Assembly (NCBI GenBank): GCA_024278175.1
Contig: JAJRTS010000019.1
Span: forward strand, 1-56,782
Reading direction: 5' to 3'
Length of the DNA stretch: 56,782 nt
Source: Gemmatimonadales bacterium
GTDB lineage: Bacteria > Gemmatimonadota > Glassbacteria > GWA2-58-10
This document shows positions 1 to 56,782 of this stretch, piece by piece; the stretch's first letter is position 1, and the number at the start of each line of letters is the position of its first letter. Under the pieces are notes generated by a model, which searched no databases, was not told where the DNA came from, and saw only the letters and a program-made list of their open reading frames with translations. The position numbers and the translations under genes were made by a program.

Positions 1-735
1 CCTACACGGCTTTGCCGTCGCGGGACAATGCTGAGCGTGCGGAGAATGTGCGCCAGGCGCTGGAGTGTTACCGGGCGGCTTTGGAGATATACAAGAAGGA
101 AGAGTATCCTGTGGACTATGCAATGACCCGGAACAACCTGGGCAATGCCTACACGGCTTTGCCGTCGCGGGACAATGCTGAGCGTGCGGAGAATGTGCGC
201 CAGGCGCTGGAGTGTTACCGGGCGGCTTTGGAGATATACAAGAAGGAAGAGTATCCTGTGGAATATGCAACGGCTCAGAACAACCTGGGCAATGCCTACA
301 CGGATTTACCGTCGCGGGACAATGCAGAGCGGGCGGAGAATGTGCGCAAGGCGCTGGAGTGTTACCGGGCGGCTTTGGAGATATACAAGAAGGAAGAGTA
401 TCCTGTGGAATATGCAACGGCTCAGAACAACCTGGGCACTGCCTACAGGGCTTTGCCGTCGCGGGACAATGCAGAGCGTGCGGAGAATGTGCGCAAGGCG
501 GTTCAGTGTTACCGGGCGGCTTTGGAGATATACAAGAAGGAAGAGTATCCTGGGGACTATGCAATGACCCGGAACAACCTGGGCAATGCCTACAAGGATT
601 TGCCGTCGCGGGACAATGCAGAGCGGGCGGAGAATGTGCGCAAGGCGGTTCAGTGTTACCGGGCGGCTTTGGAGATACGTAAGAAGGAAGAGTATCCTCA
701 GGATTATTGCTTTACAGCGGCCAATCTGGGGTTGA
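1..735 (+). repeat. Five tandem 147-bp coding repeats
   Basis: The period is exactly 147 bp, with units beginning near 1, 148, 295, 442 and 589. The first four units are almost identical at the nucleotide level, synonymous positions included. The fifth diverges after about 100 bp. This degree of identity suggests recent expansion or gene conversion, and the array may continue upstream of the window. Confidence 0.9.
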
Positions 736-875
736 CTCTTAAAGATAGTGACCCCGGGCAGGCTTGTTACTGGCTCAGGGAGGCCTATGCCCTGCGGGAG
801 TTCCTGCCGGATCAGGGGAAAGGGCTGGAAGAGGTTATCGGCAGGGTTTGCCCGGATACGCGCGGAGCCGATTGA
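3..875 (+). CDS. TPR-repeat protein, 5' end outside window
   Basis: The reading frame is open from the first complete codon, so the true start lies upstream; the TTG at 12 is an ordinary leucine inside a repeat. The visible part consists of five 49-residue units, each carrying a helix pair with the motifs RDNAERAENVR, ALECYRAALEIYKKEEYP and NNLGNAY. These are typical of tetratricopeptide repeats of the NLGNAY type, which act as protein-protein interaction scaffolds. The last unit degenerates, and the protein ends in a non-repetitive helical tail containing YWLREAYALREFLP. No enzymatic domain is visible. Similar TPR arrays are often joined to CHAT protease or NTPase domains, but any such part would be upstream and cannot be seen. 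Partner and role are unknown. Confidence 0.85.
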   Translation, partial: YTALPSRDNAERAENVRQALECYRAALEIYKKEEYPVDYAMTRNNLGNAYTALPSRDNAERAENVRQALECYRAALEIYKKEEYPVEYATAQNNLGNAYTDLPSRDNAERAENVRKALECYRAALEIYKKEEYPVEYATAQNNLGTAYRALPSRDNAERAENVRKAVQCYRAALEIYKKEEYPGDYAMTRNNLGNAYKDLPSRDNAERAENVRKAVQCYRAALEIRKKEEYPQDYCFTAANLGLTLKDSDPGQACYWLREAYALREFLPDQGKGLEEVIGRVCPDTRGAD

Positions 876-930
876 CACACCTGCTTTCGCCGGTTATATT
901 TGTAATTTACGGCAGAACAGCAGGATAGCG

Positions 931-1030
931 GGTATTCGGCCTTAGCGCTCCATTATTATTCATGCGAACATTTTACCCCGGCTGGGGATATTAACCGGTA
1001 GCGCAACATTACGTTTTTAAACCGAATACC
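931..1030. repeat. Inverted repeat in the intergenic region before surA
   Basis: GGTATTCGG at 931-939 and CCGAATACC at 1022-1030 are perfect inverted copies 82 bp apart in the gap between the TPR gene and the surA-like gene. No target duplication is evident. This may be a small decayed element or a transcript stem. No other signal was recognised in 876-1061 except the ribosome binding site AGAGG at 1049-1053. Confidence 0.35.
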
Positions 1031-1061
1031 TGCAACGCTACCCTAAGTAGAGGTGTGGATT

Positions 1062-2582
1062 ATGCCGGCAAGACTTTTGGGAACTTCTCATAATCATCTT
1101 TTGGCTGCGCCCGGCTACACAACTGCCCGGCTGCGTTTTTGTATAAAAACCGTCCTCAACATAGCGCTGCTATGCTTCCGGCGGTTTTTCTCCTCAGGCC
1201 TTGCCGGAGCAGCTTCTCGCTCGGGCTCGCTTCAAAATCTAATTATCAGAGGTCCCCTTTTTTTTCTGATTCTGATCGCCTGCGGCGCGGTGGCCGCCCA
1301 GCAGAGCGCCGGCAACGGCAGGCTGGTGCTCGATGATATAGCGGCCGTGGTCGGCAACGAGATCATCCTCTCGAGCGAAATCAAGATGCTCACCATCCAG
1401 ACCGCCCAGCGGCAGGGCATTGACCCCGCCGACACGGCCGCCATGAGGGCCTTGTCCCAACAGAAGCTGGAGGAGGAGATCGGCAACAAAGTTCTGCTGC
1501 ATCACGCGCGTGTGGCCAAGATCGAGGTTACCGACGACGAGTTGAACCAGTTGGTGGAGAGCCGCCTCAACGACCTTCGCAAGCGCTACAACAGCGAGGC
1601 CGAGTTCCAGCGCGACCTGGCCGCGGTGGGCCAGACCCTGCTCGGACTTAAGGAAATGTACCGCCAGAACGCCAGAGAGGAACTGCTGCGCCAGAAATAC
1701 CTTCGGGAGCACAGCCACGAGCTGCCCCAGGTCAAGGTTACCGAGCAGGAGGCCCGCGAGCTGTTCGAGCAGCAGCCGATGGGCGACAGCCCGGAGCAGG
1801 TAAAATTTCAGTACATGATTATTCCGCCCAAACCGGGCGAGGCCGAGATCGCGCGGGCCAAGGCCAGGATCGACTCCCTCTACAAGGTCTACCTGGAGGG
1901 CAAAACCGATTTCGCCTGGCTGGCCGAGCACAACAGCGATGGCCCCAGCGCATCCAGTGGCGGCGACCTCGGGTTTTTCAGCCGGGGCGAGATGGTCAAG
2001 GAGTTCGAGGAGGCCGCTTTCAGTATGAGGGTGGGCGACGTGAGGATGGTGCAGACCAAGTTCGGCTGGCACCTGATCCGGGTCGAGGCCCGCAGGCAGA
2101 AAGAAGTCAAGGCGCGCCATATCCTGGCCATGACCGAGGTGGGCGATGAGGATTGGCAGCGGGCGTTCAATCTTGCCGAGTCCCTGCGCGAGCGCGTGCT
2201 GGCCGGAGAGAGTTTTTACCAGCTTGCCATGGAATACAGCGACCAGAAAGAGGGATTGAACGAATCTCCCGGTTTTTCCGTGCTGGGTAACATCCAGCCC
2301 GCCGAGTTCCGTGATGCGCTCATGGGTGAGTTGACCCCCGTGCCCGGCAAGGATGGAGAACGTATTTCCCCTGTGATTGAGATGCGGCCCCACGGCTGGT
2401 TGGTCGTCTACGAACTGGAGCGCAAAAAAGAGGCGCCGCTCACGTTCGATGATGTCAAGCTGCAGGTGATCGAGCGCCTGGAATACCCCAAGCGGATCGA
2501 GGCCTACGTGAACCAGCTCAGGGAAAAGACATATATCGACGTGCGTTTCAAGGGCTGGTCACCGCTGGCCGGTGGCTACTGA
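1062..2582 (+). CDS. surA: SurA/PpiC-type periplasmic peptidyl-prolyl isomerase
   Basis: This is a periplasmic chaperone and prolyl isomerase for outer-membrane protein folding. After the export signal comes a SurA N-terminal helical domain (VLDDIAAVVGNEIILSSEI, about residues 82-210). A PpiC rotamase domain follows at about 240-345, with DLGFFSRGEMVKEFEEAAF and GWHLIRV. A second, more divergent rotamase lies at about 350-455. The ATG at 1062 has AGAGG eight bases upstream. The N-terminus is abnormal: about 61 residues encoded by an inserted MITE-like element separate MPARL from the hydrophobic stretch LFFLILIACGAVAAQQ. That stretch contains a possible lipobox (LIAC). pdxA follows two bases after the stop, echoing the surA-pdxA linkage of other Gram-negatives. 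The family call is firm; whether export still works is uncertain. Confidence 0.88.
   Translation: MPARLLGTSHNHLLAAPGYTTARLRFCIKTVLNIALLCFRRFFSSGLAGAASRSGSLQNLIIRGPLFFLILIACGAVAAQQSAGNGRLVLDDIAAVVGNEIILSSEIKMLTIQTAQRQGIDPADTAAMRALSQQKLEEEIGNKVLLHHARVAKIEVTDDELNQLVESRLNDLRKRYNSEAEFQRDLAAVGQTLLGLKEMYRQNAREELLRQKYLREHSHELPQVKVTEQEARELFEQQPMGDSPEQVKFQYMIIPPKPGEAEIARAKARIDSLYKVYLEGKTDFAWLAEHNSDGPSASSGGDLGFFSRGEMVKEFEEAAFSMRVGDVRMVQTKFGWHLIRVEARRQKEVKARHILAMTEVGDEDWQRAFNLAESLRERVLAGESFYQLAMEYSDQKEGLNESPGFSVLGNIQPAEFRDALMGELTPVPGKDGERISPVIEMRPHGWLVVYELERKKEAPLTFDDVKLQVIERLEYPKRIEAYVNQLREKTYIDVRFKGWSPLAGGY
1079..1256. mobile_element. MITE-like element inserted in the surA signal peptide
   Basis: This 178-bp palindromic element has imperfect terminal inverted repeats of about 18 bp. 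The left end reads GGGAACTTCTCATAATCA and the right end is its near reverse complement, ATTATCAGAGGTCCC. It is flanked on both sides by CTTTT (1074-1078 and 1257-1261), which fits a 5-bp target-site duplication. An internal hairpin spans about 1146-1187, with AAAACCG and CATAGC pairing to GCTATG and CGGTTTT. The element has no gene of its own. Element plus duplication is 183 bp, exactly 61 codons, and it is open in the host frame. Confidence 0.8.
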
Positions 2583-2584
2583 GC

Positions 2585-3634
2585 GTGAGCGCCGGGAGGG
2601 GAAACGCCGTAACCGAGGCCGCGGCGGGCCTTCCGTCGGTGGCGATCAGCGCCGGTGATGTGCGCGGGATCGGCCCCGAGGTCCTGCTCAGGGCGCTCGC
2701 GCGCGAGGAATTTATCGGCAGGTTCCGGCCACTCGTCTTCTGGCCCGCGGCCGCCCTGAGGATGCAGGCGGAGGAACTCTGGCCCGCGGGGGATTACTCC
2801 TGGCTGGTAAGGTCGGCTCTCGACTCCGTGGTTGACATTGCGCACAATGATGAACTCCCGGCCGGTGTCGGCACGGTAAAAAAATTGCGTGAGGCTCTCG
2901 CCGGTAACCAGGTCCTGGCCGGGCGCTGGGCCGGACGCGCGGTGGAGCGGGCGGTGGAATCGATTGCCGGGGGCCGGGCGCGCTCACTGGTAACCGCGCC
3001 GCTGGACAAGCATGCCCTGAACCTGGGCGGATACCGCTTCCCCGGCCACACGGAAATGCTGGCCCATCTGGCCGGCGATGTGGAAGTCTCGATGATGTTG
3101 GCCGGAGGCTCGTTGCGGGTTGTCCCGGCCACGACCCATGTCCCGTTGTCCAGAGTCCCTTCGCTGGTGAGCATCGAGTTGATAACCGGCCAGTGCCGGG
3201 TGATCGACTCCGGGTTGCGCCGCGTGTTCGGGATCGTCGAGCCCCGGATTGCCGTTTGTGCTCTGAACCCGCACTTGGGCGACGGCGGATTGGCGGGCGA
3301 CGAGGACCAGCGCATCACCGCTCCGGCGGTGGAGAGCGCCCGCGCCCGGGGGCTGAACGTGGCCGGGCCGCTGCCGGCCGACACGGTGTTCGTCCGGGCC
3401 GCGCGAGGTGAGTACGACGCCGTGCTGGCGATGTACCACGACCAGGCGATGGTGGCGATTAAAATGCATTCTTTCGGCGGCGGAGTGAATATCACGCTCG
3501 GCCTGCCCTACGTAAGAACTTCTCCCGACCACGGCACCGCGCTCGATATCGCGGGCCGCGCTCTGGCTGACGAGGGCAGCATGGCAGAGGCGCTCCGTCT
3601 GGCTGTTGCCGCGGCCCGGATGGAGAAAGCCTGA
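2585..3634 (+). CDS. pdxA: 4-hydroxythreonine-4-phosphate dehydrogenase
   Basis: PdxA oxidises 4-phosphohydroxy-L-threonine in the DXP-dependent pyridoxal-phosphate pathway in the cytoplasm, using NAD and a divalent metal. Family signatures are clear over the 349 residues. There is an N-terminal GDVRGIGPEVLL (usually GDPAGIGPE), then TAPLDKHALNLGGYRFPGHTEML with the first metal-binding His. AMYHDQAMVAIK holds another metal His, and RTSPDHGTALDIAGR lies near the C-terminus. The start is GTG two bases after the surA stop. The gene ends by overlapping the ftsE ATG by one base (TGATG), so surA, pdxA, ftsE and ftsX are probably co-transcribed. Confidence 0.95.
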   Translation: MSAGRGNAVTEAAAGLPSVAISAGDVRGIGPEVLLRALAREEFIGRFRPLVFWPAAALRMQAEELWPAGDYSWLVRSALDSVVDIAHNDELPAGVGTVKKLREALAGNQVLAGRWAGRAVERAVESIAGGRARSLVTAPLDKHALNLGGYRFPGHTEMLAHLAGDVEVSMMLAGGSLRVVPATTHVPLSRVPSLVSIELITGQCRVIDSGLRRVFGIVEPRIAVCALNPHLGDGGLAGDEDQRITAPAVESARARGLNVAGPLPADTVFVRAARGEYDAVLAMYHDQAMVAIKMHSFGGGVNITLGLPYVRTSPDHGTALDIAGRALADEGSMAEALRLAVAAARMEKA

Positions 3635-4359
3635 TGATAGAGTTCAGCAATGTCTCGGCCGGATACGCCAAAGGCGCGCGTGTGCTGGACGGGATTAATT
3701 TCCATATCGACAAGGGCGAGTTCGTTTTTCTCACCGGTCCCAGCGGCAGCGGCAAGAGTACGCTGCTCAAGCTGATCTACCACGACCTTCGCCCCCTGCT
3801 TGGTGAGATCAGGGTGGCCGAGTACAGCTCCCGCAGGATTTCCCGCAGAAAAATCCCCTATCTCAGACGCAAACTCGGAATCGTGTTCCAGGATTTCGGA
3901 CTGCTGGAGAGCCGCACCGTGGGCGAGAACGTGGCCTTTGCGCTGGAAGTTACCGGCGCGCCGCGCTCGTTTATCCGCCGCAGGGTGAGCGAGGCGCTGG
4001 AGCAGATGGGTCTGGGGGGCAAGGAGTGTTGTTATCCGCTGGAGCTTTCCGGCGGAGAGCAGCAGCGCGTGGCGATTGCACGTGCGCTGGTGGGTGAGCC
4101 CTACGCGCTGATCGCTGATGAGCCGACGGGTAATCTGGACCCCGGTATCAGCCGCGAGATACTCATGAGGCTCGAGGATATCAACGCGATGGGTATGGCC
4201 GTGCTGCTGGCCACCCACGACTACAGCCTGCTGAAGGACCGCGACCATGTGCGGCGCCTGTACGTTTCGGGCGGCCGGCTGATTTACGACGGGCCCACGG
4301 GTTCTTTCGCGCCGGAAGCGCCGCCCGCCTCCGGCGGAAACCTGCCCCCTGTAGGCTGA
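3634..4359 (+). CDS. ftsE: Cell division ATP-binding protein FtsE
   Basis: FtsE is the ABC ATPase that works with FtsX at the division site to control peptidoglycan hydrolysis through an EnvC-like activator. Walker A is TGPSGSGKST, the Q-loop is VFQDFGLL, the signature is LSGGEQQRVAIARAL, Walker B is ADEPTGNLD, and the switch His is in ATHDYSLL. At 241 residues it is a little longer than typical FtsE (about 220) because of a Pro/Gly-rich tail. It shares one base with the pdxA stop and is followed 36 bases later by ftsX, which fixes its identity over other small ABC proteins. Confidence 0.95.
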   Translation: MIEFSNVSAGYAKGARVLDGINFHIDKGEFVFLTGPSGSGKSTLLKLIYHDLRPLLGEIRVAEYSSRRISRRKIPYLRRKLGIVFQDFGLLESRTVGENVAFALEVTGAPRSFIRRRVSEALEQMGLGGKECCYPLELSGGEQQRVAIARALVGEPYALIADEPTGNLDPGISREILMRLEDINAMGMAVLLATHDYSLLKDRDHVRRLYVSGGRLIYDGPTGSFAPEAPPASGGNLPPVG

Positions 4360-4395
4360 TTACGTTCTTTTACCCGATTTTGGAGGAAGACGGCG

Positions 4396-5250
4396 TTGCG
4401 TTCGTTGAGAGAAGCGTTGCTCGGGTTCGGCCGGGCCAAAACAATGTCGTTTTTCGCCATCGTCTCCACCGGGTTCAGCCTGCTGGCCTTGGGGATGTTC
4501 GCCCTGGCCCTGCTGAATCTCAATACGCTGATCCGCTATTTTGAGAGCAAGGTCGAGATAGTCGTCTACATCCGCGATAACGCCGACACCGGCCGGGTGG
4601 GGATGGCTGTGGAGGACCTGGGCCGGGTCGAGGGGGTGGACCGGGTGAACTTCGTCAGCAAGGAAGAGGCGCTGGAACATTTCCGCCGCGACCTGGGCGC
4701 CGACAGCGACCTGCTTCAGGACCTCGAGTCCAACCCGGTGCCGGCCTCGCTGAATATCACGATGAAGCCCGGTTATCGCGATACGCTCCACGTCCAGGCC
4801 GTGGCGGCGCGGGCGGCCGAACTGTCGTTTGTCGAGGAGGTGGACTACGGCCGCGAGTGGCTGCGCAGGATGGATATTTTCAAGCATGTGGTCAGCGTGG
4901 TGGGTGTGATCAGCGGGGCCCTGCTCTCACTGGTGGCCCTGGTGCTGATCTCCAGCGCAATCAAGATCGCCGTGTTCAGCCGCAGCAGGGAAATTTTCAT
5001 CATGAAAATTGTCGGGGCCACCAACGGCTATATCCGCCGCGCGTTTCTGATCGAGGGCGTGCTCAAGGGAACGCTTGGCGGAGCGCTGGCCGCTGGTGGG
5101 ATTTTCGCGATAACAGAGTTGTTCAACCGTAAGCTGATTCCGATTACCGGTTTTACGGACCGCTATTATCTTTACACGGTTGCCGCCGGGGCGCTGCTGG
5201 GGCTGCTGGGCAGTTGGATTTCCCTGGGGCGGTATCTCAGACGGATCTAG
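4396..5250 (+). CDS. ftsX: Cell division protein FtsX (permease-like)
   Basis: This is the membrane partner of FtsE. The start is TTG, with GGAGGA eight bases upstream (4382-4387). The 284 residues give a short cytoplasmic N-terminus (MRSLREALLGFGRAKTMS) and a first membrane helix at about 18-42. A periplasmic loop of about 120 residues follows (KVEIVVYIRDNAD, FVSKEEALEHFRRDLG). Three more helices come after about residue 160, with the conserved REIFIMKIVGATNGYIRRAFLIEG between helices 2 and 3. This is the FtsX/MacB topology. The periplasmic loop is the expected contact for the EnvC-like protein encoded next. Confidence 0.94.
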   Translation: MRSLREALLGFGRAKTMSFFAIVSTGFSLLALGMFALALLNLNTLIRYFESKVEIVVYIRDNADTGRVGMAVEDLGRVEGVDRVNFVSKEEALEHFRRDLGADSDLLQDLESNPVPASLNITMKPGYRDTLHVQAVAARAAELSFVEEVDYGREWLRRMDIFKHVVSVVGVISGALLSLVALVLISSAIKIAVFSRSREIFIMKIVGATNGYIRRAFLIEGVLKGTLGGALAAGGIFAITELFNRKLIPITGFTDRYYLYTVAAGALLGLLGSWISLGRYLRRI

Positions 5251-5493
5251 CAGCGTGTTGAAAAAGGGGTAGTTACGGGACTTTGATTTCTCAGGTGCCG
5301 TTCCCCGTTGTGACCTGTCGAAAGCAAGCGGAAGCAACGCAACAGCTTGGAAAAACACAACTAGCCGGATCAGTAAAAGAAACGGCCGGTTTTGCCCCCG
5401 GGCGGCCGACCAGGCCAATCAAGAAAAAAATATTTGAGGGCGTTGAGAGTTTTTAGGGCGCCCCGCTAGCCCCTGGACGGGAACCTGTCACCT

Positions 5494-6750
5494 ATGCCAA
5501 CCCTGGACGCGACCGGAGCCATGCGGACGCAGTCGTGGTATTTGAAAATAATCATTCCGCTTTGCCTGGCGCTCACAGCCCTGTTCGGACAGGATTGCCC
5601 CGGCCAGCAGGAAAAGGTGCGCCAGGCCGAGCAGGAACTCGAAAGCAGCCGCGGCAAGCTCGAACAACTCGAAGGCGAGATCGAGGCCACCGAGGGCAAG
5701 GCGCGCCGGCTGCGGAAAAAAGAACAAAGCCTGGTGCATCAGATCCAGGAAGTGGAGCGCAAGATTGACCAGTCGCGCCACAACCTGAAAAATCTCAACG
5801 CGGAAATCAGCGAGCTGAACTCCGAGCTGAGCTACATTAAACGCCAGCTTTCCTCGTTGTCCGGGCAACTGGAGCGCAAGCAGTCGATCATGAACCGCCG
5901 TTTGCGCGAAATCTACAAGCGTGGCCGTTTGCACTCGGTGCAAGTGCTGCTGGAAAGCCACTCATTTACCGATTTTCTCAAGCGGATCAAGTACCTGACC
6001 CTGATCGCCGCCCAGGACAAGCGGCTGGTGAGAGAGGTCCGCGACCTGCAGCACACCTACGGCGAATACCGTGGCGCCAGCGAGCGGAAACTGACTCTGC
6101 GGATCGAACGCCGCGAGCAGTTGGAGAGCGAACAGCGTAGCCTGCAGGCAAGCGAGAAGCAGCGTCAGAAGCTGCTCGGCTCGGTTAAAACAGAGCGGGC
6201 CGAGGTGCTCAAGGTGCTCGAGCAGCGCAAGTCGGACCGTAAGCAGATGCTGGCCCTGATTGCCCGGATCGAGCGCAGGCGCAAGGAGGCCGAGGAACGG
6301 GCGCGCCGCGAGGGCCGCGCTCTTGCTCCGGAGGTCGCTTATCTGGAAGGCCGGATGGGAGGCCTGAGCTGGCCCGTGGCCCGTGGTAAAGTGGTGCGGG
6401 GGTTCGGGCTCTACACCGATGAGATCACCAGGACCAAGGTGATCAATAACGGCCTGGAAATCCGCGCTCCCCTTAGCGAGCCGGTCCACACAGTCGCTTC
6501 CGGCAGGGTGGTGATGGCCGAGTGGTACCTGAGCTACGGCAAAACGGTGATGGTGGACCACGGCTCCGGGATGTGGACTATCTACGCGCACCTTGCCGAT
6601 GTTTACGTGGATGTGAACGATTTTGTCAACGAGGGCCAGGTGATTGCCAGTGTGGGTGAAACGGGCAGCCTGCAGGGCCCTATTCTTTACTTCGAATTGC
6701 GCGACGGGACCCGGGCGGTGAATCCCCGGACCTGGCTGGGCAAAAAATAG
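5494..6750 (+). CDS. envC: EnvC-like murein hydrolase activator with degenerate LytM domain
   Basis: This is a periplasmic coiled-coil protein with a C-terminal peptidase-M23/LytM fold. After a signal peptide (WYLKIIIPLCLALTALFG) comes a long charged coiled coil (about residues 30-290). The LytM domain starts at GLSWPVARGKVVRGFG. Catalytic positions are lost: HxGxD is replaced by NNGLEI and the last LHFE-type motif by LYFELRDG, though YAHL remains. It should therefore not cut peptidoglycan. Together with its place after ftsEX, this matches EnvC, which activates amidases under FtsEX control. An alternative ATG at 5521 gives a tighter signal peptide but has a poorly spaced ribosome site. The 243-bp gap before it holds no recognised riboswitch. 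Confidence 0.9.
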   Translation: MPTLDATGAMRTQSWYLKIIIPLCLALTALFGQDCPGQQEKVRQAEQELESSRGKLEQLEGEIEATEGKARRLRKKEQSLVHQIQEVERKIDQSRHNLKNLNAEISELNSELSYIKRQLSSLSGQLERKQSIMNRRLREIYKRGRLHSVQVLLESHSFTDFLKRIKYLTLIAAQDKRLVREVRDLQHTYGEYRGASERKLTLRIERREQLESEQRSLQASEKQRQKLLGSVKTERAEVLKVLEQRKSDRKQMLALIARIERRRKEAEERARREGRALAPEVAYLEGRMGGLSWPVARGKVVRGFGLYTDEITRTKVINNGLEIRAPLSEPVHTVASGRVVMAEWYLSYGKTVMVDHGSGMWTIYAHLADVYVDVNDFVNEGQVIASVGETGSLQGPILYFELRDGTRAVNPRTWLGKK

Positions 6751-6765
6751 GATCGGGAGCGGGAG

Positions 6766-7899
6766 ATGAGCACGGCCGCCGTTGACATCCGCCCCTTGGG
6801 CCTGACCGAACTGGTGGACAAGGAGGTCCAGTCGTCGATGCTGGTCTCGGCGATGGTGCGCGGCCGCCTGGGCGGGACGCTGCTGTTCCACGGCCCGGAC
6901 GGCAGCGGCAAGAGCAGCTTGGCCCTCTGGCTGGCTTCTGCGCTGAACTGCGCAAAAAACGGCGGTCAGGGCGCCGCCTGCGGCCAGTGCGACAGTTGCC
7001 GCAAAGTGGCCGCGCTGGGTCATCCCGACGTGTTCTGGAGCTTCCCGCTGCCAGGAAGCTACTACAGCGCCGGCGTACCGGACGAGGGTAAGCTGGCGCA
7101 GCTCTACGAGCGCAAGCGGGCGCGGCCCGCCCGGGCGATCGAGTTCGCCGAAAAGGCCGAACATCACCTGGCGTCGGTAAAGATGATCAGGGCCGAGGCC
7201 GGGCGCAGTTGCTACGAGGGCCGGCGCAAGGTGTTCGTTCTCACCCATGCCGACCGCCTGCGCCAGGAAGCTGCCAACGCGTTACTCAAGCTGCTCGAGG
7301 AACCGCGGGAAAACGTAGCGATTGTTCTCTGCACCTCCCGGCCCTCGGGTCTGCTGCCCACGATTCTCAGCCGTTGCCAGCGGCTGCGGCTCACCCGTCC
7401 TTCGCCGGCCACGGTGGCGCAACTGCTTACCGGTCGCTACGCCATGGGGGAGTCCGCCGCCCGGCGCGCCGCGGCCGTGGCCGAGGGCAATCTGTCGGTG
7501 GCGCTGGGCCTGGGAGAGGATGGAGTGCTCGAAGCGCAGCGCGAGTGGGTGGATAAAACCCTGGCGGCGCTGCTGGAAAGGAGCGATAATCTCATCCTGG
7601 CCCTGCTTGACGACCGCAAGGGGCCGTTTTACAACCGTGGTGATTTCGAGCGTTACGCCGGATTGCTGGCCGCCGCGATGCGCGATGTGCTGCTGGTCTG
7701 CGTTACGGGCCGGCCGGCGGGAGAGGGGCGGATAGATGCGTTTGCGGGGCAGGTTGCGGATTCGCGGAAACTGATTAAATTAGTCGAGAGGACAGTTAAT
7801 CTTGGAGACAGCCTTAACCGCAATGTTAACTTGAGGTTATTGGGCTGGTCCCTGTTGAACGAGGCGAAAGAGGTGCTCGGTGAAGGAGCCGGAAAATAA
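6766..7899 (+). CDS. holB: DNA polymerase III delta-prime subunit
   Basis: This is a clamp-loader subunit of the AAA+ family. It has P-loop FHGPDGSGKSSLALWLA (about 42-58) and a zinc module with four cysteines spanning CAKNGGQGAACGQCDSCRK. These are followed by KVFVLTHADRLRQEAANALLKLLEEP and the sensor/arginine-finger stretch TSRPSGLLPTILSRCQRLRL. The C-terminal domain is divergent, as is usual for delta-prime proteins. At 377 residues it is close to the family length. It could in principle be a DnaX paralogue, but the size and the adjacent ricT gene fit holB, because holB and the PSP1/RicT gene are neighbours in many bacteria. It overlaps the next gene by 20 bases. Confidence 0.9.
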   Translation: MSTAAVDIRPLGLTELVDKEVQSSMLVSAMVRGRLGGTLLFHGPDGSGKSSLALWLASALNCAKNGGQGAACGQCDSCRKVAALGHPDVFWSFPLPGSYYSAGVPDEGKLAQLYERKRARPARAIEFAEKAEHHLASVKMIRAEAGRSCYEGRRKVFVLTHADRLRQEAANALLKLLEEPRENVAIVLCTSRPSGLLPTILSRCQRLRLTRPSPATVAQLLTGRYAMGESAARRAAAVAEGNLSVALGLGEDGVLEAQREWVDKTLAALLERSDNLILALLDDRKGPFYNRGDFERYAGLLAAAMRDVLLVCVTGRPAGEGRIDAFAGQVADSRKLIKLVERTVNLGDSLNRNVNLRLLGWSLLNEAKEVLGEGAGK

Positions 7900-8773
7900 A
7901 TCGTCGGATGTAATCGAGGTTCAGTTCAAGCGCGAGCGCAAGGACTATTTCCGCAACCGCCAGGGTTTGAAAATCAAGACCGGCGACTACGTAATTGTGG
8001 AAGTGGATCGTGGCGAAGACCTGGGCCGGGTCAGTGAGGTCGGCGATACGGCCGGACGCAAGGTACCGGAAAAAAAGGGCCCGCTGAGTATTGTGCGCCG
8101 GATGGCCAGTGAGCAGGAAACAGATAAGATGGGCCGGATGAGCGAGAAAGAGGCCGAGGCGTTCGAGGTCTGCGAGAAGAAGGTGGCCGAGCACGGTCTG
8201 GACATGAAACTGGTCGACGCCGAGTGGCAGTTCGACGGGAATAAGGTGCTCTTTTATTTTACCGCCGAGAAACGGGTCGATTTCCGGCAGTTGGTCAAGG
8301 ACCTGGCCTCGGCGTTCCGTACCCGGATCGAGCTGAAGCAGATCGGTGTGCGCGACGAGGCCCGCCGTCTGGGTGGTTGCGGACGTTGCGGTTACAAACT
8401 GTGCTGCACGAGTTTTATCTGCGAGTTCGAGCCGGTCACCCTTCGCGCGGCCAAAGACCAGCGCCTCTCGCTGAACCCCAGCCAGATTTCGGGCCTTTGC
8501 GGCAGGCTGATGTGCTGCCTGATGTACGAGCGGGATTTCTACAGGCAACAGAACAAGAAGTTTCCCAAGGAAGGGCGAATTTACCGCACGGGCGAGGGCC
8601 GCGAGGAACGTGTCTCATCGGTGAATCTGTTTCAGGAGGAAGTGGAACTGGAAAACCGCGAGGGTTTCAGGCGCAAGGTGCCGCTGGCGGAGTTCAGCGA
8701 AATAGCATGCGAATGTCCCGGCCGGGGAGGGAGCCGCCCCTCGCGCAATAAGGATAAAAACAGCGGCAGATAA
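7880..8773 (+). CDS. ricT: PSP1 / RicT (YaaT) family protein
   Basis: This is a PSP1-domain protein. In Bacillus the homologue RicT (YaaT) belongs to the RicAFT complex, which carries iron-sulfur clusters and affects RNase Y activity. The conserved C-terminal core is intact: RTRIELKQIGVRDEA, then GGCGRCGYKLCC, QRLSLNPSQISGLCGRLMCCLMYE. The cysteines of GGCGRCG, LCC and CGRLMCC are the expected ligands. The start is GTG inside the end of holB, implying translational coupling. The 297-residue length is normal, and the last 30 residues are basic and probably disordered. A terminator follows about 130 bases downstream. Confidence 0.9.
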   Translation: MKEPENKSSDVIEVQFKRERKDYFRNRQGLKIKTGDYVIVEVDRGEDLGRVSEVGDTAGRKVPEKKGPLSIVRRMASEQETDKMGRMSEKEAEAFEVCEKKVAEHGLDMKLVDAEWQFDGNKVLFYFTAEKRVDFRQLVKDLASAFRTRIELKQIGVRDEARRLGGCGRCGYKLCCTSFICEFEPVTLRAAKDQRLSLNPSQISGLCGRLMCCLMYERDFYRQQNKKFPKEGRIYRTGEGREERVSSVNLFQEEVELENREGFRRKVPLAEFSEIACECPGRGGSRPSRNKDKNSGR

Positions 8774-8901
8774 GCCGCGTTGCTCCCCGTGCGCTTTTCG
8801 AGCCGACCCCATCAAAATCCATGGGGGCTTATCGGCCGTACTGTTGCGGGAAACATGATGAAATGACAAGCTGATTTTCGGTGTGGTTTTATAAATGTGG
8901 A

Positions 8902-8936
8902 CGGTCGCGCGGAGAATAATCCGGGCGGCCGTTTTT
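8902..8936 (+). terminator. Rho-independent terminator after ricT
   Basis: A GC-rich hairpin forms from CGGTCGCGCGG and CCGGGCGGCCG (11 positions, mismatches tolerated by G-U pairing) with an AT-rich loop, followed by TTTTT. It closes the surA-to-ricT operon. Confidence 0.7.
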
Positions 8937-8983
8937 GCGTTATGGCGAAAAAATAAATCCTATCGGCCATAATGGCATGTGGC

Positions 8984-9020
8984 TGGGCCCGCCTGGCAGA
9001 TGATCTGCCAATATGGCCCA
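8984..9020. promoter_or_regulatory. 37-bp dyad, probable activator binding site for hsp20
   Basis: The core TGGCAGAT-G-ATCTGCCA (8994-9010) is a perfect palindrome. It is flanked at equal four-base distances by TGGGCC (8984-8989) and GGCCCA (9015-9020). The site lies about 100-135 bp upstream of the sigma-54 promoter at 9119, the usual position for an enhancer-binding-protein site. The surrounding 8774-9216 gap has no convincing gene. Confidence 0.55.
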
Positions 9021-9118
9021 CTTGTTGTTTGCGGCTGCGGTGGCGTGTGGCCGGAGAGGCCCGATGGAGATGCCGTAAGTTCTTGTGGTAAAGGCATGTA
9101 TGCGCTGATAGCGAGGTA

Positions 9119-9134
9119 TGGCACGGCCCTTGCT
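9119..9134 (+). promoter_or_regulatory. Sigma-54 promoter of hsp20
   Basis: TGGCACG-GCCC-TTGCT matches the -24/-12 consensus (TGGCACR-N4-TTGCW) at every defined position. The expected transcript start is near 9146, about 70 bases before the hsp20 start codon. Confidence 0.75.
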
Positions 9135-9216
9135 CTAACTGAGGGTGGAAAACGGATGAGGTGGCCAGGTGGCTAAACAATGTTGTCAACCCGTTAATTC
9201 AGCAGGAGGTATTATG

Positions 9217-9657
9217 ATGAGACTGACAAGATGGAACCCGGCGGCTACCCGTAACGCGGTGGCCAACAGCAGGGGATGGGACAGGGATCCCCTTTTTGGC
9301 CTGATGAACGAATTTTTCGCCCGGGATAACGTGGGTAACACGCTGGACGTGGACATCCACGAGAAAGATGACCACTACGTGCTGACCGCCGAACTCCCCG
9401 GCGTTAAAAAGGAAGACCTGAAAGTTAACGTCGAGGGCGACGTACTGACGATCGAGGCCGAGAAGCGTTCCGAGTTCGAGGACGACAGGGAAGGTGTTTA
9501 CCAGGCCGAGCGTACCTACGGCAAGTTCAGCCGCTCTTTCCGGCTTAACAGCCAGGTCGAGGGCGACAAGATCGAGGCCAACTACGCCGATGGCGTCCTG
9601 CGGCTGACAATGCCCAAGCGGGAAGAGGTAAAGGGACGTGCGATCACGGTTAAATAA
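9217..9657 (+). CDS. Small heat shock protein Hsp20 (alpha-crystallin family)
   Basis: This is an ATP-independent holdase chaperone. The alpha-crystallin domain runs from VDIHEKDDHYVLTAELPGVKKEDLKVNVEGDVLTIEAEK to the end strand ADGVLRLTMPKR. A short basic N-terminal arm (MRLTRWNP) and the C-terminal RAITVK (an I-x-V-type tail motif) complete it. The ATG at 9217 sits seven bases after AGGAGG (9204-9209); the ATG at 9214 is also possible. At 146 residues it is of normal length. It is monocistronic, with its own sigma-54-type promoter and a strong terminator, so expression is probably controlled by an enhancer-binding activator rather than by a CIRCE/HrcA system. No CIRCE element was seen. Confidence 0.95.
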   Translation: MRLTRWNPAATRNAVANSRGWDRDPLFGLMNEFFARDNVGNTLDVDIHEKDDHYVLTAELPGVKKEDLKVNVEGDVLTIEAEKRSEFEDDREGVYQAERTYGKFSRSFRLNSQVEGDKIEANYADGVLRLTMPKREEVKGRAITVK

Positions 9658-9690
9658 CTGATTCGCGGTCCACTGTGTTTCAGGCGATAA

Positions 9691-9723
9691 AGCGCAGGCC
9701 CTTTCGGGGCCTGCGCTTTTTTT
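9691..9723 (+). terminator. Strong rho-independent terminator after hsp20
   Basis: An 11-bp stem AGCGCAGGCCC / GGGCCTGCGCT with a short loop is followed by seven T residues. Confidence 0.92.
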
Positions 9724-9835
9724 GTCGGTTTGGATTGCCCTCATCCTGTCTGTGTGATAAGATAGTAATAATATCCTTAGTCTGCCGTCCCTGCGCGCCA
9801 CCAGCCAACCTTTTTAAGTACCGGGAGTTTCAAGG

Positions 9836-12088
9836 ATGAATAAGCTGCTCGCTCCGCTCGTCGCGCTTGCCCTGTTCCTGATCGTTCTCACCACCTGCGC
9901 TCGAAATCAAAAAGTCCCCGGCCTGCTGTTCGAATCGGACAGGGGAGAAGTGGCCTGGGACAGTACCGGCAGCGCCGGTGTTTACTGGAGCAGCTACCTG
10001 GATGCGGGCGATACGCTGCGCTGCCTGGTGATTGACTCCGACAGCATGGGCAGGCTGGAACTTGTCAGCGAGCCGCTGGCTGTCGAGCCGAGGCGACCGG
10101 TTTCGTTCGCCTATGCAGTGCGCACCGAAGAGGGAACTGGTGAGCTGGTGAGTGTGAGCCTGTTGTTGCTCGATGATTCACTGCGCACAGTGGGCGATAC
10201 TGTGCTCCATGCGATCGACTCTCCGGCCGGCGAGGAAATCGAGGGCGACACCCGTGGCTGGATCGAGTATACGCGCTCGCTCCTGGTTCCCGGGCGGGTC
10301 AGGGCGGTGAAGGTCCGGCTGCTGTGCGCACCGAGGGAAGGCCGGGTCTCTATCGGTCGCTGCCGGTTCTCACGCGATGAGGGCTGGCTGGCGTATGCCG
10401 CCACCTTTTCACCTCACCTCGGACGCAGGCCCGAGGACGGATATGTTTTCACCGCCGGCAGGATGATCCATCCCGAGAGCGCACCCGTGCCCCTGCCCGC
10501 CGAGACCGCTGCCGGGATGATGATGTTCGAGCGCAAGGGGCTGGTGGACGCCACGCCCTACGCCAATCCCCACGCTGGAGACAGGGTGGGGGTGCTCTAC
10601 GAACGCGTGCCGCGCGGCACGGTGGCCCCGCTGGTGTTCGGCGTCAAGGCACTGGAAAACCTGGCCGGAGTGCGCGTTTCGCTGTCCGGTTCACCCACCG
10701 GTGAGCAGGGGGCGCTGCGCACCCAATCGCTGCTCTACCAGGCGCGCTACGCCGCCACCCGCCTGGAGGGCAGCTCAAGCAGGGTGTTCGGTGTGCGCAC
10801 GCGGATGCTGGAGAGCCCCTCGCCGATGAGTCTGCCCGTGGGCGAAAACCTGTTTTACTGGCTCGATGTGCCGGTGCCGGAAAATACCCGGCCGGGAATC
10901 TACGAGGGCAGGCTGTCCGTGCAGGCCGATGGCCGTGCTGCGCTGGAAGTACCCTACCGGATCGAGGTACTCGATATCACGCTGCCGCCCCTGCCCGACA
11001 GTGTCGTGGTCGGGTTCTACTATTACCCGCCTGCTGACCCCGCGTTACTGCGGGACCAACTGCGCGACATGGCCGGGCACGGGATCAACGCTGTCAGCCT
11101 CTCCGGCTCGTTCATTACTCTCAGCGAGGCCGGGGGGCTGCGGATCGACTGGGAGCGGGTGGTGACACTTGACCGGGTGATGGCGCAGATGCGGCGTTTC
11201 GGCATGAGTCGGCCCACCTCGCTGTACGTGGCCGACATCTACGAGAAACTGGAGCTGCCCCGCGACGCCTCGCGCTGGACCGGGCAGCACGACAAAAGGT
11301 TCACCGGCGCGATCCGTCTGATGAACAACACGGCGATCAATCGGGGCTGGAGCAGGCTGATGTTCTTCCCGGTCGACGAGCCGGCGAACGATCCCGGCCA
11401 GATGGCCCTGGCCCGCCATACCCTGGGCCTGCTGGACAACATGGACGGGATCCTCACTCTCTGCGACCTTAATACAACCTCGTCCGTGCAGGAGTTGTCT
11501 TTTTATCTGGACGCCGTGGTGATCCAGGTGAGTTCCGTCTTCCCGCGCATCGTGGAGTTGACAGCCGGACGCGGGCTATCCACTTTTTTCTACCTGCCCG
11601 CGTTCGGCAGCTACGACACCGGCCACGACGCAGCGTTTCATCGGCTGATCCCGGGCTGGTTCCTGCCCCGCAGCGGTACGCGGGGGGTATATTATTTCGC
11701 CTACCAGCTTACCGAGGGCGATCCCGCCGATGAGCTCGACGGCCGCCGCCGCGACTGGTGCGCCGCCTATCCCGCCGCTGCCGGGCAGAGTATGCTGCGC
11801 CCCTCGCCGGAATACCAGGGGATCAGGCGCGGGATCGAGGACCTTCGTCTGGTCTACATGGTCCGCGCCCTGTCGGTGCGTTGCCAGGCATCCGATGATG
11901 AAGCGGTGCGGCGCCGCGGCCGCGGCGCCGCCGCTAAGCTGAAGGCCATTCTGGAGCAGGTGGAGCCCTCGGGACCGGCGGTGATCCGGCAGATTCACAA
12001 TCAACTGGACACCTACGCCGCCGAGCGCTGGCGCCGGGAACTGCTGGATGAGGTCGGCTGGATGCAGCGGGCAATGGAAGGCCGTTGA
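9836..12088 (+). CDS. Exported DUF4091-type glycoside-hydrolase-like protein
   Basis: This 750-residue protein has an N-terminal signal (LAPLVALALFLIVLTTC), possibly a lipoprotein signal although LTTC is not an ideal lipobox. The first 350 residues look like beta-sandwich modules (PLVFGVKALENLAGVRVSLSG). From about residue 380 there is a TIM-barrel-like segment with VVGFYYYPPADPALLRDQLRDMAGHGINAVSLSG and a MFFPVDEP motif that could supply an acidic active-site residue. The C-terminus has the DUF4091 pattern (SPEYQGIRRGIEDLRLVYMVRAL). DUF4091 proteins are usually glycan-associated, so a surface or periplasmic carbohydrate role is likely, but the substrate is unknown. A hairpin overlapping the stop codon (CCGTTGAA / TTCAACGG, 12082-12104) may help end transcription. 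Confidence 0.75.
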   Translation: MNKLLAPLVALALFLIVLTTCARNQKVPGLLFESDRGEVAWDSTGSAGVYWSSYLDAGDTLRCLVIDSDSMGRLELVSEPLAVEPRRPVSFAYAVRTEEGTGELVSVSLLLLDDSLRTVGDTVLHAIDSPAGEEIEGDTRGWIEYTRSLLVPGRVRAVKVRLLCAPREGRVSIGRCRFSRDEGWLAYAATFSPHLGRRPEDGYVFTAGRMIHPESAPVPLPAETAAGMMMFERKGLVDATPYANPHAGDRVGVLYERVPRGTVAPLVFGVKALENLAGVRVSLSGSPTGEQGALRTQSLLYQARYAATRLEGSSSRVFGVRTRMLESPSPMSLPVGENLFYWLDVPVPENTRPGIYEGRLSVQADGRAALEVPYRIEVLDITLPPLPDSVVVGFYYYPPADPALLRDQLRDMAGHGINAVSLSGSFITLSEAGGLRIDWERVVTLDRVMAQMRRFGMSRPTSLYVADIYEKLELPRDASRWTGQHDKRFTGAIRLMNNTAINRGWSRLMFFPVDEPANDPGQMALARHTLGLLDNMDGILTLCDLNTTSSVQELSFYLDAVVIQVSSVFPRIVELTAGRGLSTFFYLPAFGSYDTGHDAAFHRLIPGWFLPRSGTRGVYYFAYQLTEGDPADELDGRRRDWCAAYPAAAGQSMLRPSPEYQGIRRGIEDLRLVYMVRALSVRCQASDDEAVRRRGRGAAAKLKAILEQVEPSGPAVIRQIHNQLDTYAAERWRRELLDEVGWMQRAMEGR

Positions 12089-12143
12089 AAAAGACATTCA
12101 ACGGCTCTGAATTCAAATTTTATTCTTTTTTACTCTTTTTTAC

Positions 12144-12189
12144 GCTGTCAAGGGCGTGTGAATCAGCTCTACGGCCGACCCTTGACAGC
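12144..12189. repeat. 46-bp inverted repeat between convergent genes
   Basis: GCTGTCAAGGG (12144-12154) and CCCTTGACAGC (12179-12189) are perfect inverted 11-mers around a 24-base loop. The site lies between the convergent DUF4091 gene and lpxH and could act as a two-way transcription barrier. A related 46-bp arrangement occurs at 32809-32854. Confidence 0.6.
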
Positions 12190-12273
12190 TATATTCCCAA
12201 TGAACATCGTATTTTCAATACGCTTGCCTGGAAGGCAAATAATTAACGGCTGGTGGGGCTTGTGCGGTGTTGT

Positions 12274-13074
12274 TCAAAGTTTCTCGATAGCTGAATCTGT
12301 AAAGTGTTTCATCACAAATCGGTCCGCGGCCGGCCACTCGATCCATGAGAAATGGCTGCACCAGTCGCCGGTATTCAGGTAGCGGCCACTCTCGAACCGG
12401 CGGTCGTCGGGGGTGTGCGTGTGGGCCAGGATCACCGTGTCCAGTTCGTTGTCGGCAGCCAGCAAAGCCTGGCCGGTTCGTGCGGAAGCCTCCACGCGCC
12501 TGTCCTGGTGGCGGGCGGTGTGTTTGCGGCTGGTGCGGCTGGTCAGCTCGGCGATCGCATAGCCCCAGTCCGGGTGGATCAGTCTGAACGCGCCGATCAG
12601 CATTTTATTGCGCAGCAGCGCCTTGAGAATCTTGTAGCCCGTGTCGCCCTCCCCCAGCCCGTCGCCGTGGGCGGCCAGCACGTGGCAGTTCTGCTCTCCC
12701 TCCCTGTTCAGCAGCAGCGCGTCCGGCTCAACGCTGACTCCCAGCGTGTCGGTGAACAGCCTCCCCAGCCAGAAATCGTGGTTGCCCGCCACGTAATAGG
12801 TCCGTACCCCGGCGCGGGTCAGGGTTTCCAGCGCACCCAGCACCCGCAGGTAGCGGGCCGGGATCACGCTGCGGTACTCGAAATAAAAATCGAACAGGTC
12901 GCCGAGAATAATCGCGACCTCGGCGCGGCCGGGCAGACCGGCCAGGAAAGTGCACAGCAGTTCGGTTCTGCGCCGGGACTGGGAGGTGTTGTCGTTGCCC
13001 AGATGGGCGTCGCTGAAAAAAACCACGCGCTCATCGGAGGCGACCGGCACAACTGTATGGGGCGGTAGCTGCAA
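12274..13074 (-). CDS. lpxH: UDP-2,3-diacylglucosamine diphosphatase (LpxH-type)
   Basis: This is a metallophosphoesterase predicted to hydrolyse UDP-2,3-diacylglucosamine to lipid X in lipid A synthesis, acting at the inner face of the cytoplasmic membrane. All metal motifs are present: FSDAHLG near the N-terminus, then GDLFDFYF, AGNHDFWLG, AAHGDGLG and AHTHTP. At 266 residues it is slightly longer than the E. coli enzyme (240). The start is TTG at 13074, with AGGAA upstream on the minus strand. It is transcribed alone, divergent from the M23 peptidase gene. An assignment to general UDP-sugar phosphoesterases outside lipid A synthesis is possible but less likely in a Gram-negative. Confidence 0.82.
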   Translation of the reverse strand: MQLPPHTVVPVASDERVVFFSDAHLGNDNTSQSRRRTELLCTFLAGLPGRAEVAIILGDLFDFYFEYRSVIPARYLRVLGALETLTRAGVRTYYVAGNHDFWLGRLFTDTLGVSVEPDALLLNREGEQNCHVLAAHGDGLGEGDTGYKILKALLRNKMLIGAFRLIHPDWGYAIAELTSRTSRKHTARHQDRRVEASARTGQALLAADNELDTVILAHTHTPDDRRFESGRYLNTGDWCSHFSWIEWPAADRFVMKHFTDSAIEKL

Positions 13075-13121
13075 ATTAGCGGTTCCTGTTGTTTTTTTTC
13101 TCAGCTGTTGAGTACCGGCAT

Positions 13122-13151
13122 AAAATAGACTGTGGTTGGCCCGGCGGGCAA
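13122..13151 (-). promoter_or_regulatory. Possible sigma-70 promoter for lpxH
   Basis: On the minus strand TTGCCC (13146-13151) and TATTTT (13122-13127) are separated by 18 bases, about 50 bases upstream of the lpxH start. The sequence is only a moderate match. Confidence 0.35.
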
Positions 13152-13234
13152 CTGTTTTCTCTCGTCCCTATTTATTATATTAATTAACCGGATTGGATTT
13201 GGAATTTGTTGCGTAAAGTAAACGGGGAGTCTTC

Positions 13235-14083
13235 TTGCGGGTAATATTAACTATCGTGCTCGGCCTTCTGCTTGCGGCGGCTCCGGCCCGGGCGGCGGTG
13301 GAGCTTGTGTTGCCCGGAAGTTCGATAGTGCAGGGCGAGATAGCACCGGTCTACGTTATCGGCGCGCTCGATACCGTCACCGGCAGGTTCGGCGGTGAAG
13401 AGCTGCCGTTCGTGCGCATCGCGCCGGACTCGTTCTACACCCTGCTGGCGGTGGACATGGACAAAAAGCCCGGCCGCTACGAGCTGGTGATCAATCCCCG
13501 GCCCTTCGGCGCTCAGGCGGAGGAGTTGGTGCGCAGTATCAATGTGCGGGACGCCGGTTTTCCGGTACAGAAGCTCACTCTGCCACCGGCCAAGGTGTTC
13601 CCGGACTCGGCCGGCACGGCCAGGATCGAGCGCGAGACCGCTCTGCGCAACCGCAAATGGAAAGCCTGGTCGGAGCGGCCGTTCTGGGGCAAAGAGTTTA
13701 TCGCCCCGCTCCAGGGAGAGTTCAGGCGCTTCGGGAGTCGCAGGATTATCAACGGCGCGCCGCGCAGCCCCCATTCCGGAGCGGATATCAGCGCCCCGGA
13801 AGGCACTCCGGTTATCGCCCCGGCCGCGGGGAAAGTACTGCTTACCGGTGATTTCTTTTTCACGGGCAACAGTATCTATATCGATCATGGGCTGGGGATG
13901 ATCGGGATGTTTTTCCACCTTGTCGAGATCGACGTGGCCGAGGGGGAGATGGTCGAGCAGGGACAGGTGATCGGCAAGGTGGGCGCCACGGGTCGGGTCA
14001 CCGGAGCGCACCTTCACTGGGGAATCCGCTGGCGGGATAAGCGGATTAACCCATCGAGCCTGCTGAGGCTGAAGCTTGACTGA
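13235..14083 (+). CDS. Secreted M23 family metallopeptidase (LytM type)
   Basis: This is a predicted peptidoglycan endopeptidase of the periplasm. The signal peptide is MRVILTIVLGLLLAAAPARA. A beta-rich N-terminal region of about 140 residues precedes the M23 domain. Zinc and catalytic residues are intact: H180 and D184 (HSGAD), H228 (FFHL) and the H259-x-H261 pair (HLHWG). This contrasts with the degenerate EnvC-like protein at 5494. The start is TTG, with GGGGAG six bases upstream. The thioesterase gene starts eight bases before its stop, so the two are translationally coupled. Confidence 0.92.
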   Translation: MRVILTIVLGLLLAAAPARAAVELVLPGSSIVQGEIAPVYVIGALDTVTGRFGGEELPFVRIAPDSFYTLLAVDMDKKPGRYELVINPRPFGAQAEELVRSINVRDAGFPVQKLTLPPAKVFPDSAGTARIERETALRNRKWKAWSERPFWGKEFIAPLQGEFRRFGSRRIINGAPRSPHSGADISAPEGTPVIAPAAGKVLLTGDFFFTGNSIYIDHGLGMIGMFFHLVEIDVAEGEMVEQGQVIGKVGATGRVTGAHLHWGIRWRDKRINPSSLLRLKLD

Positions 14084-14546
14084 ACGGGCGGAGGAGCCGG
14101 ACGTGGCCTTTGCCATGGAATCCATCATTGTCGCCAGGTACGCCGAAACGGACAGGATGGGCGTGGTCTATCACGCCAACTACCTGGTGTGGATGGAAGT
14201 GGGCCGCACCGACTACCTGGCCCGGCTGGGTTTCCCCTACAGCAAGCTCGAGGACGAGGGGGCGGGGGTCCTGTTTCCGGCCAGCACGGCGAATATCAAG
14301 CTGCACAGACCCAGTTATTATGAAGACAAGCTGGTTGTGAACACGGTGCTCGAGTTGCTGCGCAGCAGAAAAGTGGCATTCGGCTACAGGGTTATGCGCG
14401 CTGGCGAGTTGCTTGTGGAGGGATACACCGAGCATATCTGCGTGGACCGTAGGATGAAGGTGCGCACAATTCCCGAACCGTTGTTCGGAGTTCTGAGGCA
14501 GTCGCTCAACGCCGGGAGAGTGAGCCCCCCGGCGGGAGGGCCGTGA
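14076..14546 (+). CDS. YbgC-type acyl-CoA thioesterase (hotdog fold)
   Basis: This is a 4-hydroxybenzoyl-CoA-thioesterase-like hotdog protein. The segment RYAETDRMGVVYHANYLVWMEVGRTDYL carries the catalytic Asp and the tyrosine/histidine pattern of YbgC/FadM enzymes, which hydrolyse acyl-CoA or acyl-ACP in the cytoplasm. At 156 residues it is slightly longer than YbgC. TTG at 14076 overlaps the peptidase stop. The following gene overlaps in turn (TGATG at 14544-14548), which indicates a three-gene operon. In Proteobacteria ybgC lies with tol-pal genes; no tol genes are visible here, so that link is not supported. Confidence 0.88.
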   Translation: MTERAEEPDVAFAMESIIVARYAETDRMGVVYHANYLVWMEVGRTDYLARLGFPYSKLEDEGAGVLFPASTANIKLHRPSYYEDKLVVNTVLELLRSRKVAFGYRVMRAGELLVEGYTEHICVDRRMKVRTIPEPLFGVLRQSLNAGRVSPPAGGP

Positions 14547-15286
14547 TGAGAGATGCGATGCTTGTCGTGCTGCTGGCCGCCGCGGTCCAACTCTCCTGCT
14601 CCTGGCTGGGCGCAGGCGGCAGCGCCGCGTTGGGTGGTGTTCGGACGGTGGCTGTTAAAACCGCCAGGGCCGGGGCGATAGTCTCGAAATATACTTATCA
14701 GGGTGGTCGCCGGGCTGTCACCTGGACCGGGGCGCGCACTGTCGATGGCACTACGGCCACGTTGGAAGCGCTGAATATTCGCGAGCGCCCCGTGCCCTCG
14801 GCGATTCTGGAGCGGATTCCTGAGGATGTGCTGGCCTCGCTGACATCGCTGCATTTTCTCAGCCCGGTGTCGGATGCGCCGATGGAGGTAATCTCAAGCC
14901 CTGACCCCCGCTGGGAGGGCGAGGTGTTTCTGCGGGTCGGTGGCGGCCGGTTGGAGTTCGAGGTCGAGGGAGTTACCGGAATGATCGTGGTCACCCTGAG
15001 CGCGGCGCCGGAGGGGAAAGCCTCCCCGCTCAATAGCTATACCGTGTTCGTGGAGGAAGACAAGAGTGAGTTGGGCGAGATAAGGTTCGCCACCTCACCC
15101 GCGGAGACGATCCGGCTATACGGCTACCCCGGCTGGCAACTCAGCGAACCGGGCGTATTTGTGATCAATGCCCTGCCGGGGCGCCATCGCTACAGGATCG
15201 GCAGCGATATTGCGGGCGGGGACGGTTTCCTGCTGGTGGCTTGTTTTCTGCCTCGTTATCACAATGCGCCACCGCCGCTCCTCTGA
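14546..15286 (+). CDS. Exported protein of unknown function
   Basis: The family was not recognised. The N-terminus MRDAMLVVLLAAAVQLSC is a signal sequence; the following Cys could be lipidated, but the lipobox is weak. The rest of the 246 residues appears beta-rich, with LFLRVGGGRLEFEVEGVTGMIVVTLSAAP-like strands and RLYGYPGWQLSEPGVFVINALPG near the end. No catalytic motif is evident. ATG overlaps the thioesterase stop, so it belongs to the peptidase-thioesterase operon and is likely an envelope protein. A short stem followed by TGTTTTTT just after the stop may end transcription. Confidence 0.6.
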   Translation: MRDAMLVVLLAAAVQLSCSWLGAGGSAALGGVRTVAVKTARAGAIVSKYTYQGGRRAVTWTGARTVDGTTATLEALNIRERPVPSAILERIPEDVLASLTSLHFLSPVSDAPMEVISSPDPRWEGEVFLRVGGGRLEFEVEGVTGMIVVTLSAAPEGKASPLNSYTVFVEEDKSELGEIRFATSPAETIRLYGYPGWQLSEPGVFVINALPGRHRYRIGSDIAGGDGFLLVACFLPRYHNAPPPLL

Positions 15287-15355
15287 AAGAGTGTTTTTTC
15301 AACAAGCTACTGAAAAGAGTTGAGCCGGTTCTTTACTGTCGCGGAAAGGCAAGAG

Positions 15356-16468
15356 ATGATTAACAGCATGACTGGATTCGGCCGGGGTGAGGTTACCCTG
15401 AAATGCGGCACGTTCGCCGTGGAAATCAAAACGGTTAACCATCGTTACTCGGATTTCAATATCCGTACGCCGCGTACGCTCTCCTCGTTCGAGCCGCGGA
15501 TCAAGGATACGATCAAACAGAAGCTCAGCAGGGGCTACGTAACCTGCCAGGTCAGTTGGGACACCAGCGAAAACGGCAGCTCCCAGGTTGTGCTCAACGA
15601 GGAGATGATCCTGCGCTACCTGGAGTTGTTCGGTACGATGAAGGAGAAATTCAGTATCGCCGGGGAGCCGAACCTGGAGATGTTTACCCGGATTTCCGAC
15701 GTGTTCAAGACAGAGACCCAGCAGTATGACGAGGAGCAGTTGTGGGAAGGGGTAGCTCAGGCAACGGCGCTCGCTGTCGATGCGCTGCTGGAGATGCGCC
15801 GGCGCGAGGGCGAGGCCCTGGCCGCCGATCTCAACTCCCGGATCGACGCGATGGAGGAGCACATGGCCCTGGCCTCCAAAAAGGGGCCGGAGCGCTTGAC
15901 CAGGCTGCGCGAGAACCTGCTGGCCAAGGTGCAGGATGCCGTGGCGGATGAGACGGTGGACGAGAACCGGCTGATCTCGGAGATTACTTACTACGCGGAC
16001 AAGTGGGATTTCAGCGAGGAAGAGGTCCGTTTCGCCCACCACCTCGATGCGATGCGCAAAACTATTTCCAAGGGCGGAGTCGTGGGCCGGCGGCTCAATT
16101 TCCTGGTCCAGGAGCTTAACCGCGAGGCCAACACTGTCGGCAGCAAGGCCAACGACTCGGAGATCGCCCAGTTGATTGTGTCGGTCAAGGAAGAGCTGGA
16201 AAAGGTGCGCGAGCAGGTGGAGAATATCGAGTTAACCCGTGCCCACAGGACGTTTGCGCGGCGGACGATGTTTTGCGGCTTTAGTCCCCCTTGGCAAAGG
16301 GGGAGCGCTGGAAGTGGGCGGGGGTGTGCTCTTAAGCTGATAACAGGGGCGGAATTGAAAATTCACTACGACCTCAGGCTCAAAGCTCTCGCGGAGGGCT
16401 TGAGAAAGACAATAAGCTTTAAATGGGCAAAACAACCCCGGCCCGGATTGTTGGATAACCCGGACTGA
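15356..16468 (+). CDS. yicC: YicC family endoribonuclease-like protein with unusual C-terminal extension
   Basis: YicC-family proteins are RNA-associated and adjoin gmk in many genomes. The start ATG at 15356 gives the signature MINSMTGFGRGEV. Conserved blocks are VEIKTVNHRYSDFNIRTP, the ARREGE-like RRREGEALAADL, and the DUF1732 block AHHLDAMRKTISKGGVVGRRLNFLVQELNREANTVGSKAND. Family members usually end near the present VREQVENIE (16231, about 291 residues). Here translation runs on for 79 residues through low-complexity Arg/Gly/Pro-rich sequence that includes a dispersed hairpin repeat at 16281-16328. The extension is probably not functional. A stop (TAA) lies one base out of frame directly after NIE. 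Confidence 0.9.
   Translation: MINSMTGFGRGEVTLKCGTFAVEIKTVNHRYSDFNIRTPRTLSSFEPRIKDTIKQKLSRGYVTCQVSWDTSENGSSQVVLNEEMILRYLELFGTMKEKFSIAGEPNLEMFTRISDVFKTETQQYDEEQLWEGVAQATALAVDALLEMRRREGEALAADLNSRIDAMEEHMALASKKGPERLTRLRENLLAKVQDAVADETVDENRLISEITYYADKWDFSEEEVRFAHHLDAMRKTISKGGVVGRRLNFLVQELNREANTVGSKANDSEIAQLIVSVKEELEKVREQVENIELTRAHRTFARRTMFCGFSPPWQRGSAGSGRGCALKLITGAELKIHYDLRLKALAEGLRKTISFKWAKQPRPGLLDNPD
16281..16328 (-). repeat. Bipartite hairpin repeat inside the yicC 3' end
   Basis: Read on the minus strand this is CCCCGCCCACTTCCAGCG followed by CCCCCTTTGCCAAGGGGG, a diverged copy of the repeat family also found near 23131, 23345 and 25059. Confidence 0.7.
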
Positions 16469-16513
16469 TGATTTCGTAGAAAGCCATTCAGACTGGATGG
16501 TAAATTGAGTTCC

Positions 16514-17146
16514 ATGTTCAGTGCAAAAAAATTCATCGTAGTGGTTACAGCCCCCAGTGGCGCGGGCAAGACCACGGTTATCGGCAGACTGCTGGGCCGT
16601 AACGAACTCTACAGCTATAGCGTCTCGGCCACCACCCGGCCCGCACGCGATAACGAAATTCACGGCAAGCACTATTTCTTCCTCGACCGCCGGGAGTTCG
16701 AGGCAGGGGTGGCCGGCGGGGAATTCGCGGAATGGGCCGAGGTCCACGGTAACCTCTACGGTACGCTCAAGAGCCAGATAGACGGTATCCTGGCCGGGGG
16801 ACGGTACGTGCTGATGGACGTGGACACCCGGGGCGCACTCTCCCTGAGAGAGTCCTATCCCGACGGGGTCTATATCCAGTTGATCCCACCGAGCATGGAG
16901 GAGTTGCGCCATCGTTTGTGCGGCCGTGGCACTGAGGATGAACAGGCTCTGTGCAAACGTCTGCACAACGCAATCGGCGAAATCGAGAAAATGGACAAGT
17001 TCGATTACCTGGTGATTAACGACGCCATCGATTTGGCCTGTGACAGGATCGAGGGCATTATCGCCGCTGAATCTCTCAAGGTCAGCCGGCTGGGCGATAC
17101 TTCCCGGCTGATCGATACTTTCCTCGGACGAGGGAGCGGGCAGTGA
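16514..17146 (+). CDS. gmk: Guanylate kinase
   Basis: Gmk phosphorylates GMP to GDP in purine salvage and synthesis. It has P-loop TAPSGAGKTTVIGRLL, the GMP-binding segment YSVSATTRPARDNEIHGKHYFFLDRREFE, EWAEVHGNLYGT, and the lid and Walker B region VLMDVDTRGALSLRESYP. The normal length is about 210 residues. ATG at 16514 is preferred; an in-frame TTG at 16505 is possible and sits closer to a GGATGG sequence. It follows yicC and overlaps coaBC (TGATG), the common yicC-gmk-coaBC arrangement. The small omega-subunit gene rpoZ, often between gmk and coaBC, is absent here. Confidence 0.95.
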   Translation: MFSAKKFIVVVTAPSGAGKTTVIGRLLGRNELYSYSVSATTRPARDNEIHGKHYFFLDRREFEAGVAGGEFAEWAEVHGNLYGTLKSQIDGILAGGRYVLMDVDTRGALSLRESYPDGVYIQLIPPSMEELRHRLCGRGTEDEQALCKRLHNAIGEIEKMDKFDYLVINDAIDLACDRIEGIIAAESLKVSRLGDTSRLIDTFLGRGSGQ

Positions 17147-18357
17147 TGGAGCACGTTATCGGCGGGAAAAGAATCGTGCTGGGCCTCTCGGGCGGGATCG
17201 CCTGCTACAAGGTCTGTGATCTGGCCAGCCGCCTGGTGCGGCTTGGAGCCAGGGTGCGGGTGGTGATGACCGGCAACGCCACCCGTTTCGTGGGGGCGGT
17301 TACCCTGCGCGCACTTACGGGTGAGCCTGTTTACACCGACACGTTCGGCGCTGAGGAGCCCGGCGGGATCGATCACGTGCGCCTGGCCGAGTTCGCCGAA
17401 TTGCTCGTTATCGCCCCGGCCACGGCCAATATCCTGGCGAAGATGGCCCACGGTATCGCCGATGACCTGCTCTCCACCACCTGCCTCTCCTGCCCGGCGC
17501 CCGTGCTGATTGCCCCGGCGATGGAGGCCCGGATGTGGCGGCACCCGGCCACGCGGGCCAATATTGAGTTGCTGCAAGGCCGCGGGGTGCATCTGGTGCC
17601 GCCGACGGCCGGCAGGCTGGCCAGCGGGGCCAGCGGCGAGGGCCGTCTGCCGGATCGTGAAGTGCTGGTGAGCCATATCGCCGCCCTGCTGGGCGGGGGC
17701 AGCCTGCTCGAGGGCAAGACCGTGCTGGTAACCGCCGGACCCACCCGCGAGAGAATCGACCCGGTGCGCTTTATCTCCAACCCGTCCAGCGGACGGATGG
17801 GGTTCGCTCTCGCCGCCGCCGCCGCCCGTCAGGGTGCGCGGAAAGTCTATCTGGTGTCCGGGCCGGTGGCGCTGCCGACCCCGCCGGACGTGGAGCGGAT
17901 AGATATCGGCGGTGCAGGCCAGATGCTCCAGGAGGTGCAGGCGCTGGCCGGGCGCGCCGATCTGGTGTTTGCCGCCGCGGCCGTGGGAGATTACGCCCCG
18001 CGAGAAGCGAGTCGGCACAAGATTAAGAAAGATAACAGCGAGGAGTTGATCCTTAAGCTTCAGCGTACCCCAGATGTGCTCGCCTGGCTCTCGTCCAACC
18101 GCAAAAAAGGCGCGGTTGTCGTCGGTTTCGCGGTGGAAACCGAGCGGGAAGAGGAGCACGCCCGTGCCAAGCTGGAGCGCAAGGGGCTGGACCTGGTGGT
18201 GCTCAATAACCCCACACAGCCCGGAGCCGGGTTCGAGGTGGAAACCAACAGGGTAACCGTGCTGGGGCCTGACGGGTTCAAACGGGAGCTGGCGCTGATG
18301 AGCAAGGACGAGCTGGCCGACAGGCTGCTGGAATTGGTAATCGAAACGCAAAAGTGA
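17146..18357 (+). CDS. coaBC: Bifunctional phosphopantothenoylcysteine decarboxylase / synthetase
   Basis: This protein makes 4'-phosphopantetheine from phosphopantothenate and cysteine in CoA synthesis. The N-terminal flavoprotein domain (CoaC, about 1-180) starts with RIVLGLSGGIACYK and has the catalytic His in DHVRLAEFAE. It also has PATANILAKMAHGIADDLLSTTCL and APAMEARMW, where the residue after PAM is Glu instead of the more common Asn, a position that varies between lineages. The CoaB half starts near TVLVTAGPTRERIDPVRFISNPSSGRMG and holds AAVGDYAP, KIKK and NNPTQPGAGFEVETN. The start ATG overlaps the gmk stop; an in-frame GTG lies three bases earlier. Confidence 0.95.
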   Translation: MEHVIGGKRIVLGLSGGIACYKVCDLASRLVRLGARVRVVMTGNATRFVGAVTLRALTGEPVYTDTFGAEEPGGIDHVRLAEFAELLVIAPATANILAKMAHGIADDLLSTTCLSCPAPVLIAPAMEARMWRHPATRANIELLQGRGVHLVPPTAGRLASGASGEGRLPDREVLVSHIAALLGGGSLLEGKTVLVTAGPTRERIDPVRFISNPSSGRMGFALAAAAARQGARKVYLVSGPVALPTPPDVERIDIGGAGQMLQEVQALAGRADLVFAAAAVGDYAPREASRHKIKKDNSEELILKLQRTPDVLAWLSSNRKKGAVVVGFAVETEREEEHARAKLERKGLDLVVLNNPTQPGAGFEVETNRVTVLGPDGFKRELALMSKDELADRLLELVIETQK

Positions 18358-18379
18358 TAGCATCAGGGAAAGGACAAAA

Positions 18380-19171
18380 GTGGACAACAGGTCAGAGTTG
18401 TATCAACTGGCGGCGCAGTTCCTGCGCCAGTTGGAGGAGCGTGGCGAGGCTTTTTTACTCCTTGAAAACATCAACCTGGCCGACTATCCTGGCGCACAGG
18501 CGGCCGCCCCTGAGGCGGGCAAGGCTCCGGAGGCCGTGAAACCGGGCCCGGAACTGTCCGGTCAGCCCCGCCCGGGCGAAAGCCTGGAGGCATTCGGGGC
18601 GCGGATTGCCTCCTGCACCCGCTGCCGCCTTCACGAGAGCCGCACGAAATTCGTCTTCGGTGCGGGCCATCCCGGGGCCGACATGCTCTTTATCGGTGAG
18701 GGACCGGGAGCGGAGGAAGACCGCCAGGGCCTGCCGTTCGTGGGCAGAAGCGGCCAGTTGCTCACTAAAATCATCGCCTCGATCGGGTTCACCCGCGAGG
18801 AAATCTATATCGCCAACATGGTCAAGTGCCGTCCGCCGGGCAACCGCGATCCGCGACCCGAGGAGATCGAAGAGTGCAACGGCTATCTGCTGACCCAGTT
18901 GGAGCTGATCAAGCCCAAGGTAATAGTCACCCTCGGCCGTTTCAGCGCCGGGTATTTCCACGGCTCGCCCGGAGCCGCCATGCGCGACCTTCGCGGCCAG
19001 ATCGGCGAGTTCCACGGGGTTAAGGTGGTCAGCACCTATCACCCGGCGGCCCTGCTGCGCAATTCCAACTGGAAGCGCGGCTGCTGGGAGGATATGCTGC
19101 TGGCGCGCAAGGTCTATGATCAGGCCGGGGGACGGGCCTCCAGTGGAGCGGTTTATCGCCCCGGCAATTGA
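18380..19171 (+). CDS. Family 4 uracil-DNA glycosylase (Fe-S)
   Basis: This enzyme removes uracil from DNA and is typical of thermophiles and many anaerobes or environmental bacteria. Motifs are FIGEGPGAEEDRQGLPFVGRSGQLL (motif A region), MVKCRPPGNRDPRPEE and STYHPAALLRN (motif B). Cluster cysteines are visible in SCTRCRL, VKCRPP and EECNGYL. The first 75 residues are a variable helical and Ala/Pro-rich leader. The start is GTG 22 bases after coaBC. A link to replication fits the nearby dnaB. Confidence 0.93.
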   Translation: MDNRSELYQLAAQFLRQLEERGEAFLLLENINLADYPGAQAAAPEAGKAPEAVKPGPELSGQPRPGESLEAFGARIASCTRCRLHESRTKFVFGAGHPGADMLFIGEGPGAEEDRQGLPFVGRSGQLLTKIIASIGFTREEIYIANMVKCRPPGNRDPRPEEIEECNGYLLTQLELIKPKVIVTLGRFSAGYFHGSPGAAMRDLRGQIGEFHGVKVVSTYHPAALLRNSNWKRGCWEDMLLARKVYDQAGGRASSGAVYRPGN

Positions 19172-19246
19172 TGGATTGAGGATGTTGCGGGGCCAGTGCA
19201 TGCACCTGGCCCCGCGTCACACCGAAGTTGAGCGAGGAAAACGTCA

Positions 19247-20647
19247 GTGGCGGATCAGCTACAGGAAAAAATACCGGAGCAATCTGATCGCAAGATGCCG
19301 TTCGCCCAGGATGCCGAGGCCAGCGTGCTGGGAGCGATGTTGATGGACCGTGAGGCAATCGGGGAGGCCGTGCAGATGCTGGACGCCGACTGTTTCTACA
19401 GCGAGCCCCACCGCCGCCTGTTCGTGGCGATCATGGCGCTCTACGAGAAATCAGTGGAAATCGATCCGATCACTCTCTCCGACCAGCTCAGGAAAGACGG
19501 CGCACTGGAGGAAGTGGGCGGCTTGCAGTTCATTTACGACATCGCCGGCAGCGTACCCACGGCCGCCAATATCGTCTTCCACGCCCGGATCGTGCGCGAG
19601 AAGGCGATGCTGCGCCAGCTTATCGTCAGTTGCACCACCATCATTCAGGAATCCTACACCCCCGTCGAGGACATCGACAGGCTGATCGATCAGGCGGAGG
19701 AGCGGATTTTCAACATCCAGGACTTCCGGCTCAAGGAGGGTTTCAGCGCGGTCAAGGACCTGATCCACGACATTATCAACGATCTCGAAGTCCGCGCCCA
19801 GAACAAGGACACGATGACCGGCGTGCCCACCGGCTATACCGACCTCGACCACCTCACGGTGGGCTTGCAGCCCTCGGACCTGATTGTTGTTGCCGGCCGG
19901 CCCAGCATGGGCAAGACCGCGTTCTGTCTTAACGTGGCGCTCTCCGTGGCGATGGGTACCTCCGAGCACCCCGAGCCGATCCCGGTGGCCGTTTTCAGCC
20001 TGGAGATGAGCAAGGCGCAGATCGTCCAGCGCATGCTCTGCACCCTGGCGCGGGTGAACAACAACAAGATGCGCCGCGCCAAACTTACCGACCTGGAGTG
20101 GCACAATATCAACAAGGCCGCCAACCGCCTGTTCGAGGCCCCGATCTTTATCGATGACGCACCGGCGATGAGCGTGCTGGAAATGCGTGCCAAGGCCCGG
20201 CGGCTGGCCAAGCAGGAGAAAATCGGGCTGGTGATAGTGGACTACATGCAGCTGATGCGCACCTCCGGACGGATCGAGAGCCGCCAGCAGGAAGTGAGCC
20301 TGATCAGCCGCTCGCTCAAGGCGCTGGCCAAGGAACTCAACGTGCCGGTGATGGCCCTGAGCCAGCTATCGCGCGCCGTGGAGGACCGCTCCGACCAGAA
20401 ACCCAAGTTGGCCGACCTTCGCGAGTCCGGCGCTATCGAGCAGGACGCGGACATGGTGATGTTCATCTTCCGTCCCGAGCAGGCCGGGATCAGGGAGCTC
20501 GACGGGCAGAGCACCGAGGGTCTGGCCCAGATTCTCCTGGAAAAGAACCGTAACGGTCCCACCGGCATGGCGGAGTTGAACTTTATCAGGGATTTCACCA
20601 GGTTCGAAAACCGTTCCCGGCGGCAGGAACTGGAACAGGGGATCTGA
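19247..20647 (+). CDS. dnaB: Replicative DNA helicase DnaB
   Basis: This is the hexameric 5'-3' helicase of the replisome. The N-terminal domain begins with PFAQDAEASVLGAMLMD. The RecA-like domain has GRPSMGKTAFCLNVAL (Walker A), VFSLEMSKAQIVQRML, VIVDYMQLM (Walker B), ALSQLSRAVEDR, and the arginine-finger region DLRESGAIEQDADMVMFIFRPE. At 466 residues it is of normal length, with no intein. The start is GTG with GAGGA nine bases upstream. mlaE starts one base after the stop, so dnaB and mlaEFD may share a transcript. Confidence 0.97.
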   Translation: MADQLQEKIPEQSDRKMPFAQDAEASVLGAMLMDREAIGEAVQMLDADCFYSEPHRRLFVAIMALYEKSVEIDPITLSDQLRKDGALEEVGGLQFIYDIAGSVPTAANIVFHARIVREKAMLRQLIVSCTTIIQESYTPVEDIDRLIDQAEERIFNIQDFRLKEGFSAVKDLIHDIINDLEVRAQNKDTMTGVPTGYTDLDHLTVGLQPSDLIVVAGRPSMGKTAFCLNVALSVAMGTSEHPEPIPVAVFSLEMSKAQIVQRMLCTLARVNNNKMRRAKLTDLEWHNINKAANRLFEAPIFIDDAPAMSVLEMRAKARRLAKQEKIGLVIVDYMQLMRTSGRIESRQQEVSLISRSLKALAKELNVPVMALSQLSRAVEDRSDQKPKLADLRESGAIEQDADMVMFIFRPEQAGIRELDGQSTEGLAQILLEKNRNGPTGMAELNFIRDFTRFENRSRRQELEQGI

Positions 20648-20648
20648 G

Positions 20649-21431
20649 GTGGTCTTTAATCTGCTCCATTTCGTGGGTGAGAGTACGCTGGCGTCTCTGT
20701 TCCGCCTGGGACAGGCGGTGCGCCTGCTGGGCCGGGTAGTGTCCGGGATACCGTTTATCTGGCGCGTGCGGGGCGAGACTGTCACCCAGATGATCCGGAT
20801 CGGCGTGGACAGCCTGCCGCTGGTGGCTGTCACCAGTGCTTTTACCGGCATGGTGCTGGCCGTTCAGACCAGCTACCAGATCGAGGAATACGTCCCGCAG
20901 ATCTTTATCGCCGCGGCGGTGGCCAAGGCCACGATTATCGAGCTGGGCCCGGTGATTACCGCTTTGGTGATCTCCGGCCGCGTGGGCGCGTCGATTGCCG
21001 CCGAGATCGGCACGATGAGGGTCACCGAGCAGATAGACGCCCTGGAGATGATGGCGATCGACCCGGTGCAATACCTGCTCCTGCCCCGCTTTTTCGCCGG
21101 GCTGATCATGATGCCGGTGATTGTCACCTACGGCTGTCTGATCGCGGTTTCCGGCGGCTGGGCCGTGTGTGTCTATTACCTGGGGATGTCGTCCACGGCG
21201 TTCCTGGAGGGCATGCGCCAGTTCGTCTACCCCTACGACGTCTACAGCGGCCTGTTCAAGTCGCTGGTGTTCGGCGGTACGCTGACCATGGTGGGCTGCT
21301 TCTACGGCTATTGCACCAGCGAGGGTGCGGCCGGGGTGGGGATGGCCGCCACCCGCAGCGTGGTTACCAACTGCCTGTTGATCCTGATGTTCGACTATTT
21401 CCTGGCCATGCTGCTCTTTCCCGTGGGGTAA
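20649..21431 (+). CDS. mlaE: MlaE-type phospholipid ABC transporter permease
   Basis: This is an inner-membrane permease of the Mla/Mce lipid transport family. It is 260 residues with an N-terminal amphipathic region and about five membrane helices. The family signatures are LVAVTSAFTGMVLAVQTSYQ, ELGPVITALVISGRVGASIAAEIGTMRVTEQIDALEMMAIDP and RFFAGLIMMPVI. The start is GTG directly after dnaB. With mlaF and mlaD it forms the inner-membrane core that moves phospholipids between membranes to keep outer-membrane asymmetry. MlaC and MlaB genes are not in this cluster. Confidence 0.94.
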   Translation: MVFNLLHFVGESTLASLFRLGQAVRLLGRVVSGIPFIWRVRGETVTQMIRIGVDSLPLVAVTSAFTGMVLAVQTSYQIEEYVPQIFIAAAVAKATIIELGPVITALVISGRVGASIAAEIGTMRVTEQIDALEMMAIDPVQYLLLPRFFAGLIMMPVIVTYGCLIAVSGGWAVCVYYLGMSSTAFLEGMRQFVYPYDVYSGLFKSLVFGGTLTMVGCFYGYCTSEGAAGVGMAATRSVVTNCLLILMFDYFLAMLLFPVG

Positions 21432-21432
21432 A

Positions 21433-22218
21433 ATGATGCCGGAGGGCGGCCCGATAATAGAGCTTAAAAACGTGTGCAAGGACCTGGGTGGACAGCGGGT
21501 GCTCGACAGGCTGAACCTGAGTGTCGAGCGCGGCGAAACGCTGGTGATCATGGGCCGCAGCGGCGCGGGCAAGAGCGTCATCCTCAAACACATGGTGGGC
21601 TTGATGAGTCCCGACAGCGGAGAAGTGGCTTTTGACGGCCACAGGCTGAGCGCCCTGGACAGCCGCGAACTTCAGGAGCTGCGTAAGCGGATGGTCATGC
21701 TTTTCCAGAGCTCCGCGCTGTTCGACTCGATGAGCGTGGGCGGGAACGTTTCGCTGGGACTGCGCAAGCATACGCGGCTTGGGCGTGATGAAATAGCGCG
21801 GGTGGTGGAGCGGAAACTCTCGGCGGTCGGCCTGTCCGGCACCTCGGCGAAAATGCCGGCCGAGCTTTCGGGGGGGATGCGCAAGCGGGTCGGGCTGGCC
21901 CGGGCGATCTCGATGGACCCGGAGGTGGTGTTCTACGATGAACCGACCACCGGACTGGACCCGATCACCGCCGGCTCGATTAACGAGTTGATTCTCGATA
22001 CCCGCAACAGCCTGGGTGTTACCGGTATCGTGGTCACCCATGATGTGGCCAGCGCGCTTAAAGTCGGCACGCGGATCTGCCTGCTCGATCTCGGCCGGAT
22101 CGTGTTCGAGGGCACGCCCGGGCAGGCGCGTCAAACAGACCATCCCCTGATGAAGCAGTTTCTGGCCGGAACCGCCAAGGTGCCCGGGGCGGCCGGGAAA
22201 GCTGACAGCAGGCTGTAA
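21433..22218 (+). CDS. mlaF: MlaF-type ABC transporter ATP-binding protein
   Basis: This is the ATPase of the Mla-type transporter. Walker A is MGRSGAGKSVILKHMVGL, the Q-loop is MLFQSSALFDSMSV, the signature is LSGGMRKRVGLARAI, Walker B is VVFYDEPTTGLDPITA, and the H-loop is VTHDVASALKV. FQSSALFDSM and LSGGM are characteristic of the MlaF branch rather than general ABC importers. Two ATG codons lie at the start (21433 and 21436), one base after mlaE. Confidence 0.95.
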   Translation: MMPEGGPIIELKNVCKDLGGQRVLDRLNLSVERGETLVIMGRSGAGKSVILKHMVGLMSPDSGEVAFDGHRLSALDSRELQELRKRMVMLFQSSALFDSMSVGGNVSLGLRKHTRLGRDEIARVVERKLSAVGLSGTSAKMPAELSGGMRKRVGLARAISMDPEVVFYDEPTTGLDPITAGSINELILDTRNSLGVTGIVVTHDVASALKVGTRICLLDLGRIVFEGTPGQARQTDHPLMKQFLAGTAKVPGAAGKADSRL

Positions 22219-22238
22219 GCGGAAACGGAGAGTGCAGC

Positions 22239-23114
22239 ATGGATAAAAGCGGCAGGGAAACGATAATTGTCGGTGTGGTGGTGATCGTCGCATTCGCGGT
22301 CGTGCTCTGGACCGTGTTTTTCCTGCGGGGCTACCTTTCGCGCCAGGACGAGGAATTCTACAGCGCGGCCTACGAGCAGGTGGGTCTGTTGAAGGAGGGC
22401 GATAATATCACCGTGGCCGGAGTGCCGGTGGGACGGGTGCAGTCTATCGCTCTCGAGGGCAGGAAGGCGGTGGTGCTCTTCACCGTCAATGGCGCAATAG
22501 AGCTGAACGAGAACTCGGTGGCCCTGATCGACGCTTCCGACGTGTTCGGCGAGGCCTACGTTCAACTGGAGATCGGCCGGGGCGCACCGCTGCCGCCGGG
22601 TGCGAGAATCGGCGGCGATCTGGCCCCCGGCCTTCGCGATCTGATCAAGGAAGGTGTCGAGGTGGCCCGGCACACCAACGTGCTGCTCAATGACGCGCGT
22701 ACGCTGGTCAACCGGATCGACACGCTGATGGGGCCGGGCGGCACGTTCCATCGCACGCTGGCCAACGTGGAGCGCCTCACCGAGAACGGGCTGGAGTTCA
22801 GCCTTCGGCTCGACAACTACGGCCGCCTGCTGGAGGAGACGCTGGCCTCACTCGACAGCGCAGCGGTCAGGATTCGCCGGGCTGTGGACGAGAACCAGGA
22901 CGATCTCTCCTCCGTGCTCTCCGGGCTGGAGAGCGCCTCGGCGCGGCTGGATACGATGCTGGTGGAGGTCGATAACGGGCGGGGAACCCTGGGGCGGCTG
23001 CTCAAGGATGAGCGGCTCTACGAGGACCTGCGCGCCACAACCCTGGAGGCGCGCAACCTGCTCCGCGAGTTCCGCGAGCAGCCGGAAAAGTTCATCAATA
23101 TTTCGCCGTTTTAG
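22239..23114 (+). CDS. mlaD: MlaD-type MCE-domain protein
   Basis: This is the membrane-anchored substrate-binding component of the Mla-type transporter. A single N-terminal helix (TIIVGVVVIVAFAVVLWTVFFL) is followed by the MCE domain (about 40-118): GLLKEGDNITVAGVPVGRVQSIAL, VALIDASDVFGEAYVQLEIGRG. The remaining 170 residues are helical, including a repeated coiled-coil-like stretch. They end with LREFREQPEKFINISPF, a C-terminal pattern seen in MCE proteins of several lineages. It is longer than E. coli MlaD (183), so a helical needle or tail is possible. It is last in the dnaB-mlaEFD run; hairpin repeats follow. Confidence 0.92.
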   Translation: MDKSGRETIIVGVVVIVAFAVVLWTVFFLRGYLSRQDEEFYSAAYEQVGLLKEGDNITVAGVPVGRVQSIALEGRKAVVLFTVNGAIELNENSVALIDASDVFGEAYVQLEIGRGAPLPPGARIGGDLAPGLRDLIKEGVEVARHTNVLLNDARTLVNRIDTLMGPGGTFHRTLANVERLTENGLEFSLRLDNYGRLLEETLASLDSAAVRIRRAVDENQDDLSSVLSGLESASARLDTMLVEVDNGRGTLGRLLKDERLYEDLRATTLEARNLLREFREQPEKFINISPF

Positions 23115-23532
23115 CTGGTTATTGCAACAACTCCCACCTGCTTCGCAGGCACCCCCTTTATTAAGGGGGAATTTTTAAGTCCCTGTTTTTGCCGCGTGGG
23201 AACGGGGTATTACCGTTTTAGTCCCTCTTAATCGAAAAGAATTCCTCGCGGCTTGCTGCGGGGTAAGCTGTTGCATTTACAAGGTGGTAAGCTGAATTTT
23301 TTACAGTCCACCCCTTCCCCCCCCCTTTGCCAAAGGGGGGGAAGCCAGTCCCCTCTATCAAGAGGGGTGCCCGCTGAAAGCGGGCGGGGTGTGTCTTCCC
23401 TCTTGCCAAAAGGGGAATCGAGGGGGATTATAGTTCGCTTTTTTGTACATTGTTTACAGGACGTCCTTTAAAAAGGGGAAAACAGGGGGTTGTCCCCCCC
23501 TAAAGCCCCCTCTTTTTTAACCCAGGGACACG
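23115..23532. repeat. Repeat-rich intergenic region between mlaD and radA
   Basis: No gene is supported here. The region holds several G/C-tract hairpins. A forward copy of the bipartite repeat lies at 23131-23175 (CCTGCttcGCAGG, then CCCCCTTtattAAGGGGG and AATTTTT). A C7/G7 stem lies near 23319-23341. A reverse bipartite copy lies at 23345-23393 (CCCCTCTatcaAGAGGGG, then GCCCGCTgaaAGCGGGC). Decayed half-units follow to about 23520. A different motif, CCTCGCGGCTTGCTGCGGGG at 23244-23263, recurs at 28707-28726. The first hairpin, with its T-run, would serve as a terminator for mlaD. Confidence 0.75.
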
Positions 23533-23565
23533 GTGAGCCGCCACCCCGCGGTTTTTTTGCAGACT

Positions 23566-23605
23566 ACGGCAAAACACGGCAAAACACGGCAAAACATGGC
23601 AAAGC
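23566..23605 (+). repeat. Decamer tandem repeat at the radA start
   Basis: Four tandem 10-bp units (ACGGCAAAAC three times, then ATGGCAAAGC). The last unit carries the likely start codon of radA. Confidence 0.8.
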
Positions 23606-24984
23606 CTAAAACCAGATACGAATGTACTTCCTGCGCCGCCTCGTTCGCCAAGTGGCAGGGCCGCTGCTCCAACTGCGGTGCCTGGGACAGCCTGGAGCAA
23701 CGCACCGTGCACGACAGCGCCGCCTCCCGTCAGCCCTCGCACCGCGTGGGCGCGGTCGCTGGAGCGGGTGAATCCCTGCTGCTCTCCGAAATTGTCGCGG
23801 GCGGCGTGGCCGACACTCCCCGCGTCTGTTCCGGGATCGGTGAGCTGGATAATATTCTCGGCGGCGGACTGGTGCCGGGATCGCTGTTGCTCCTCGGCGG
23901 CGATCCGGGGATCGGCAAGAGTACGCTGATGTTGCAGCTCGCCGGGCGGCTGGCCGATGCGGGCAGCCGGGTACTGTATCTTTCCGGCGAGGAAAGCGCC
24001 GCCCAGATCGGGATGCGCGCCCGCAGGCTGCGGGTCGATGGCGGGAGGCGGCTGAGGCTGATTACCGAAACCTGTTTTGAAACGGTGGAGCGGGAACTGG
24101 CCCGCGAGCGCCCGGACGTGCTGATTGTCGATTCGATCCAGACCGTTTACGTCTCCGCCCTCGATTCGATCCCGGGCAGCGTGGCCCAGGTGCGGGAGAC
24201 AGCCGCCGGGTTCCTGCGCCTGGCCAAGAGCGAGGGGATCACCGTGATCCTGGTGGGCCATGTGACCAAGGACGGGTCCATCGCCGGGCCGCGCCTGCTG
24301 GAGCACATGGTGGACACCGTGCTCTATTTCGAGGGCGACGGCGGCCAGGCCCATCGGATCCTGCGCGTGGTCAAGAACCGTTTCGGCTCCACCAACGAGA
24401 TCGGCCTGTTTCGCATGGGCAGCAGCGGCCTGGACGAGGTGGGCGACCTGAGCGGTTATTTCCTGGAGGGCCGTAGCGCGGGGGAACCCGGTTCGGCGGT
24501 GGTCTGCACGATCGAGGGTACGCGGCCCCTGCTGGTGGAGGTCCAGGCGCTGGTTACTCCCACGGGCTACGGCACCGCCCAGCGGGTCAGCACCGGCTAC
24601 GACAGCCGCCGCCTGGCGATCATGCTCGCGATCCTGGAAAAACGCCTGGGCCTTCCGCTGGCCACCCAGGACGTGTTTGTCAACGTGGCGGGGGGCCTGC
24701 GCCTGATCGAACCAGCCGCCGATCTGGGAGTCTGCCTCGGTATTTTCAGCGCCCTGCGTGACAAGCCCCTTGATCCGCTTTCCGTGTTCGCCGGTGAGGT
24801 GGGACTCGCCGGCGAGCTTCGCTCGGTGGGCCACATGCAGCGGCGATGCGCGGAGGCCGCCAAGCTGGGGTTTACCCGGCTGGTCTGCCCGCAGCTCAGG
24901 AGCGGGGATAACGGGGGCTCAAAAATCGAGACCGCTGTCTGCGGGCGGCTGGCCGAGGCGGTGAAAGCCGCGCTGGTAAAGTAA
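23596..24984 (+). CDS. radA: DNA repair protein RadA
   Basis: RadA (Sms) is a RecA/DnaB-like helicase that processes recombination intermediates. An N-terminal zinc finger has CTSCAASFAKWQGRCSNC, which supports ATG at 23596 (MAKPKTRYECTSC). The in-frame GTG at 23533 would only add a repeat-derived leader. Walker A is LLGGDPGIGKSTLMLQ, Walker B lies in DVLIVDSIQTV, and the RadA-specific motif is KNRFGSTNEIG. The Lon-like C-terminal domain has DKPLDPLSVFAGEVGLAGELRSVGHMQRR. At 463 residues it is normal. No good Shine-Dalgarno sequence precedes the start. Confidence 0.95.
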   Translation: MAKPKTRYECTSCAASFAKWQGRCSNCGAWDSLEQRTVHDSAASRQPSHRVGAVAGAGESLLLSEIVAGGVADTPRVCSGIGELDNILGGGLVPGSLLLLGGDPGIGKSTLMLQLAGRLADAGSRVLYLSGEESAAQIGMRARRLRVDGGRRLRLITETCFETVERELARERPDVLIVDSIQTVYVSALDSIPGSVAQVRETAAGFLRLAKSEGITVILVGHVTKDGSIAGPRLLEHMVDTVLYFEGDGGQAHRILRVVKNRFGSTNEIGLFRMGSSGLDEVGDLSGYFLEGRSAGEPGSAVVCTIEGTRPLLVEVQALVTPTGYGTAQRVSTGYDSRRLAIMLAILEKRLGLPLATQDVFVNVAGGLRLIEPAADLGVCLGIFSALRDKPLDPLSVFAGEVGLAGELRSVGHMQRRCAEAAKLGFTRLVCPQLRSGDNGGSKIETAVCGRLAEAVKAALVK

Positions 24985-25058
24985 GGAAAGCGGGTCTTGA
25001 GCCAGAGAGCCGGACAAGTTCTTATTATCCACGGCCCGGCAGGTTGGTGGTAAGTGAC

Positions 25059-25107
25059 AACCCCCGCCCGCTTACAGCGGGCACCCCCTTTGCAAGGGGG
25101 AATTTTA
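25059..25107 (+). repeat. Bipartite hairpin repeat between radA and ispDF
   Basis: CCCGCTtacAGCGGG is followed by CCCCCTTtgcAAGGGGG and AATTTT. It is the cleanest forward copy of the family seen at 16281, 23131 and 23345, and it may act as the radA terminator. The rest of the 24985-25254 gap shows no gene. Confidence 0.75.
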
Positions 25108-25254
25108 CCACGTGCTGGTAAGCTCATTGCCGCCATCGATAGCGCATCTTTGCAGTAAAGCCAATAAGCGGCGGCGGTTAAGTCGCTTAATAAAGCAGGG
25201 GGACACAGGCGGTTGTGTTTTTGCTTTTTTCTTTTCTTTTAATAGCAGGAAGCA

Positions 25255-26481
25255 ATGCCGTTGAGTAAGCCAAAATCGATAAAAAAACCGCCCTGCGCGG
25301 TGGTGATCGCCGCCGGCGGCAAGGGCCTGCGTATGGACGGCGGCGCTCGCAAGCAGTTTGTCCGCATCGGCGGGGCGAGTATCCTGCAGCACAGCATCCG
25401 CCCGTTTCTGGCCCTGCCGGAAGTGATGCGGATTGTGGTCGCCCTGCCCGAAGATGCAGTCGGGGAGTTCAGCGCCGCTCTGCAAGGCCGCGAACGCGAG
25501 CTGGTGGCGGCGGTGGCGGGCGGCGCTACCCGTCAGCAGTCTGTCCATAACGCCCTGAGAGCGCTGCGGGAGTGCGGGGCCGAACTGGTGGCGATCCACG
25601 ACGCGGCCCGTCCGCTCGTAAGCGCCGGGCTTATCCGCCGCACGTTCGAGGCGGCAGCGGGCGGCACGGGCGCCATGGCCTGCGCCGCCATGCGCGACAC
25701 TGTCAAGCGTGGCAGGGATGGCCTGGTGGACGGGACGGTTGACCGCCGGGAGCTGTGGCTGGCCCAGACCCCGCAGACGTTTCCGCTGCCGATGATCCTT
25801 AAGGCGCACGAACGGGCGCTGGCCGAGGGGGTCGAGGCCACGGACGATGCCGCGCTATGCGAGCACTACGGCCACACGGTGAAAATTGTTGAAAGCGATT
25901 ACGGCAATCTCAAGCTCACCGGGCAGCCGGACCTTGACTACGTCCGCTGGCGACTGGAGCGCGAGGGGGGAGGAGCGCCAATGAACGAGATTCCGCTGCG
26001 GATCGGCGAGGGTTACGATCTTCACCGCCTTGAGCCCGGCAGGCCGCTGATTATCGGCGGGGTTCGGATTCCGTTCGAGCTGGGGCTGGCGGGCCACAGC
26101 GATGCCGACGTGCTGCTGCACGCCGTTACCGACGCCCTGCTGGGCGCGGCGGCCGCCGGCGATATCGGCCGGCTGTTCCCCGACAACGACCCCTCGTTCA
26201 AGGACGCGGACAGCGCGCTGCTGCTGGGCCGGGCGCTGGAGAAAGTGGCGGGCCTGGGCTGGCGGCCGGTCAACCTGGATGCCACGGTAGTCGCCCAGCG
26301 GCCCAGGCTGGCCCCGCACATGGACAGGATAGTGGCGCGGGTGGCCGATGTGCTGGGGCTGGAGGTGGGCGCGGTGAATATCAAGGCCAAGACCGGCGAG
26401 GGCGTGGGGCCGGTGGGCCGCGAGGAGGCGATAGAGGCCCGGGCGGTGATGCTTGTGCGCGCGGTGGAGGCCGGAGCATAG
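25255..26481 (+). CDS. ispDF: Bifunctional IspD/IspF of the MEP isoprenoid pathway
   Basis: This fusion joins 2-C-methyl-D-erythritol 4-phosphate cytidylyltransferase (IspD, about residues 12-238) and 2-C-methyl-D-erythritol 2,4-cyclodiphosphate synthase (IspF, about 244-405). IspD motifs are VVIAAGGKGLRMDGGARKQF, AVAGGATRQQSVHNAL, AIHDAARPLV, AQTPQTF and EATDDAALCE. IspF motifs are RIGEGYDLHRLEPGRPLIIGGV, LGLAGHSDADVLLHAVTDALLGAAAAGDIGRLFPD and NIKAKTGEGVGPVG. The ATG at 25255 has AGGAAG upstream. At the domain junction an in-frame ATG (25981) has a very strong GGGGGGAGGAG five bases before it, so free IspF may also be made. Confidence 0.95.
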   Translation: MPLSKPKSIKKPPCAVVIAAGGKGLRMDGGARKQFVRIGGASILQHSIRPFLALPEVMRIVVALPEDAVGEFSAALQGRERELVAAVAGGATRQQSVHNALRALRECGAELVAIHDAARPLVSAGLIRRTFEAAAGGTGAMACAAMRDTVKRGRDGLVDGTVDRRELWLAQTPQTFPLPMILKAHERALAEGVEATDDAALCEHYGHTVKIVESDYGNLKLTGQPDLDYVRWRLEREGGGAPMNEIPLRIGEGYDLHRLEPGRPLIIGGVRIPFELGLAGHSDADVLLHAVTDALLGAAAAGDIGRLFPDNDPSFKDADSALLLGRALEKVAGLGWRPVNLDATVVAQRPRLAPHMDRIVARVADVLGLEVGAVNIKAKTGEGVGPVGREEAIEARAVMLVRAVEAGA

Positions 26482-26509
26482 TTATTTTATCTTACTCGAA
26501 GATGCGCGA

Positions 26510-27193
26510 TTGATTCGCGATCCTCTGCAACGACCTGCGGAAAGGGCGGTAAAGATTTCGTTCGAGACTGTAATTTTAGAGGCGGTGAAAACACTGCCGC
26601 CGTGGCTGATTTATTGCCTGCTGATGTCCGCGTCGGCATTGGAGAATATTTTCCCGCCGTTTCCGGGGGATACGATCACGGTGTTCGGCGCGTACCTGGC
26701 CGGGCGGGGGCTGATCGCTCCGCTGCCTGTGTTCCTGTTCACGGCGGCTGGCAACCTGGCAAGCAACCTCCTGCTCTACTACATCGGCTTGAGCCGTGGC
26801 CGGAGTTTTATCATGCGCCACAAGCGGCTGTTCCATCAGGACATGCTGGCCAGGCTGGCGTTGTTCTATCGCAAGTGGGGCCAACTGGCTATTTTCGGCA
26901 GCCGTTTCCTGGTGGGCCTGCGTTCGATGGTGCCCCTGTTCGCGGGAGTGAGCAGGTTCAAGCCGCGCAAGTTTATTTTCCCGGTTACGGTTTCGATTAT
27001 AGTCCAGCATACCCTGCTGGTCTGGCTGGGTTACACCGTGGGGCAGCGCTGGGAGTATATCAAGACCATGCTGCGCGAGGTCAACCTGGGCCTGGGCGTG
27101 GTGACGGCGGTCGTGGTAGTGGCGATAATATTTTGGTTGCGCGGCGTGAGTCGCCACAGGGCCCGGCGCCTGGAGCGCAGGGTAAGGAAATAA
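26510..27193 (+). CDS. DedA family membrane protein
   Basis: DedA/SNARE-associated proteins are inner-membrane proteins, some of which act as undecaprenyl-phosphate or lipid flippases. The family motif ENIFPPFPGDTITVFGAYLAGRG (with the Glu and the FPP.PGD loop) is near the N-terminus. GSRFLVGLRSMVPLFAGVSRFKPRKF with the conserved Arg residues lies mid-protein. Several hydrophobic helices and a basic C-terminal tail follow. The start is uncertain: the frame opens at a GTG (26453) inside ispF, but a TTG at 26510 gives a more usual N-terminus. Neither has a good ribosome site. Confidence 0.85.
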   Translation: MIRDPLQRPAERAVKISFETVILEAVKTLPPWLIYCLLMSASALENIFPPFPGDTITVFGAYLAGRGLIAPLPVFLFTAAGNLASNLLLYYIGLSRGRSFIMRHKRLFHQDMLARLALFYRKWGQLAIFGSRFLVGLRSMVPLFAGVSRFKPRKFIFPVTVSIIVQHTLLVWLGYTVGQRWEYIKTMLREVNLGLGVVTAVVVVAIIFWLRGVSRHRARRLERRVRK

Positions 27194-27229
27194 CGCCGAC
27201 CGGGCAAACAACTGGAATGGTGGAGTGTA

Positions 27230-28651
27230 ATGGCTGAAAATTTCAGAGTACGGTTCGCGCCCTCGCCCACGGGGCTGCTGCATATCGGCAACGCGCGCAC
27301 GGCGATTCTCAACTGGCTGCTGGCCGGTAGGTTCGCTGGCGAGTTTATCCTTCGTATCGAGGACACCGACACCGAGCGCTCCACGGCCGAGAGTGAACAG
27401 GCGATCCTGGAGGACCTTCGCTGGCTGGGACTGAGCTGGGCCGAGGGGCCGGAAGCCGGGGGCGATCACGGTCCCTACCGTCAAAGCGAGCGGCGGGAGA
27501 GTTATCGCAAGCTGGCTCTTGAGTTGGTGGAGCAGGGGCGCGCCTACTGGTGCCGCCTGGACGACGAGCAGTTGGACCGCTGGCGCACGGAGCGGCTGGA
27601 GGCGGGAGAGCAGCCGGTTTATCGCGGCCATCTCAGCGGCCCGGACACACCCGGCAGCGGCAGCGACCCGGCGTCGGTGCGCTTCCGCGTACCTGCGGGA
27701 ACCAGCGCCTGGAGCGATCTGGTCAAGGGCGATATCGAGGTGGATAACTCCACGGTGGCCGATTTTGTGATTCTGCGCTCCGACGGCCGCCCCACATACA
27801 ATTTCGCGGTGGTGGCCGACGATCTGGCGATGGAGATCAGCCACGTGGTGCGCGGCGACGGGCATCTCAGCAACACGCCCAGGCAGTTGATGCTCTATGC
27901 CGCGCTGGGAGGGACGCCGCCACGGTTCGCGCACATCCCGATGATCCTGGGGCCGGACGGCAAACTGCTCAGCAAGCGCCACGGCGCCACCAGCCTGGGC
28001 GAGTACCGCGCCGCTGGCTACCTTCCCGAGGCGCTGATCAACTACCTCAGCCTGCTGAGCTGGTCGTCGCCCTCGGGCGAGGAGCTGCTGAGCGTGGAGC
28101 GGATCCGCTCTGAAATCGGTTTCGAGCGCCTGGGCAGCAGCGCGGCCGTGTTCGATCCCCGGAAACTGCGCTGGCTCAACGGCAAGCACATTCGCGAGCT
28201 GCCGGAGCGGCGCTTATCGGAACTGATGGAGTCGTTCGCGGGCGAGGCGCGGCGGCGTTTCGACGAGCGCCAGTGGGCGCTGATAGTGGCCGCTCTGCGC
28301 GATAAGCTGGAGTTGCTCAGCGATGTCCCGGACCTGCTGACCGGGTTCGCCGGCCGCGTGAGCGCTCTGGAGGGCGAGGACCGGGAGCTGGCCGCGCACC
28401 CGGACGCCCGCCGGGCGCTGGCGGCTATCGCGGATGCTCTGGAGGGGCTTGAGCAGCTTGATCCGGAGACTTTCAAGGCGCTGCTCAAACAAGTTTCGGA
28501 CGCAACAGGCGTCAAAGGTAAGCTGCTGTTCATGCCCACCCGCCTGGCGCTTACGGGCAGCCCCCACGGACCCGACCTGCCGTCGGTTGCCGGCGTGATC
28601 GGACCCCGCCGGGCGGCGGAGCTGATCCGGGCGGCGCTGAGCGAATCGTAA
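27230..28651 (+). CDS. gltX: Glutamyl-tRNA synthetase
   Basis: This class I enzyme charges tRNA-Glu (and possibly tRNA-Gln if non-discriminating; this cannot be told by eye). The HIGH motif is in RFAPSPTGLLHIGNARTAILNWLL, then RIEDTDTERS, YNFAVVADDLAMEISHVVRGDGHLSNTPRQ, and the KMSKS-type LLSKRHGATSL. In the zinc-module region most ligand cysteines are missing; only one Cys in RAYWCRLDDEQL remains, as in many bacterial GluRS. At 473 residues it is normal. The ATG is preceded by GGTGGAG. One conserved site reads RGDGH where RGDDH is usual, which is worth noting but probably neutral. Confidence 0.95.
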   Translation: MAENFRVRFAPSPTGLLHIGNARTAILNWLLAGRFAGEFILRIEDTDTERSTAESEQAILEDLRWLGLSWAEGPEAGGDHGPYRQSERRESYRKLALELVEQGRAYWCRLDDEQLDRWRTERLEAGEQPVYRGHLSGPDTPGSGSDPASVRFRVPAGTSAWSDLVKGDIEVDNSTVADFVILRSDGRPTYNFAVVADDLAMEISHVVRGDGHLSNTPRQLMLYAALGGTPPRFAHIPMILGPDGKLLSKRHGATSLGEYRAAGYLPEALINYLSLLSWSSPSGEELLSVERIRSEIGFERLGSSAAVFDPRKLRWLNGKHIRELPERRLSELMESFAGEARRRFDERQWALIVAALRDKLELLSDVPDLLTGFAGRVSALEGEDRELAAHPDARRALAAIADALEGLEQLDPETFKALLKQVSDATGVKGKLLFMPTRLALTGSPHGPDLPSVAGVIGPRRAAELIRAALSES

Positions 28652-28953
28652 GCGGGCGGGAGGTGTTCTCTCCTCCTCAAGAAAAGAGATTAAGGGGGAG
28701 CAGATACCTCGCAGCTTGCTTCGGGGAGAGTTTTTCAGCACTCCTGTATTGGAAATCTAAATGATAGAATGAACTATAAACTCTGGATTTACCGAATATT
28801 TTGTAGGGGCGGACCCGTGTGTCCGCCCGCGGGCGACCGGAATTATTTTTTTCAAGGGTCACGACTCTTTTCACAACTGTGTATTATTGGGCGGCGTGCC
28901 GGAGATAGTGGACCGGCCGGCCGGGTCCATTCAGCAAGCCGGAGGAATTCGAG
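28652..28953. repeat. Intergenic region with dispersed repeats before a lipoprotein gene
   Basis: No gene is supported. At 28647-28700 there is a decayed relative of the AGCGGGCGGG hairpin repeat. CCTCGCAGCTTGCTTCGGGG at 28707-28726 matches the motif at 23244-23263. GGGCGGAC at 28807-28814 pairs with GTCCGCCC at 28821-28828, preceded by GTAGG, a palindromic repeat style found in many environmental genomes. GGAGG at 28941-28945 is the ribosome site for the next gene. Confidence 0.65.
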
Positions 28954-31077
28954 GTGAAAATACGAACAGCGAAAATCTTCGCCGCCACATGGCTGGCACT
29001 GCTGGCCGGCTGTTCACTGCAGCCGCCGCTTAAAACCCTGGAGGACAAGTCCATCGAGGTAACAGGCGGCGGGATCAGCATCGAGTTGCATTCGCTCAGC
29101 GCCCGGGTTACCAGCATAGTCCACGAGGCCAGCGGCGAACAACTCCTGCGGCCGTGGCCCGACCAGGACAGGCGGGCCACGTTTACGGTCAGCATGCGAG
29201 ACGGACTTACCGGGCGCACTGTGAGTCCGCTTACGGACTCGACTCTGGTGCTGGATTACCGGGAGAGCGACGGCGCGGTGGAGTTTGACCAGCTGCTGCT
29301 GCCCGACGGCTACCGGATAAACAAGAAAGTGAGCGGTGGCCGCGATGGGGTCTATCTCGATTACGAGGTCCGTCTCGACGACGAGGATGCGCCTCTTCGC
29401 TCACTGGGTTTCACTTTTATGCTGCCGATTCAGCACGGCAGCAGGATTTGGGTCCCGGGCTGCGAGAGTGACGATGAGCAGGAGTTCCGCGGGCGCAGAA
29501 GGTACGTTTACGGCCCCGGAGCCGACGGTGATTACAGCATGAGTATTCCGCTGATCTCGTTCCGGCGGAATGATGGCCCGGCTTTTTCATTGGCTGTGCC
29601 GCTGGAGTTGCCGGTGGTGCGCGTGGTGTTCGAGATCGAGCCGTCGGTCGTGCCGCGCGGAGTGTCTCCACGGCTGGAGGAGTGCGACTGGCTCAAGGTG
29701 ACGTTCGATCTGGTGGGCGCATCCGGCGTCAGGAGCCTTCACGCCGGCCTGTGGCTCTACGCCCACGAGCCTGACTGGCGCGACGCCCTGCGGATTTTCG
29801 CCGAAAAACACCGGGAGTATTTCGAGGCTCCGCGGCGGATACGCTCGGCCGAGGCCCCGCTGGCCGGACTGGGCACGGACTTGCCGCCACTCTGGCAGTT
29901 GGCGCAAATCCGGAAAGACGGCACCGGGGCAGTGCGGCTGGCCTGGAACGTGTTCCGCAGCGGCGAGTGGGTGCCGCCCCAGGCCCGCCGCTTCGAGGAT
30001 TTCAGCTGGCAGAGCAGGCAGGACAGCTCCCTGGGCGAAGTCTCTGTCGGCCGGGTGCGTTCGGTGATCGACCACCTGGTGCAGTTCAAGCTACGTGCCG
30101 TGCTCGATGGCGCCTGGGGCTCATCGTGCGGTAAATATACGGCCGAAAGCAGTTACGGAGAGGACATCGCCGAAAACGAGCGCGGCGAGCCGATTGTGGC
30201 CGGGGACGGGCGGCTGATGATGTACGCCGCGCCGGAAAGCCCGTTCGGCAAGGCTATGTTGGAGCAGCAGCGACAGATGCTGGAACTGTACCCCCAGGCC
30301 CTGGGGTATTATTTCCCCGACTGGAGCGCAACGGGGATCGATTTTGCCCACGACGACAGCCTGACCGTGGCCCACAACCGCCCCGCCGCCGATCTCGGGG
30401 CCAACCGGGTCAGGGTGGGCGAACGCTTGATCGCTCTGGTAAACGAGCATCGCAAGCTGACAATTACCGCCATGCCGGGCCGGGTTGTGGAGAGCAAGGG
30501 AGTCGATATGCTGTGCTTCAGCGCAACACGGCCCGAGCAGTTGCGCCAGGCGGCGCTGCTGGGTATCTGGCGGCCGGTGATCTCCGACCCCGGCGACGCT
30601 CTGCGGGGGCTGTCGCTGGTGGAGTTGGAGGAACTGCTCAAGGAAAAACTGCTCCAGGGCGTTATCCCATCCCATGCCGAACTGCGACGGGACCAGGCGC
30701 TGGGCCGGGCCTATCGCCCGTTGTTTCAGCTGCTGGCAGCGCGGCAGTGGCGGCTGGACCCGATCCGGATCGGGTTGCCCCCGGGAGTCCGGAGCCAGGT
30801 GTTCCAGAGGAGTTCTTCCCGCTCGGGAGTGGAACAGTACCTGTTGCTTTGCCTGGCAAGGCCGGGTGTGATGTTGGCTGATGAGTCCAGGAGGATGAGT
30901 ATGAAAGTTACGCTGGCATTTACCGGAGCGGCGGTCTATAACCGGGCCCTCTGGCAGAGCGCCTCGCGAACTCCACGGGAGGTTCCGTTGAGAGTTACCT
31001 CCAGCGGCGAGGACAGCCTGGAAGTGACACTGCCGCCGTTCGGCGCGGCGGGAGTGCTGCGGCTTGCCACCCAATGA
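28954..31077 (+). CDS. Large lipoprotein, possible carbohydrate-active enzyme
   Basis: The family was not recognised with certainty. The signal ends in a canonical lipobox, LLAGC (cysteine about residue 20), so the protein should be lipid-anchored in the envelope. Residues 35-280 look like a beta-sandwich (VTGGGISIELHSLSARVTSIVHEASGEQLL), as found at the N-terminus of glycoside hydrolases. Residues 300-620 look like an alpha/beta barrel (LGYYFPDWSATGIDFAHDDSL, KLTITAMPGRVVESKGVDMLCFSATRPEQL) followed by a C-terminal beta domain. Conserved-looking acidic residues occur in DWSATGIDF and in ISDPGD. A polysaccharide-degrading or binding role is inferred from architecture only. GTG start at 28954. 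It is monocistronic, ending before the MITE-like element at 31093. Confidence 0.65.
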   Translation: MKIRTAKIFAATWLALLAGCSLQPPLKTLEDKSIEVTGGGISIELHSLSARVTSIVHEASGEQLLRPWPDQDRRATFTVSMRDGLTGRTVSPLTDSTLVLDYRESDGAVEFDQLLLPDGYRINKKVSGGRDGVYLDYEVRLDDEDAPLRSLGFTFMLPIQHGSRIWVPGCESDDEQEFRGRRRYVYGPGADGDYSMSIPLISFRRNDGPAFSLAVPLELPVVRVVFEIEPSVVPRGVSPRLEECDWLKVTFDLVGASGVRSLHAGLWLYAHEPDWRDALRIFAEKHREYFEAPRRIRSAEAPLAGLGTDLPPLWQLAQIRKDGTGAVRLAWNVFRSGEWVPPQARRFEDFSWQSRQDSSLGEVSVGRVRSVIDHLVQFKLRAVLDGAWGSSCGKYTAESSYGEDIAENERGEPIVAGDGRLMMYAAPESPFGKAMLEQQRQMLELYPQALGYYFPDWSATGIDFAHDDSLTVAHNRPAADLGANRVRVGERLIALVNEHRKLTITAMPGRVVESKGVDMLCFSATRPEQLRQAALLGIWRPVISDPGDALRGLSLVELEELLKEKLLQGVIPSHAELRRDQALGRAYRPLFQLLAARQWRLDPIRIGLPPGVRSQVFQRSSSRSGVEQYLLLCLARPGVMLADESRRMSMKVTLAFTGAAVYNRALWQSASRTPREVPLRVTSSGEDSLEVTLPPFGAAGVLRLATQ

Positions 31078-31092
31078 ACAAAAGTACAGGTA

Positions 31093-31291
31093 GAGACCTT
31101 TGAAAAATTGGCCGACTGAATTGTTATGAGGAAGTTTTTCAGATCACTCATTTTTGTGTATCAAAAAAAATTCAGGCCTGTTAATTGTAACTGCATGACC
31201 TGATTTAAAGATATGCCCCTTGATGAAAAGTTTTGGAAAAAAAGAGGGGGAGTGACAATTCTTTTAATTTTTTGATTAAATCAAAGGTCTC
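31093..31291. mobile_element. MITE-like element with 11-bp terminal repeats and 5-bp target duplication
   Basis: GAGACCTTTGA (31093-31103) and its exact reverse complement TCAAAGGTCTC (31281-31291) bound a 199-bp AT-rich segment with no coding capacity. It is flanked by AGGTA on both sides (31088-31092 and 31292-31296), consistent with a 5-bp target-site duplication. It sits just after the lipoprotein stop codon. Confidence 0.8.
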
Positions 31292-31348
31292 AGGTAATAA
31301 TTAAGAGGGAGCCTACCTTTTATTCGTCCGGTTTCAACTGTCCACTAA

Positions 31349-31500
31349 GATGATGTCGTAAAGTTCGATTTGCCGATGGCAAAGTAAAAAGATTCAGCTG
31401 CGAGGCGCGTAGATTTCGAGGAATGAAGCGTACTTAGGGTACGCCGCAGTGACGAGATAATCTAACGCAACGAAGTAGATGGATTTTTTACGAAGCCATC
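31349..31500. mobile_element. Palindromic MITE/REP-like element abutting an aldo/keto reductase stop
   Basis: This 152-bp element has imperfect terminal inverted repeats: the left end starts GATGATGTCGTAAAGTTC and the right end, read in reverse, starts GATGGCTTCGTAAAAAATC. A central hairpin has GCGTAC (31428-31433) and GTACGC (31439-31444). It has no coding capacity and no clear target duplication. Its right end supplies two of the three bases of the stop codon of the reverse-strand gene at 31499. Confidence 0.65.
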
Positions 31501-32746
31501 AGCTCAGCACGGCGTGCGCCCGGCTCAGCTTGTGTTGCAGGGGCAGGCCCCAGGGGCAATCCACCCGGCAGCTACCGCAGCTTGCGCAAGCCGCGGCATC
31601 GCTTCCGCCCAGAGAGGCATACGTCCCGCGCGCTTCAAGGGCCATGTCGCCACCGTAGCTCTCGGCGTACATCTGCAGGCGGTTAACCTCGGCCACGTTC
31701 ACACCCGCGGGGCATTTCCCGTCGCATGAGCCGCACATCCGGCAGTACTGCGCGCCGTAGGCCGCCGCGTAAACCTTGAGCGCTTTGGTTTCATCCTGGT
31801 TCAGCGCGCCGCCCGGCGCACCAAAGGCGTGGACGTTTTCCTCGATCTGCTGGAAATTGCCCATCGCCGTGGCTGTGGTTTTAACCTGCGGGTTCTGCAG
31901 CACCCACTTGAGCGCGGCCGGGTAGCTGCCACGGCCGCTGTCGTCTTTCATGTAGCCGCCCGAGCAGGTCTTCATCGCGATGATGTCGATTCCCGCGGCG
32001 GCGCAGGCTGCTATCTGTTTCTCCAGCTCATCGGCGTCCCACTGGGCTGAACTGCCGCCGAGCATGTGGGTGAATCCGCCCATGAAGTTATACGGCACCA
32101 TCGCCACCTCGTGAAAACCCTTTTCCGCCGCCAGGGCCAGCAGCCTGGCCGCCCCGCTGTGGACGCTGAAGCCGAATGTGCGGATTTTCCCCTGCTCCCG
32201 CGCGGTTTCCAGCAGCTCGATAGTCTGCTCCCCGTAGAGGTGCTCCGGTTTTGACGCGCCGTGGATCAGCAGGCAGTCGACAAAGTCGGTTTGCAGCGCT
32301 TTCAGGCTGGCTTCCAGATCGGAGCGCATTTTTTCCAGTGAGCCGGGTTGCACCTTGCAGTTGATCACTATCTGCCGCCGTCGGTCCTTGAACACCTTGC
32401 CGACCACCACTTCGTTCTGGCCGTTGTAGTACGCGCGGCCGGTGTCGAAAAAGTTGATCCCCTGCTCGAACGCGTAGTTCATCAGCGTCGGGTCCATCGT
32501 CCTGCTGGCGCCGAACCCGATCTCCGTCACCTCTATCCCGGGGCCGCCCAGTTTGCGCATGGCCGGGCCGTGGCTTTGCGCGCTCTGCGGGGCGGGTGAA
32601 TGCGAGGGCTTCGCCGCCTCGCCGGTGGACGCGTTTTCGGCGCCGGGGCCGCAGCCCGCGCCAAGTCCCATCCCAATCCCCGCCGCCGCTGCCCCGGCGC
32701 ATCTGGTGATAAACTCCTTGCGTCGTATTTTTTTATCGGTTGGCAT
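31499..32746 (-). CDS. Tat-exported aldo/keto reductase with ferredoxin-like C-terminus
   Basis: This is a predicted periplasmic oxidoreductase. A Tat signal (RRKEFITRCAGAAAAGIGMG) is followed by a Pro/Ser-rich linker and an aldo/keto reductase barrel from about residue 62. Catalytic residues fit the family: Asp and Tyr in FFDTGRAYYNG, Lys in INCKVQPG and His in LLIHGA. The C-terminal 90 residues carry two cysteine clusters, CRMCGSCDGKCPAG and CASCGSCRVDCPWG, which resemble 4Fe-4S binding sites. The architecture implies electron transfer from or to the reductase in the periplasm, perhaps on sugars or sugar-like alcohols. No partner gene adjoins it. The C-terminus lies against a MITE-like element, so the last residues may be altered. 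Confidence 0.88.
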   Translation of the reverse strand: MPTDKKIRRKEFITRCAGAAAAGIGMGLGAGCGPGAENASTGEAAKPSHSPAPQSAQSHGPAMRKLGGPGIEVTEIGFGASRTMDPTLMNYAFEQGINFFDTGRAYYNGQNEVVVGKVFKDRRRQIVINCKVQPGSLEKMRSDLEASLKALQTDFVDCLLIHGASKPEHLYGEQTIELLETAREQGKIRTFGFSVHSGAARLLALAAEKGFHEVAMVPYNFMGGFTHMLGGSSAQWDADELEKQIAACAAAGIDIIAMKTCSGGYMKDDSGRGSYPAALKWVLQNPQVKTTATAMGNFQQIEENVHAFGAPGGALNQDETKALKVYAAAYGAQYCRMCGSCDGKCPAGVNVAEVNRLQMYAESYGGDMALEARGTYASLGGSDAAACASCGSCRVDCPWGLPLQHKLSRAHAVLS

Positions 32747-32808
32747 CGAGTGGCTCCTGTTGCGGTGGACATTAGCAGCGCGTTAATAAAAGTCATCATG
32801 GGAATGAA

Positions 32809-32854
32809 GCTGTCTGATGGTTATCCAAAGACTGATGCAGGTGCCCTTGACAGC
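32809..32854. repeat. 46-bp imperfect inverted repeat related to 12144-12189
   Basis: GCTGTC at 32809-32814 pairs with GACAGC at 32849-32854. The right end CCCTTGACAGC and the total length match the repeat at 12144-12189, while the left arm has diverged. It lies in a 416-bp gap (32747-33162) where I see no gene; most of that gap is featureless. Confidence 0.35.
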
Positions 32855-33162
32855 TAATAAAAAAATAAATTTGATCTCAAGGATCGCTGAATGGTTTTTG
32901 GGGCGGCCCTCTAAAACCACCATAGCTGGCATATACCGGATAATAGGAGATCGAAGGAGTTGTGTCAATAAACGCTGGCAATTCGCTACTCAGGTCGGCA
33001 GTGTTTTCCCAGACCGGTTCCGCCGGGCAAGCGAGCGCGATTACCGCTTAATGCAGTTTTCACGGGGTTCCGGGCGGATAGGGCTGGTGCGGAGGTTCTG
33101 GAATGGGACTTGCTACCCAAGTAGCGAGTGCAATGTTTTCTTACTTGTCGGAGGTTGAAGCA

Positions 33163-33327
33163 ATGGCCAAGCTGAAAATCGCGGCTCAGGTGTGCGAAAT
33201 GCTGCTGCTGCTGGCGGGGATTGCCCTGCTGAGCGGTACCCAGGATTTCAAAAACGGCAACGAAAGCAAGAGCTCGTCTTGCGCTGAGCCTGATCCCGAC
33301 GATATCTCCGCCTGGGGCGTGGGTTAG
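33163..33327 (+). CDS. Small hydrophobic-segment protein, hypothetical
   Basis: This is a possible 54-residue protein. ATG at 33163 has GGAGG eight bases upstream (33150-33154). The sequence starts with a basic residue, then a hydrophobic stretch (VCEMLLLLAGIALLSG, about 10-25). It ends in an acidic, serine-rich tail (KSSSCAEPDPDD). It could be a small secreted or membrane-tethered peptide. The frame is open back to 33103, but that start has no ribosome site. No family was recognised, and the gap from 33328 to metE shows no riboswitch that I can identify. Confidence 0.4.
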   Translation: MAKLKIAAQVCEMLLLLAGIALLSGTQDFKNGNESKSSSCAEPDPDDISAWGVG

Positions 33328-33575
33328 CAACGTATCCATGCCACGCCATCCAGAATGCCCCCCTGTAATCACTGTAAGGGTACTTTGCCCGGTGCTGTGC
33401 CCGGCGACGTGCGTTCCGCGCGGGGTGCTGCATAATTTCTCAAGTAGCACCGCAATCCGCCAATATTCACACGCGCTAAATAAATTTCCCCAACAGCGGC
33501 CTTTGATTATATTGTTTCCGTCAAAGCGACTTGCCGGGTTTTATCGGCAATCATTTTAATATTAAGGAGAGCTTG

Positions 33576-35891
33576 ATGCTTTCGAGTATCCAGGGTTTCC
33601 CCAGGATTGGGGCGGGGAGGGAGTTGAAATTCGCGGTCGAGTCTTTCTGGCGCGGAGAAATCAACCAGGCGGAACTGGAACGGAAAACCGAAGCGCTACG
33701 CCGCGAAAATTATGACTTCCTTGCGTCCGCCGGGCTGGACATGGTTCCGGTGGGGGATTTCAGCTACTACGACAAGATGCTGGACATGATCGCCATCACC
33801 GGCGCCGTGCCGGAGCGGTTCCCGTTTGCCGGCGAGGAGGTAAACCTGGAGCGCTATTTCGCGATGGCGCGCGGGACAAAGGGCGAGGCCGGCAACGTAC
33901 GGCCGCTGAGCATGCTCAAGTGGTTCAACACGAACTACCATTACATGGTGCCGGAGTTCTCAGGCAAGACGCAATTCAAGCTGGCCTCCGCCAGTCTGCT
34001 GGCCCTGGTCGATGAGGCTATCGGCCAGGGCGTGCCCGCCATGCCGGTGCTGATCGGTCCGGTCAGTTTTTTACTGTTGGGCCGTGGACGGGAAGGCCGG
34101 AGTAATCTCGATTTGCTCGACAGCCTGTTGCCGGTTTACAGCGAGCTTATCGCGGAGCTGGCCGGTCGTGGCGTGACCTGGATTCAGTTTGACGAGCCGT
34201 GCATGGCCGCCGATTATGGTGACGAGGCCCGCGAGGTGATGAAAAAGGCATACGCTGCTCTGGCCGGGGTCGCGGGCGAAGCTAAAATAGTGATCCAGAC
34301 CTATTTCGACAATGTGGGCGCGAACTACGAAGCACTCACCGGCCTGCCGGTCGATGGCCTCGGGCTGGACCTGGTCCACGGGCCGGAGAACCTGGAACTG
34401 ATCCGCGGCAAGGGTTTCCCTGCGGGTAAAACCCTGTTCGCCGGGCTTGTGGATGGCCGTAATATCTGGGTCTGCGACCCTGACGCGGTGTTGGCGCGGG
34501 CGGCAGAGCTGCAAGGCCTGGTTGGCGAGGGCCGGCTTGTGCTCTCGACCAGTTGCTCACTGATGCACGTGCCGGTGACAATGGCGGGCGAGGACCGTCT
34601 GCCCCGCGAGGTGCAGGATTCGATGGCGTTCGCGCGCGAGAAGGTGCTGGAGTTGACCGCCCTGGCCCGTACGCTGGCCGGTGGCGCAAGGGCCGGCGAT
34701 GCGGCCGTGCTGGAGCGCAGCCGCAAGGCCACGGCGGCGGCAGCGGCCAGCGCGCTGAAAAACGTGGAGGCGGTGCGCGCCAGGATAGCCGCTCTGGGCG
34801 AGAAGGATTTCAGCCGCGCCGAGCCGTTCGAGCAGCGGATCGCCAGACAGAACGAAAAGCTGGGTCTGCCCCTGTTTCCCACCACCACGATCGGCTCGTT
34901 CCCCCAGACCCGCGAGGTCAGGCGGCTGCGCGCCCAACTTCGTAAGGGCGATCTGACCCTGGAGCAGTATGATGAGCAGATCGGCAAGCTGATCACCGAG
35001 CTGGTGCGGATGCAGGAGGAATACGGAATCGACGTGCTGGTGCACGGCGAGTACGAGCGTAACGACATGGTGGAGTATTTTGGCGAGCAGCTTGAGGGCT
35101 ACTACTTTACCCGCAACGGCTGGGTGATTTCCTACGGCAGCCGCTGCGTGAAACCGCCTGTGATCTACGGCGATGTTTATCGCCGCGGACCGATGACCGT
35201 GCGCTGGAGTGAATACGCCGCGAAGCTGACCGACAAACCGATGAAGGGGATGCTCACCGGTCCGGTGACCATGCTTAACTGGGCGTTCGTGCGCACGGAT
35301 ATTGCCCGCAACGAGGTCTGCTGGCAGATCGCCCTGGCGATCCGCGACGAGGTGCTGGACCTGGAGCAGGCGGGAGTGGGAGTGGTGCAGGTCGACGAGC
35401 CGGCCCTCAGGGAGGGACTGCCCCTGCAGCAGGATAAGCAGGAAGCGTACCTTCAGTGGGCGGTGGACGCGTTCAGGCTCACTGCCGGTGGCGCCGCTTC
35501 CTCCACCCAGGTGCACAGCCACATGTGCTACAGCGATTTCAACACGATTATCGAGCAGATTATCGCGATGGACGCCGATGTGATCTCGATTGAGAACTCC
35601 CGCGCGGGCGGCCGGTTGTTGCAGGTGTTCCGCGACAGGCAGTACCCCAACCATATCGGCCCCGGAGTCTGGGATATCCACTCCCCGCTGGTCCCGACCA
35701 CCGGGGAGATGGTTGAACACATGCGCCAGGTGCTGGAATACGTGCCGGTTAAAAACGTGTGGGTCAACCCCGACTGCGGCCTGAAAACCAGGGGCTGGGA
35801 GGAAGTCAGGCTCAGTCTGCGCAATATGGTGGAGGCGGCCAGGGTGCTCAGAGCCGAGTACGGCGGCAATGACCCGGAGCCGAAAGTGTGA
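33576..35891 (+). CDS. metE: Cobalamin-independent methionine synthase
   Basis: MetE transfers the methyl group of 5-methyltetrahydrofolate (triglutamate) to homocysteine. At 771 residues it has both barrels: the N-terminal domain (IQGFPRIGAGRELKFAVESFW) and the catalytic C-terminal domain starting at LFPTTTIGSFPQTREVR. Zinc ligands are present: H649 and C651 in HSHMCYSDF, E673 in ISIENSRA and C734 in NPDCGLKTRGW. The ATG at 33576 has AAGGAG eight bases before it and gives the conserved N-terminus. The frame is open to 33531, but that has no ribosome site. No S-box or cobalamin riboswitch was recognised upstream. Confidence 0.97.
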   Translation: MLSSIQGFPRIGAGRELKFAVESFWRGEINQAELERKTEALRRENYDFLASAGLDMVPVGDFSYYDKMLDMIAITGAVPERFPFAGEEVNLERYFAMARGTKGEAGNVRPLSMLKWFNTNYHYMVPEFSGKTQFKLASASLLALVDEAIGQGVPAMPVLIGPVSFLLLGRGREGRSNLDLLDSLLPVYSELIAELAGRGVTWIQFDEPCMAADYGDEAREVMKKAYAALAGVAGEAKIVIQTYFDNVGANYEALTGLPVDGLGLDLVHGPENLELIRGKGFPAGKTLFAGLVDGRNIWVCDPDAVLARAAELQGLVGEGRLVLSTSCSLMHVPVTMAGEDRLPREVQDSMAFAREKVLELTALARTLAGGARAGDAAVLERSRKATAAAAASALKNVEAVRARIAALGEKDFSRAEPFEQRIARQNEKLGLPLFPTTTIGSFPQTREVRRLRAQLRKGDLTLEQYDEQIGKLITELVRMQEEYGIDVLVHGEYERNDMVEYFGEQLEGYYFTRNGWVISYGSRCVKPPVIYGDVYRRGPMTVRWSEYAAKLTDKPMKGMLTGPVTMLNWAFVRTDIARNEVCWQIALAIRDEVLDLEQAGVGVVQVDEPALREGLPLQQDKQEAYLQWAVDAFRLTAGGAASSTQVHSHMCYSDFNTIIEQIIAMDADVISIENSRAGGRLLQVFRDRQYPNHIGPGVWDIHSPLVPTTGEMVEHMRQVLEYVPVKNVWVNPDCGLKTRGWEEVRLSLRNMVEAARVLRAEYGGNDPEPKV

Positions 35892-36373
35892 GCGTGGATA
35901 ACAAACAGCCAGGTAACGGCGGCGGCGCGTTCAACGCGGTCCAGTTGCTGGAGGTGATCGGCAGCGCATGGCCGGGGATCGGGGTTGATTACGACCGCCT
36001 GTTCCTGTTCGACCGCCTGCGGCGCGGCGAGCACGACTGGCATTTCCTGATTGTCACCCGCAGCCAGGGGGCCGGTCGCCTGGAACTGGCCGCCGTGGCG
36101 TTCGAGCTCGATGGCCGGGGTGCGGTAACGGCCCGTCTGGAAAGCCGCAAGGCCAGTATTCCAGCCAGCCGTCTGGCCGAGGTGATCGAGGGGATGCTGA
36201 CGCGCCTGGATGAAGTAGAGTGTGACTACCGCCAATATGATATCAGCGAACTGGCCGGTCAGCAATCTCCGGCCCTGTTTCTGGCCGGACTGACAGGTGT
36301 TGAATCGGGAGTTGACGATGAACCGGACGAACACGGCGAGGATTTGCAGTCATGGGACAGTGACCGCCCTTGA
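35888..36373 (+). CDS. Hypothetical protein overlapping metE and rseC
   Basis: The family was not recognised. GTG at 35888 overlaps the metE stop by four bases, and the 3' end runs 56 bases into the rseC frame, so it is coupled to both neighbours. The 161 residues are soluble and mixed alpha/beta (YDRLFLFDRLRRGEHDWHFLIVTRSQGAGRLELAAVAFELDG), with an acidic, possibly disordered C-terminus (DDEPDEHGEDLQSWDSD). No signal peptide or membrane segment is visible. Base usage at codon position three is like neighbouring genes, which supports a real coding sequence. Confidence 0.65.
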   Translation: MSVDNKQPGNGGGAFNAVQLLEVIGSAWPGIGVDYDRLFLFDRLRRGEHDWHFLIVTRSQGAGRLELAAVAFELDGRGAVTARLESRKASIPASRLAEVIEGMLTRLDEVECDYRQYDISELAGQQSPALFLAGLTGVESGVDDEPDEHGEDLQSWDSDRP

Positions 36374-36806
36374 GGGAGCGCTGGCCCGGGTGGAGGTCTC
36401 GCGTAGCGCCATGTGCGACGGCTGCCATCAGCAGAGCACCTGCAACGTCACGATGATGGAATCAGGCCGCGACACGGTGGCCGTGGTGCGTAACCCCGTG
36501 GGCGCCCGGCCCGGCGACAAGGTGTAAATAGCGATCGACGAGGCCGTGCTGCTGCGCGGCGGCATGGTGCTGTATCTTCTGCCGCTGGTGTTCATGCTGC
36601 TTGGGATCCTGCTGGCGATGGCCCTCAAGGACAGGATCAGCCTTGGCCTGGGTGACGACATGCTGGCGCTGCTGGCCGCGCTTGCCGGGTTGGCGGTTTC
36701 GCTGCCGGTGGTCCGGGCCTGGAGTAAGCGCTCGCGTTACCTGGCGGCCAACGTGCCGGTAATTACCAGGGTCCTGCAACAGGATGAGGACGGGCATGCC
36801 GTTTGA
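36318..36806 (+). pseudogene. rseC: SoxR-reducing / sigma-E regulator RseC-like gene split by one stop codon
   Basis: ATG at 36318 (GGGAG upstream) begins an RseC-like protein with an N-terminal cysteine motif (MCDGCHQQSTC) and VRNPVGARPGDKV. TAA at 36525-36527 then interrupts the frame. The same frame continues directly as IAIDEAVLLRGGMVLYLLPLVFMLLG with two membrane helices and a short tail to 36806. RseC proteins normally read through this point as GDxVEI or similar, so the stop probably came from a GAA or GAG codon by one base change. The downstream half could start at GTG 36546, without a good ribosome site. It may be a pseudogene, an assembly error or, less likely, recoded. Confidence 0.75.
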
Positions 36807-36839
36807 TTGATCGGGAGGATTTTTACAGACGGTAAAAAA

Positions 36840-37217
36840 TCAATTGCGGGGGAAGCGGGATTTCAGATAGCCGACCAGCAGGCGGCGCTGGCGCTCCGTG
36901 AGTTCGCTACGGTCTTTGTTGATCATCACGGTAACCAGCGAGTCCACTTCGCCGGCCAGCGTTCCGCTCTTCAGCACCAGTCTGGCGGAGTGGCAGCCGG
37001 AGCAGAACTCGCCCAGCAGCTTTTCTCCCGCGGCCAGCTCCCCGGGGCCGATTCCGGCCAGTGGCCCCGGACCCTTATAGCGGAAATCGTTGTCCGCGGA
37101 GACGGCCTCGGCGACAAAGGTGGGCAGCGAGGCCTGGTGCCTGCGGCCTTCCTCCTTGGGCAGCAGGCCGATCAGCGCCAGAGAGCACAATAATGCGACA
37201 AGGCTGAATTTTTTCAT
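36840..37217 (-). CDS. Small monoheme c-type cytochrome-like protein
   Basis: This is a predicted exported electron-transfer protein. Reading from ATG at 37217, the signal peptide is KKFSLVALLCSLALIGLLP. A single CSGCH heme site lies near the middle, preceded by AGEKLLGEF. The later segment DSLVTVMINKDRSELTERQRRLLVGYLKSRF contains a Met that could be the second axial ligand. At 125 residues it resembles a small cytochrome c domain. It is transcribed opposite to rseC and divergent from the PorV-like gene. The neighbouring Tat oxidoreductases cannot be linked to it from sequence alone. Confidence 0.75.
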   Translation of the reverse strand: MKKFSLVALLCSLALIGLLPKEEGRRHQASLPTFVAEAVSADNDFRYKGPGPLAGIGPGELAAGEKLLGEFCSGCHSARLVLKSGTLAGEVDSLVTVMINKDRSELTERQRRLLVGYLKSRFPRN

Positions 37218-37381
37218 ACAGCGTTTTCCAATAGATGCTTTTTGTGGAGCGATGCCGGTCGGGGGAGAAGACGCAAAAAACGGCATCCGAAACCACCCCC
37301 CTGGAGTTAAGTTCATTTTATCTCATCTGCTTCCACCTTGTCAAGCAAATCCGGCAAAGGCAACCTGGGGTGACCGCAAAA

Positions 37382-38374
37382 ATGGTTAAATGTTTTCTGA
37401 CGGCGGCAGTTTGCCTCTGGCTGGTCCCGTGCGGCGCCGGCGCCCAGAGTAAATATGCCGGCGAGCCGTTCAGTATCGGCGTGGGAGCGCGAGGGCTGGG
37501 GATGGGCAGCGCGTTCCACACGCTGGCAACCGGCCCCGAGGCGCTGTACTGGAACCCGGCCGGGTTGTCGCGTACCGCCGATGAGCAGCGGCCCAACAGC
37601 CTGGCGTTCATGCACAGCGAGCGTTTCGGCGGCGAGGTGAGCTACAATTTCGTTGGTTATACCCGTCGCCTGAGCCAGCGCGACACTCCGTTCACCGTAG
37701 GTCTGGGGCTGATCAATCTGGGCGTGGGCGGCATCCCGATTACCAAACTGCCCGATCCGGCCCGGCCTCCCGGCGATGACAACCGTCCGGTGATCGAGCG
37801 CTACGTGAGCAAGAACGATTACGCGCTTATCGCCGGGTTGGGGCGCAAGCTGGGTAAGCGTCACCATGTGGGGATCAATATCAAGCTGCTGCACGAGCGC
37901 TATCTCGATGTGACCGCCACCGGGTTCGGGTTCGACCTGGGAGCGATATTCGCCGCTGATATCAAGGGAGTGCCCCTGCTCTGGAGCGTATCGGCCAGGG
38001 ATGTGACAACCTCGTTCCTGGCGTTCTCCACGGGCAAGCGCGAGTATATCAAACCCTGGGTATCGGGTGGAGTGGCCACGGCCGATGGTTTTGCGGTGCC
38101 GGGCGGGCTCTTGCGCGCCGCTCTGGAGCTGTCCGTGCCGCTGGAGAGCCGCCGCAGGAACTACCGCGATGACAGCCGTTACCTGATGAGCCTGTTGCAC
38201 GTGGGAGCCGAGTACTCGCTCTACGAACGGATGTTTCTGCGCGCGGGCCTCGATGAGAACAACCTCTCGTTCGGGGCCGGTTTCAGCCTTCGCGCTCTGG
38301 TGGCCGATTACGCCTGGGTGGGTCACCGCGACCTGGAGCAGACCCAGAGGGTTTCAATGGGATATAGTTTCTGA
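37382..38374 (+). CDS. PorV/PorQ-type outer-membrane beta-barrel protein
   Basis: This is an outer-membrane protein of the UPF0164/PorV family common in the FCB group, where PorV serves type IX secretion. The ATG at 37382 gives a signal peptide (VKCFLTAAVCLWLVPCGAGAQ). The mature protein begins with SIGVGARGLGMGSAFHTLATGPEALYWNPAGL, the family signature, followed by alternating beta-strand patterns to a C-terminal aromatic end (RVSMGYSF). At 330 residues it is of family length. Other T9SS genes are absent from the window, so secretion is not established; many relatives are barrels of unknown function. A hairpin follows the stop. Confidence 0.85.
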   Translation: MVKCFLTAAVCLWLVPCGAGAQSKYAGEPFSIGVGARGLGMGSAFHTLATGPEALYWNPAGLSRTADEQRPNSLAFMHSERFGGEVSYNFVGYTRRLSQRDTPFTVGLGLINLGVGGIPITKLPDPARPPGDDNRPVIERYVSKNDYALIAGLGRKLGKRHHVGINIKLLHERYLDVTATGFGFDLGAIFAADIKGVPLLWSVSARDVTTSFLAFSTGKREYIKPWVSGGVATADGFAVPGGLLRAALELSVPLESRRRNYRDDSRYLMSLLHVGAEYSLYERMFLRAGLDENNLSFGAGFSLRALVADYAWVGHRDLEQTQRVSMGYSF

Positions 38375-38384
38375 GATTAAGATT

Positions 38385-38416
38385 AGCGGGGCGTTGATAT
38401 TTTTCAACGCCCCGCT
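38385..38416. terminator. Strong hairpin after the PorV-like gene
   Basis: AGCGGGGCGTTGA and TCAACGCCCCGCT form a perfect 13-bp stem with a TATTTT loop, between the convergent PorV-like and pilX genes. It has no T-run on the plus side and may act in both directions. Confidence 0.65.
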
Positions 38417-38554
38417 ATAGCAAGTCAACTAATTCCTTCCTGTTTTTTCAATCAGCTAATTTGGTATCTGCATTTCAGGAGCGGAAAAAGCAGGGACACA
38501 ACATGCCGTATCCCTGTAGATGCTCTCGTATCATAACAGCGCTAAGTTGGTCGC

Positions 38555-40210
38555 TCAGATAAAAAACTCCTGCCTGAACGCGATCCGCAGCACGGTACCC
38601 ACCGAGGGTGTGCCGGGCGGCAGGTTGTTGAAGTCCAGGAAGCGGACCTCGAACCACCAGTCGCGCGCCGGGGCCTGGTAGACCGGGCTGCCGTAGCTCC
38701 ACTGGCCCACCGCGTTCTGGCTGAGAAAGAGGTTGATAAACGAGCCGTAGATCGTGGCGGTCCGTCCACTCCAGGACTCCAGAAACCGGGGGAAGTTTTC
38801 CAGGCCGCCGTTATAAGCCGATGCGTTGGGCGTGTCCCCGGAAATCATCGCCAGATAAAAAGTGGTTGTGCTGGCCGAGTTGAGCGAACTGGACGTATTG
38901 TGGTTGGCGGCGTCGGACCAGGAGTTGCTCAGCAGGTAGACCGCGTCGGCCATCACGGCCGACGGTTGCCAGTTGACCGTGTTGTAACTGCCCTGCACGT
39001 AGATTGCGTTATCGCTGGCCACGGTCATCGGCGCGGGCAGGCTGGTTGCGTTGATCAGCTTGATCCCTTTGTGCCGCCCGGCTTGCTCGTCAATGGTAGC
39101 ATAGATCACCCCGGCCGCCAGGTCGGCGGCGGCGAGTTTCGCCACGTCAATCACCAGCAGGTCGGTCCACTGCCCCTCGCGGTCGTCGTAGAACGCGTCA
39201 TAGCTGGCGTAGACAGCGGTGGGATCGGTCAGCACTTTCGGGTTGCCGCTGTTGTTCGTGATCGAGATCGAACTCAGCGCGGCGTTGGCGTAGATCCTGG
39301 TATCGGCTTTCCAGTCCAGGCGTTCGGCAACCAGGGTGGGGTCGTCCCCGGCGCTGCGGCGGCCGATAATCTCGATCGGGGCCAGGCCGGCCGCGATCGG
39401 CATACCCAGCGGGGTGATATTATGCGCGCGGGTACGCAGCCGGCCGTTGAAATCGGCGTTGGTCCGGGTTACGAACCCCTCGTCATCGCCCGCGTAGGTC
39501 CCGCTGTCGTAGGTCAGGGCGACAAAATTGCTGTCGGGGTCAGAGATCAGCAGCGTGCCGCTGAAAGTCTGTCCGTTCCAGATCCGGAAGCGGTAGAGGT
39601 CGCCCGCCAGAGTGATCATCTTATGGAACCGGGTGGTGGAGTTGGTGCCCAGGAACAGGTCGCTGTTGGTGTGCACCCGGCCGATAAAGTCCATCACCGG
39701 GCCGTTGTGGATTTCCAGGCTGTCATCGTAGAACACGCCGAACTGGAAGACCGGTATCTGGATGCCCTCCACCTGGACAATAATATGGTAGCGGCTGTTT
39801 TTGGGCCCCAGCACCTTGGAGGTGATCGTGATCGGCAGGTTGAGGCTGACCATCCCCTGGTAGGGCCCGGTGGTGATTGTGTCGACAAAACTGGTGGGGG
39901 CGCGTACGACGCTGAACTCCTCCCAGGTAAAGTCGTCTATAGTCGGAGGGAGGATCGCCGCCAACTCGGCGTCCGTTATCGTTCCGGCCCCGTCGAGCAG
40001 GCTCTGGATATCCGAGAGCGCTTTTTCCACTCCGGCCTCGGCCGCGTAAAACGCGCGGCTGTTCTGGTAGTAGTTGCCCGCCAACTGGGTGTCTATCGAG
40101 CTGACATAGACCGCGCCCACGGCCAGGATAGTCAGCGCGCTCAGCAGCAGCAGCATGGTTATCAGCGCCACGCCACGCTGATTGTTCAATGTCCTGAGCA
40201 TTTTTTTCAT
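38555..40210 (-). CDS. pilX: PilX-like type IV pilus assembly protein
   Basis: This is a minor pilus-associated protein. The N-terminus RGVALITMLLLLSALTILAVGAVYVSSIDTQLAGNYYQNSRAFYAAEAGVEKAL matches the PilX N-terminal domain, a membrane helix followed by the AAEAG motif. The remaining 450 residues are beta-rich and secreted-like (for example DFIGRVHTNSDLFLG). The length (551) far exceeds Neisseria PilX (about 160) and resembles the large PilX-type proteins of environmental bacteria. MLRTLN at 40201 is an alternative start. It is last in a fimT-pilV-pilW-pilX operon. Confidence 0.85.
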   Translation of the reverse strand: MKKMLRTLNNQRGVALITMLLLLSALTILAVGAVYVSSIDTQLAGNYYQNSRAFYAAEAGVEKALSDIQSLLDGAGTITDAELAAILPPTIDDFTWEEFSVVRAPTSFVDTITTGPYQGMVSLNLPITITSKVLGPKNSRYHIIVQVEGIQIPVFQFGVFYDDSLEIHNGPVMDFIGRVHTNSDLFLGTNSTTRFHKMITLAGDLYRFRIWNGQTFSGTLLISDPDSNFVALTYDSGTYAGDDEGFVTRTNADFNGRLRTRAHNITPLGMPIAAGLAPIEIIGRRSAGDDPTLVAERLDWKADTRIYANAALSSISITNNSGNPKVLTDPTAVYASYDAFYDDREGQWTDLLVIDVAKLAAADLAAGVIYATIDEQAGRHKGIKLINATSLPAPMTVASDNAIYVQGSYNTVNWQPSAVMADAVYLLSNSWSDAANHNTSSSLNSASTTTFYLAMISGDTPNASAYNGGLENFPRFLESWSGRTATIYGSFINLFLSQNAVGQWSYGSPVYQAPARDWWFEVRFLDFNNLPPGTPSVGTVLRIAFRQEFFI

Positions 40211-40237
40211 CGGTCGCTCTCCCGGTAAAAGCCCCCG

Positions 40238-41125
40238 TTAGTAGATCAGGTTGCGCGGCGCCACCATGGCGGTGAGCTCCTGCCGCCAGTATTGGTCGCC
40301 TACCATGTTGCGCTCGGTATCGGCGCGGCTGGAGCGGGCGGTAATGGTTACCTCCACCGCGTCCAGGTCCATCGGGTCGTTGGTGGTGTCGCCATCGGTG
40401 GTGTCGGCCACGCTGGCGGTGTCGCCGTCCTCGAAATAGATCAGCACCTGCAGGTTCTCGATATCGTAGGCAACGGCGCCCAGCATGTTGCTGCCCTTGA
40501 ACTTTATCAGTTGCGGATGTTGGCTGTCGCTTTTATCGACAGTCATCGAGGTTACGCTGACCCTCGTGATTACCGTGGAGGCCGGATCATAGGCCTTGGC
40601 CAGTCCGCTGGGCGTATTGACTCCGGCCGGCGGGACGAAAACCGCGGTATGGGAAGCGGTGTTGATATTGGTGATCTCGATAATATTAAAATCCGACTCG
40701 TCGTAGATTATCAGGTGGTCGCCCACAGCGAGCGAGTCGTCGTCCGAGGTTGCGCTGAACTTCATCGAATTCGCATTGGCGTTAGGCGGCGGAGTGGTGG
40801 CTAATTCCAGAGAGATGTTGGTTTGGGGTACGTAGATAAACGTGATCGTGTCCGGCTCGGTGGTCCCGCCGTCAAAGACCTGAATCGGGGGAAGCAGCCC
40901 GGGCAGGCCGGTACCGGAGTTCATCGCCTCGCGCTGGATCTCATCGAGGGCCACGCGGCCGGTGATATGCATCTCCTGGCGCAGGCTTTCGCTGGAGTAG
41001 CTCTTGTTCTGGTTAATGAGCAGGTTGATAAACGCGCCCACGACTATCATCGTGATCGTCAGGCCGATCATCATTTCCACCAGGCTGAATCCTCTGTCCA
41101 CTTGCATTAACATCTTGACTTTCAT
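40238..41125 (-). CDS. pilW: PilW-like minor pilin
   Basis: This is a type IV pilin-like protein. A type III signal sequence (MKVKMLMQVDRGFSLVEMMIGLTITM) places the prepilin peptidase cut after the Gly of RGFSLVE. The methylated Phe and Glu+5 are present, followed by the helix IVVGAFINLLINQNKSY. The rest is a PilW-type soluble domain (LREMHITGRVALDEIQREAMN-like start, QPNTD-rich beta regions). ATG at 41125 is preferred over 41149. It is one of the four minor pilins of this cluster, which are expected to prime pilus assembly. The overlaps and close spacing suggest a single operon. Confidence 0.86.
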   Translation of the reverse strand: MKVKMLMQVDRGFSLVEMMIGLTITMIVVGAFINLLINQNKSYSSESLRQEMHITGRVALDEIQREAMNSGTGLPGLLPPIQVFDGGTTEPDTITFIYVPQTNISLELATTPPPNANANSMKFSATSDDDSLAVGDHLIIYDESDFNIIEITNINTASHTAVFVPPAGVNTPSGLAKAYDPASTVITRVSVTSMTVDKSDSQHPQLIKFKGSNMLGAVAYDIENLQVLIYFEDGDTASVADTTDGDTTNDPMDLDAVEVTITARSSRADTERNMVGDQYWRQELTAMVAPRNLIY

Positions 41126-41159
41126 TGCTGTCACTCTCCGGCGCGCCACGGAGGGCGCG

Positions 41160-41570
41160 TCAGGGGTAAATTATCGTTGTAATCTGGGCGCGTTTGGCGT
41201 CGTTGCTCGTATCGCCGCCGTAGTAGACCGTGACCGTAATGGTTTTGGTATTGGGCCCCGCGGCGTCGGCCACCACGTTGGTGACCCGGATATACTTGCC
41301 TTCCTGGCCGAGGATACTCACGCCGTTGGCGTCCAGACCGGTTTCGGTCTCGCCGACCACGTAGTTGAAATCGGTCAGCTTGATTTTTTCGATTTTCTGC
41401 CGGGCCAGCGAGGTGGCGATCGAGATGTCGGTGGCCTGGCGGTTGCTTTGCATCGTATAGACCAGGATCCCGGCAAGCGCCAGCAGGCCCACCGCGCCGA
41501 TCACCAGCGCGATAGTGATTTCCACCAGCGAGAATCCCCGTCGCGATTTAAGCAGCTCTTTCATTTCCAT
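41160..41570 (-). CDS. pilV: PilV-like minor pilin
   Basis: This short type IV pilin has N-terminus MEMKELLKSRRGFSLVEITIALVIGAVGLLALAGILVYTM, with the prepilin cleavage site RRG-F and Glu+5. The 137-residue length and the polar tail, including SLARQKIEKIKLTDFNY, fit PilV/GspI-type minor pilins. It overlaps the end of fimT by ten bases and is followed by pilW, so it is translated in series with them. Confidence 0.85.
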   Translation of the reverse strand: MEMKELLKSRRGFSLVEITIALVIGAVGLLALAGILVYTMQSNRQATDISIATSLARQKIEKIKLTDFNYVVGETETGLDANGVSILGQEGKYIRVTNVVADAAGPNTKTITVTVYYGGDTSNDAKRAQITTIIYP

Positions 41571-42157
41571 GTGCTGTCCTCCCAGCGGCGGGAGCGCACC
41601 GCGCCCAGCGAGGTGACAGTGACCGAATAGATACTGCCGTTCTCGCCGCTCAGGTAGACAACCCCCGGTGAGGAGGCCTCGCCCCGGCCGTTGAAACTGA
41701 CCGCGTCGCTGCCGCCGAAATCGACCCCGTCGGCGGCGATAGCCAGGCCGTCCGGGCCGGAGGTGACTCCGGTGGATTTGAACGAGACACCCCTTGCCAG
41801 GGCGAACCCCGGAATAGAGTTTTTAACGTCCGGCATGGCCAGACCGCTGCTGTCGGCCTCGCCATCGTCGAAATTGAGGTCCGCGTCGGTATCGAGCCAG
41901 ATCGTGTAGAAACTGTCGGCGGGGGTGAGCGTACCGGGCGCGAAATCGATATACGCCCTGCGGTTGGCATTGATAGCTTTCAGGCGGGCGGTCTGGATCG
42001 AGACCGCTACGGCGCGGGCGGCGGACTTGACACGGCCCTCCTGGATAAACCCGCTGAAACTGGGCGCGCCCACGGTGACCACTATCGCCAGCATGGTCAT
42101 CACGATAATCAGTTCGATCAGAGTGAAACCTTGTGTGGAGCGAGAGTACGGAAGCAT
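41561..42157 (-). CDS. fimT: FimT/GspH-like minor pilin
   Basis: This is a GspH/FimT pseudopilin-type protein. Starting at ATG 42157, the signal is MLPYSRSTQGFTLIELIIVMTMLAIVV (cleavage after QG). A GspH-like domain follows: VKSAARAVAVSIQTARLKAINANRRAYIDF, then WLDTDADLNFDDGEAD. It opens the minor pilin operon, with a sigma-70-type promoter 44-72 bases upstream. Confidence 0.86.
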   Translation of the reverse strand: MLPYSRSTQGFTLIELIIVMTMLAIVVTVGAPSFSGFIQEGRVKSAARAVAVSIQTARLKAINANRRAYIDFAPGTLTPADSFYTIWLDTDADLNFDDGEADSSGLAMPDVKNSIPGFALARGVSFKSTGVTSGPDGLAIAADGVDFGGSDAVSFNGRGEASSPGVVYLSGENGSIYSVTVTSLGAVRSRRWEDSTWK

Positions 42158-42200
42158 GGTTTCCTCTTGGCGCCCCCCCGGGAGTTTGATGTCCTGCCTG

Positions 42201-42229
42201 ATTTTACATTTTCCGTCGTAATTGTTCAA
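42201..42229 (-). promoter_or_regulatory. Sigma-70 promoter for the fimT-pilX operon
   Basis: On the minus strand, TTGAAC (42224-42229) and TAAAAT (42201-42206) are 17 bases apart. The site lies between the pilA terminator and the fimT start, so the minor pilins are probably transcribed apart from pilA. Confidence 0.6.
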
Positions 42230-42322
42230 CCGCCTCCGGCGGCCGATGTCCACAGATTTTTTCTGTTTATCTTGTATCCACGGCAGATACGGCAGCCCCG
42301 GAGCCTGTGGCCGACACCGGGT

Positions 42323-42369
42323 AAAAAACACAGGCGTAGCGGAAGCTGTTGCCAGCCTCGCTACGCCTG
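42323..42369 (-). terminator. Rho-independent terminator of pilA
   Basis: CAGGCGTAGC and GCTACGCCTG (10 bp) are followed on the minus strand by a T-rich run (complement of AAAAAA at 42323-42328). It separates pilA transcription from the fimT operon. Confidence 0.85.
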
Positions 42370-42392
42370 CCGGTGCTGGTATTGTCTGGCCG

Positions 42393-42776
42393 CTATTCGA
42401 CCAGTGAGGCCGGGGTGACCGCCCCCGTGGTCAGGTTGACCGCAGCCTTGGTGCTTTCGGTGATCTTCTGGTGATCGATCGTCAGCACGCTGCCGGCAAT
42501 GGTCAGTTTCATGTCGTTGACCGTGGCGGCGATATCGGAGTTGAGCTTCTGGAGCTGGCTGATCTTGGTGGCCGAGGCACCGTCGATCCGCGAGGTGCTG
42601 TAGCTCAGCGCGGCGGTTTTGACCGCTTCGGCCATCGTGTTGCAATGAGCCAGGTAGGCGGAATCCTTGGCGCCTGTGAAACGGCTGATCAATATGGTGG
42701 CCAGGATACCGATAATGACCACGACGATCAACAGTTCGATCAGGGTGAAACCCTTGGTGTTGCGAAGTCCTCTCAT
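42393..42776 (-). CDS. pilA: Type IV major pilin-like protein (PilA)
   Basis: This is a major pilin candidate. Its N-terminus MRGLRNTKGFTLIELLIVVVIIGILATILISRF is the classic prepilin pattern, with cleavage between Gly and Phe and Glu+5. The short 127-residue length is close to geobacterial or other compact pilins. The C-terminal domain is mostly polar, lacks a clear disulfide pair (one Cys, in LAHCNTM), and has a regular Thr/Ala-rich end. AGGAG lies eight bases before the ATG. A sigma-54-type promoter is upstream and a terminator downstream, as for a separately and strongly expressed pilin. It could instead be a pseudopilin, but the context favours PilA. Confidence 0.85.
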   Translation of the reverse strand: MRGLRNTKGFTLIELLIVVVIIGILATILISRFTGAKDSAYLAHCNTMAEAVKTAALSYSTSRIDGASATKISQLQKLNSDIAATVNDMKLTIAGSVLTIDHQKITESTKAAVNLTTGAVTPASLVE

Positions 42777-42840
42777 CCGAGACGCTCCTTTGAAAGTAGT
42801 TAGAGAGAGAAAAAGAATGTCGAGGCAGTTTGTGAGAAAA

Positions 42841-42855
42841 GCATGTATCGTGCCA
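42841..42855 (-). promoter_or_regulatory. Sigma-54-like promoter of pilA
   Basis: On the minus strand, TGGCACGATACATGCTT has the -24 GG and -12 GC correctly spaced by ten bases. Only the first T of the -12 box is changed. Sigma-54 control of pilA through PilR is common in other bacteria. No pilS/pilR genes are visible in the window. Confidence 0.55.
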
Positions 42856-43000
42856 CAAAAACGTTGTCCTGTAACTGACAGAACTTAAACGATTTAAAAA
42901 ACGCAACGAAAAACAAGCAACTAAAAATCGGTTTACCCCGGCTGCAATCTGAAAAAAATCTTGCTTTTTGCAATGTGTTTCGCAACCTCCGCCTCGTATT

Positions 43001-46000
43001 TCAGTTGCCGAACAGTTCTCTGAGCCGCTCCACGTCAGGGGTTCCCGGTGTCGCCAGCAGCTTGCGGTATGCGATGAGCCGAAGCATCGAGGCGCCCAGC
43101 TCGTTGCCGGGGTATTCCCGCAGTAAGCGGCCGTAAACCTGCCCGGCGCGCTCCAGCTTCCCGGCCCGCAGCAGTGATTCACCGATCATATGCAGCACCA
43201 ACGGCGTCTCGGGCAACCCGTCATCGCCGGTGCCGTTGCCCAGCGCCAGCGCTTTTTCGAAAGCCTCCGCCGCCTCCGTCCAGCGACGCGCGGCGCGGAA
43301 TGTTTCGCCGAGATCGTAATAGTGAGCCGCCCGCTCCGGCTCCAGCGCAATCAGCGCGCGTTTGATCTCCACAGGTCGGGAGAAATCAGGCGGGTCAATC
43401 AAGGATGCCCCGTGGCGCTCTGCCAGCGCCAGTGCCGGCGGGTACTCCAACTCAAGTAATTTCAGCGGCTCGGCTCCCGTGGACCGCAGGCGAGTGAGCA
43501 CCTCCATTGCCTCGGCGTATTTTTTTCGCTCGGTGAGCAGACGCACCATCAGCTCCAGCCCCTCCGGATGCTCCGGCGCTCGCTCCAACGCGTCGGCAAG
43601 GGCGGAAAACACCAGGTAGGTCATCCCGGAGACCATCTGGTAGCGTGCTGTCTCCACCAGCTCATCAGCGGTAGGTGGGTGATCCCTGACGTAACGCGCG
43701 AGAAAATTATCCGCCCCGGCCAGCCGGTACTCGGTTGGCAGGTCCACCCGGTCGGCGTTGAAAAAGCCGCGGGGGGCGCTGTACTCCACAATCGGGAAAT
43801 CATCGGAGTTGACCGGCCCGATACCGGCCCACTGCCGAATACCATCCTCATCAAACACCTGTGTCGTAAGCAGGGTAAAAAGACTGGTGATGCCGATCCG
43901 CTCAAGGTCGGCGGCCACTTCCGGGCCGGCCATTCGCTTGGCCATCTCCTCGAAATTGGCCTCGACAGGTTCCAGTGAGCCGATCAGCAGCAGGTCGTTG
44001 TTTTCCACCGAACTAAATCCCACGGCATGGGGAAACGTGCGGGTGAACGTGATCAGGATCGTGCGCAGTACGCTCTCGTCCATCTCGTAGAGGTGGATCC
44101 ACTGGCAGATCAGTCCGCCGGGGGCCAGCCGACGGGCGCAGTCTGCGTAGAACTGCTCCGTGTAGAGGTTGCCGATTCCGGCGATCCAGGGATTCGAGGG
44201 CTCGCTGGTGATTACGTCCCAGCGGCTGTCGTCGCGGAACAGGTAATTACGGCCGTCGTCGATAACCAGCTCCGTACGCGGGTCTTCCCAGTAGCGGCGG
44301 TTGATGTCCTCGAACAGGCGGCTGGCCTCGGCCACGCCGGGGCTGATCTCCACGCAGACCAGCCGCTCAAGCTCCTCGTGCGAGAGCGCTGCCCCGCAGG
44401 TGGCCCCGCTGCCCGCGCCGATTACCAGCACGCGCCGCGGGGCGCCGTGCAGCAGCATCGGAAGGTGGGCCAGCAGGTACTGGGTGTTCATGTCGAACTC
44501 GTTGGAAGCGTCCACCTTGCCGTTGACCCGCAGCATCAGGGTCTCGCCGTCGCGCTCCACGCTGACCGTGGTGCTTACTCCCTCGCGGTAGTAAACGAAT
44601 TCCCGTTCGTGGGCGCTGCGGTAGAAATTCCCGGCCGAGGAGCCGGGGCTGGCGGAGTGGTAGCGGAATGCCCCGCCGGTGAGCAGGTGACGGTCCCAGC
44701 CGGGAGCGAGCAGGAAATAGGCGATCAGGGCAACGGCGCTGGCCGCGTAGACGGCCACTTTGAGCCTGCGCCCGCCGCCAATTGCCGCCAGCAGGGTCAG
44801 GCAGGTGAGCAGATTCAGCACGACGGCTGTTTCGATAGTGAGCTTGATCCCCAGCAGCGGCACCATCGCCAGGCCGCAGAGCGCGCTACCCGCGATATTT
44901 CCCAGCGTGTTGAGCGCATAGACTCCGCCCACCCTGCCGGCCACCTCGCTCATCCCCCCGGTGGCCAGACGCGCCACCAGCGGGAACCCCATCCCGAACG
45001 CCGTGGCGGGAAGGAGCATCACCAGCAGACAGACCACGAACTTGAACGCCTCGTGGGCCTCGTAGTTGAATACGATCACCTCGCGCACGGAGAGGAAGAA
45101 CAGCGGCAGGCGGCTGTAGAGCGGCAACATCGCCAGCACCGAGAGGGCGATAACCCCCTGCAGCACGGCGAACGCACGGGCCGGGTTGGTTATCCGGTCG
45201 ATCAGCATACTGATCAGCAGCCCGCCCAGGGCTATCCCGCTGATAAACGCGGCCAGCATCAGCGCGAACGAGTAAGTGCTGCTGCCCAGCACCATCGAGA
45301 GCACCCGCGTCCAGCTGATTTCGTAAACCATCGCGGTAAACCCGCTGACGAAAATCCCGGCCAGGGCCAGCGTGACAACACGGCCCGAGAGCGGCTCACC
45401 CGGCGGAGGGTCCGCACTACTGGTGGACGCGGCCGGCGCCTCGCCGTAGACGGGTTCGTCCAGGCGGCCGCGAAGCCCCAGGGCCGCCATGCCCACCAGG
45501 ATGTTGATCGCGGCGGCGATAGCCGTGGAGAAGGGCAGGCCCAGCGAGGGGATCATCCAGAACGCGGCGGCCAGGGTGCCCACAACGGCGCCGGTGCAGT
45601 TGATGAAATACAGCCGGCCGGTGACTTTGCCCACCTCGGGCAGCCGCTTGCTGAGCGCCTTGATCAGCACCGGCAGCGTGCCGCCCATCAGCAGGGTGGG
45701 CACGATCAGCAGCAGCATCGAAAGGGCGAACTTGGCGACCAGGCTCAGCACGCCGGTGGGGTCCACGGCGCCGTAGACCCACAGCATCACGGAGCGCTGG
45801 ACACCCAGCAGGTTGTCGAACGCCAGGCAGTAGACGCCGATAGCGATTTCCATCCAGCCGTAATAGGTCAGCAGGGAGTGCTTGCGGTTCGGGTTGTCCG
45901 CCAGAGAGCCGAACAGTTTGCTGCCCGCCGCCAGGCCGGCCATGAACGCGGCGAGCACCACCGTGACCGCGTAGGTGGTATTGCCGAAACCCACGGCGAA

Positions 46001-46129
46001 CCGTCGCATCCAGATAATTTCGTAGACAAGTCCGCAGAAACCGGAGAGGAAGAACAGGGCGTAAAGCGCGAGGGCAACCGGGCCGATATCCGCGCCGCCG
46101 CCGCTTTGCCGGGAGCGAAAGTCGTTCAT
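43001..46129 (-). CDS. Fused MFS-like / spermidine synthase-like protein with C-terminal TPR
   Basis: This 1042-residue membrane protein has three parts. Residues 15-480 have around 12-14 hydrophobic helices in two halves, split by a Pro/Ser linker (about 225-240). Residues 500-790 form a SAM-dependent methyltransferase/spermidine-synthase-like domain: LVIGAGSGATCGAALSHEEL, VCVEISPGVAEAS, VIDDGRNYL and ITSEPSNPWIAGIGNLYTEQFY. Residues 870-1040 include TPR-like repeats (ALEPERAAHYYDLGETFRAARRW). The acidic catalytic site of true spermidine synthases is replaced by SEPSNP, so the activity is unknown. Fused MFS/SpeE proteins are widespread and poorly characterised. It follows the sugar-isomerase genes on the same strand. 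Confidence 0.82.
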   Translation of the reverse strand: MNDFRSRQSGGGADIGPVALALYALFFLSGFCGLVYEIIWMRRFAVGFGNTTYAVTVVLAAFMAGLAAGSKLFGSLADNPNRKHSLLTYYGWMEIAIGVYCLAFDNLLGVQRSVMLWVYGAVDPTGVLSLVAKFALSMLLLIVPTLLMGGTLPVLIKALSKRLPEVGKVTGRLYFINCTGAVVGTLAAAFWMIPSLGLPFSTAIAAAINILVGMAALGLRGRLDEPVYGEAPAASTSSADPPPGEPLSGRVVTLALAGIFVSGFTAMVYEISWTRVLSMVLGSSTYSFALMLAAFISGIALGGLLISMLIDRITNPARAFAVLQGVIALSVLAMLPLYSRLPLFFLSVREVIVFNYEAHEAFKFVVCLLVMLLPATAFGMGFPLVARLATGGMSEVAGRVGGVYALNTLGNIAGSALCGLAMVPLLGIKLTIETAVVLNLLTCLTLLAAIGGGRRLKVAVYAASAVALIAYFLLAPGWDRHLLTGGAFRYHSASPGSSAGNFYRSAHEREFVYYREGVSTTVSVERDGETLMLRVNGKVDASNEFDMNTQYLLAHLPMLLHGAPRRVLVIGAGSGATCGAALSHEELERLVCVEISPGVAEASRLFEDINRRYWEDPRTELVIDDGRNYLFRDDSRWDVITSEPSNPWIAGIGNLYTEQFYADCARRLAPGGLICQWIHLYEMDESVLRTILITFTRTFPHAVGFSSVENNDLLLIGSLEPVEANFEEMAKRMAGPEVAADLERIGITSLFTLLTTQVFDEDGIRQWAGIGPVNSDDFPIVEYSAPRGFFNADRVDLPTEYRLAGADNFLARYVRDHPPTADELVETARYQMVSGMTYLVFSALADALERAPEHPEGLELMVRLLTERKKYAEAMEVLTRLRSTGAEPLKLLELEYPPALALAERHGASLIDPPDFSRPVEIKRALIALEPERAAHYYDLGETFRAARRWTEAAEAFEKALALGNGTGDDGLPETPLVLHMIGESLLRAGKLERAGQVYGRLLREYPGNELGASMLRLIAYRKLLATPGTPDVERLRELFGN

Positions 46130-46164
46130 GGGGAAAGTCCGTCCGGCTGGGGGAGAAGGGTTGA

Positions 46165-46195
46165 GCGGGGGCGAAGCGGGCTGCTTCGCCCCCGC
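46165..46195 (-). terminator. Hairpin between isomerase and SpeE-like genes
   Basis: GCGGGGGCGAAGC pairs with GCTTCGCCCCCGC (13 bp) around a five-base loop. It has only a weak T-run on the minus strand, so it may attenuate or terminate the isomerase operon. Confidence 0.5.
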
Positions 46196-46207
46196 CGCTC
46201 TAGTTGG

Positions 46208-47098
46208 TCAGGCTCTGTATTTAAGCAGAAGGTCGCGGCAGGCGCGCACGTTGTCGTAGTTCCTGCGCTCCTTGCTGCCGGCCTCGATACCCATGAATCC
46301 ACGATAGCCGGCGTCGAACGTGATCTGGACCATCCGGTCCAGGTCCCAGGCCTCATGCTTGCCGTTCTCGTCGAAATCCCGGCACTTCACGCTGACCGCC
46401 TTGGCGTAGGGCATTGCCATCTCCAGTGCCTTGTAGCGGTCCACTCCCTCCTCGAAATTACCGTAGTCCGGCAGCAGGCCGAACCGGGGATGGTCCACCT
46501 CTTTGGCCAGCATCACGAAATACTCGGGGATGGAGCTGAAACCGCCGTGGTTTTCCACGGTCACGTTGATCCCGGCCTGGTCGGCGTACTCACAGAGGAA
46601 GTGGTAACTCTCGGCGCAGCGTTTGACCCGTTCCTCGTTGGAGCCGGGTGTGCGCGTGCGTGCGTTGCCGCGGATGGCGTGGCAGCCCAGGAACCAGGCG
46701 ATATCGATCCATTTATGGTGCTGGCGGACCGCTATTTCACGCTCTTTTTTCTCGTTGTGCGACATGTCGCCGTCGTCGTCGCACATGATCAGCACCAGCT
46801 TGACCCCGTAGTCGTCGGCCCGTTGTTTGAGGTCCTTGAGGTAGTCGTAGCGCGGCAGCGTGAAGAAGCTGTTGACGAACTCCAGGCCATCGAGGTTGAA
46901 GTCCTCGCGCACGATCCGCGGCAGGTCCAGGTTGGTCCAGGTTTTGTTGAACCAGGGCTGGATCGACCAGGCGGCCAGCGAGATTTTAAAGTTGTACTTC
47001 TTCATCTGCTCTGCCATCGAGAACACGGGGCTCAGCGCCGCCGCGCCGCCGGCGGCCATGGCCGAGCGGATGAAACCCCTGCGGGTGATGATTCTCAT
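46208..47098 (-). CDS. Tat-exported sugar phosphate isomerase/epimerase-like protein (paralogue 2)
   Basis: This is a xylose-isomerase-like TIM-barrel enzyme exported by Tat. The signal is RRGFIRSAMAAGGAAAL (ATG 47098). The mature domain starts with ISLAAWSIQPWFNKTWTNLDLPRIVREDFNLDGLEFVN. Metal-binding acidic and histidine residues are expected in VTVENHGGFSSI, LLPDYGNF, AVSVKCRDFD and GFMGIEAGS. The protein is very similar to the next upstream gene (same length, shared motifs), so the two arose by tandem duplication. Substrate is unknown; relatives act on inositol-like or keto-sugars. It lies downstream of an MFS gene and opposite the Gfo/Idh/MocA pair. Confidence 0.86.
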   Translation of the reverse strand: MRIITRRGFIRSAMAAGGAAALSPVFSMAEQMKKYNFKISLAAWSIQPWFNKTWTNLDLPRIVREDFNLDGLEFVNSFFTLPRYDYLKDLKQRADDYGVKLVLIMCDDDGDMSHNEKKEREIAVRQHHKWIDIAWFLGCHAIRGNARTRTPGSNEERVKRCAESYHFLCEYADQAGINVTVENHGGFSSIPEYFVMLAKEVDHPRFGLLPDYGNFEEGVDRYKALEMAMPYAKAVSVKCRDFDENGKHEAWDLDRMVQITFDAGYRGFMGIEAGSKERRNYDNVRACRDLLLKYRA

Positions 47099-47132
47099 TA
47101 GAGATACTCCTTCAGATCGGAAATTAAGAGTA

Positions 47133-48023
47133 TTATTGGTGTTTTTCCAACAGCTTCTTACAGTACAACACGCCCTCGTAAGGCGTGTTCTGTGTGCCCT
47201 CGTACTCGATCCCCACGAACCCGTTGTAGCCCGCGGCCAGCACGATCTCAATCATCCTGTCCAGGTCGAAGGCCCCGTGCTTGCCGTCGGCGCTGAAATC
47301 GTAACACTTGGCGCTGACCGCCAGGGCGTAGGGCATCAGCTTGCGCAGGGCGTCGTACCTGTCGATCTCCGGCGGGAAATTGCCGAAATCAGGCAGGGTG
47401 CCGAAACGGGGGTGGTTCACTATTTTCATTACCGCGATCAGCTTTTCGGGGATGGAGCTGAAACCGCCGTGGTTCTCGATAGTCACTTCCATGCCGCACT
47501 GGTCGGCGTACTCCATCAGCTTGCTGTAGCTCTCGGCGCAGCGTTTCACCCGGTCGTCGATCGTACCGGCTTTTACGTAGCCGGCGTTGGCGCGGATTGC
47601 GTGGCAGCCCAGGAAATCGGCGATATCGATCCACTTGCGATGGTTGATCACCGCCTGACGGCGTTCGGCCTTATCGGGATGGCTCATGTCGCCTTCGCCG
47701 TCGACCATGATCAGCACCGGCGTAATCCCGTAATCGGCGCAGCGCTTTTTCAACTCCTGCAGGTAGCGGTATCTGGGCAGTGCAAAATAACGGTTGACGA
47801 ACTCGATACCCTCCAACCCAAAATCCTGGCGCACGATCCGCGGCAAGTCAAGATTGGTCCAGGTGCTGTCGAACAGCGGGTTCAGCGACCAGGCGGCCAG
47901 GGAAATCTTGAATTTTTTCCCGTTTACCGCGGCCCGGGCCGTGGCGGGCAGGGCGCCTGCAAACGCTGCCGCGGCTGCCGCCGCTCCCGTGGCCATGAAC
48001 TGCCTGCGATTTAGCTGGCTCAT
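47133..48023 (-). CDS. Tat-exported sugar phosphate isomerase/epimerase-like protein (paralogue 1)
   Basis: This is the tandem paralogue of the preceding gene. The Tat signal is NRRQFMATGAAAAAAAFAGALPATARA. The barrel begins ISLAAWSLNPLFDSTWTNLDLPRIVRQDFGLEGIEFVN and shares WIDIADFLGCHAIRANA, VTIENHGGFSSI, LPDFGNF, SAKCYDFS and GFVGIEYEG with its partner. Sharing of the acidic metal-binding positions suggests both are catalytic. The two may work on related intermediates. It is in an operon with the MFS transporter, 18 bases away. Confidence 0.87.
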   Translation of the reverse strand: MSQLNRRQFMATGAAAAAAAFAGALPATARAAVNGKKFKISLAAWSLNPLFDSTWTNLDLPRIVRQDFGLEGIEFVNRYFALPRYRYLQELKKRCADYGITPVLIMVDGEGDMSHPDKAERRQAVINHRKWIDIADFLGCHAIRANAGYVKAGTIDDRVKRCAESYSKLMEYADQCGMEVTIENHGGFSSIPEKLIAVMKIVNHPRFGTLPDFGNFPPEIDRYDALRKLMPYALAVSAKCYDFSADGKHGAFDLDRMIEIVLAAGYNGFVGIEYEGTQNTPYEGVLYCKKLLEKHQ

Positions 48024-48041
48024 AAATACACTCCATTGCTC

Positions 48042-49247
48042 TTATGATTTTGAAACTGCATCGGCCGAGGCCGGAACGGACTGGAGCCGGGCTTTAACCC
48101 GGCGGCTGATATTTACCTGTATTAATAACATCATACCCGCGCATCCCGCCACTATTATCAACCCTGCCTGCATCGAACCAGCGGCGGCCGCCGTACCCAC
48201 CGCGGCCGAGATCGACACTCCTCCCAGTACGCTGGCGGCGATAACCATTGAAAAAATGGTGCCTGTATAGCTGGTGAAAACCCTGCCGGCGCTACCCAGG
48301 GTACTGGGGAATATCGGCGCGAAACACAGTGCCGAGAACCACAGCGCGAACGCCGCCAGGTAAAGGTTGCCCGCAAAAGCGAACACGGTCAAGCCGATCA
48401 GACTTCCGACCGAGCAGCGCAGCACCATCGTCCGGCCCGGGATATTATGCAGCAGGGTGCCCGCCAGCAGGCGGCCGGTCATCAGCGCGCCCCAGTAGCC
48501 GGCCAGCAGCAACTGGTCCAGCGGGGGGCGCAGGCCCCATCTGCCCGCCACGGCGGGTCTGCTCCAGACTCCCATGCTGGCCTCCAGGCCGACATAGAAG
48601 AAAATAAGCGTGCAGAACAGGATAACCAGCGGGTCGTTCAGCGCCCGCCCGGCATCGGCCAGACGGAAATCCTCCACGTTCACGTTGGCCGGAAAACGAG
48701 CCACGGAAAACATCACCGCCGGCAGCAGGCAAGCGAAAGTGGCGAATTTGAGCAATACTCCCATACCCGGCCCGCCCAGCAGCCAGCTTCCCGCCAGCGG
48801 CATGATAACCGCTCCGGCTCCGAAAAAGAGGTTGCCCACGTTGAGCATCCGCTCGGGGTTGCCGCGGTGAAGGTGGTTGAGCAGCGTGTTCACCCCGCCG
48901 TTGAGGCAGGCCGCCCCGACGCCCATTGCGAACATCAGGGCGCAGCTTTCCACCAGCGAGTCGGCAAAGCCGAGCAGCCACATCGAAGCGGCGCAGACCA
49001 GGCCGCCGGCCACCAGGACCGGCCGCTGTCCAAAACGGTCGATTATCGGCCCCACGGCGAACAGCATCAGGAATGTGGCCCCGCCCATGCTGAGTAAAAA
49101 CAGGCTGCCGATTTCCGCCACGCTGGCGCCGGTGCGCCCGGCGAAAGTTTCGAGTCCCACGCCGATCAACGCGAAAGTAAGACCCATCACCAGGTAGCCG
49201 GAGCAACATGCCGCTGTAAGGTAAAAAACAGAGAGAGATGATGCCAA
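48042..49247 (-). CDS. MFS transporter, probably sugar or sugar-acid
   Basis: This is a 12-helix major facilitator protein of 401 residues. Loop motifs include GPIIDRFGQRPVLVAGG after helix 2 (MFS signature A) and GAACLNGGVNTLLNHLHRGNPERMLNVGNLFFGAGAVIMPLAGSWLL, a pattern of the FucP-type sugar symporters. The start is TTG at 49247, with AGGAG six bases upstream. It is first in a reverse operon with two sugar isomerases, so it probably imports the product or precursor of that pathway. Confidence 0.85.
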   Translation of the reverse strand: MASSLSVFYLTAACCSGYLVMGLTFALIGVGLETFAGRTGASVAEIGSLFLLSMGGATFLMLFAVGPIIDRFGQRPVLVAGGLVCAASMWLLGFADSLVESCALMFAMGVGAACLNGGVNTLLNHLHRGNPERMLNVGNLFFGAGAVIMPLAGSWLLGGPGMGVLLKFATFACLLPAVMFSVARFPANVNVEDFRLADAGRALNDPLVILFCTLIFFYVGLEASMGVWSRPAVAGRWGLRPPLDQLLLAGYWGALMTGRLLAGTLLHNIPGRTMVLRCSVGSLIGLTVFAFAGNLYLAAFALWFSALCFAPIFPSTLGSAGRVFTSYTGTIFSMVIAASVLGGVSISAAVGTAAAAGSMQAGLIIVAGCAGMMLLIQVNISRRVKARLQSVPASADAVSKS

Positions 49248-49324
49248 GTGACGCTCCTGAAAAGAGGGATGGCACGGTTGCCGGCAAGCTGGGAGGCAAG
49301 AGCGAAACCGATCGCCGGCGCAGG

Positions 49325-49356
49325 CGAATAATATTCGTCGCGCCGGGCTATGTCAA
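49325..49356 (-). promoter_or_regulatory. Sigma-70 promoter with overlapping palindromic operator for the MFS-isomerase operon
   Basis: On the minus strand, TTGACA (49351-49356) and TATTAT (49328-49333) are 17 bases apart, a near-consensus promoter. CGAATAATATTCG (49325-49337) is a perfect palindrome that covers the -10 region, so a repressor bound there would block transcription. The predicted start is near 49321, about 74 bases before the MFS start codon. The remaining 49357-49590 gap holds no recognised gene. Confidence 0.7.
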
Positions 49357-49590
49357 GCGGCGGCAAGTGGATGGGAATGATATTCAAACTTGATGTTGGT
49401 AATAAACTTACAAGGCCGGCCCTGTGAGCCGGACGATGAGATGGGAAAAATTCCTTGCTACAATATTGGGCCAGAGTTAGTTTAGAAATTGTGCCGTCCC
49501 GGCACGCACCGCAATAAATCCTTAATGGCTTGGCATGTAATAAGTTAAGCTGGTTGTCATTATTTACACTATCAGATGGGAGTGCGTTCA

Positions 49591-50085
49591 GTGGCAGATA
49601 AAAGCGGCTTGGGCGAAACACTGAAAAACTACTCGGGAGTGCAGACATTCCTGATTGCGTTCCTGCGGGTGGTTATCGGTTGGCATTTTCTTTATGAAGG
49701 TTACGTAAAACTCAGTTCAGACGCCTGGTCGGCGGCCGGCTATCTGCGGGCGGCCCCCGGTCCGTTTGGTCCGATGTTTGAATCGATGGTGAGTTCGGCG
49801 TCGATGGTGGGTGTGATCGACGCTGTGATGGCCTGGGGTCTGACCCTGGTCGGTATCCTGCTGATCCTGGGTTTGTTCACCAGGAGCGCCCTGCTTGTGG
49901 CGGCTCTGTTCCTGCTGATGTTCTACCTGTCCAACCCGCCGTGGGTGGGCGTGCAGTTCATGCCGGGCGAGGGCAGCTACATGGTCGTCAATAAAAACCT
50001 GGTCGAGATGGCGGCCGTGCTGGTGCTGCTGGTATTGCCCTCTGGAGCGATGTGGGGTTTCGACCGGTTGTTCGCCAGGCGGTAG
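49591..50085 (+). CDS. DoxX-family membrane protein
   Basis: This is a small integral membrane protein of four hydrophobic helices. DoxX-type features are the first helix LIAFLRVVIGWHFLYEGYVKL, followed by a helical hairpin AVMAWGLTLVGILLILGLFTR and a third and fourth helix. GTG at 49591 has GGGAG eight bases upstream; ATG 49576 is the alternative. DoxX proteins accompany quinone-linked oxidation systems such as thiosulfate:quinone oxidoreductase. Here it precedes two Tat-exported Gfo/Idh/MocA genes and may hand their electrons to the quinone pool. That role is inference. Confidence 0.8.
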   Translation: MADKSGLGETLKNYSGVQTFLIAFLRVVIGWHFLYEGYVKLSSDAWSAAGYLRAAPGPFGPMFESMVSSASMVGVIDAVMAWGLTLVGILLILGLFTRSALLVAALFLLMFYLSNPPWVGVQFMPGEGSYMVVNKNLVEMAAVLVLLVLPSGAMWGFDRLFARR

Positions 50086-50178
50086 CGGCTCGAGAGTGCA
50101 GAGTACTACACCTTACGATAATCCGTTCAAATGCTTCACCCCCTGAGATGAAGCCTGCCGAAACCAGGAGTGATACTG

Positions 50179-51828
50179 ATGGCTGATAACGATAAAACAT
50201 CCGGCGTAAACAGGAGAGATTTCCTGAAAGCCGCTTCCACCGTCCCGGTGCTGGGTGCTTTCGCCCTCTCTCTCAAGGCGAAGAAGAAGCAAGACACGCT
50301 GGCCCGGGAGGAAATTCTCTCGATCGGCCGCGAGGGCGCGCAAACCAACCCGAACGTGCTCAAAAGAAACTACCAGCGCAAGGGCAGCGCCAACGACACG
50401 CTCAATATTGCGATTGTCGGCTGCGGCGGCCGGGGTAAAAGCCTGATGCGCGCCGCCGGTTTTCATCCGCCCGACGAGGACGGCGCCGGTGGCCTGGAGG
50501 GTACCGAGAAGCTGAACATTCGCCTGGTGGCTGTCTGCGATCTGTTTACGCCCAGTGTTGAATGGGCCGTGGCCGCCTCCGGCGGAACCGCCAAAGTGTA
50601 CGAGACTTATCAGGAGTTGATGGCGGACCCGGACATCGACGCCGTGGTCTGCGCCACCCCCGACCATTACCACTCCGCGGTGACTATCGCCGCGGCCGAG
50701 GCGGGCAAGCATATTTATGTCGAAAAATGCATGACCAAAACCATCCCCCAGGCCTACGCCGTGCGCGACGCGGTCAAGAAAAACGGGGTTATCTTCCAGC
50801 TCGGCCATCAGAACCGTAACAGCAACCGTTACGATTCGGCGATGGAAGTGATCGACAAGGGGATGCTGGGCCACGTCAGCCTGATCCAGTGCTACACCAA
50901 CCGCAACAGCCGTAACGGAGCCTGGGTCTACAACATCCCCAAGGAACAGGGCCCCAAGAGCGCGGCCTCCGGGCCCCGTAACCTGGACTGGGAACAGTAC
51001 ACGGCCAATACGGTTCAGCGGCCCTACGATCCCAACCGCTTTTTCCGCTGGCGCTGCTTCTGGGACTACGGCACCGGTCTTTCCGGCGACCTGCTGACCC
51101 ACGAACTGGATGTGATCAACATGGTGATGAACATGGGGATCCCCAGCAGCGCCACCGCCTCCGGCGGCGTGTACCATCACAAGGAATACACCACGCTGAT
51201 GACCGCCCAGGGCGAGCCGCTGGGCAGTGACGCGCCGGTGCCCGAGGGCGCCCTGCCGCGTCCGGACGTGCCGGTGTTGCGCCGCGAGGTACCGGATGTC
51301 TACCAGGTGGTCTACGAGTGGAAAGACCGCGACATGACCGTGGTCTACAACGCCACGCTGAGCAACAACTGGCACCGCGGCCAGATTTATCTGGGCGACG
51401 AGGCCACGATGGACCTGACCGGCGGTGTGGACGTGTATGCGGACCCGCGCAGCCATAAATACCGCAAGTGGCTCGACAACGGCAAGGTGAAACCCGATGA
51501 GCCGATGATCTCCTTCCGCAACGTGGCCGGCAAGGGTATCGAGGCGATCACCGCCGCCACCGCCCAGTGGACCGTGGCCAAGGGCCTGCTCTACACCTAC
51601 CGCGGCGGACGGCTGATCAACACCACCTACCTGCACATCAAGGACTGGATCGATCATATCCGCGACAACAACCCCAAGACGATGTGCGATATCGACGACG
51701 GGTTCCAGGAAGCGATCACGGCCCACATGGCCACCTACTCCTACCTCAACGGTACGCGGGTGAACTGGAACGAGGAGGCCCAGGAGGTGGAGTTCGAACA
51801 CGAGCCGAAAATTCCGGCGCTCAGTTGA
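50179..51828 (+). CDS. Tat-exported Gfo/Idh/MocA oxidoreductase (paralogue 1)
   Basis: This is a predicted periplasmic NAD(P)-type sugar oxidoreductase. The Tat motif NRRDFLKAASTVPVLGAFALS is at the N-terminus. The nucleotide-binding part starts at IVGCGGRGKSLM, then CDLFTPSVEWAVAASGGTAKVYETYQELMADPDIDAVVCATPDHYH. The catalytic Lys is in VEKCMTKTIPQA. The C-terminal domain carries GLSGDLLTHELDVINMVM and RGGRLINTTYLH. The EK motif reads EKC rather than the usual EKP. At 549 residues it is longer than classic members (about 350), with inserts typical of Planctomycete-like Tat relatives. ATG at 50179 has GGAG eight bases upstream. Confidence 0.9.
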   Translation: MADNDKTSGVNRRDFLKAASTVPVLGAFALSLKAKKKQDTLAREEILSIGREGAQTNPNVLKRNYQRKGSANDTLNIAIVGCGGRGKSLMRAAGFHPPDEDGAGGLEGTEKLNIRLVAVCDLFTPSVEWAVAASGGTAKVYETYQELMADPDIDAVVCATPDHYHSAVTIAAAEAGKHIYVEKCMTKTIPQAYAVRDAVKKNGVIFQLGHQNRNSNRYDSAMEVIDKGMLGHVSLIQCYTNRNSRNGAWVYNIPKEQGPKSAASGPRNLDWEQYTANTVQRPYDPNRFFRWRCFWDYGTGLSGDLLTHELDVINMVMNMGIPSSATASGGVYHHKEYTTLMTAQGEPLGSDAPVPEGALPRPDVPVLRREVPDVYQVVYEWKDRDMTVVYNATLSNNWHRGQIYLGDEATMDLTGGVDVYADPRSHKYRKWLDNGKVKPDEPMISFRNVAGKGIEAITAATAQWTVAKGLLYTYRGGRLINTTYLHIKDWIDHIRDNNPKTMCDIDDGFQEAITAHMATYSYLNGTRVNWNEEAQEVEFEHEPKIPALS

Positions 51829-51862
51829 GGCCGGCCGGTAAGAGTATAACCTGTTGAAGCCA

Positions 51863-51909
51863 GGTGCTCCCCTGAATGTGGTTGATACGCTTCAGGGGAG
51901 TGCCTTTTT
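51863..51909 (+). terminator. Rho-independent terminator between the Gfo/Idh/MocA paralogues
   Basis: A 14-bp stem (GGTGCTCCCCTGAA / TTCAGGGGAGTGCC, two G-U pairs) with a 14-base loop is followed by TTTTT. It may reduce read-through into the second paralogue. Confidence 0.8.
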
Positions 51910-51957
51910 AAGTGCTGATGATAACTGTGAGCAAATCGGGAAAACGAGGCTATCGAT

Positions 51958-53622
51958 ATGGGCAACAACCTGGACCGCCGGGATTTTCTGAAAGCTGCCG
52001 CCGGGACTCCGATCCTGGGGGCGTTCGCTTATACCGCAACGCGTAAGGGGAAGGTGGACGGGAGCCGGCGCGAGGAGCTTCTGGAGCAGGCGGGCGGCCC
52101 GGAAAAGACGCATCCTTTCATGGAGCGCAAGTACAAGAAGCTCCCTTCCTATCAGGGCAACAGCGATACGATCAATATCGGTATTATCGGCGCGGGCAGC
52201 AGGGGCAAAGACCACCTTCGCGCCCTGGGCTTGTTCGTGCCCGAGGAGCTAACCGCCGAGGTCAAGCAGGAACTTGCCGGCAGGGAGCCGCTTAACGTGC
52301 GCTGCACCGCTGTCTGCGACCTCTATCAGCCGAATGTCGAGTTCGCCGTGCGGGCCTCCGGCGGCACGGCCAAGGCGTACAGGACCCACCAGGAACTGCT
52401 TGCCCAGAGCGATGTGGACGCGGTGGTCGTGGCCACCGACGACCACTGGCACGCCCCAGTGGCCAAGGCCGCTGCCGAGGCGGGTAAGCATGTCTACGTG
52501 GAAAAATGCATGACCCAGAACATCCACGAGATCTACGATCTTCGCGATGCAGTCCGCAAGGCAGGCATTGTGTTCCAGTTGGGGCATCAGAACCGCAACA
52601 GCGCGGAGTACGATTCGGCGATGAACGTGGTGGCCAGGGGGATGCTGGGCGATATCAGCTTGATCCAGTGCTACACGAACCGCAACTCCAACAGCGGAGC
52701 CTGGTTCCGTGACGTGCCCAAAATCCACGGCCCGCTGGACGCCGCTTCCGGGCCTCGTAACTTGGATTGGGAACAGTACGTGTCCAACAGGGAGCACAGG
52801 CCCTACGATCCAAACCGCTTTTTCAACTGGACCTGTTTCAAGGATTACAGCACGGGTTTGTCCGGCCAGTTACTCTCCCACGAGATGGACCTGATCAACA
52901 TGATCATGGAGCTGGGGATTCCCGCCTCCGCTTTCGCCTCGGGAGGCACGTACTGTTATAAGCAGTACCAGGCGATTGTCGATGCGAACGGCGAGCCGCT
53001 GGGCACCGATGAGCCGGTGCCGGCAGGGGCCCGGACGCGACCGGACGTGCCGCTGCTTGTGCGCCAGTGGCCCGATGTGCTCCAGGTGGTCTACGAGTGG
53101 CCGGACCGGGGCCTGACAGTGGTCTACGACGCCACGCTGGGCAGCCAGTTCAACCGCGACCAGATTTACCTGGGTAGCGAGGCCACGATGAAATTCGACG
53201 GGGGGGTGCAGATCTACGCCGACCGTCGCAGCGCACGCTATGCCGACTGGCTCGCCAGCGGCAGGGTCACACCCGACAGGCCGATGATCTCTTACCGCAA
53301 TCTCTCGGGCAAGGGAGTGGAGGCTCTCACCTCCGCCACCGCCGCCTGGAGCCTCTCGAAAGGCTTGCTCTATACCTACCGGGGTGGGCGCAGAGTTAAT
53401 ACCACCTACCTGCACCACAAAAACTGGCTCGAGCACATGCGCGCCAACGACACCGACACGCTGTGTAATATCGGGGACGGTTTCCAGGAGGCGGTTACGG
53501 CCCACATGGGCACGGCCAGCCTGCTCACGGGCCGCAGGGTCCATTGGAACCCCGAGACCGAGCAGATGACCACCGGCGAGGGCGAGCCGCTGGAGCAGTT
53601 CCGCGATGGCTGGCAGCTTTAG
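51958..53622 (+). CDS. Tat-exported Gfo/Idh/MocA oxidoreductase (paralogue 2)
   Basis: This paralogue of the preceding gene has the same architecture. The Tat signal is DRRDFLKAAAGTPILGAFAY. The nucleotide-binding motif is IGIIGAGSRGKDHLRALG, the catalytic Lys is in VEKCMTQNIHEIYDL, and the C-terminal barrel-like domain has GLSGQLLSHEMDLINMIM. It differs in loop lengths and probably in substrate. ATG at 51958. The tandem pair mirrors the tandem isomerase pair on the other strand. No quinone or cofactor partner is encoded here apart from DoxX. Confidence 0.9.
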   Translation: MGNNLDRRDFLKAAAGTPILGAFAYTATRKGKVDGSRREELLEQAGGPEKTHPFMERKYKKLPSYQGNSDTINIGIIGAGSRGKDHLRALGLFVPEELTAEVKQELAGREPLNVRCTAVCDLYQPNVEFAVRASGGTAKAYRTHQELLAQSDVDAVVVATDDHWHAPVAKAAAEAGKHVYVEKCMTQNIHEIYDLRDAVRKAGIVFQLGHQNRNSAEYDSAMNVVARGMLGDISLIQCYTNRNSNSGAWFRDVPKIHGPLDAASGPRNLDWEQYVSNREHRPYDPNRFFNWTCFKDYSTGLSGQLLSHEMDLINMIMELGIPASAFASGGTYCYKQYQAIVDANGEPLGTDEPVPAGARTRPDVPLLVRQWPDVLQVVYEWPDRGLTVVYDATLGSQFNRDQIYLGSEATMKFDGGVQIYADRRSARYADWLASGRVTPDRPMISYRNLSGKGVEALTSATAAWSLSKGLLYTYRGGRRVNTTYLHHKNWLEHMRANDTDTLCNIGDGFQEAVTAHMGTASLLTGRRVHWNPETEQMTTGEGEPLEQFRDGWQL

Positions 53623-53677
53623 GCGATATCGCTTTTTGTGTGCGGTAACTTTTCCAACATTCCAGAGATCAGGCTGG

Positions 53678-54334
53678 ATGGCGGCGACAGCAAAAAATAA
53701 AAAACTGAGAGTGGCCGTGCTGGCCAGTGGCGGTGGCAGCAACCTTCAGTGCCTGCTCGACAGGTTCCCCCCCGGCGATGATTCGCCAGCGCCCGCGCAA
53801 GTTGTGCTGGTGGTTTCCGACCGTCCGGGAGCGGGCGCTCTGGAGCGTGCGGCCAGGGCCGGAGTGCATGGCGAAGTGGTGTCGCCCTCGGAGTTCGCCG
53901 CCGCGGAGCTCTTTGGCGCGCGTCTGCTCGAGCTGTTTGCCCAGGAGCGGATCGGGCTGGTGGTGCTGGCCGGGTATCTGAAGTTGGTTCCGCCCAACGT
54001 GGTGGCCCGCTACAGCAACAGGATGATTAATATCCACCCGGCGCTGCTGCCCTCGTTCGGGGGCAAGGGGATGTACGGCAGTCGGGTTCACGAGGCAGTG
54101 CTCCGCTTCGGGGCCAAGCTCTCCGGGCCGACTGTACATTTCGTCAACGAACACTACGATCGCGGACCGGTGATAGCCCAGCGCGCGGTGCCGGTTTATT
54201 TCGAGGACAGCGCCGGACAACTGGCCGCAAGGGTGCTGGAGCAGGAGCACGAACTGCTGCCGGAGGTTGTGGATTTGATCGCCACCGGCCGGGTGGAAGT
54301 ATCCGGCGAACGTGTGCGGATCATACGCGATTGA
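53678..54334 (+). CDS. purN: Phosphoribosylglycinamide formyltransferase
   Basis: PurN transfers a formyl group from 10-formyl-THF to GAR, the third step of purine synthesis. LRVAVLASGGGSNLQCLLDRF is the phosphate-binding N-terminus. The catalytic Asn and His are in RMINIHPALLPSFGGKGMYG, and the Asp is in HFVNEHYDRGPVIAQ. At about 218 residues from ATG 53678 it is of normal length. The start is preferred to the open upstream frame, which has no ribosome site. purH follows 32 bases later, so both purine genes are in one transcript. Confidence 0.95.
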   Translation: MAATAKNKKLRVAVLASGGGSNLQCLLDRFPPGDDSPAPAQVVLVVSDRPGAGALERAARAGVHGEVVSPSEFAAAELFGARLLELFAQERIGLVVLAGYLKLVPPNVVARYSNRMINIHPALLPSFGGKGMYGSRVHEAVLRFGAKLSGPTVHFVNEHYDRGPVIAQRAVPVYFEDSAGQLAARVLEQEHELLPEVVDLIATGRVEVSGERVRIIRD

Positions 54335-54366
54335 TTCGGTTTAACTCAAGTACTGCGGAGTCAGCA

Positions 54367-54972
54367 ATGGACAGAATCAAGATCAAAAGGGCGCTGATCA
54401 GCGTTTCCGACAAGAGTGGGGTGGTGGAGCTGGCCCGGGCTCTTGAGGGGTTCGGCGTGGAAATTCTGTCAACCGGTGGCACGGCGCGCCACCTGGCCGA
54501 CTCCGGCGTGACAATCCGCAGTGTCGATCAATTTACCGGCCACCCGGAGATGCTCGATGGCCGGGTCAAGACGTTGCATCCCAAGGTCCACGGCGCACTG
54601 CTGGCCCGGCGTGATCTGGAAGACCACATGCGCCAGTGCGAAAAAATGGGCGTGGAGCTTATCGACATGGTGGTGGTCAACCTGTATCCGTTCGAGCAGA
54701 CTATCGCCCGCGAGGACGTAACACTGGAGCAGGCGATCGAGCAGATCGATATCGGCGGGCCGACCATGCTGCGCAGCGCAGCCAAGAATTACACCGCGGT
54801 GGCGGTGGTTACCTCGCCGGACCAGTACGCCGGGGTGCTCGAGCAGTTACAGGTCAACGAAGGATCGCTGGACCTGGCGCTGCGCTACGATCTGGCGCGG
54901 GCCGTGTTCCGTCGCACCAGCGAGTACGACCGCCGGATTACCGAGTACCTTGCCTCGGTAAAACCGGAATAA
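54367..54972 (+). CDS. purH: IMP cyclohydrolase domain of PurH (transformylase domain absent)
   Basis: IMP cyclohydrolase closes the FAICAR ring to IMP. The sequence matches the N-terminal PurH domain: KRALISVSDKSGVVELARALEGFGVEILSTGGTARHL, then RVKTLHPKVHGALLARR, VVNLYPFEQT, and IGGPTMLRSAAKNYTAVAVV. It stops after ITEYLASVKPE (201 residues). Normal PurH (about 510-520 residues) continues into the AICAR transformylase domain, which is not here: the next genes are a DUF3098-like gene and a tRNA. ATG at 54367 has GGAG seven bases upstream. It is either a stand-alone domain with the transformylase elsewhere or a truncated gene. Confidence 0.9.
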   Translation: MDRIKIKRALISVSDKSGVVELARALEGFGVEILSTGGTARHLADSGVTIRSVDQFTGHPEMLDGRVKTLHPKVHGALLARRDLEDHMRQCEKMGVELIDMVVVNLYPFEQTIAREDVTLEQAIEQIDIGGPTMLRSAAKNYTAVAVVTSPDQYAGVLEQLQVNEGSLDLALRYDLARAVFRRTSEYDRRITEYLASVKPE

Positions 54973-54994
54973 TTCTGGTCTGAAATGATATGGC

Positions 54995-55022
54995 TTGACT
55001 GGTACCGGCGGAAATGTAAATT
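54995..55022 (+). promoter_or_regulatory. Possible promoter for the DUF3098-like gene and tRNA
   Basis: TTGACT (54995-55000) and TAAATT (55017-55022) are 16 bases apart, about 45 bases before the next start codon. A small CCCG-TAAAT-CGGG hairpin follows. Confidence 0.35.
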
Positions 55023-55066
55023 AGACATCCCGTAAATCGGGTTAACCTTAAAGGGACTAACTGATC

Positions 55067-55291
55067 ATGGCGGACAGGAAAAGAAAAGAAAGATCGCAGG
55101 GAGGCCAGGCTCAGGCGGTCAACACCGATCTCGCCCGGGCGTTCAGCCAGAAGAACCTGCTGCTGTTCGTGATTGCCCTGGCTGTGATCGTGATTGGCCA
55201 TATCGCGCTGGGCATGGGATCAATTACGTTCGCGCCGGTGTGCCTGGTGGCGGGCTACTGCATCCTGGTGCCCCTGGCGATTATCATCTAA
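55067..55291 (+). CDS. Small DUF3098-like membrane protein
   Basis: This is a 74-residue protein with a basic N-terminus (RKRKERSQGGQ), then F-S-Q-K-N-L and two hydrophobic helices: LLLFVIALAVIVIGHIAL and TFAPVCLVAGYCILVPLAII. The layout (F..KN, a Gly in helix 1, then ITxAP before helix 2) resembles DUF3098, known mainly from the FCB group. Function is unknown. It lies just before tRNA-Val. Confidence 0.65.
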   Translation: MADRKRKERSQGGQAQAVNTDLARAFSQKNLLLFVIALAVIVIGHIALGMGSITFAPVCLVAGYCILVPLAIII

Positions 55292-55301
55292 CAGGAATAA
55301 T

Positions 55302-55378
55302 GGGCGCTTAGCTCAGATGGTTAGAGCGCCTGCCTTACAAGCAGGAGGTCACTGGTTCGAATCCAGTAGCGCCCACCA
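55302..55378 (+). tRNA. tRNA-Val (anticodon UAC)
   Basis: A complete cloverleaf is visible. The acceptor stem pairs GGGCGCT with AGCGCCC; the D arm is GCTCAGATGGTTAGAGC. The anticodon stem CCTGC/GCAGG encloses loop CTTACAA with anticodon TAC (55336-55338). The T arm contains GGTTCGAATCC. Discriminator A and encoded CCA follow. It is the likely attachment site of the element that begins just downstream. Confidence 0.95.
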
Positions 55379-55398
55379 TTATTAGATCCATGTAGGAC

Positions 55399-55434
55399 GC
55401 GGGTTTGCGGTAGAGCGCAGGCCCGCATTTTTTT
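55399..55434 (+). terminator. Terminator downstream of tRNA-Val
   Basis: GCGGGTTTGCG pairs with CGCAGGCCCGC (two G-U pairs) around a six-base loop, followed by A and seven T residues. Confidence 0.8.
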
Positions 55435-55473
55435 GCTCAAAATAGAGCCGTGTGACTACTTTTTCGACGGATG

Positions 55474-56601
55474 TCATTCTCCCACCGCCTTATTCTCAAT
55501 CTCGGCAGATTGTTTCTTGGGAGAAAGAAATTCGTCCAGCACTCCGATCTGGCTCTCCAGGTGCTCGGGAGACTGATGGGCGTATCGTTGGGTAGTCCTA
55601 ACGTGTGAATGCCCCAAAATCTTCTGCACCGCATAAATATCAGCACCACCCTGCACCATCCAGGAAGCAGCGGTGTGACGCAGGTCGTGAAAGCGAAAAT
55701 TCTTAATGCCAGCTCTTTGCAATGCTGAGGCAAATGAACGCCTTACGTTATCCAGTCTACTTCCGGTTCTTGGGGAAGGAAAAACATACTCACTTTTACT
55801 TGTCTTCCTTCGCCTTGCCAGCAGCTCAAAAACCGTGCGGTTCATCCGAATATTTCGCCGCTTTTCGCCCTTCCCGATCAAAGTGATCTCTCCAAACTTG
55901 AATCGCTCATTGATCACCACGTCATTCCAGGTAAGTCCGAATATCTCGGACTTCCTCATTCCGGTAGCCAGGGCAAAGATGACAATATCGCGCAAGTGTG
56001 ACCGAGCAGCCTCAATCAATCGTTCGGCCTCTTCAGGAGTGAGATATCGTTCCCTTATTGGAGCCTCTCTTAAAAGCTTTAGACCAACGAGGGAATTTTT
56101 CTCGATATTATCCCACTCTACGGCTCTTGATAGGATGCCTTTCAAACAAGCTACTTCCCGGTTGACGGTTGCCTTACTGGCCCCTGCCTTACGATTGGCC
56201 ATATATGCTTGAACCTTAACCTTGGTAATTCCATCAAGGCGATCTTTGCCGAACACGGGAAGCAAATGACCCAGACTGGTATTATACGACTCCTGCATCT
56301 TCTCACTCTGATGTTCCCCATGCAGAGTCATAAAGGTGGGAACAAACTCTTCCAGAGTAAACATCTCGGCAGTATCGCTATCATCCTTACCAAGAAGTCT
56401 TTCCTGGATTTCCACTTGCGCAAAATCTGAACCAACTTCTCTCGGGTCAATGCCTGATTTGACTAGCAAGCGATACTCATGCAAAAGGGCAATAGCCTCA
56501 TCTCTGCGTGATCCTACCGGTTCTCGTCTCCTTTCTTTCTTGCCGTTAAGGTTGATGTAGTAGTCAAGCCACCAAATATCTTTGCGTTTGTACACGGCCA
56601 T
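55474..56601 (-). CDS. Tyrosine recombinase / phage-type integrase
   Basis: This is a site-specific recombinase. The N-terminal AT-hook-like arm-binding part begins MAVYKRKDIWWLDYYINLNGKK. A SAM-like core-binding domain follows at about 85-170, then the catalytic domain. Catalytic residues are Arg in ATGMRKSEIFGLTW, Lys in GKGEKRRNI, His-Leu-Arg in HDLRHTAASW, and His and Tyr in LGHSHVRTTQRYAHQS. At 375 residues it is complete. It points toward tRNA-Val, which is 95 bases beyond its stop. Base composition is clearly lower in GC than the rest of the window, supporting horizontal acquisition. The element probably extends past the right edge. Confidence 0.93.
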   Translation of the reverse strand: MAVYKRKDIWWLDYYINLNGKKERRREPVGSRRDEAIALLHEYRLLVKSGIDPREVGSDFAQVEIQERLLGKDDSDTAEMFTLEEFVPTFMTLHGEHQSEKMQESYNTSLGHLLPVFGKDRLDGITKVKVQAYMANRKAGASKATVNREVACLKGILSRAVEWDNIEKNSLVGLKLLREAPIRERYLTPEEAERLIEAARSHLRDIVIFALATGMRKSEIFGLTWNDVVINERFKFGEITLIGKGEKRRNIRMNRTVFELLARRRKTSKSEYVFPSPRTGSRLDNVRRSFASALQRAGIKNFRFHDLRHTAASWMVQGGADIYAVQKILGHSHVRTTQRYAHQSPEHLESQIGVLDEFLSPKKQSAEIENKAVGE

Positions 56602-56729
56602 AGGCTACCTCCCATATGGCTCCGTACAACCACATACCAAGTTAAGAACTTATCCGTAAATAAGCTTTACTTTTTGAAATAATTTTGTCATATTGCTTCA
56701 GGTATTGAAAATTATACCTTGGAGGTGCT
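56602..56729. other. AT-rich gap between integrase and transposase
   Basis: No gene is supported here. The segment is AT-rich and may hold the integrase promoter. GGTAT at 56701-56705 pairs with ATACC at 56714-56718, a short palindrome just before the next start. GGAGG at 56721-56725 is the ribosome site of the next gene. Confidence 0.4.
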
Positions 56730-56782
56730 ATGGCAATAATTCACTCTTGGGAAGTGTCCGATGCTTTTTGGGAAAAGGTTAA
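56730..56782 (+). CDS. Start of an IS5-like transposase (truncated by window end)
   Basis: ATG at 56730 with GGAGG four bases before it opens MAIIHSWEVSDAFWEKV, a typical beginning for IS5-family (DUF4096-type) transposases (usually WxxSDxxWExV). Only 17 codons are visible. The call rests on this short N-terminal match. Confidence 0.55.
   Translation, partial: MAIIHSWEVSDAFWEKV

Follow-up and report, generated by a model that had tools for sequence, protein, structure and literature searches.

Gene content of the block

What does a divergent gene block do in which two kinds of putative sugar-processing enzymes each occur as a tandem pair of paralogues, together with a membrane protein of the DoxX family? 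The block lies at positions 43,001–53,622 of the window, that is, of the whole 56,782-nucleotide stretch of a Gemmatimonadales genome analyzed here, and an initial annotation had read it as a periplasmic oxidation-isomerization pathway for two related substrates with DoxX as a possible electron outlet. The gene content on which this was based (an MFS carrier and two isomerase-like proteins, hereafter Iso, on one strand; DoxX and two Gfo/Idh/MocA proteins, hereafter Gfo, on the other) was confirmed by open reading frames and Pfam, with E values of 6e-27 and 3e-22 for AP_endonuc_2 in Iso2 and Iso1 and of about 2e-18 for GFO_IDH_MocA in GfoA and GfoB (Table 1). Read away from the divergent region, the minus strand carries MFS, Iso2 and Iso1, separated by gaps of 18 and 34 bp, then a hairpin, which is real as annotated, and the SpeE-like gene; the plus strand carries DoxX, GfoA and GfoB, followed by PurN and a short PurH. 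A shared operator between the two gene sets had been supposed, but we found no conserved palindrome in the divergent region.

Table 1 Features of the block and their positions in the window
Feature	Positions	Strand	Remarks
SpeE-like: fused MFS/spermidine-synthase-like protein	43001-46129	minus	Spermine_synth E 4e-17; C-terminal TPRs
Strong hairpin between Iso1 and SpeE-like gene	46130-46207	minus	14-bp stem; -34 kcal/mol for 78-nt gap
Iso1, paralogue of Iso2 (58%)	46208-47098	minus	Start at 47098; AP_endonuc_2
Iso2, Tat-exported AP_endonuc_2 TIM barrel, 4ovx family	47133-48023	minus	AP_endonuc_2; PDB 4ovx E 7e-68
MFS carrier	48042-49247	minus	MFS_1, E 4e-19; position kept across family
Divergent promoter region	49248-49575		328 bp; TTGC...TTTA-like element before DoxX partly conserved
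DoxX-family membrane protein, module core	49576-50085	plus	PF07681 28.7 bits vs cut-off 23.6
GfoA, long Gfo/Idh/MocA dehydrogenase, module core	50179-51828	plus	PF01408; twin-arginine N-terminal anchor (putative); start 50179
EAITAAT in GfoA	51541-51561	plus	Resembles ApbE FMN-attachment motif D-x-x-[S/T]-G-A-[S/T]
GfoB, paralogue of GfoA (60%)	51958-53622	plus	Gln replaces Asp of Asp-x3-His pair
EALTSAT in GfoB	53320-53340	plus	Same ApbE-like motif as in GfoA

The genes flanking the block have features of their own. PurH is split: an IMP-cyclohydrolase part of about 200 aa lies by PurN (54331-54972 of the window), the AICAR-transformylase part is on a different contig (G000:C69:9362-10237, G000 being the window's own genome), and the short form is kept in all six family genomes. 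Further on (55302-56601), a tRNA-Val (TAC) precedes a tyrosine integrase that is convergent to it and lies where the contig ends; this is a likely boundary of an integrated element.

Conservation in the family and copy number of the paralogues

A search for the gene order in related genomes, as the initial annotation had suggested, found the block in five other genomes of the family, where PurH(short)-PurN-Gfo-DoxX faces MFS-Iso-SpeE-like-pilin genes (loci L026, L027 and L028, with L030 plus L020 and L031 interrupted by contig ends). As this order is the same in all five, the block is, judged by gene order, an inherited unit conserved across five genera of the family. The Gfo type of the window was restricted to this family among 395 genomes of the phylum searched at E <= 1e-80. 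At the contig end of L031 (6013-6444), the start of a Tat-Iso merges into an alpha/beta-hydrolase-like sequence, possibly an assembly chimera.

The SpeE-like protein has a membrane domain, a spermidine-synthase-like domain and TPRs in 1042 aa, and its gene stands beside pilin genes in the family. The annotation had counted this gene as part of the block, but it lies beyond the strong hairpin and, while adjoining Iso in G000, G004, G001 and G003, it is absent after Iso in G002; it is thus probably a neighbour, not a member of the module.

The annotation further held that the two pairs serve two substrates, and had stated that scattered or unlinked pairs in relatives would speak against this. 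Gfo and Iso copy numbers vary independently, being 2 + 2 per locus in G000, 2 + 1 in G004, 1 + 2 in G001 and 1 + 1 in both G003 and G002. The second copies of G003 lie on other contigs with unrelated neighbours: a GfoB relative on C180, without DoxX, has an RND/TetR set and a histidine kinase as neighbours, and next to an Iso1 relative on C133 are a GGDEF/EAL protein and a subtilase. GfoB is otherwise present in the loci of G000 and G004. In trees, of which we used for Gfo only the relations inside the family, the outgroup sequences being wrongly framed, both duplications are older than the split of these genera. This age, and the finding that GfoB occurs only where Iso1 does (3/3 genomes), would fit two matched sets, GfoA-Iso2 and GfoB-Iso1, each for one of two related substrates; however, Iso1 occurs without GfoB in G001 and both Gfos go with one Iso in G004, so that together with the scattered copies of G003 we regard such matching as improbable. 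The pairing was rejected after the copy-number counts and the trees, and the additional Gfo and Iso copies are better described as old duplicates, each retained independently of the other.

DoxX and the long Gfo form a constant pair

In all five genera of the window's family, the long Gfo is immediately preceded by DoxX. We searched two further phyla with a Gfo profile, and among Gfos above the score threshold applied the same arrangement was present in 14/14 genomes with a long Gfo (E <= 1e-100) out of 396 of the Acidobacteriota group (the phylum of G397, the genome of locus L003) and in 8/8 out of 396 of the Bacteroidota group (the phylum of G400, Chitinophaga, the genome of L006), the two genes often overlapping by 1-8 bp in both groups. 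By gene order, therefore, DoxX and Gfo form a pair that holds without exception in the loci of all three phyla. PF07681 was matched by 23/23 DoxX partners at E <= 0.01; hydropathy gives the DoxX of the window 3-4 hydrophobic segments, and R26, H32, E36, G37, K40 and E139 are invariant (alignment A4). Identity is 39% over 549 residues between GfoA and the Gfo of L085, and 45-47% for DoxX in L083 and L085. Across the 1.53 Mb sampled from the window's genome, no match to the DoxX profile fell outside the window, and 25 other Gfo-like frames have no DoxX partner. In the Bacteroidota group the pair stands without the other genes of the module, and the sugar assignment is weaker there for this reason.

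A 3.2-kb contig with MFS, DoxX and a Gfo of the window-family type (L103, G867:C377) was found in a genome from the phylum of G395; it may be a misplaced contig or a recent transfer.

The Gfo/Idh/MocA family includes the Tat-exported glucose-fructose oxidoreductase GFOR, and a closed redox cycle of this kind, in which one sugar is oxidized and another reduced by the same bound cofactor while DoxX only assists assembly or anchoring, would agree with GFOR being among the PDB matches of the Gfos and with the second Gfo in the window and in larger operons. Yet DoxX is paired with Gfo in about 29 genomes of three phyla, often with overlapping genes, loci with a single Gfo are common, and GFOR itself has, to our knowledge, no DoxX partner, which makes a closed cycle unlikely.

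Gfo proteins resemble glycoside 3-dehydrogenases

The window's Gfos belong to the Gfo/Idh/MocA family (PF01408 67 bits vs cut-off 24), with the catalytic Lys in an EK motif; E182-K183 is invariant and D304/H308 conserved. NF058561, the model of the BT_2158 glycoside 3-dehydrogenase, was matched by 23/23 Gfos (best E 3e-42), GfoA and GfoB scoring 128.1 and 107.5 bits where the cut-off is 750. The nearest PDB entries of the Gfos are 8tdf/8tdh and DgpA, and the best NCBIfam and PDB neighbours of GfoA are glycoside 3-dehydrogenases. IolG models also match 23/23 Gfos, weakly, as would be expected if the module served inositol or polyol metabolism in the manner of IolG/IolE, but these scores stay under their cut-off and, for GfoA and GfoB, under the glycoside 3-dehydrogenase model; with the extracytoplasmic signals and the 3-keto-disaccharide hydrolase neighbours in relatives, this leaves an inositol or polyol role very doubtful.

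GfoB and its relatives read GLSGQLLSHE where the others read GLSGDLLTHE, so that Gln replaces the Asp of the Asp-x3-His pair, as it does in one Bacteroidota-group Gfo (L129). GfoA and GfoB may thus not be equivalent enzymes.

Twin-arginine motifs were found in 4/4 Iso and Gfo proteins, as annotated, though the signals are of two kinds: the Iso proteins have ordinary cleavable Ala-x-Ala sites, while in most Gfos the motif is followed by a hydrophobic stretch of 13-18 residues and then Lys/Arg, with no convincing cleavage site, unlike in Iso. This suggests that the Gfo segment is an uncleaved, Tat-inserted membrane anchor close to DoxX.

Iso proteins and the four-enzyme inventory

Iso2 belongs to the 4ovx-type TIM barrels, matching over 260 aa with TM 0.85-0.93 and rmsd 1.4, and its model (pLDDT 89.5) has as fold neighbours 4ovx and then the C-glycoside beta-eliminases DgpB-C. 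We compared the family with the Mn beta-eliminases CGE/OGE by the metal ligands (His/Glu, Asp, His, Glu) and the catalytic His: E183-x-H185, D212 and E273 align, whereas the position of the His essential to these enzymes (PMC10628242) is occupied by Ser237 in 15/15 proteins. "Isomerase" is a fold name only, and fold and gene neighbours of the Iso family point to 3-keto-glycoside chemistry. The annotation is supported in that the module would oxidize sugar outside the cytoplasm and DoxX is linked to the dehydrogenase.

Two Gfos and two Isos might also form one pathway of four steps, with a dehydrogenase, an eliminase, a hydratase and a reductase, as in levoglucosan and C-/O-glycoside degradation. 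The same inventory occurs in the levoglucosan cluster lgdA, B1, B2, C (PMC7676230) and in the OGE/HYD pathways (PMC10628242), and the Asp of the Asp-x3-His pair is lost in GfoB. Against this, identity within the paralogue pairs of the window is 58-60%, but LgdB1 and LgdB2 have no marked similarity, and one Gfo and one Iso per locus suffice in relatives; a four-step pathway is therefore a possibility to which we give little weight.

Gene neighbourhoods in other phyla

In the Acidobacteriota group, a search with Iso showed that L083 and L085 have Iso divergent from ApbE-DoxX-long Gfo(-MFS), and Iso homologues lie near or divergent from this operon in L104, L112 and L113 as well. The operon further holds a Nuc_H_symport MFS, a second Gfo and a PF06439 3-keto-disaccharide hydrolase. 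An Iso homologue adjoins PF06439 in L003, and another, in L007, stands beside a GMC dehydrogenase, gluconate-2-DH subunit 3, MFS, Gfo and AP_endonuc_2; in L107 (3538-5082), an AP_endonuc_2 TIM barrel is fused with PF06439 in one 514-aa protein. The window's genome has 12 PF06439 and 17 AP_endonuc_2 matches, and neither PF06439 nor ApbE occurs within the window cluster. The cluster includes ApbE in 11 of the 13 assessable Acidobacteriota-group loci; none was found near the DoxX-Gfo pairs of the Bacteroidota group, nor in 1.53 of the 4.18 Mb of the window's genome.

A motif resembling the ApbE site

ApbE flavinylates extracytoplasmic redox proteins at a motif D-x-x-[S/T]-G-A-[S/T] (PMC12052999). 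Gfos of the DoxX-linked clade carry [D/E]xx[T/S/A][S/T/A]A[T/S], for example DAVTTAT, DTVTSAT or DGISSAT, in a segment that the nearest Gfos with no DoxX partner do not have; among the 25 other Gfo-like frames there was one chance match, at another position. In the motifs of the window, Glu replaces the Asp of the published one and Ala or Ser its Gly, while in other phyla D is retained and S/T stands in place of G. In ApbE substrates, changing Gly to Ala left about half of the flavinylation, and Asp changes had minor effects (PMC12052999). The segment is helical in the predicted fold of GfoA, a poor model (pLDDT 55) on which, for this reason, we rest no structural claim. With a match that is near without being exact, and with no ApbE close to the genes of the window, we consider flavinylation of the DoxX-linked Gfo possible rather than likely.

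A bolder proposal, which we put forward as doubtful, is that these Gfos form a new class of ApbE substrates, with FMN on the terminal Thr/Ser of [D/E]xx[T/S]xA[T/S] relaying electrons from the NAD(P)H held by the enzyme to DoxX and onward to quinone; if true, a Gfo-type, quinone-reducing glycoside dehydrogenase would be in use in at least three phyla. A literature search, mostly outside subscription journals, gave no paper with both DoxX and ApbE, and the eLife flavinylation survey makes no mention of DoxX or Gfo.

Proposed function

The NF058561 matches, the PDB neighbours, PF06439 in the operons, the neighbours of Iso and the PF06439/AP_endonuc_2 counts point to 3-keto-glycoside chemistry for the module. 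Taken as a whole, the block is best read, and somewhat probably so, as a periplasm-facing glycoside dehydrogenase, probably acting at C3, whose electrons leave via DoxX and whose keto-sugar is taken over by Iso. The long Gfo would be exported by Tat with NAD(P) already bound and be kept anchored by its N-terminus, and would act on the periplasmic side by oxidizing a sugar or glycoside at a hydroxyl, most likely that of C3. As a periplasmic enzyme is cut off from the cytoplasmic NAD pool, we infer that the reduced cofactor is discharged via the adjacent DoxX, most simply to quinone. Iso, also exported by Tat, would then act on the keto-sugar by elimination, hydration or epimerization, and the MFS carrier would import the resulting product. 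Against this reading stand the Gfo scores far below the NF058561 cut-off, the lack of PF06439 and ApbE in the window cluster, and the missing His metal ligand of known eliminases in Iso; DoxX has in general no established function, and no site for a cofactor or a quinone was identified.

As DoxX accompanies an exported sugar dehydrogenase throughout, electrons from extracytoplasmic sugar oxidation may reach the membrane by a route not described so far. Many exported Gfo dehydrogenases exist in several phyla, and with a dehydrogenase that is constantly paired with DoxX, and in one group with ApbE, the reoxidation of their bound NAD(P) outside the cytoplasm becomes testable, while DoxX, a family that is annotated but little understood, gains a specific partner.

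Comparison with known systems

In the thiosulfate:quinone oxidoreductase DoxDA, a small membrane protein of the DoxX/DoxD type takes part in quinone-linked oxidation; in contrast, the partner here is a sugar dehydrogenase, and DoxD is matched by only 6/23 DoxX partners, weakly. The dehydrogenase of LacABC is of the GMC type, whereas the module of the window has a Gfo/Idh/MocA enzyme and DoxX, with ApbE in some relatives, and no GMC flavoprotein with a small subunit is found among the proteins of the block. LacABC, the periplasmic lactose 3-dehydrogenase that in Caulobacter works with a DUF1080 (PF06439) 3'-ketolactose hydrolase, is nevertheless the closest described example of 3-keto-glycoside chemistry (PMC9007349).

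Dehydrogenases of the BT2158 type (NF058561; 8tdf/8tdh) align with the Gfos over the Rossmann domain and the central region, but the Gfos of the window, at about 550 aa, differ in the N-terminal anchor, an additional stretch at the C-terminus that holds the AT motif, and the DoxX partner. We know of no DoxX in the DgpA/DgpB-C pathway. DgpA/DgpB-C and OGE/CGE share with the module a Gfo-type 3-dehydrogenase and an AP_endonuc_2 TIM barrel in which E-x-H, D and E align, while Ser stands at the position of the essential His ligand in Iso and DgpB-C is a heteromer (PMC10628242). The levoglucosan cluster LgdA-B1-B2-C likewise combines two dehydrogenase-type and two sugar-isomerase-type enzymes, although its B1 and B2 are dissimilar and no DoxX is reported (PMC7676230). 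Set beside these systems, what is new here is an extracytoplasmic glycoside oxidation that would be built on a constant DoxX-Gfo pair.
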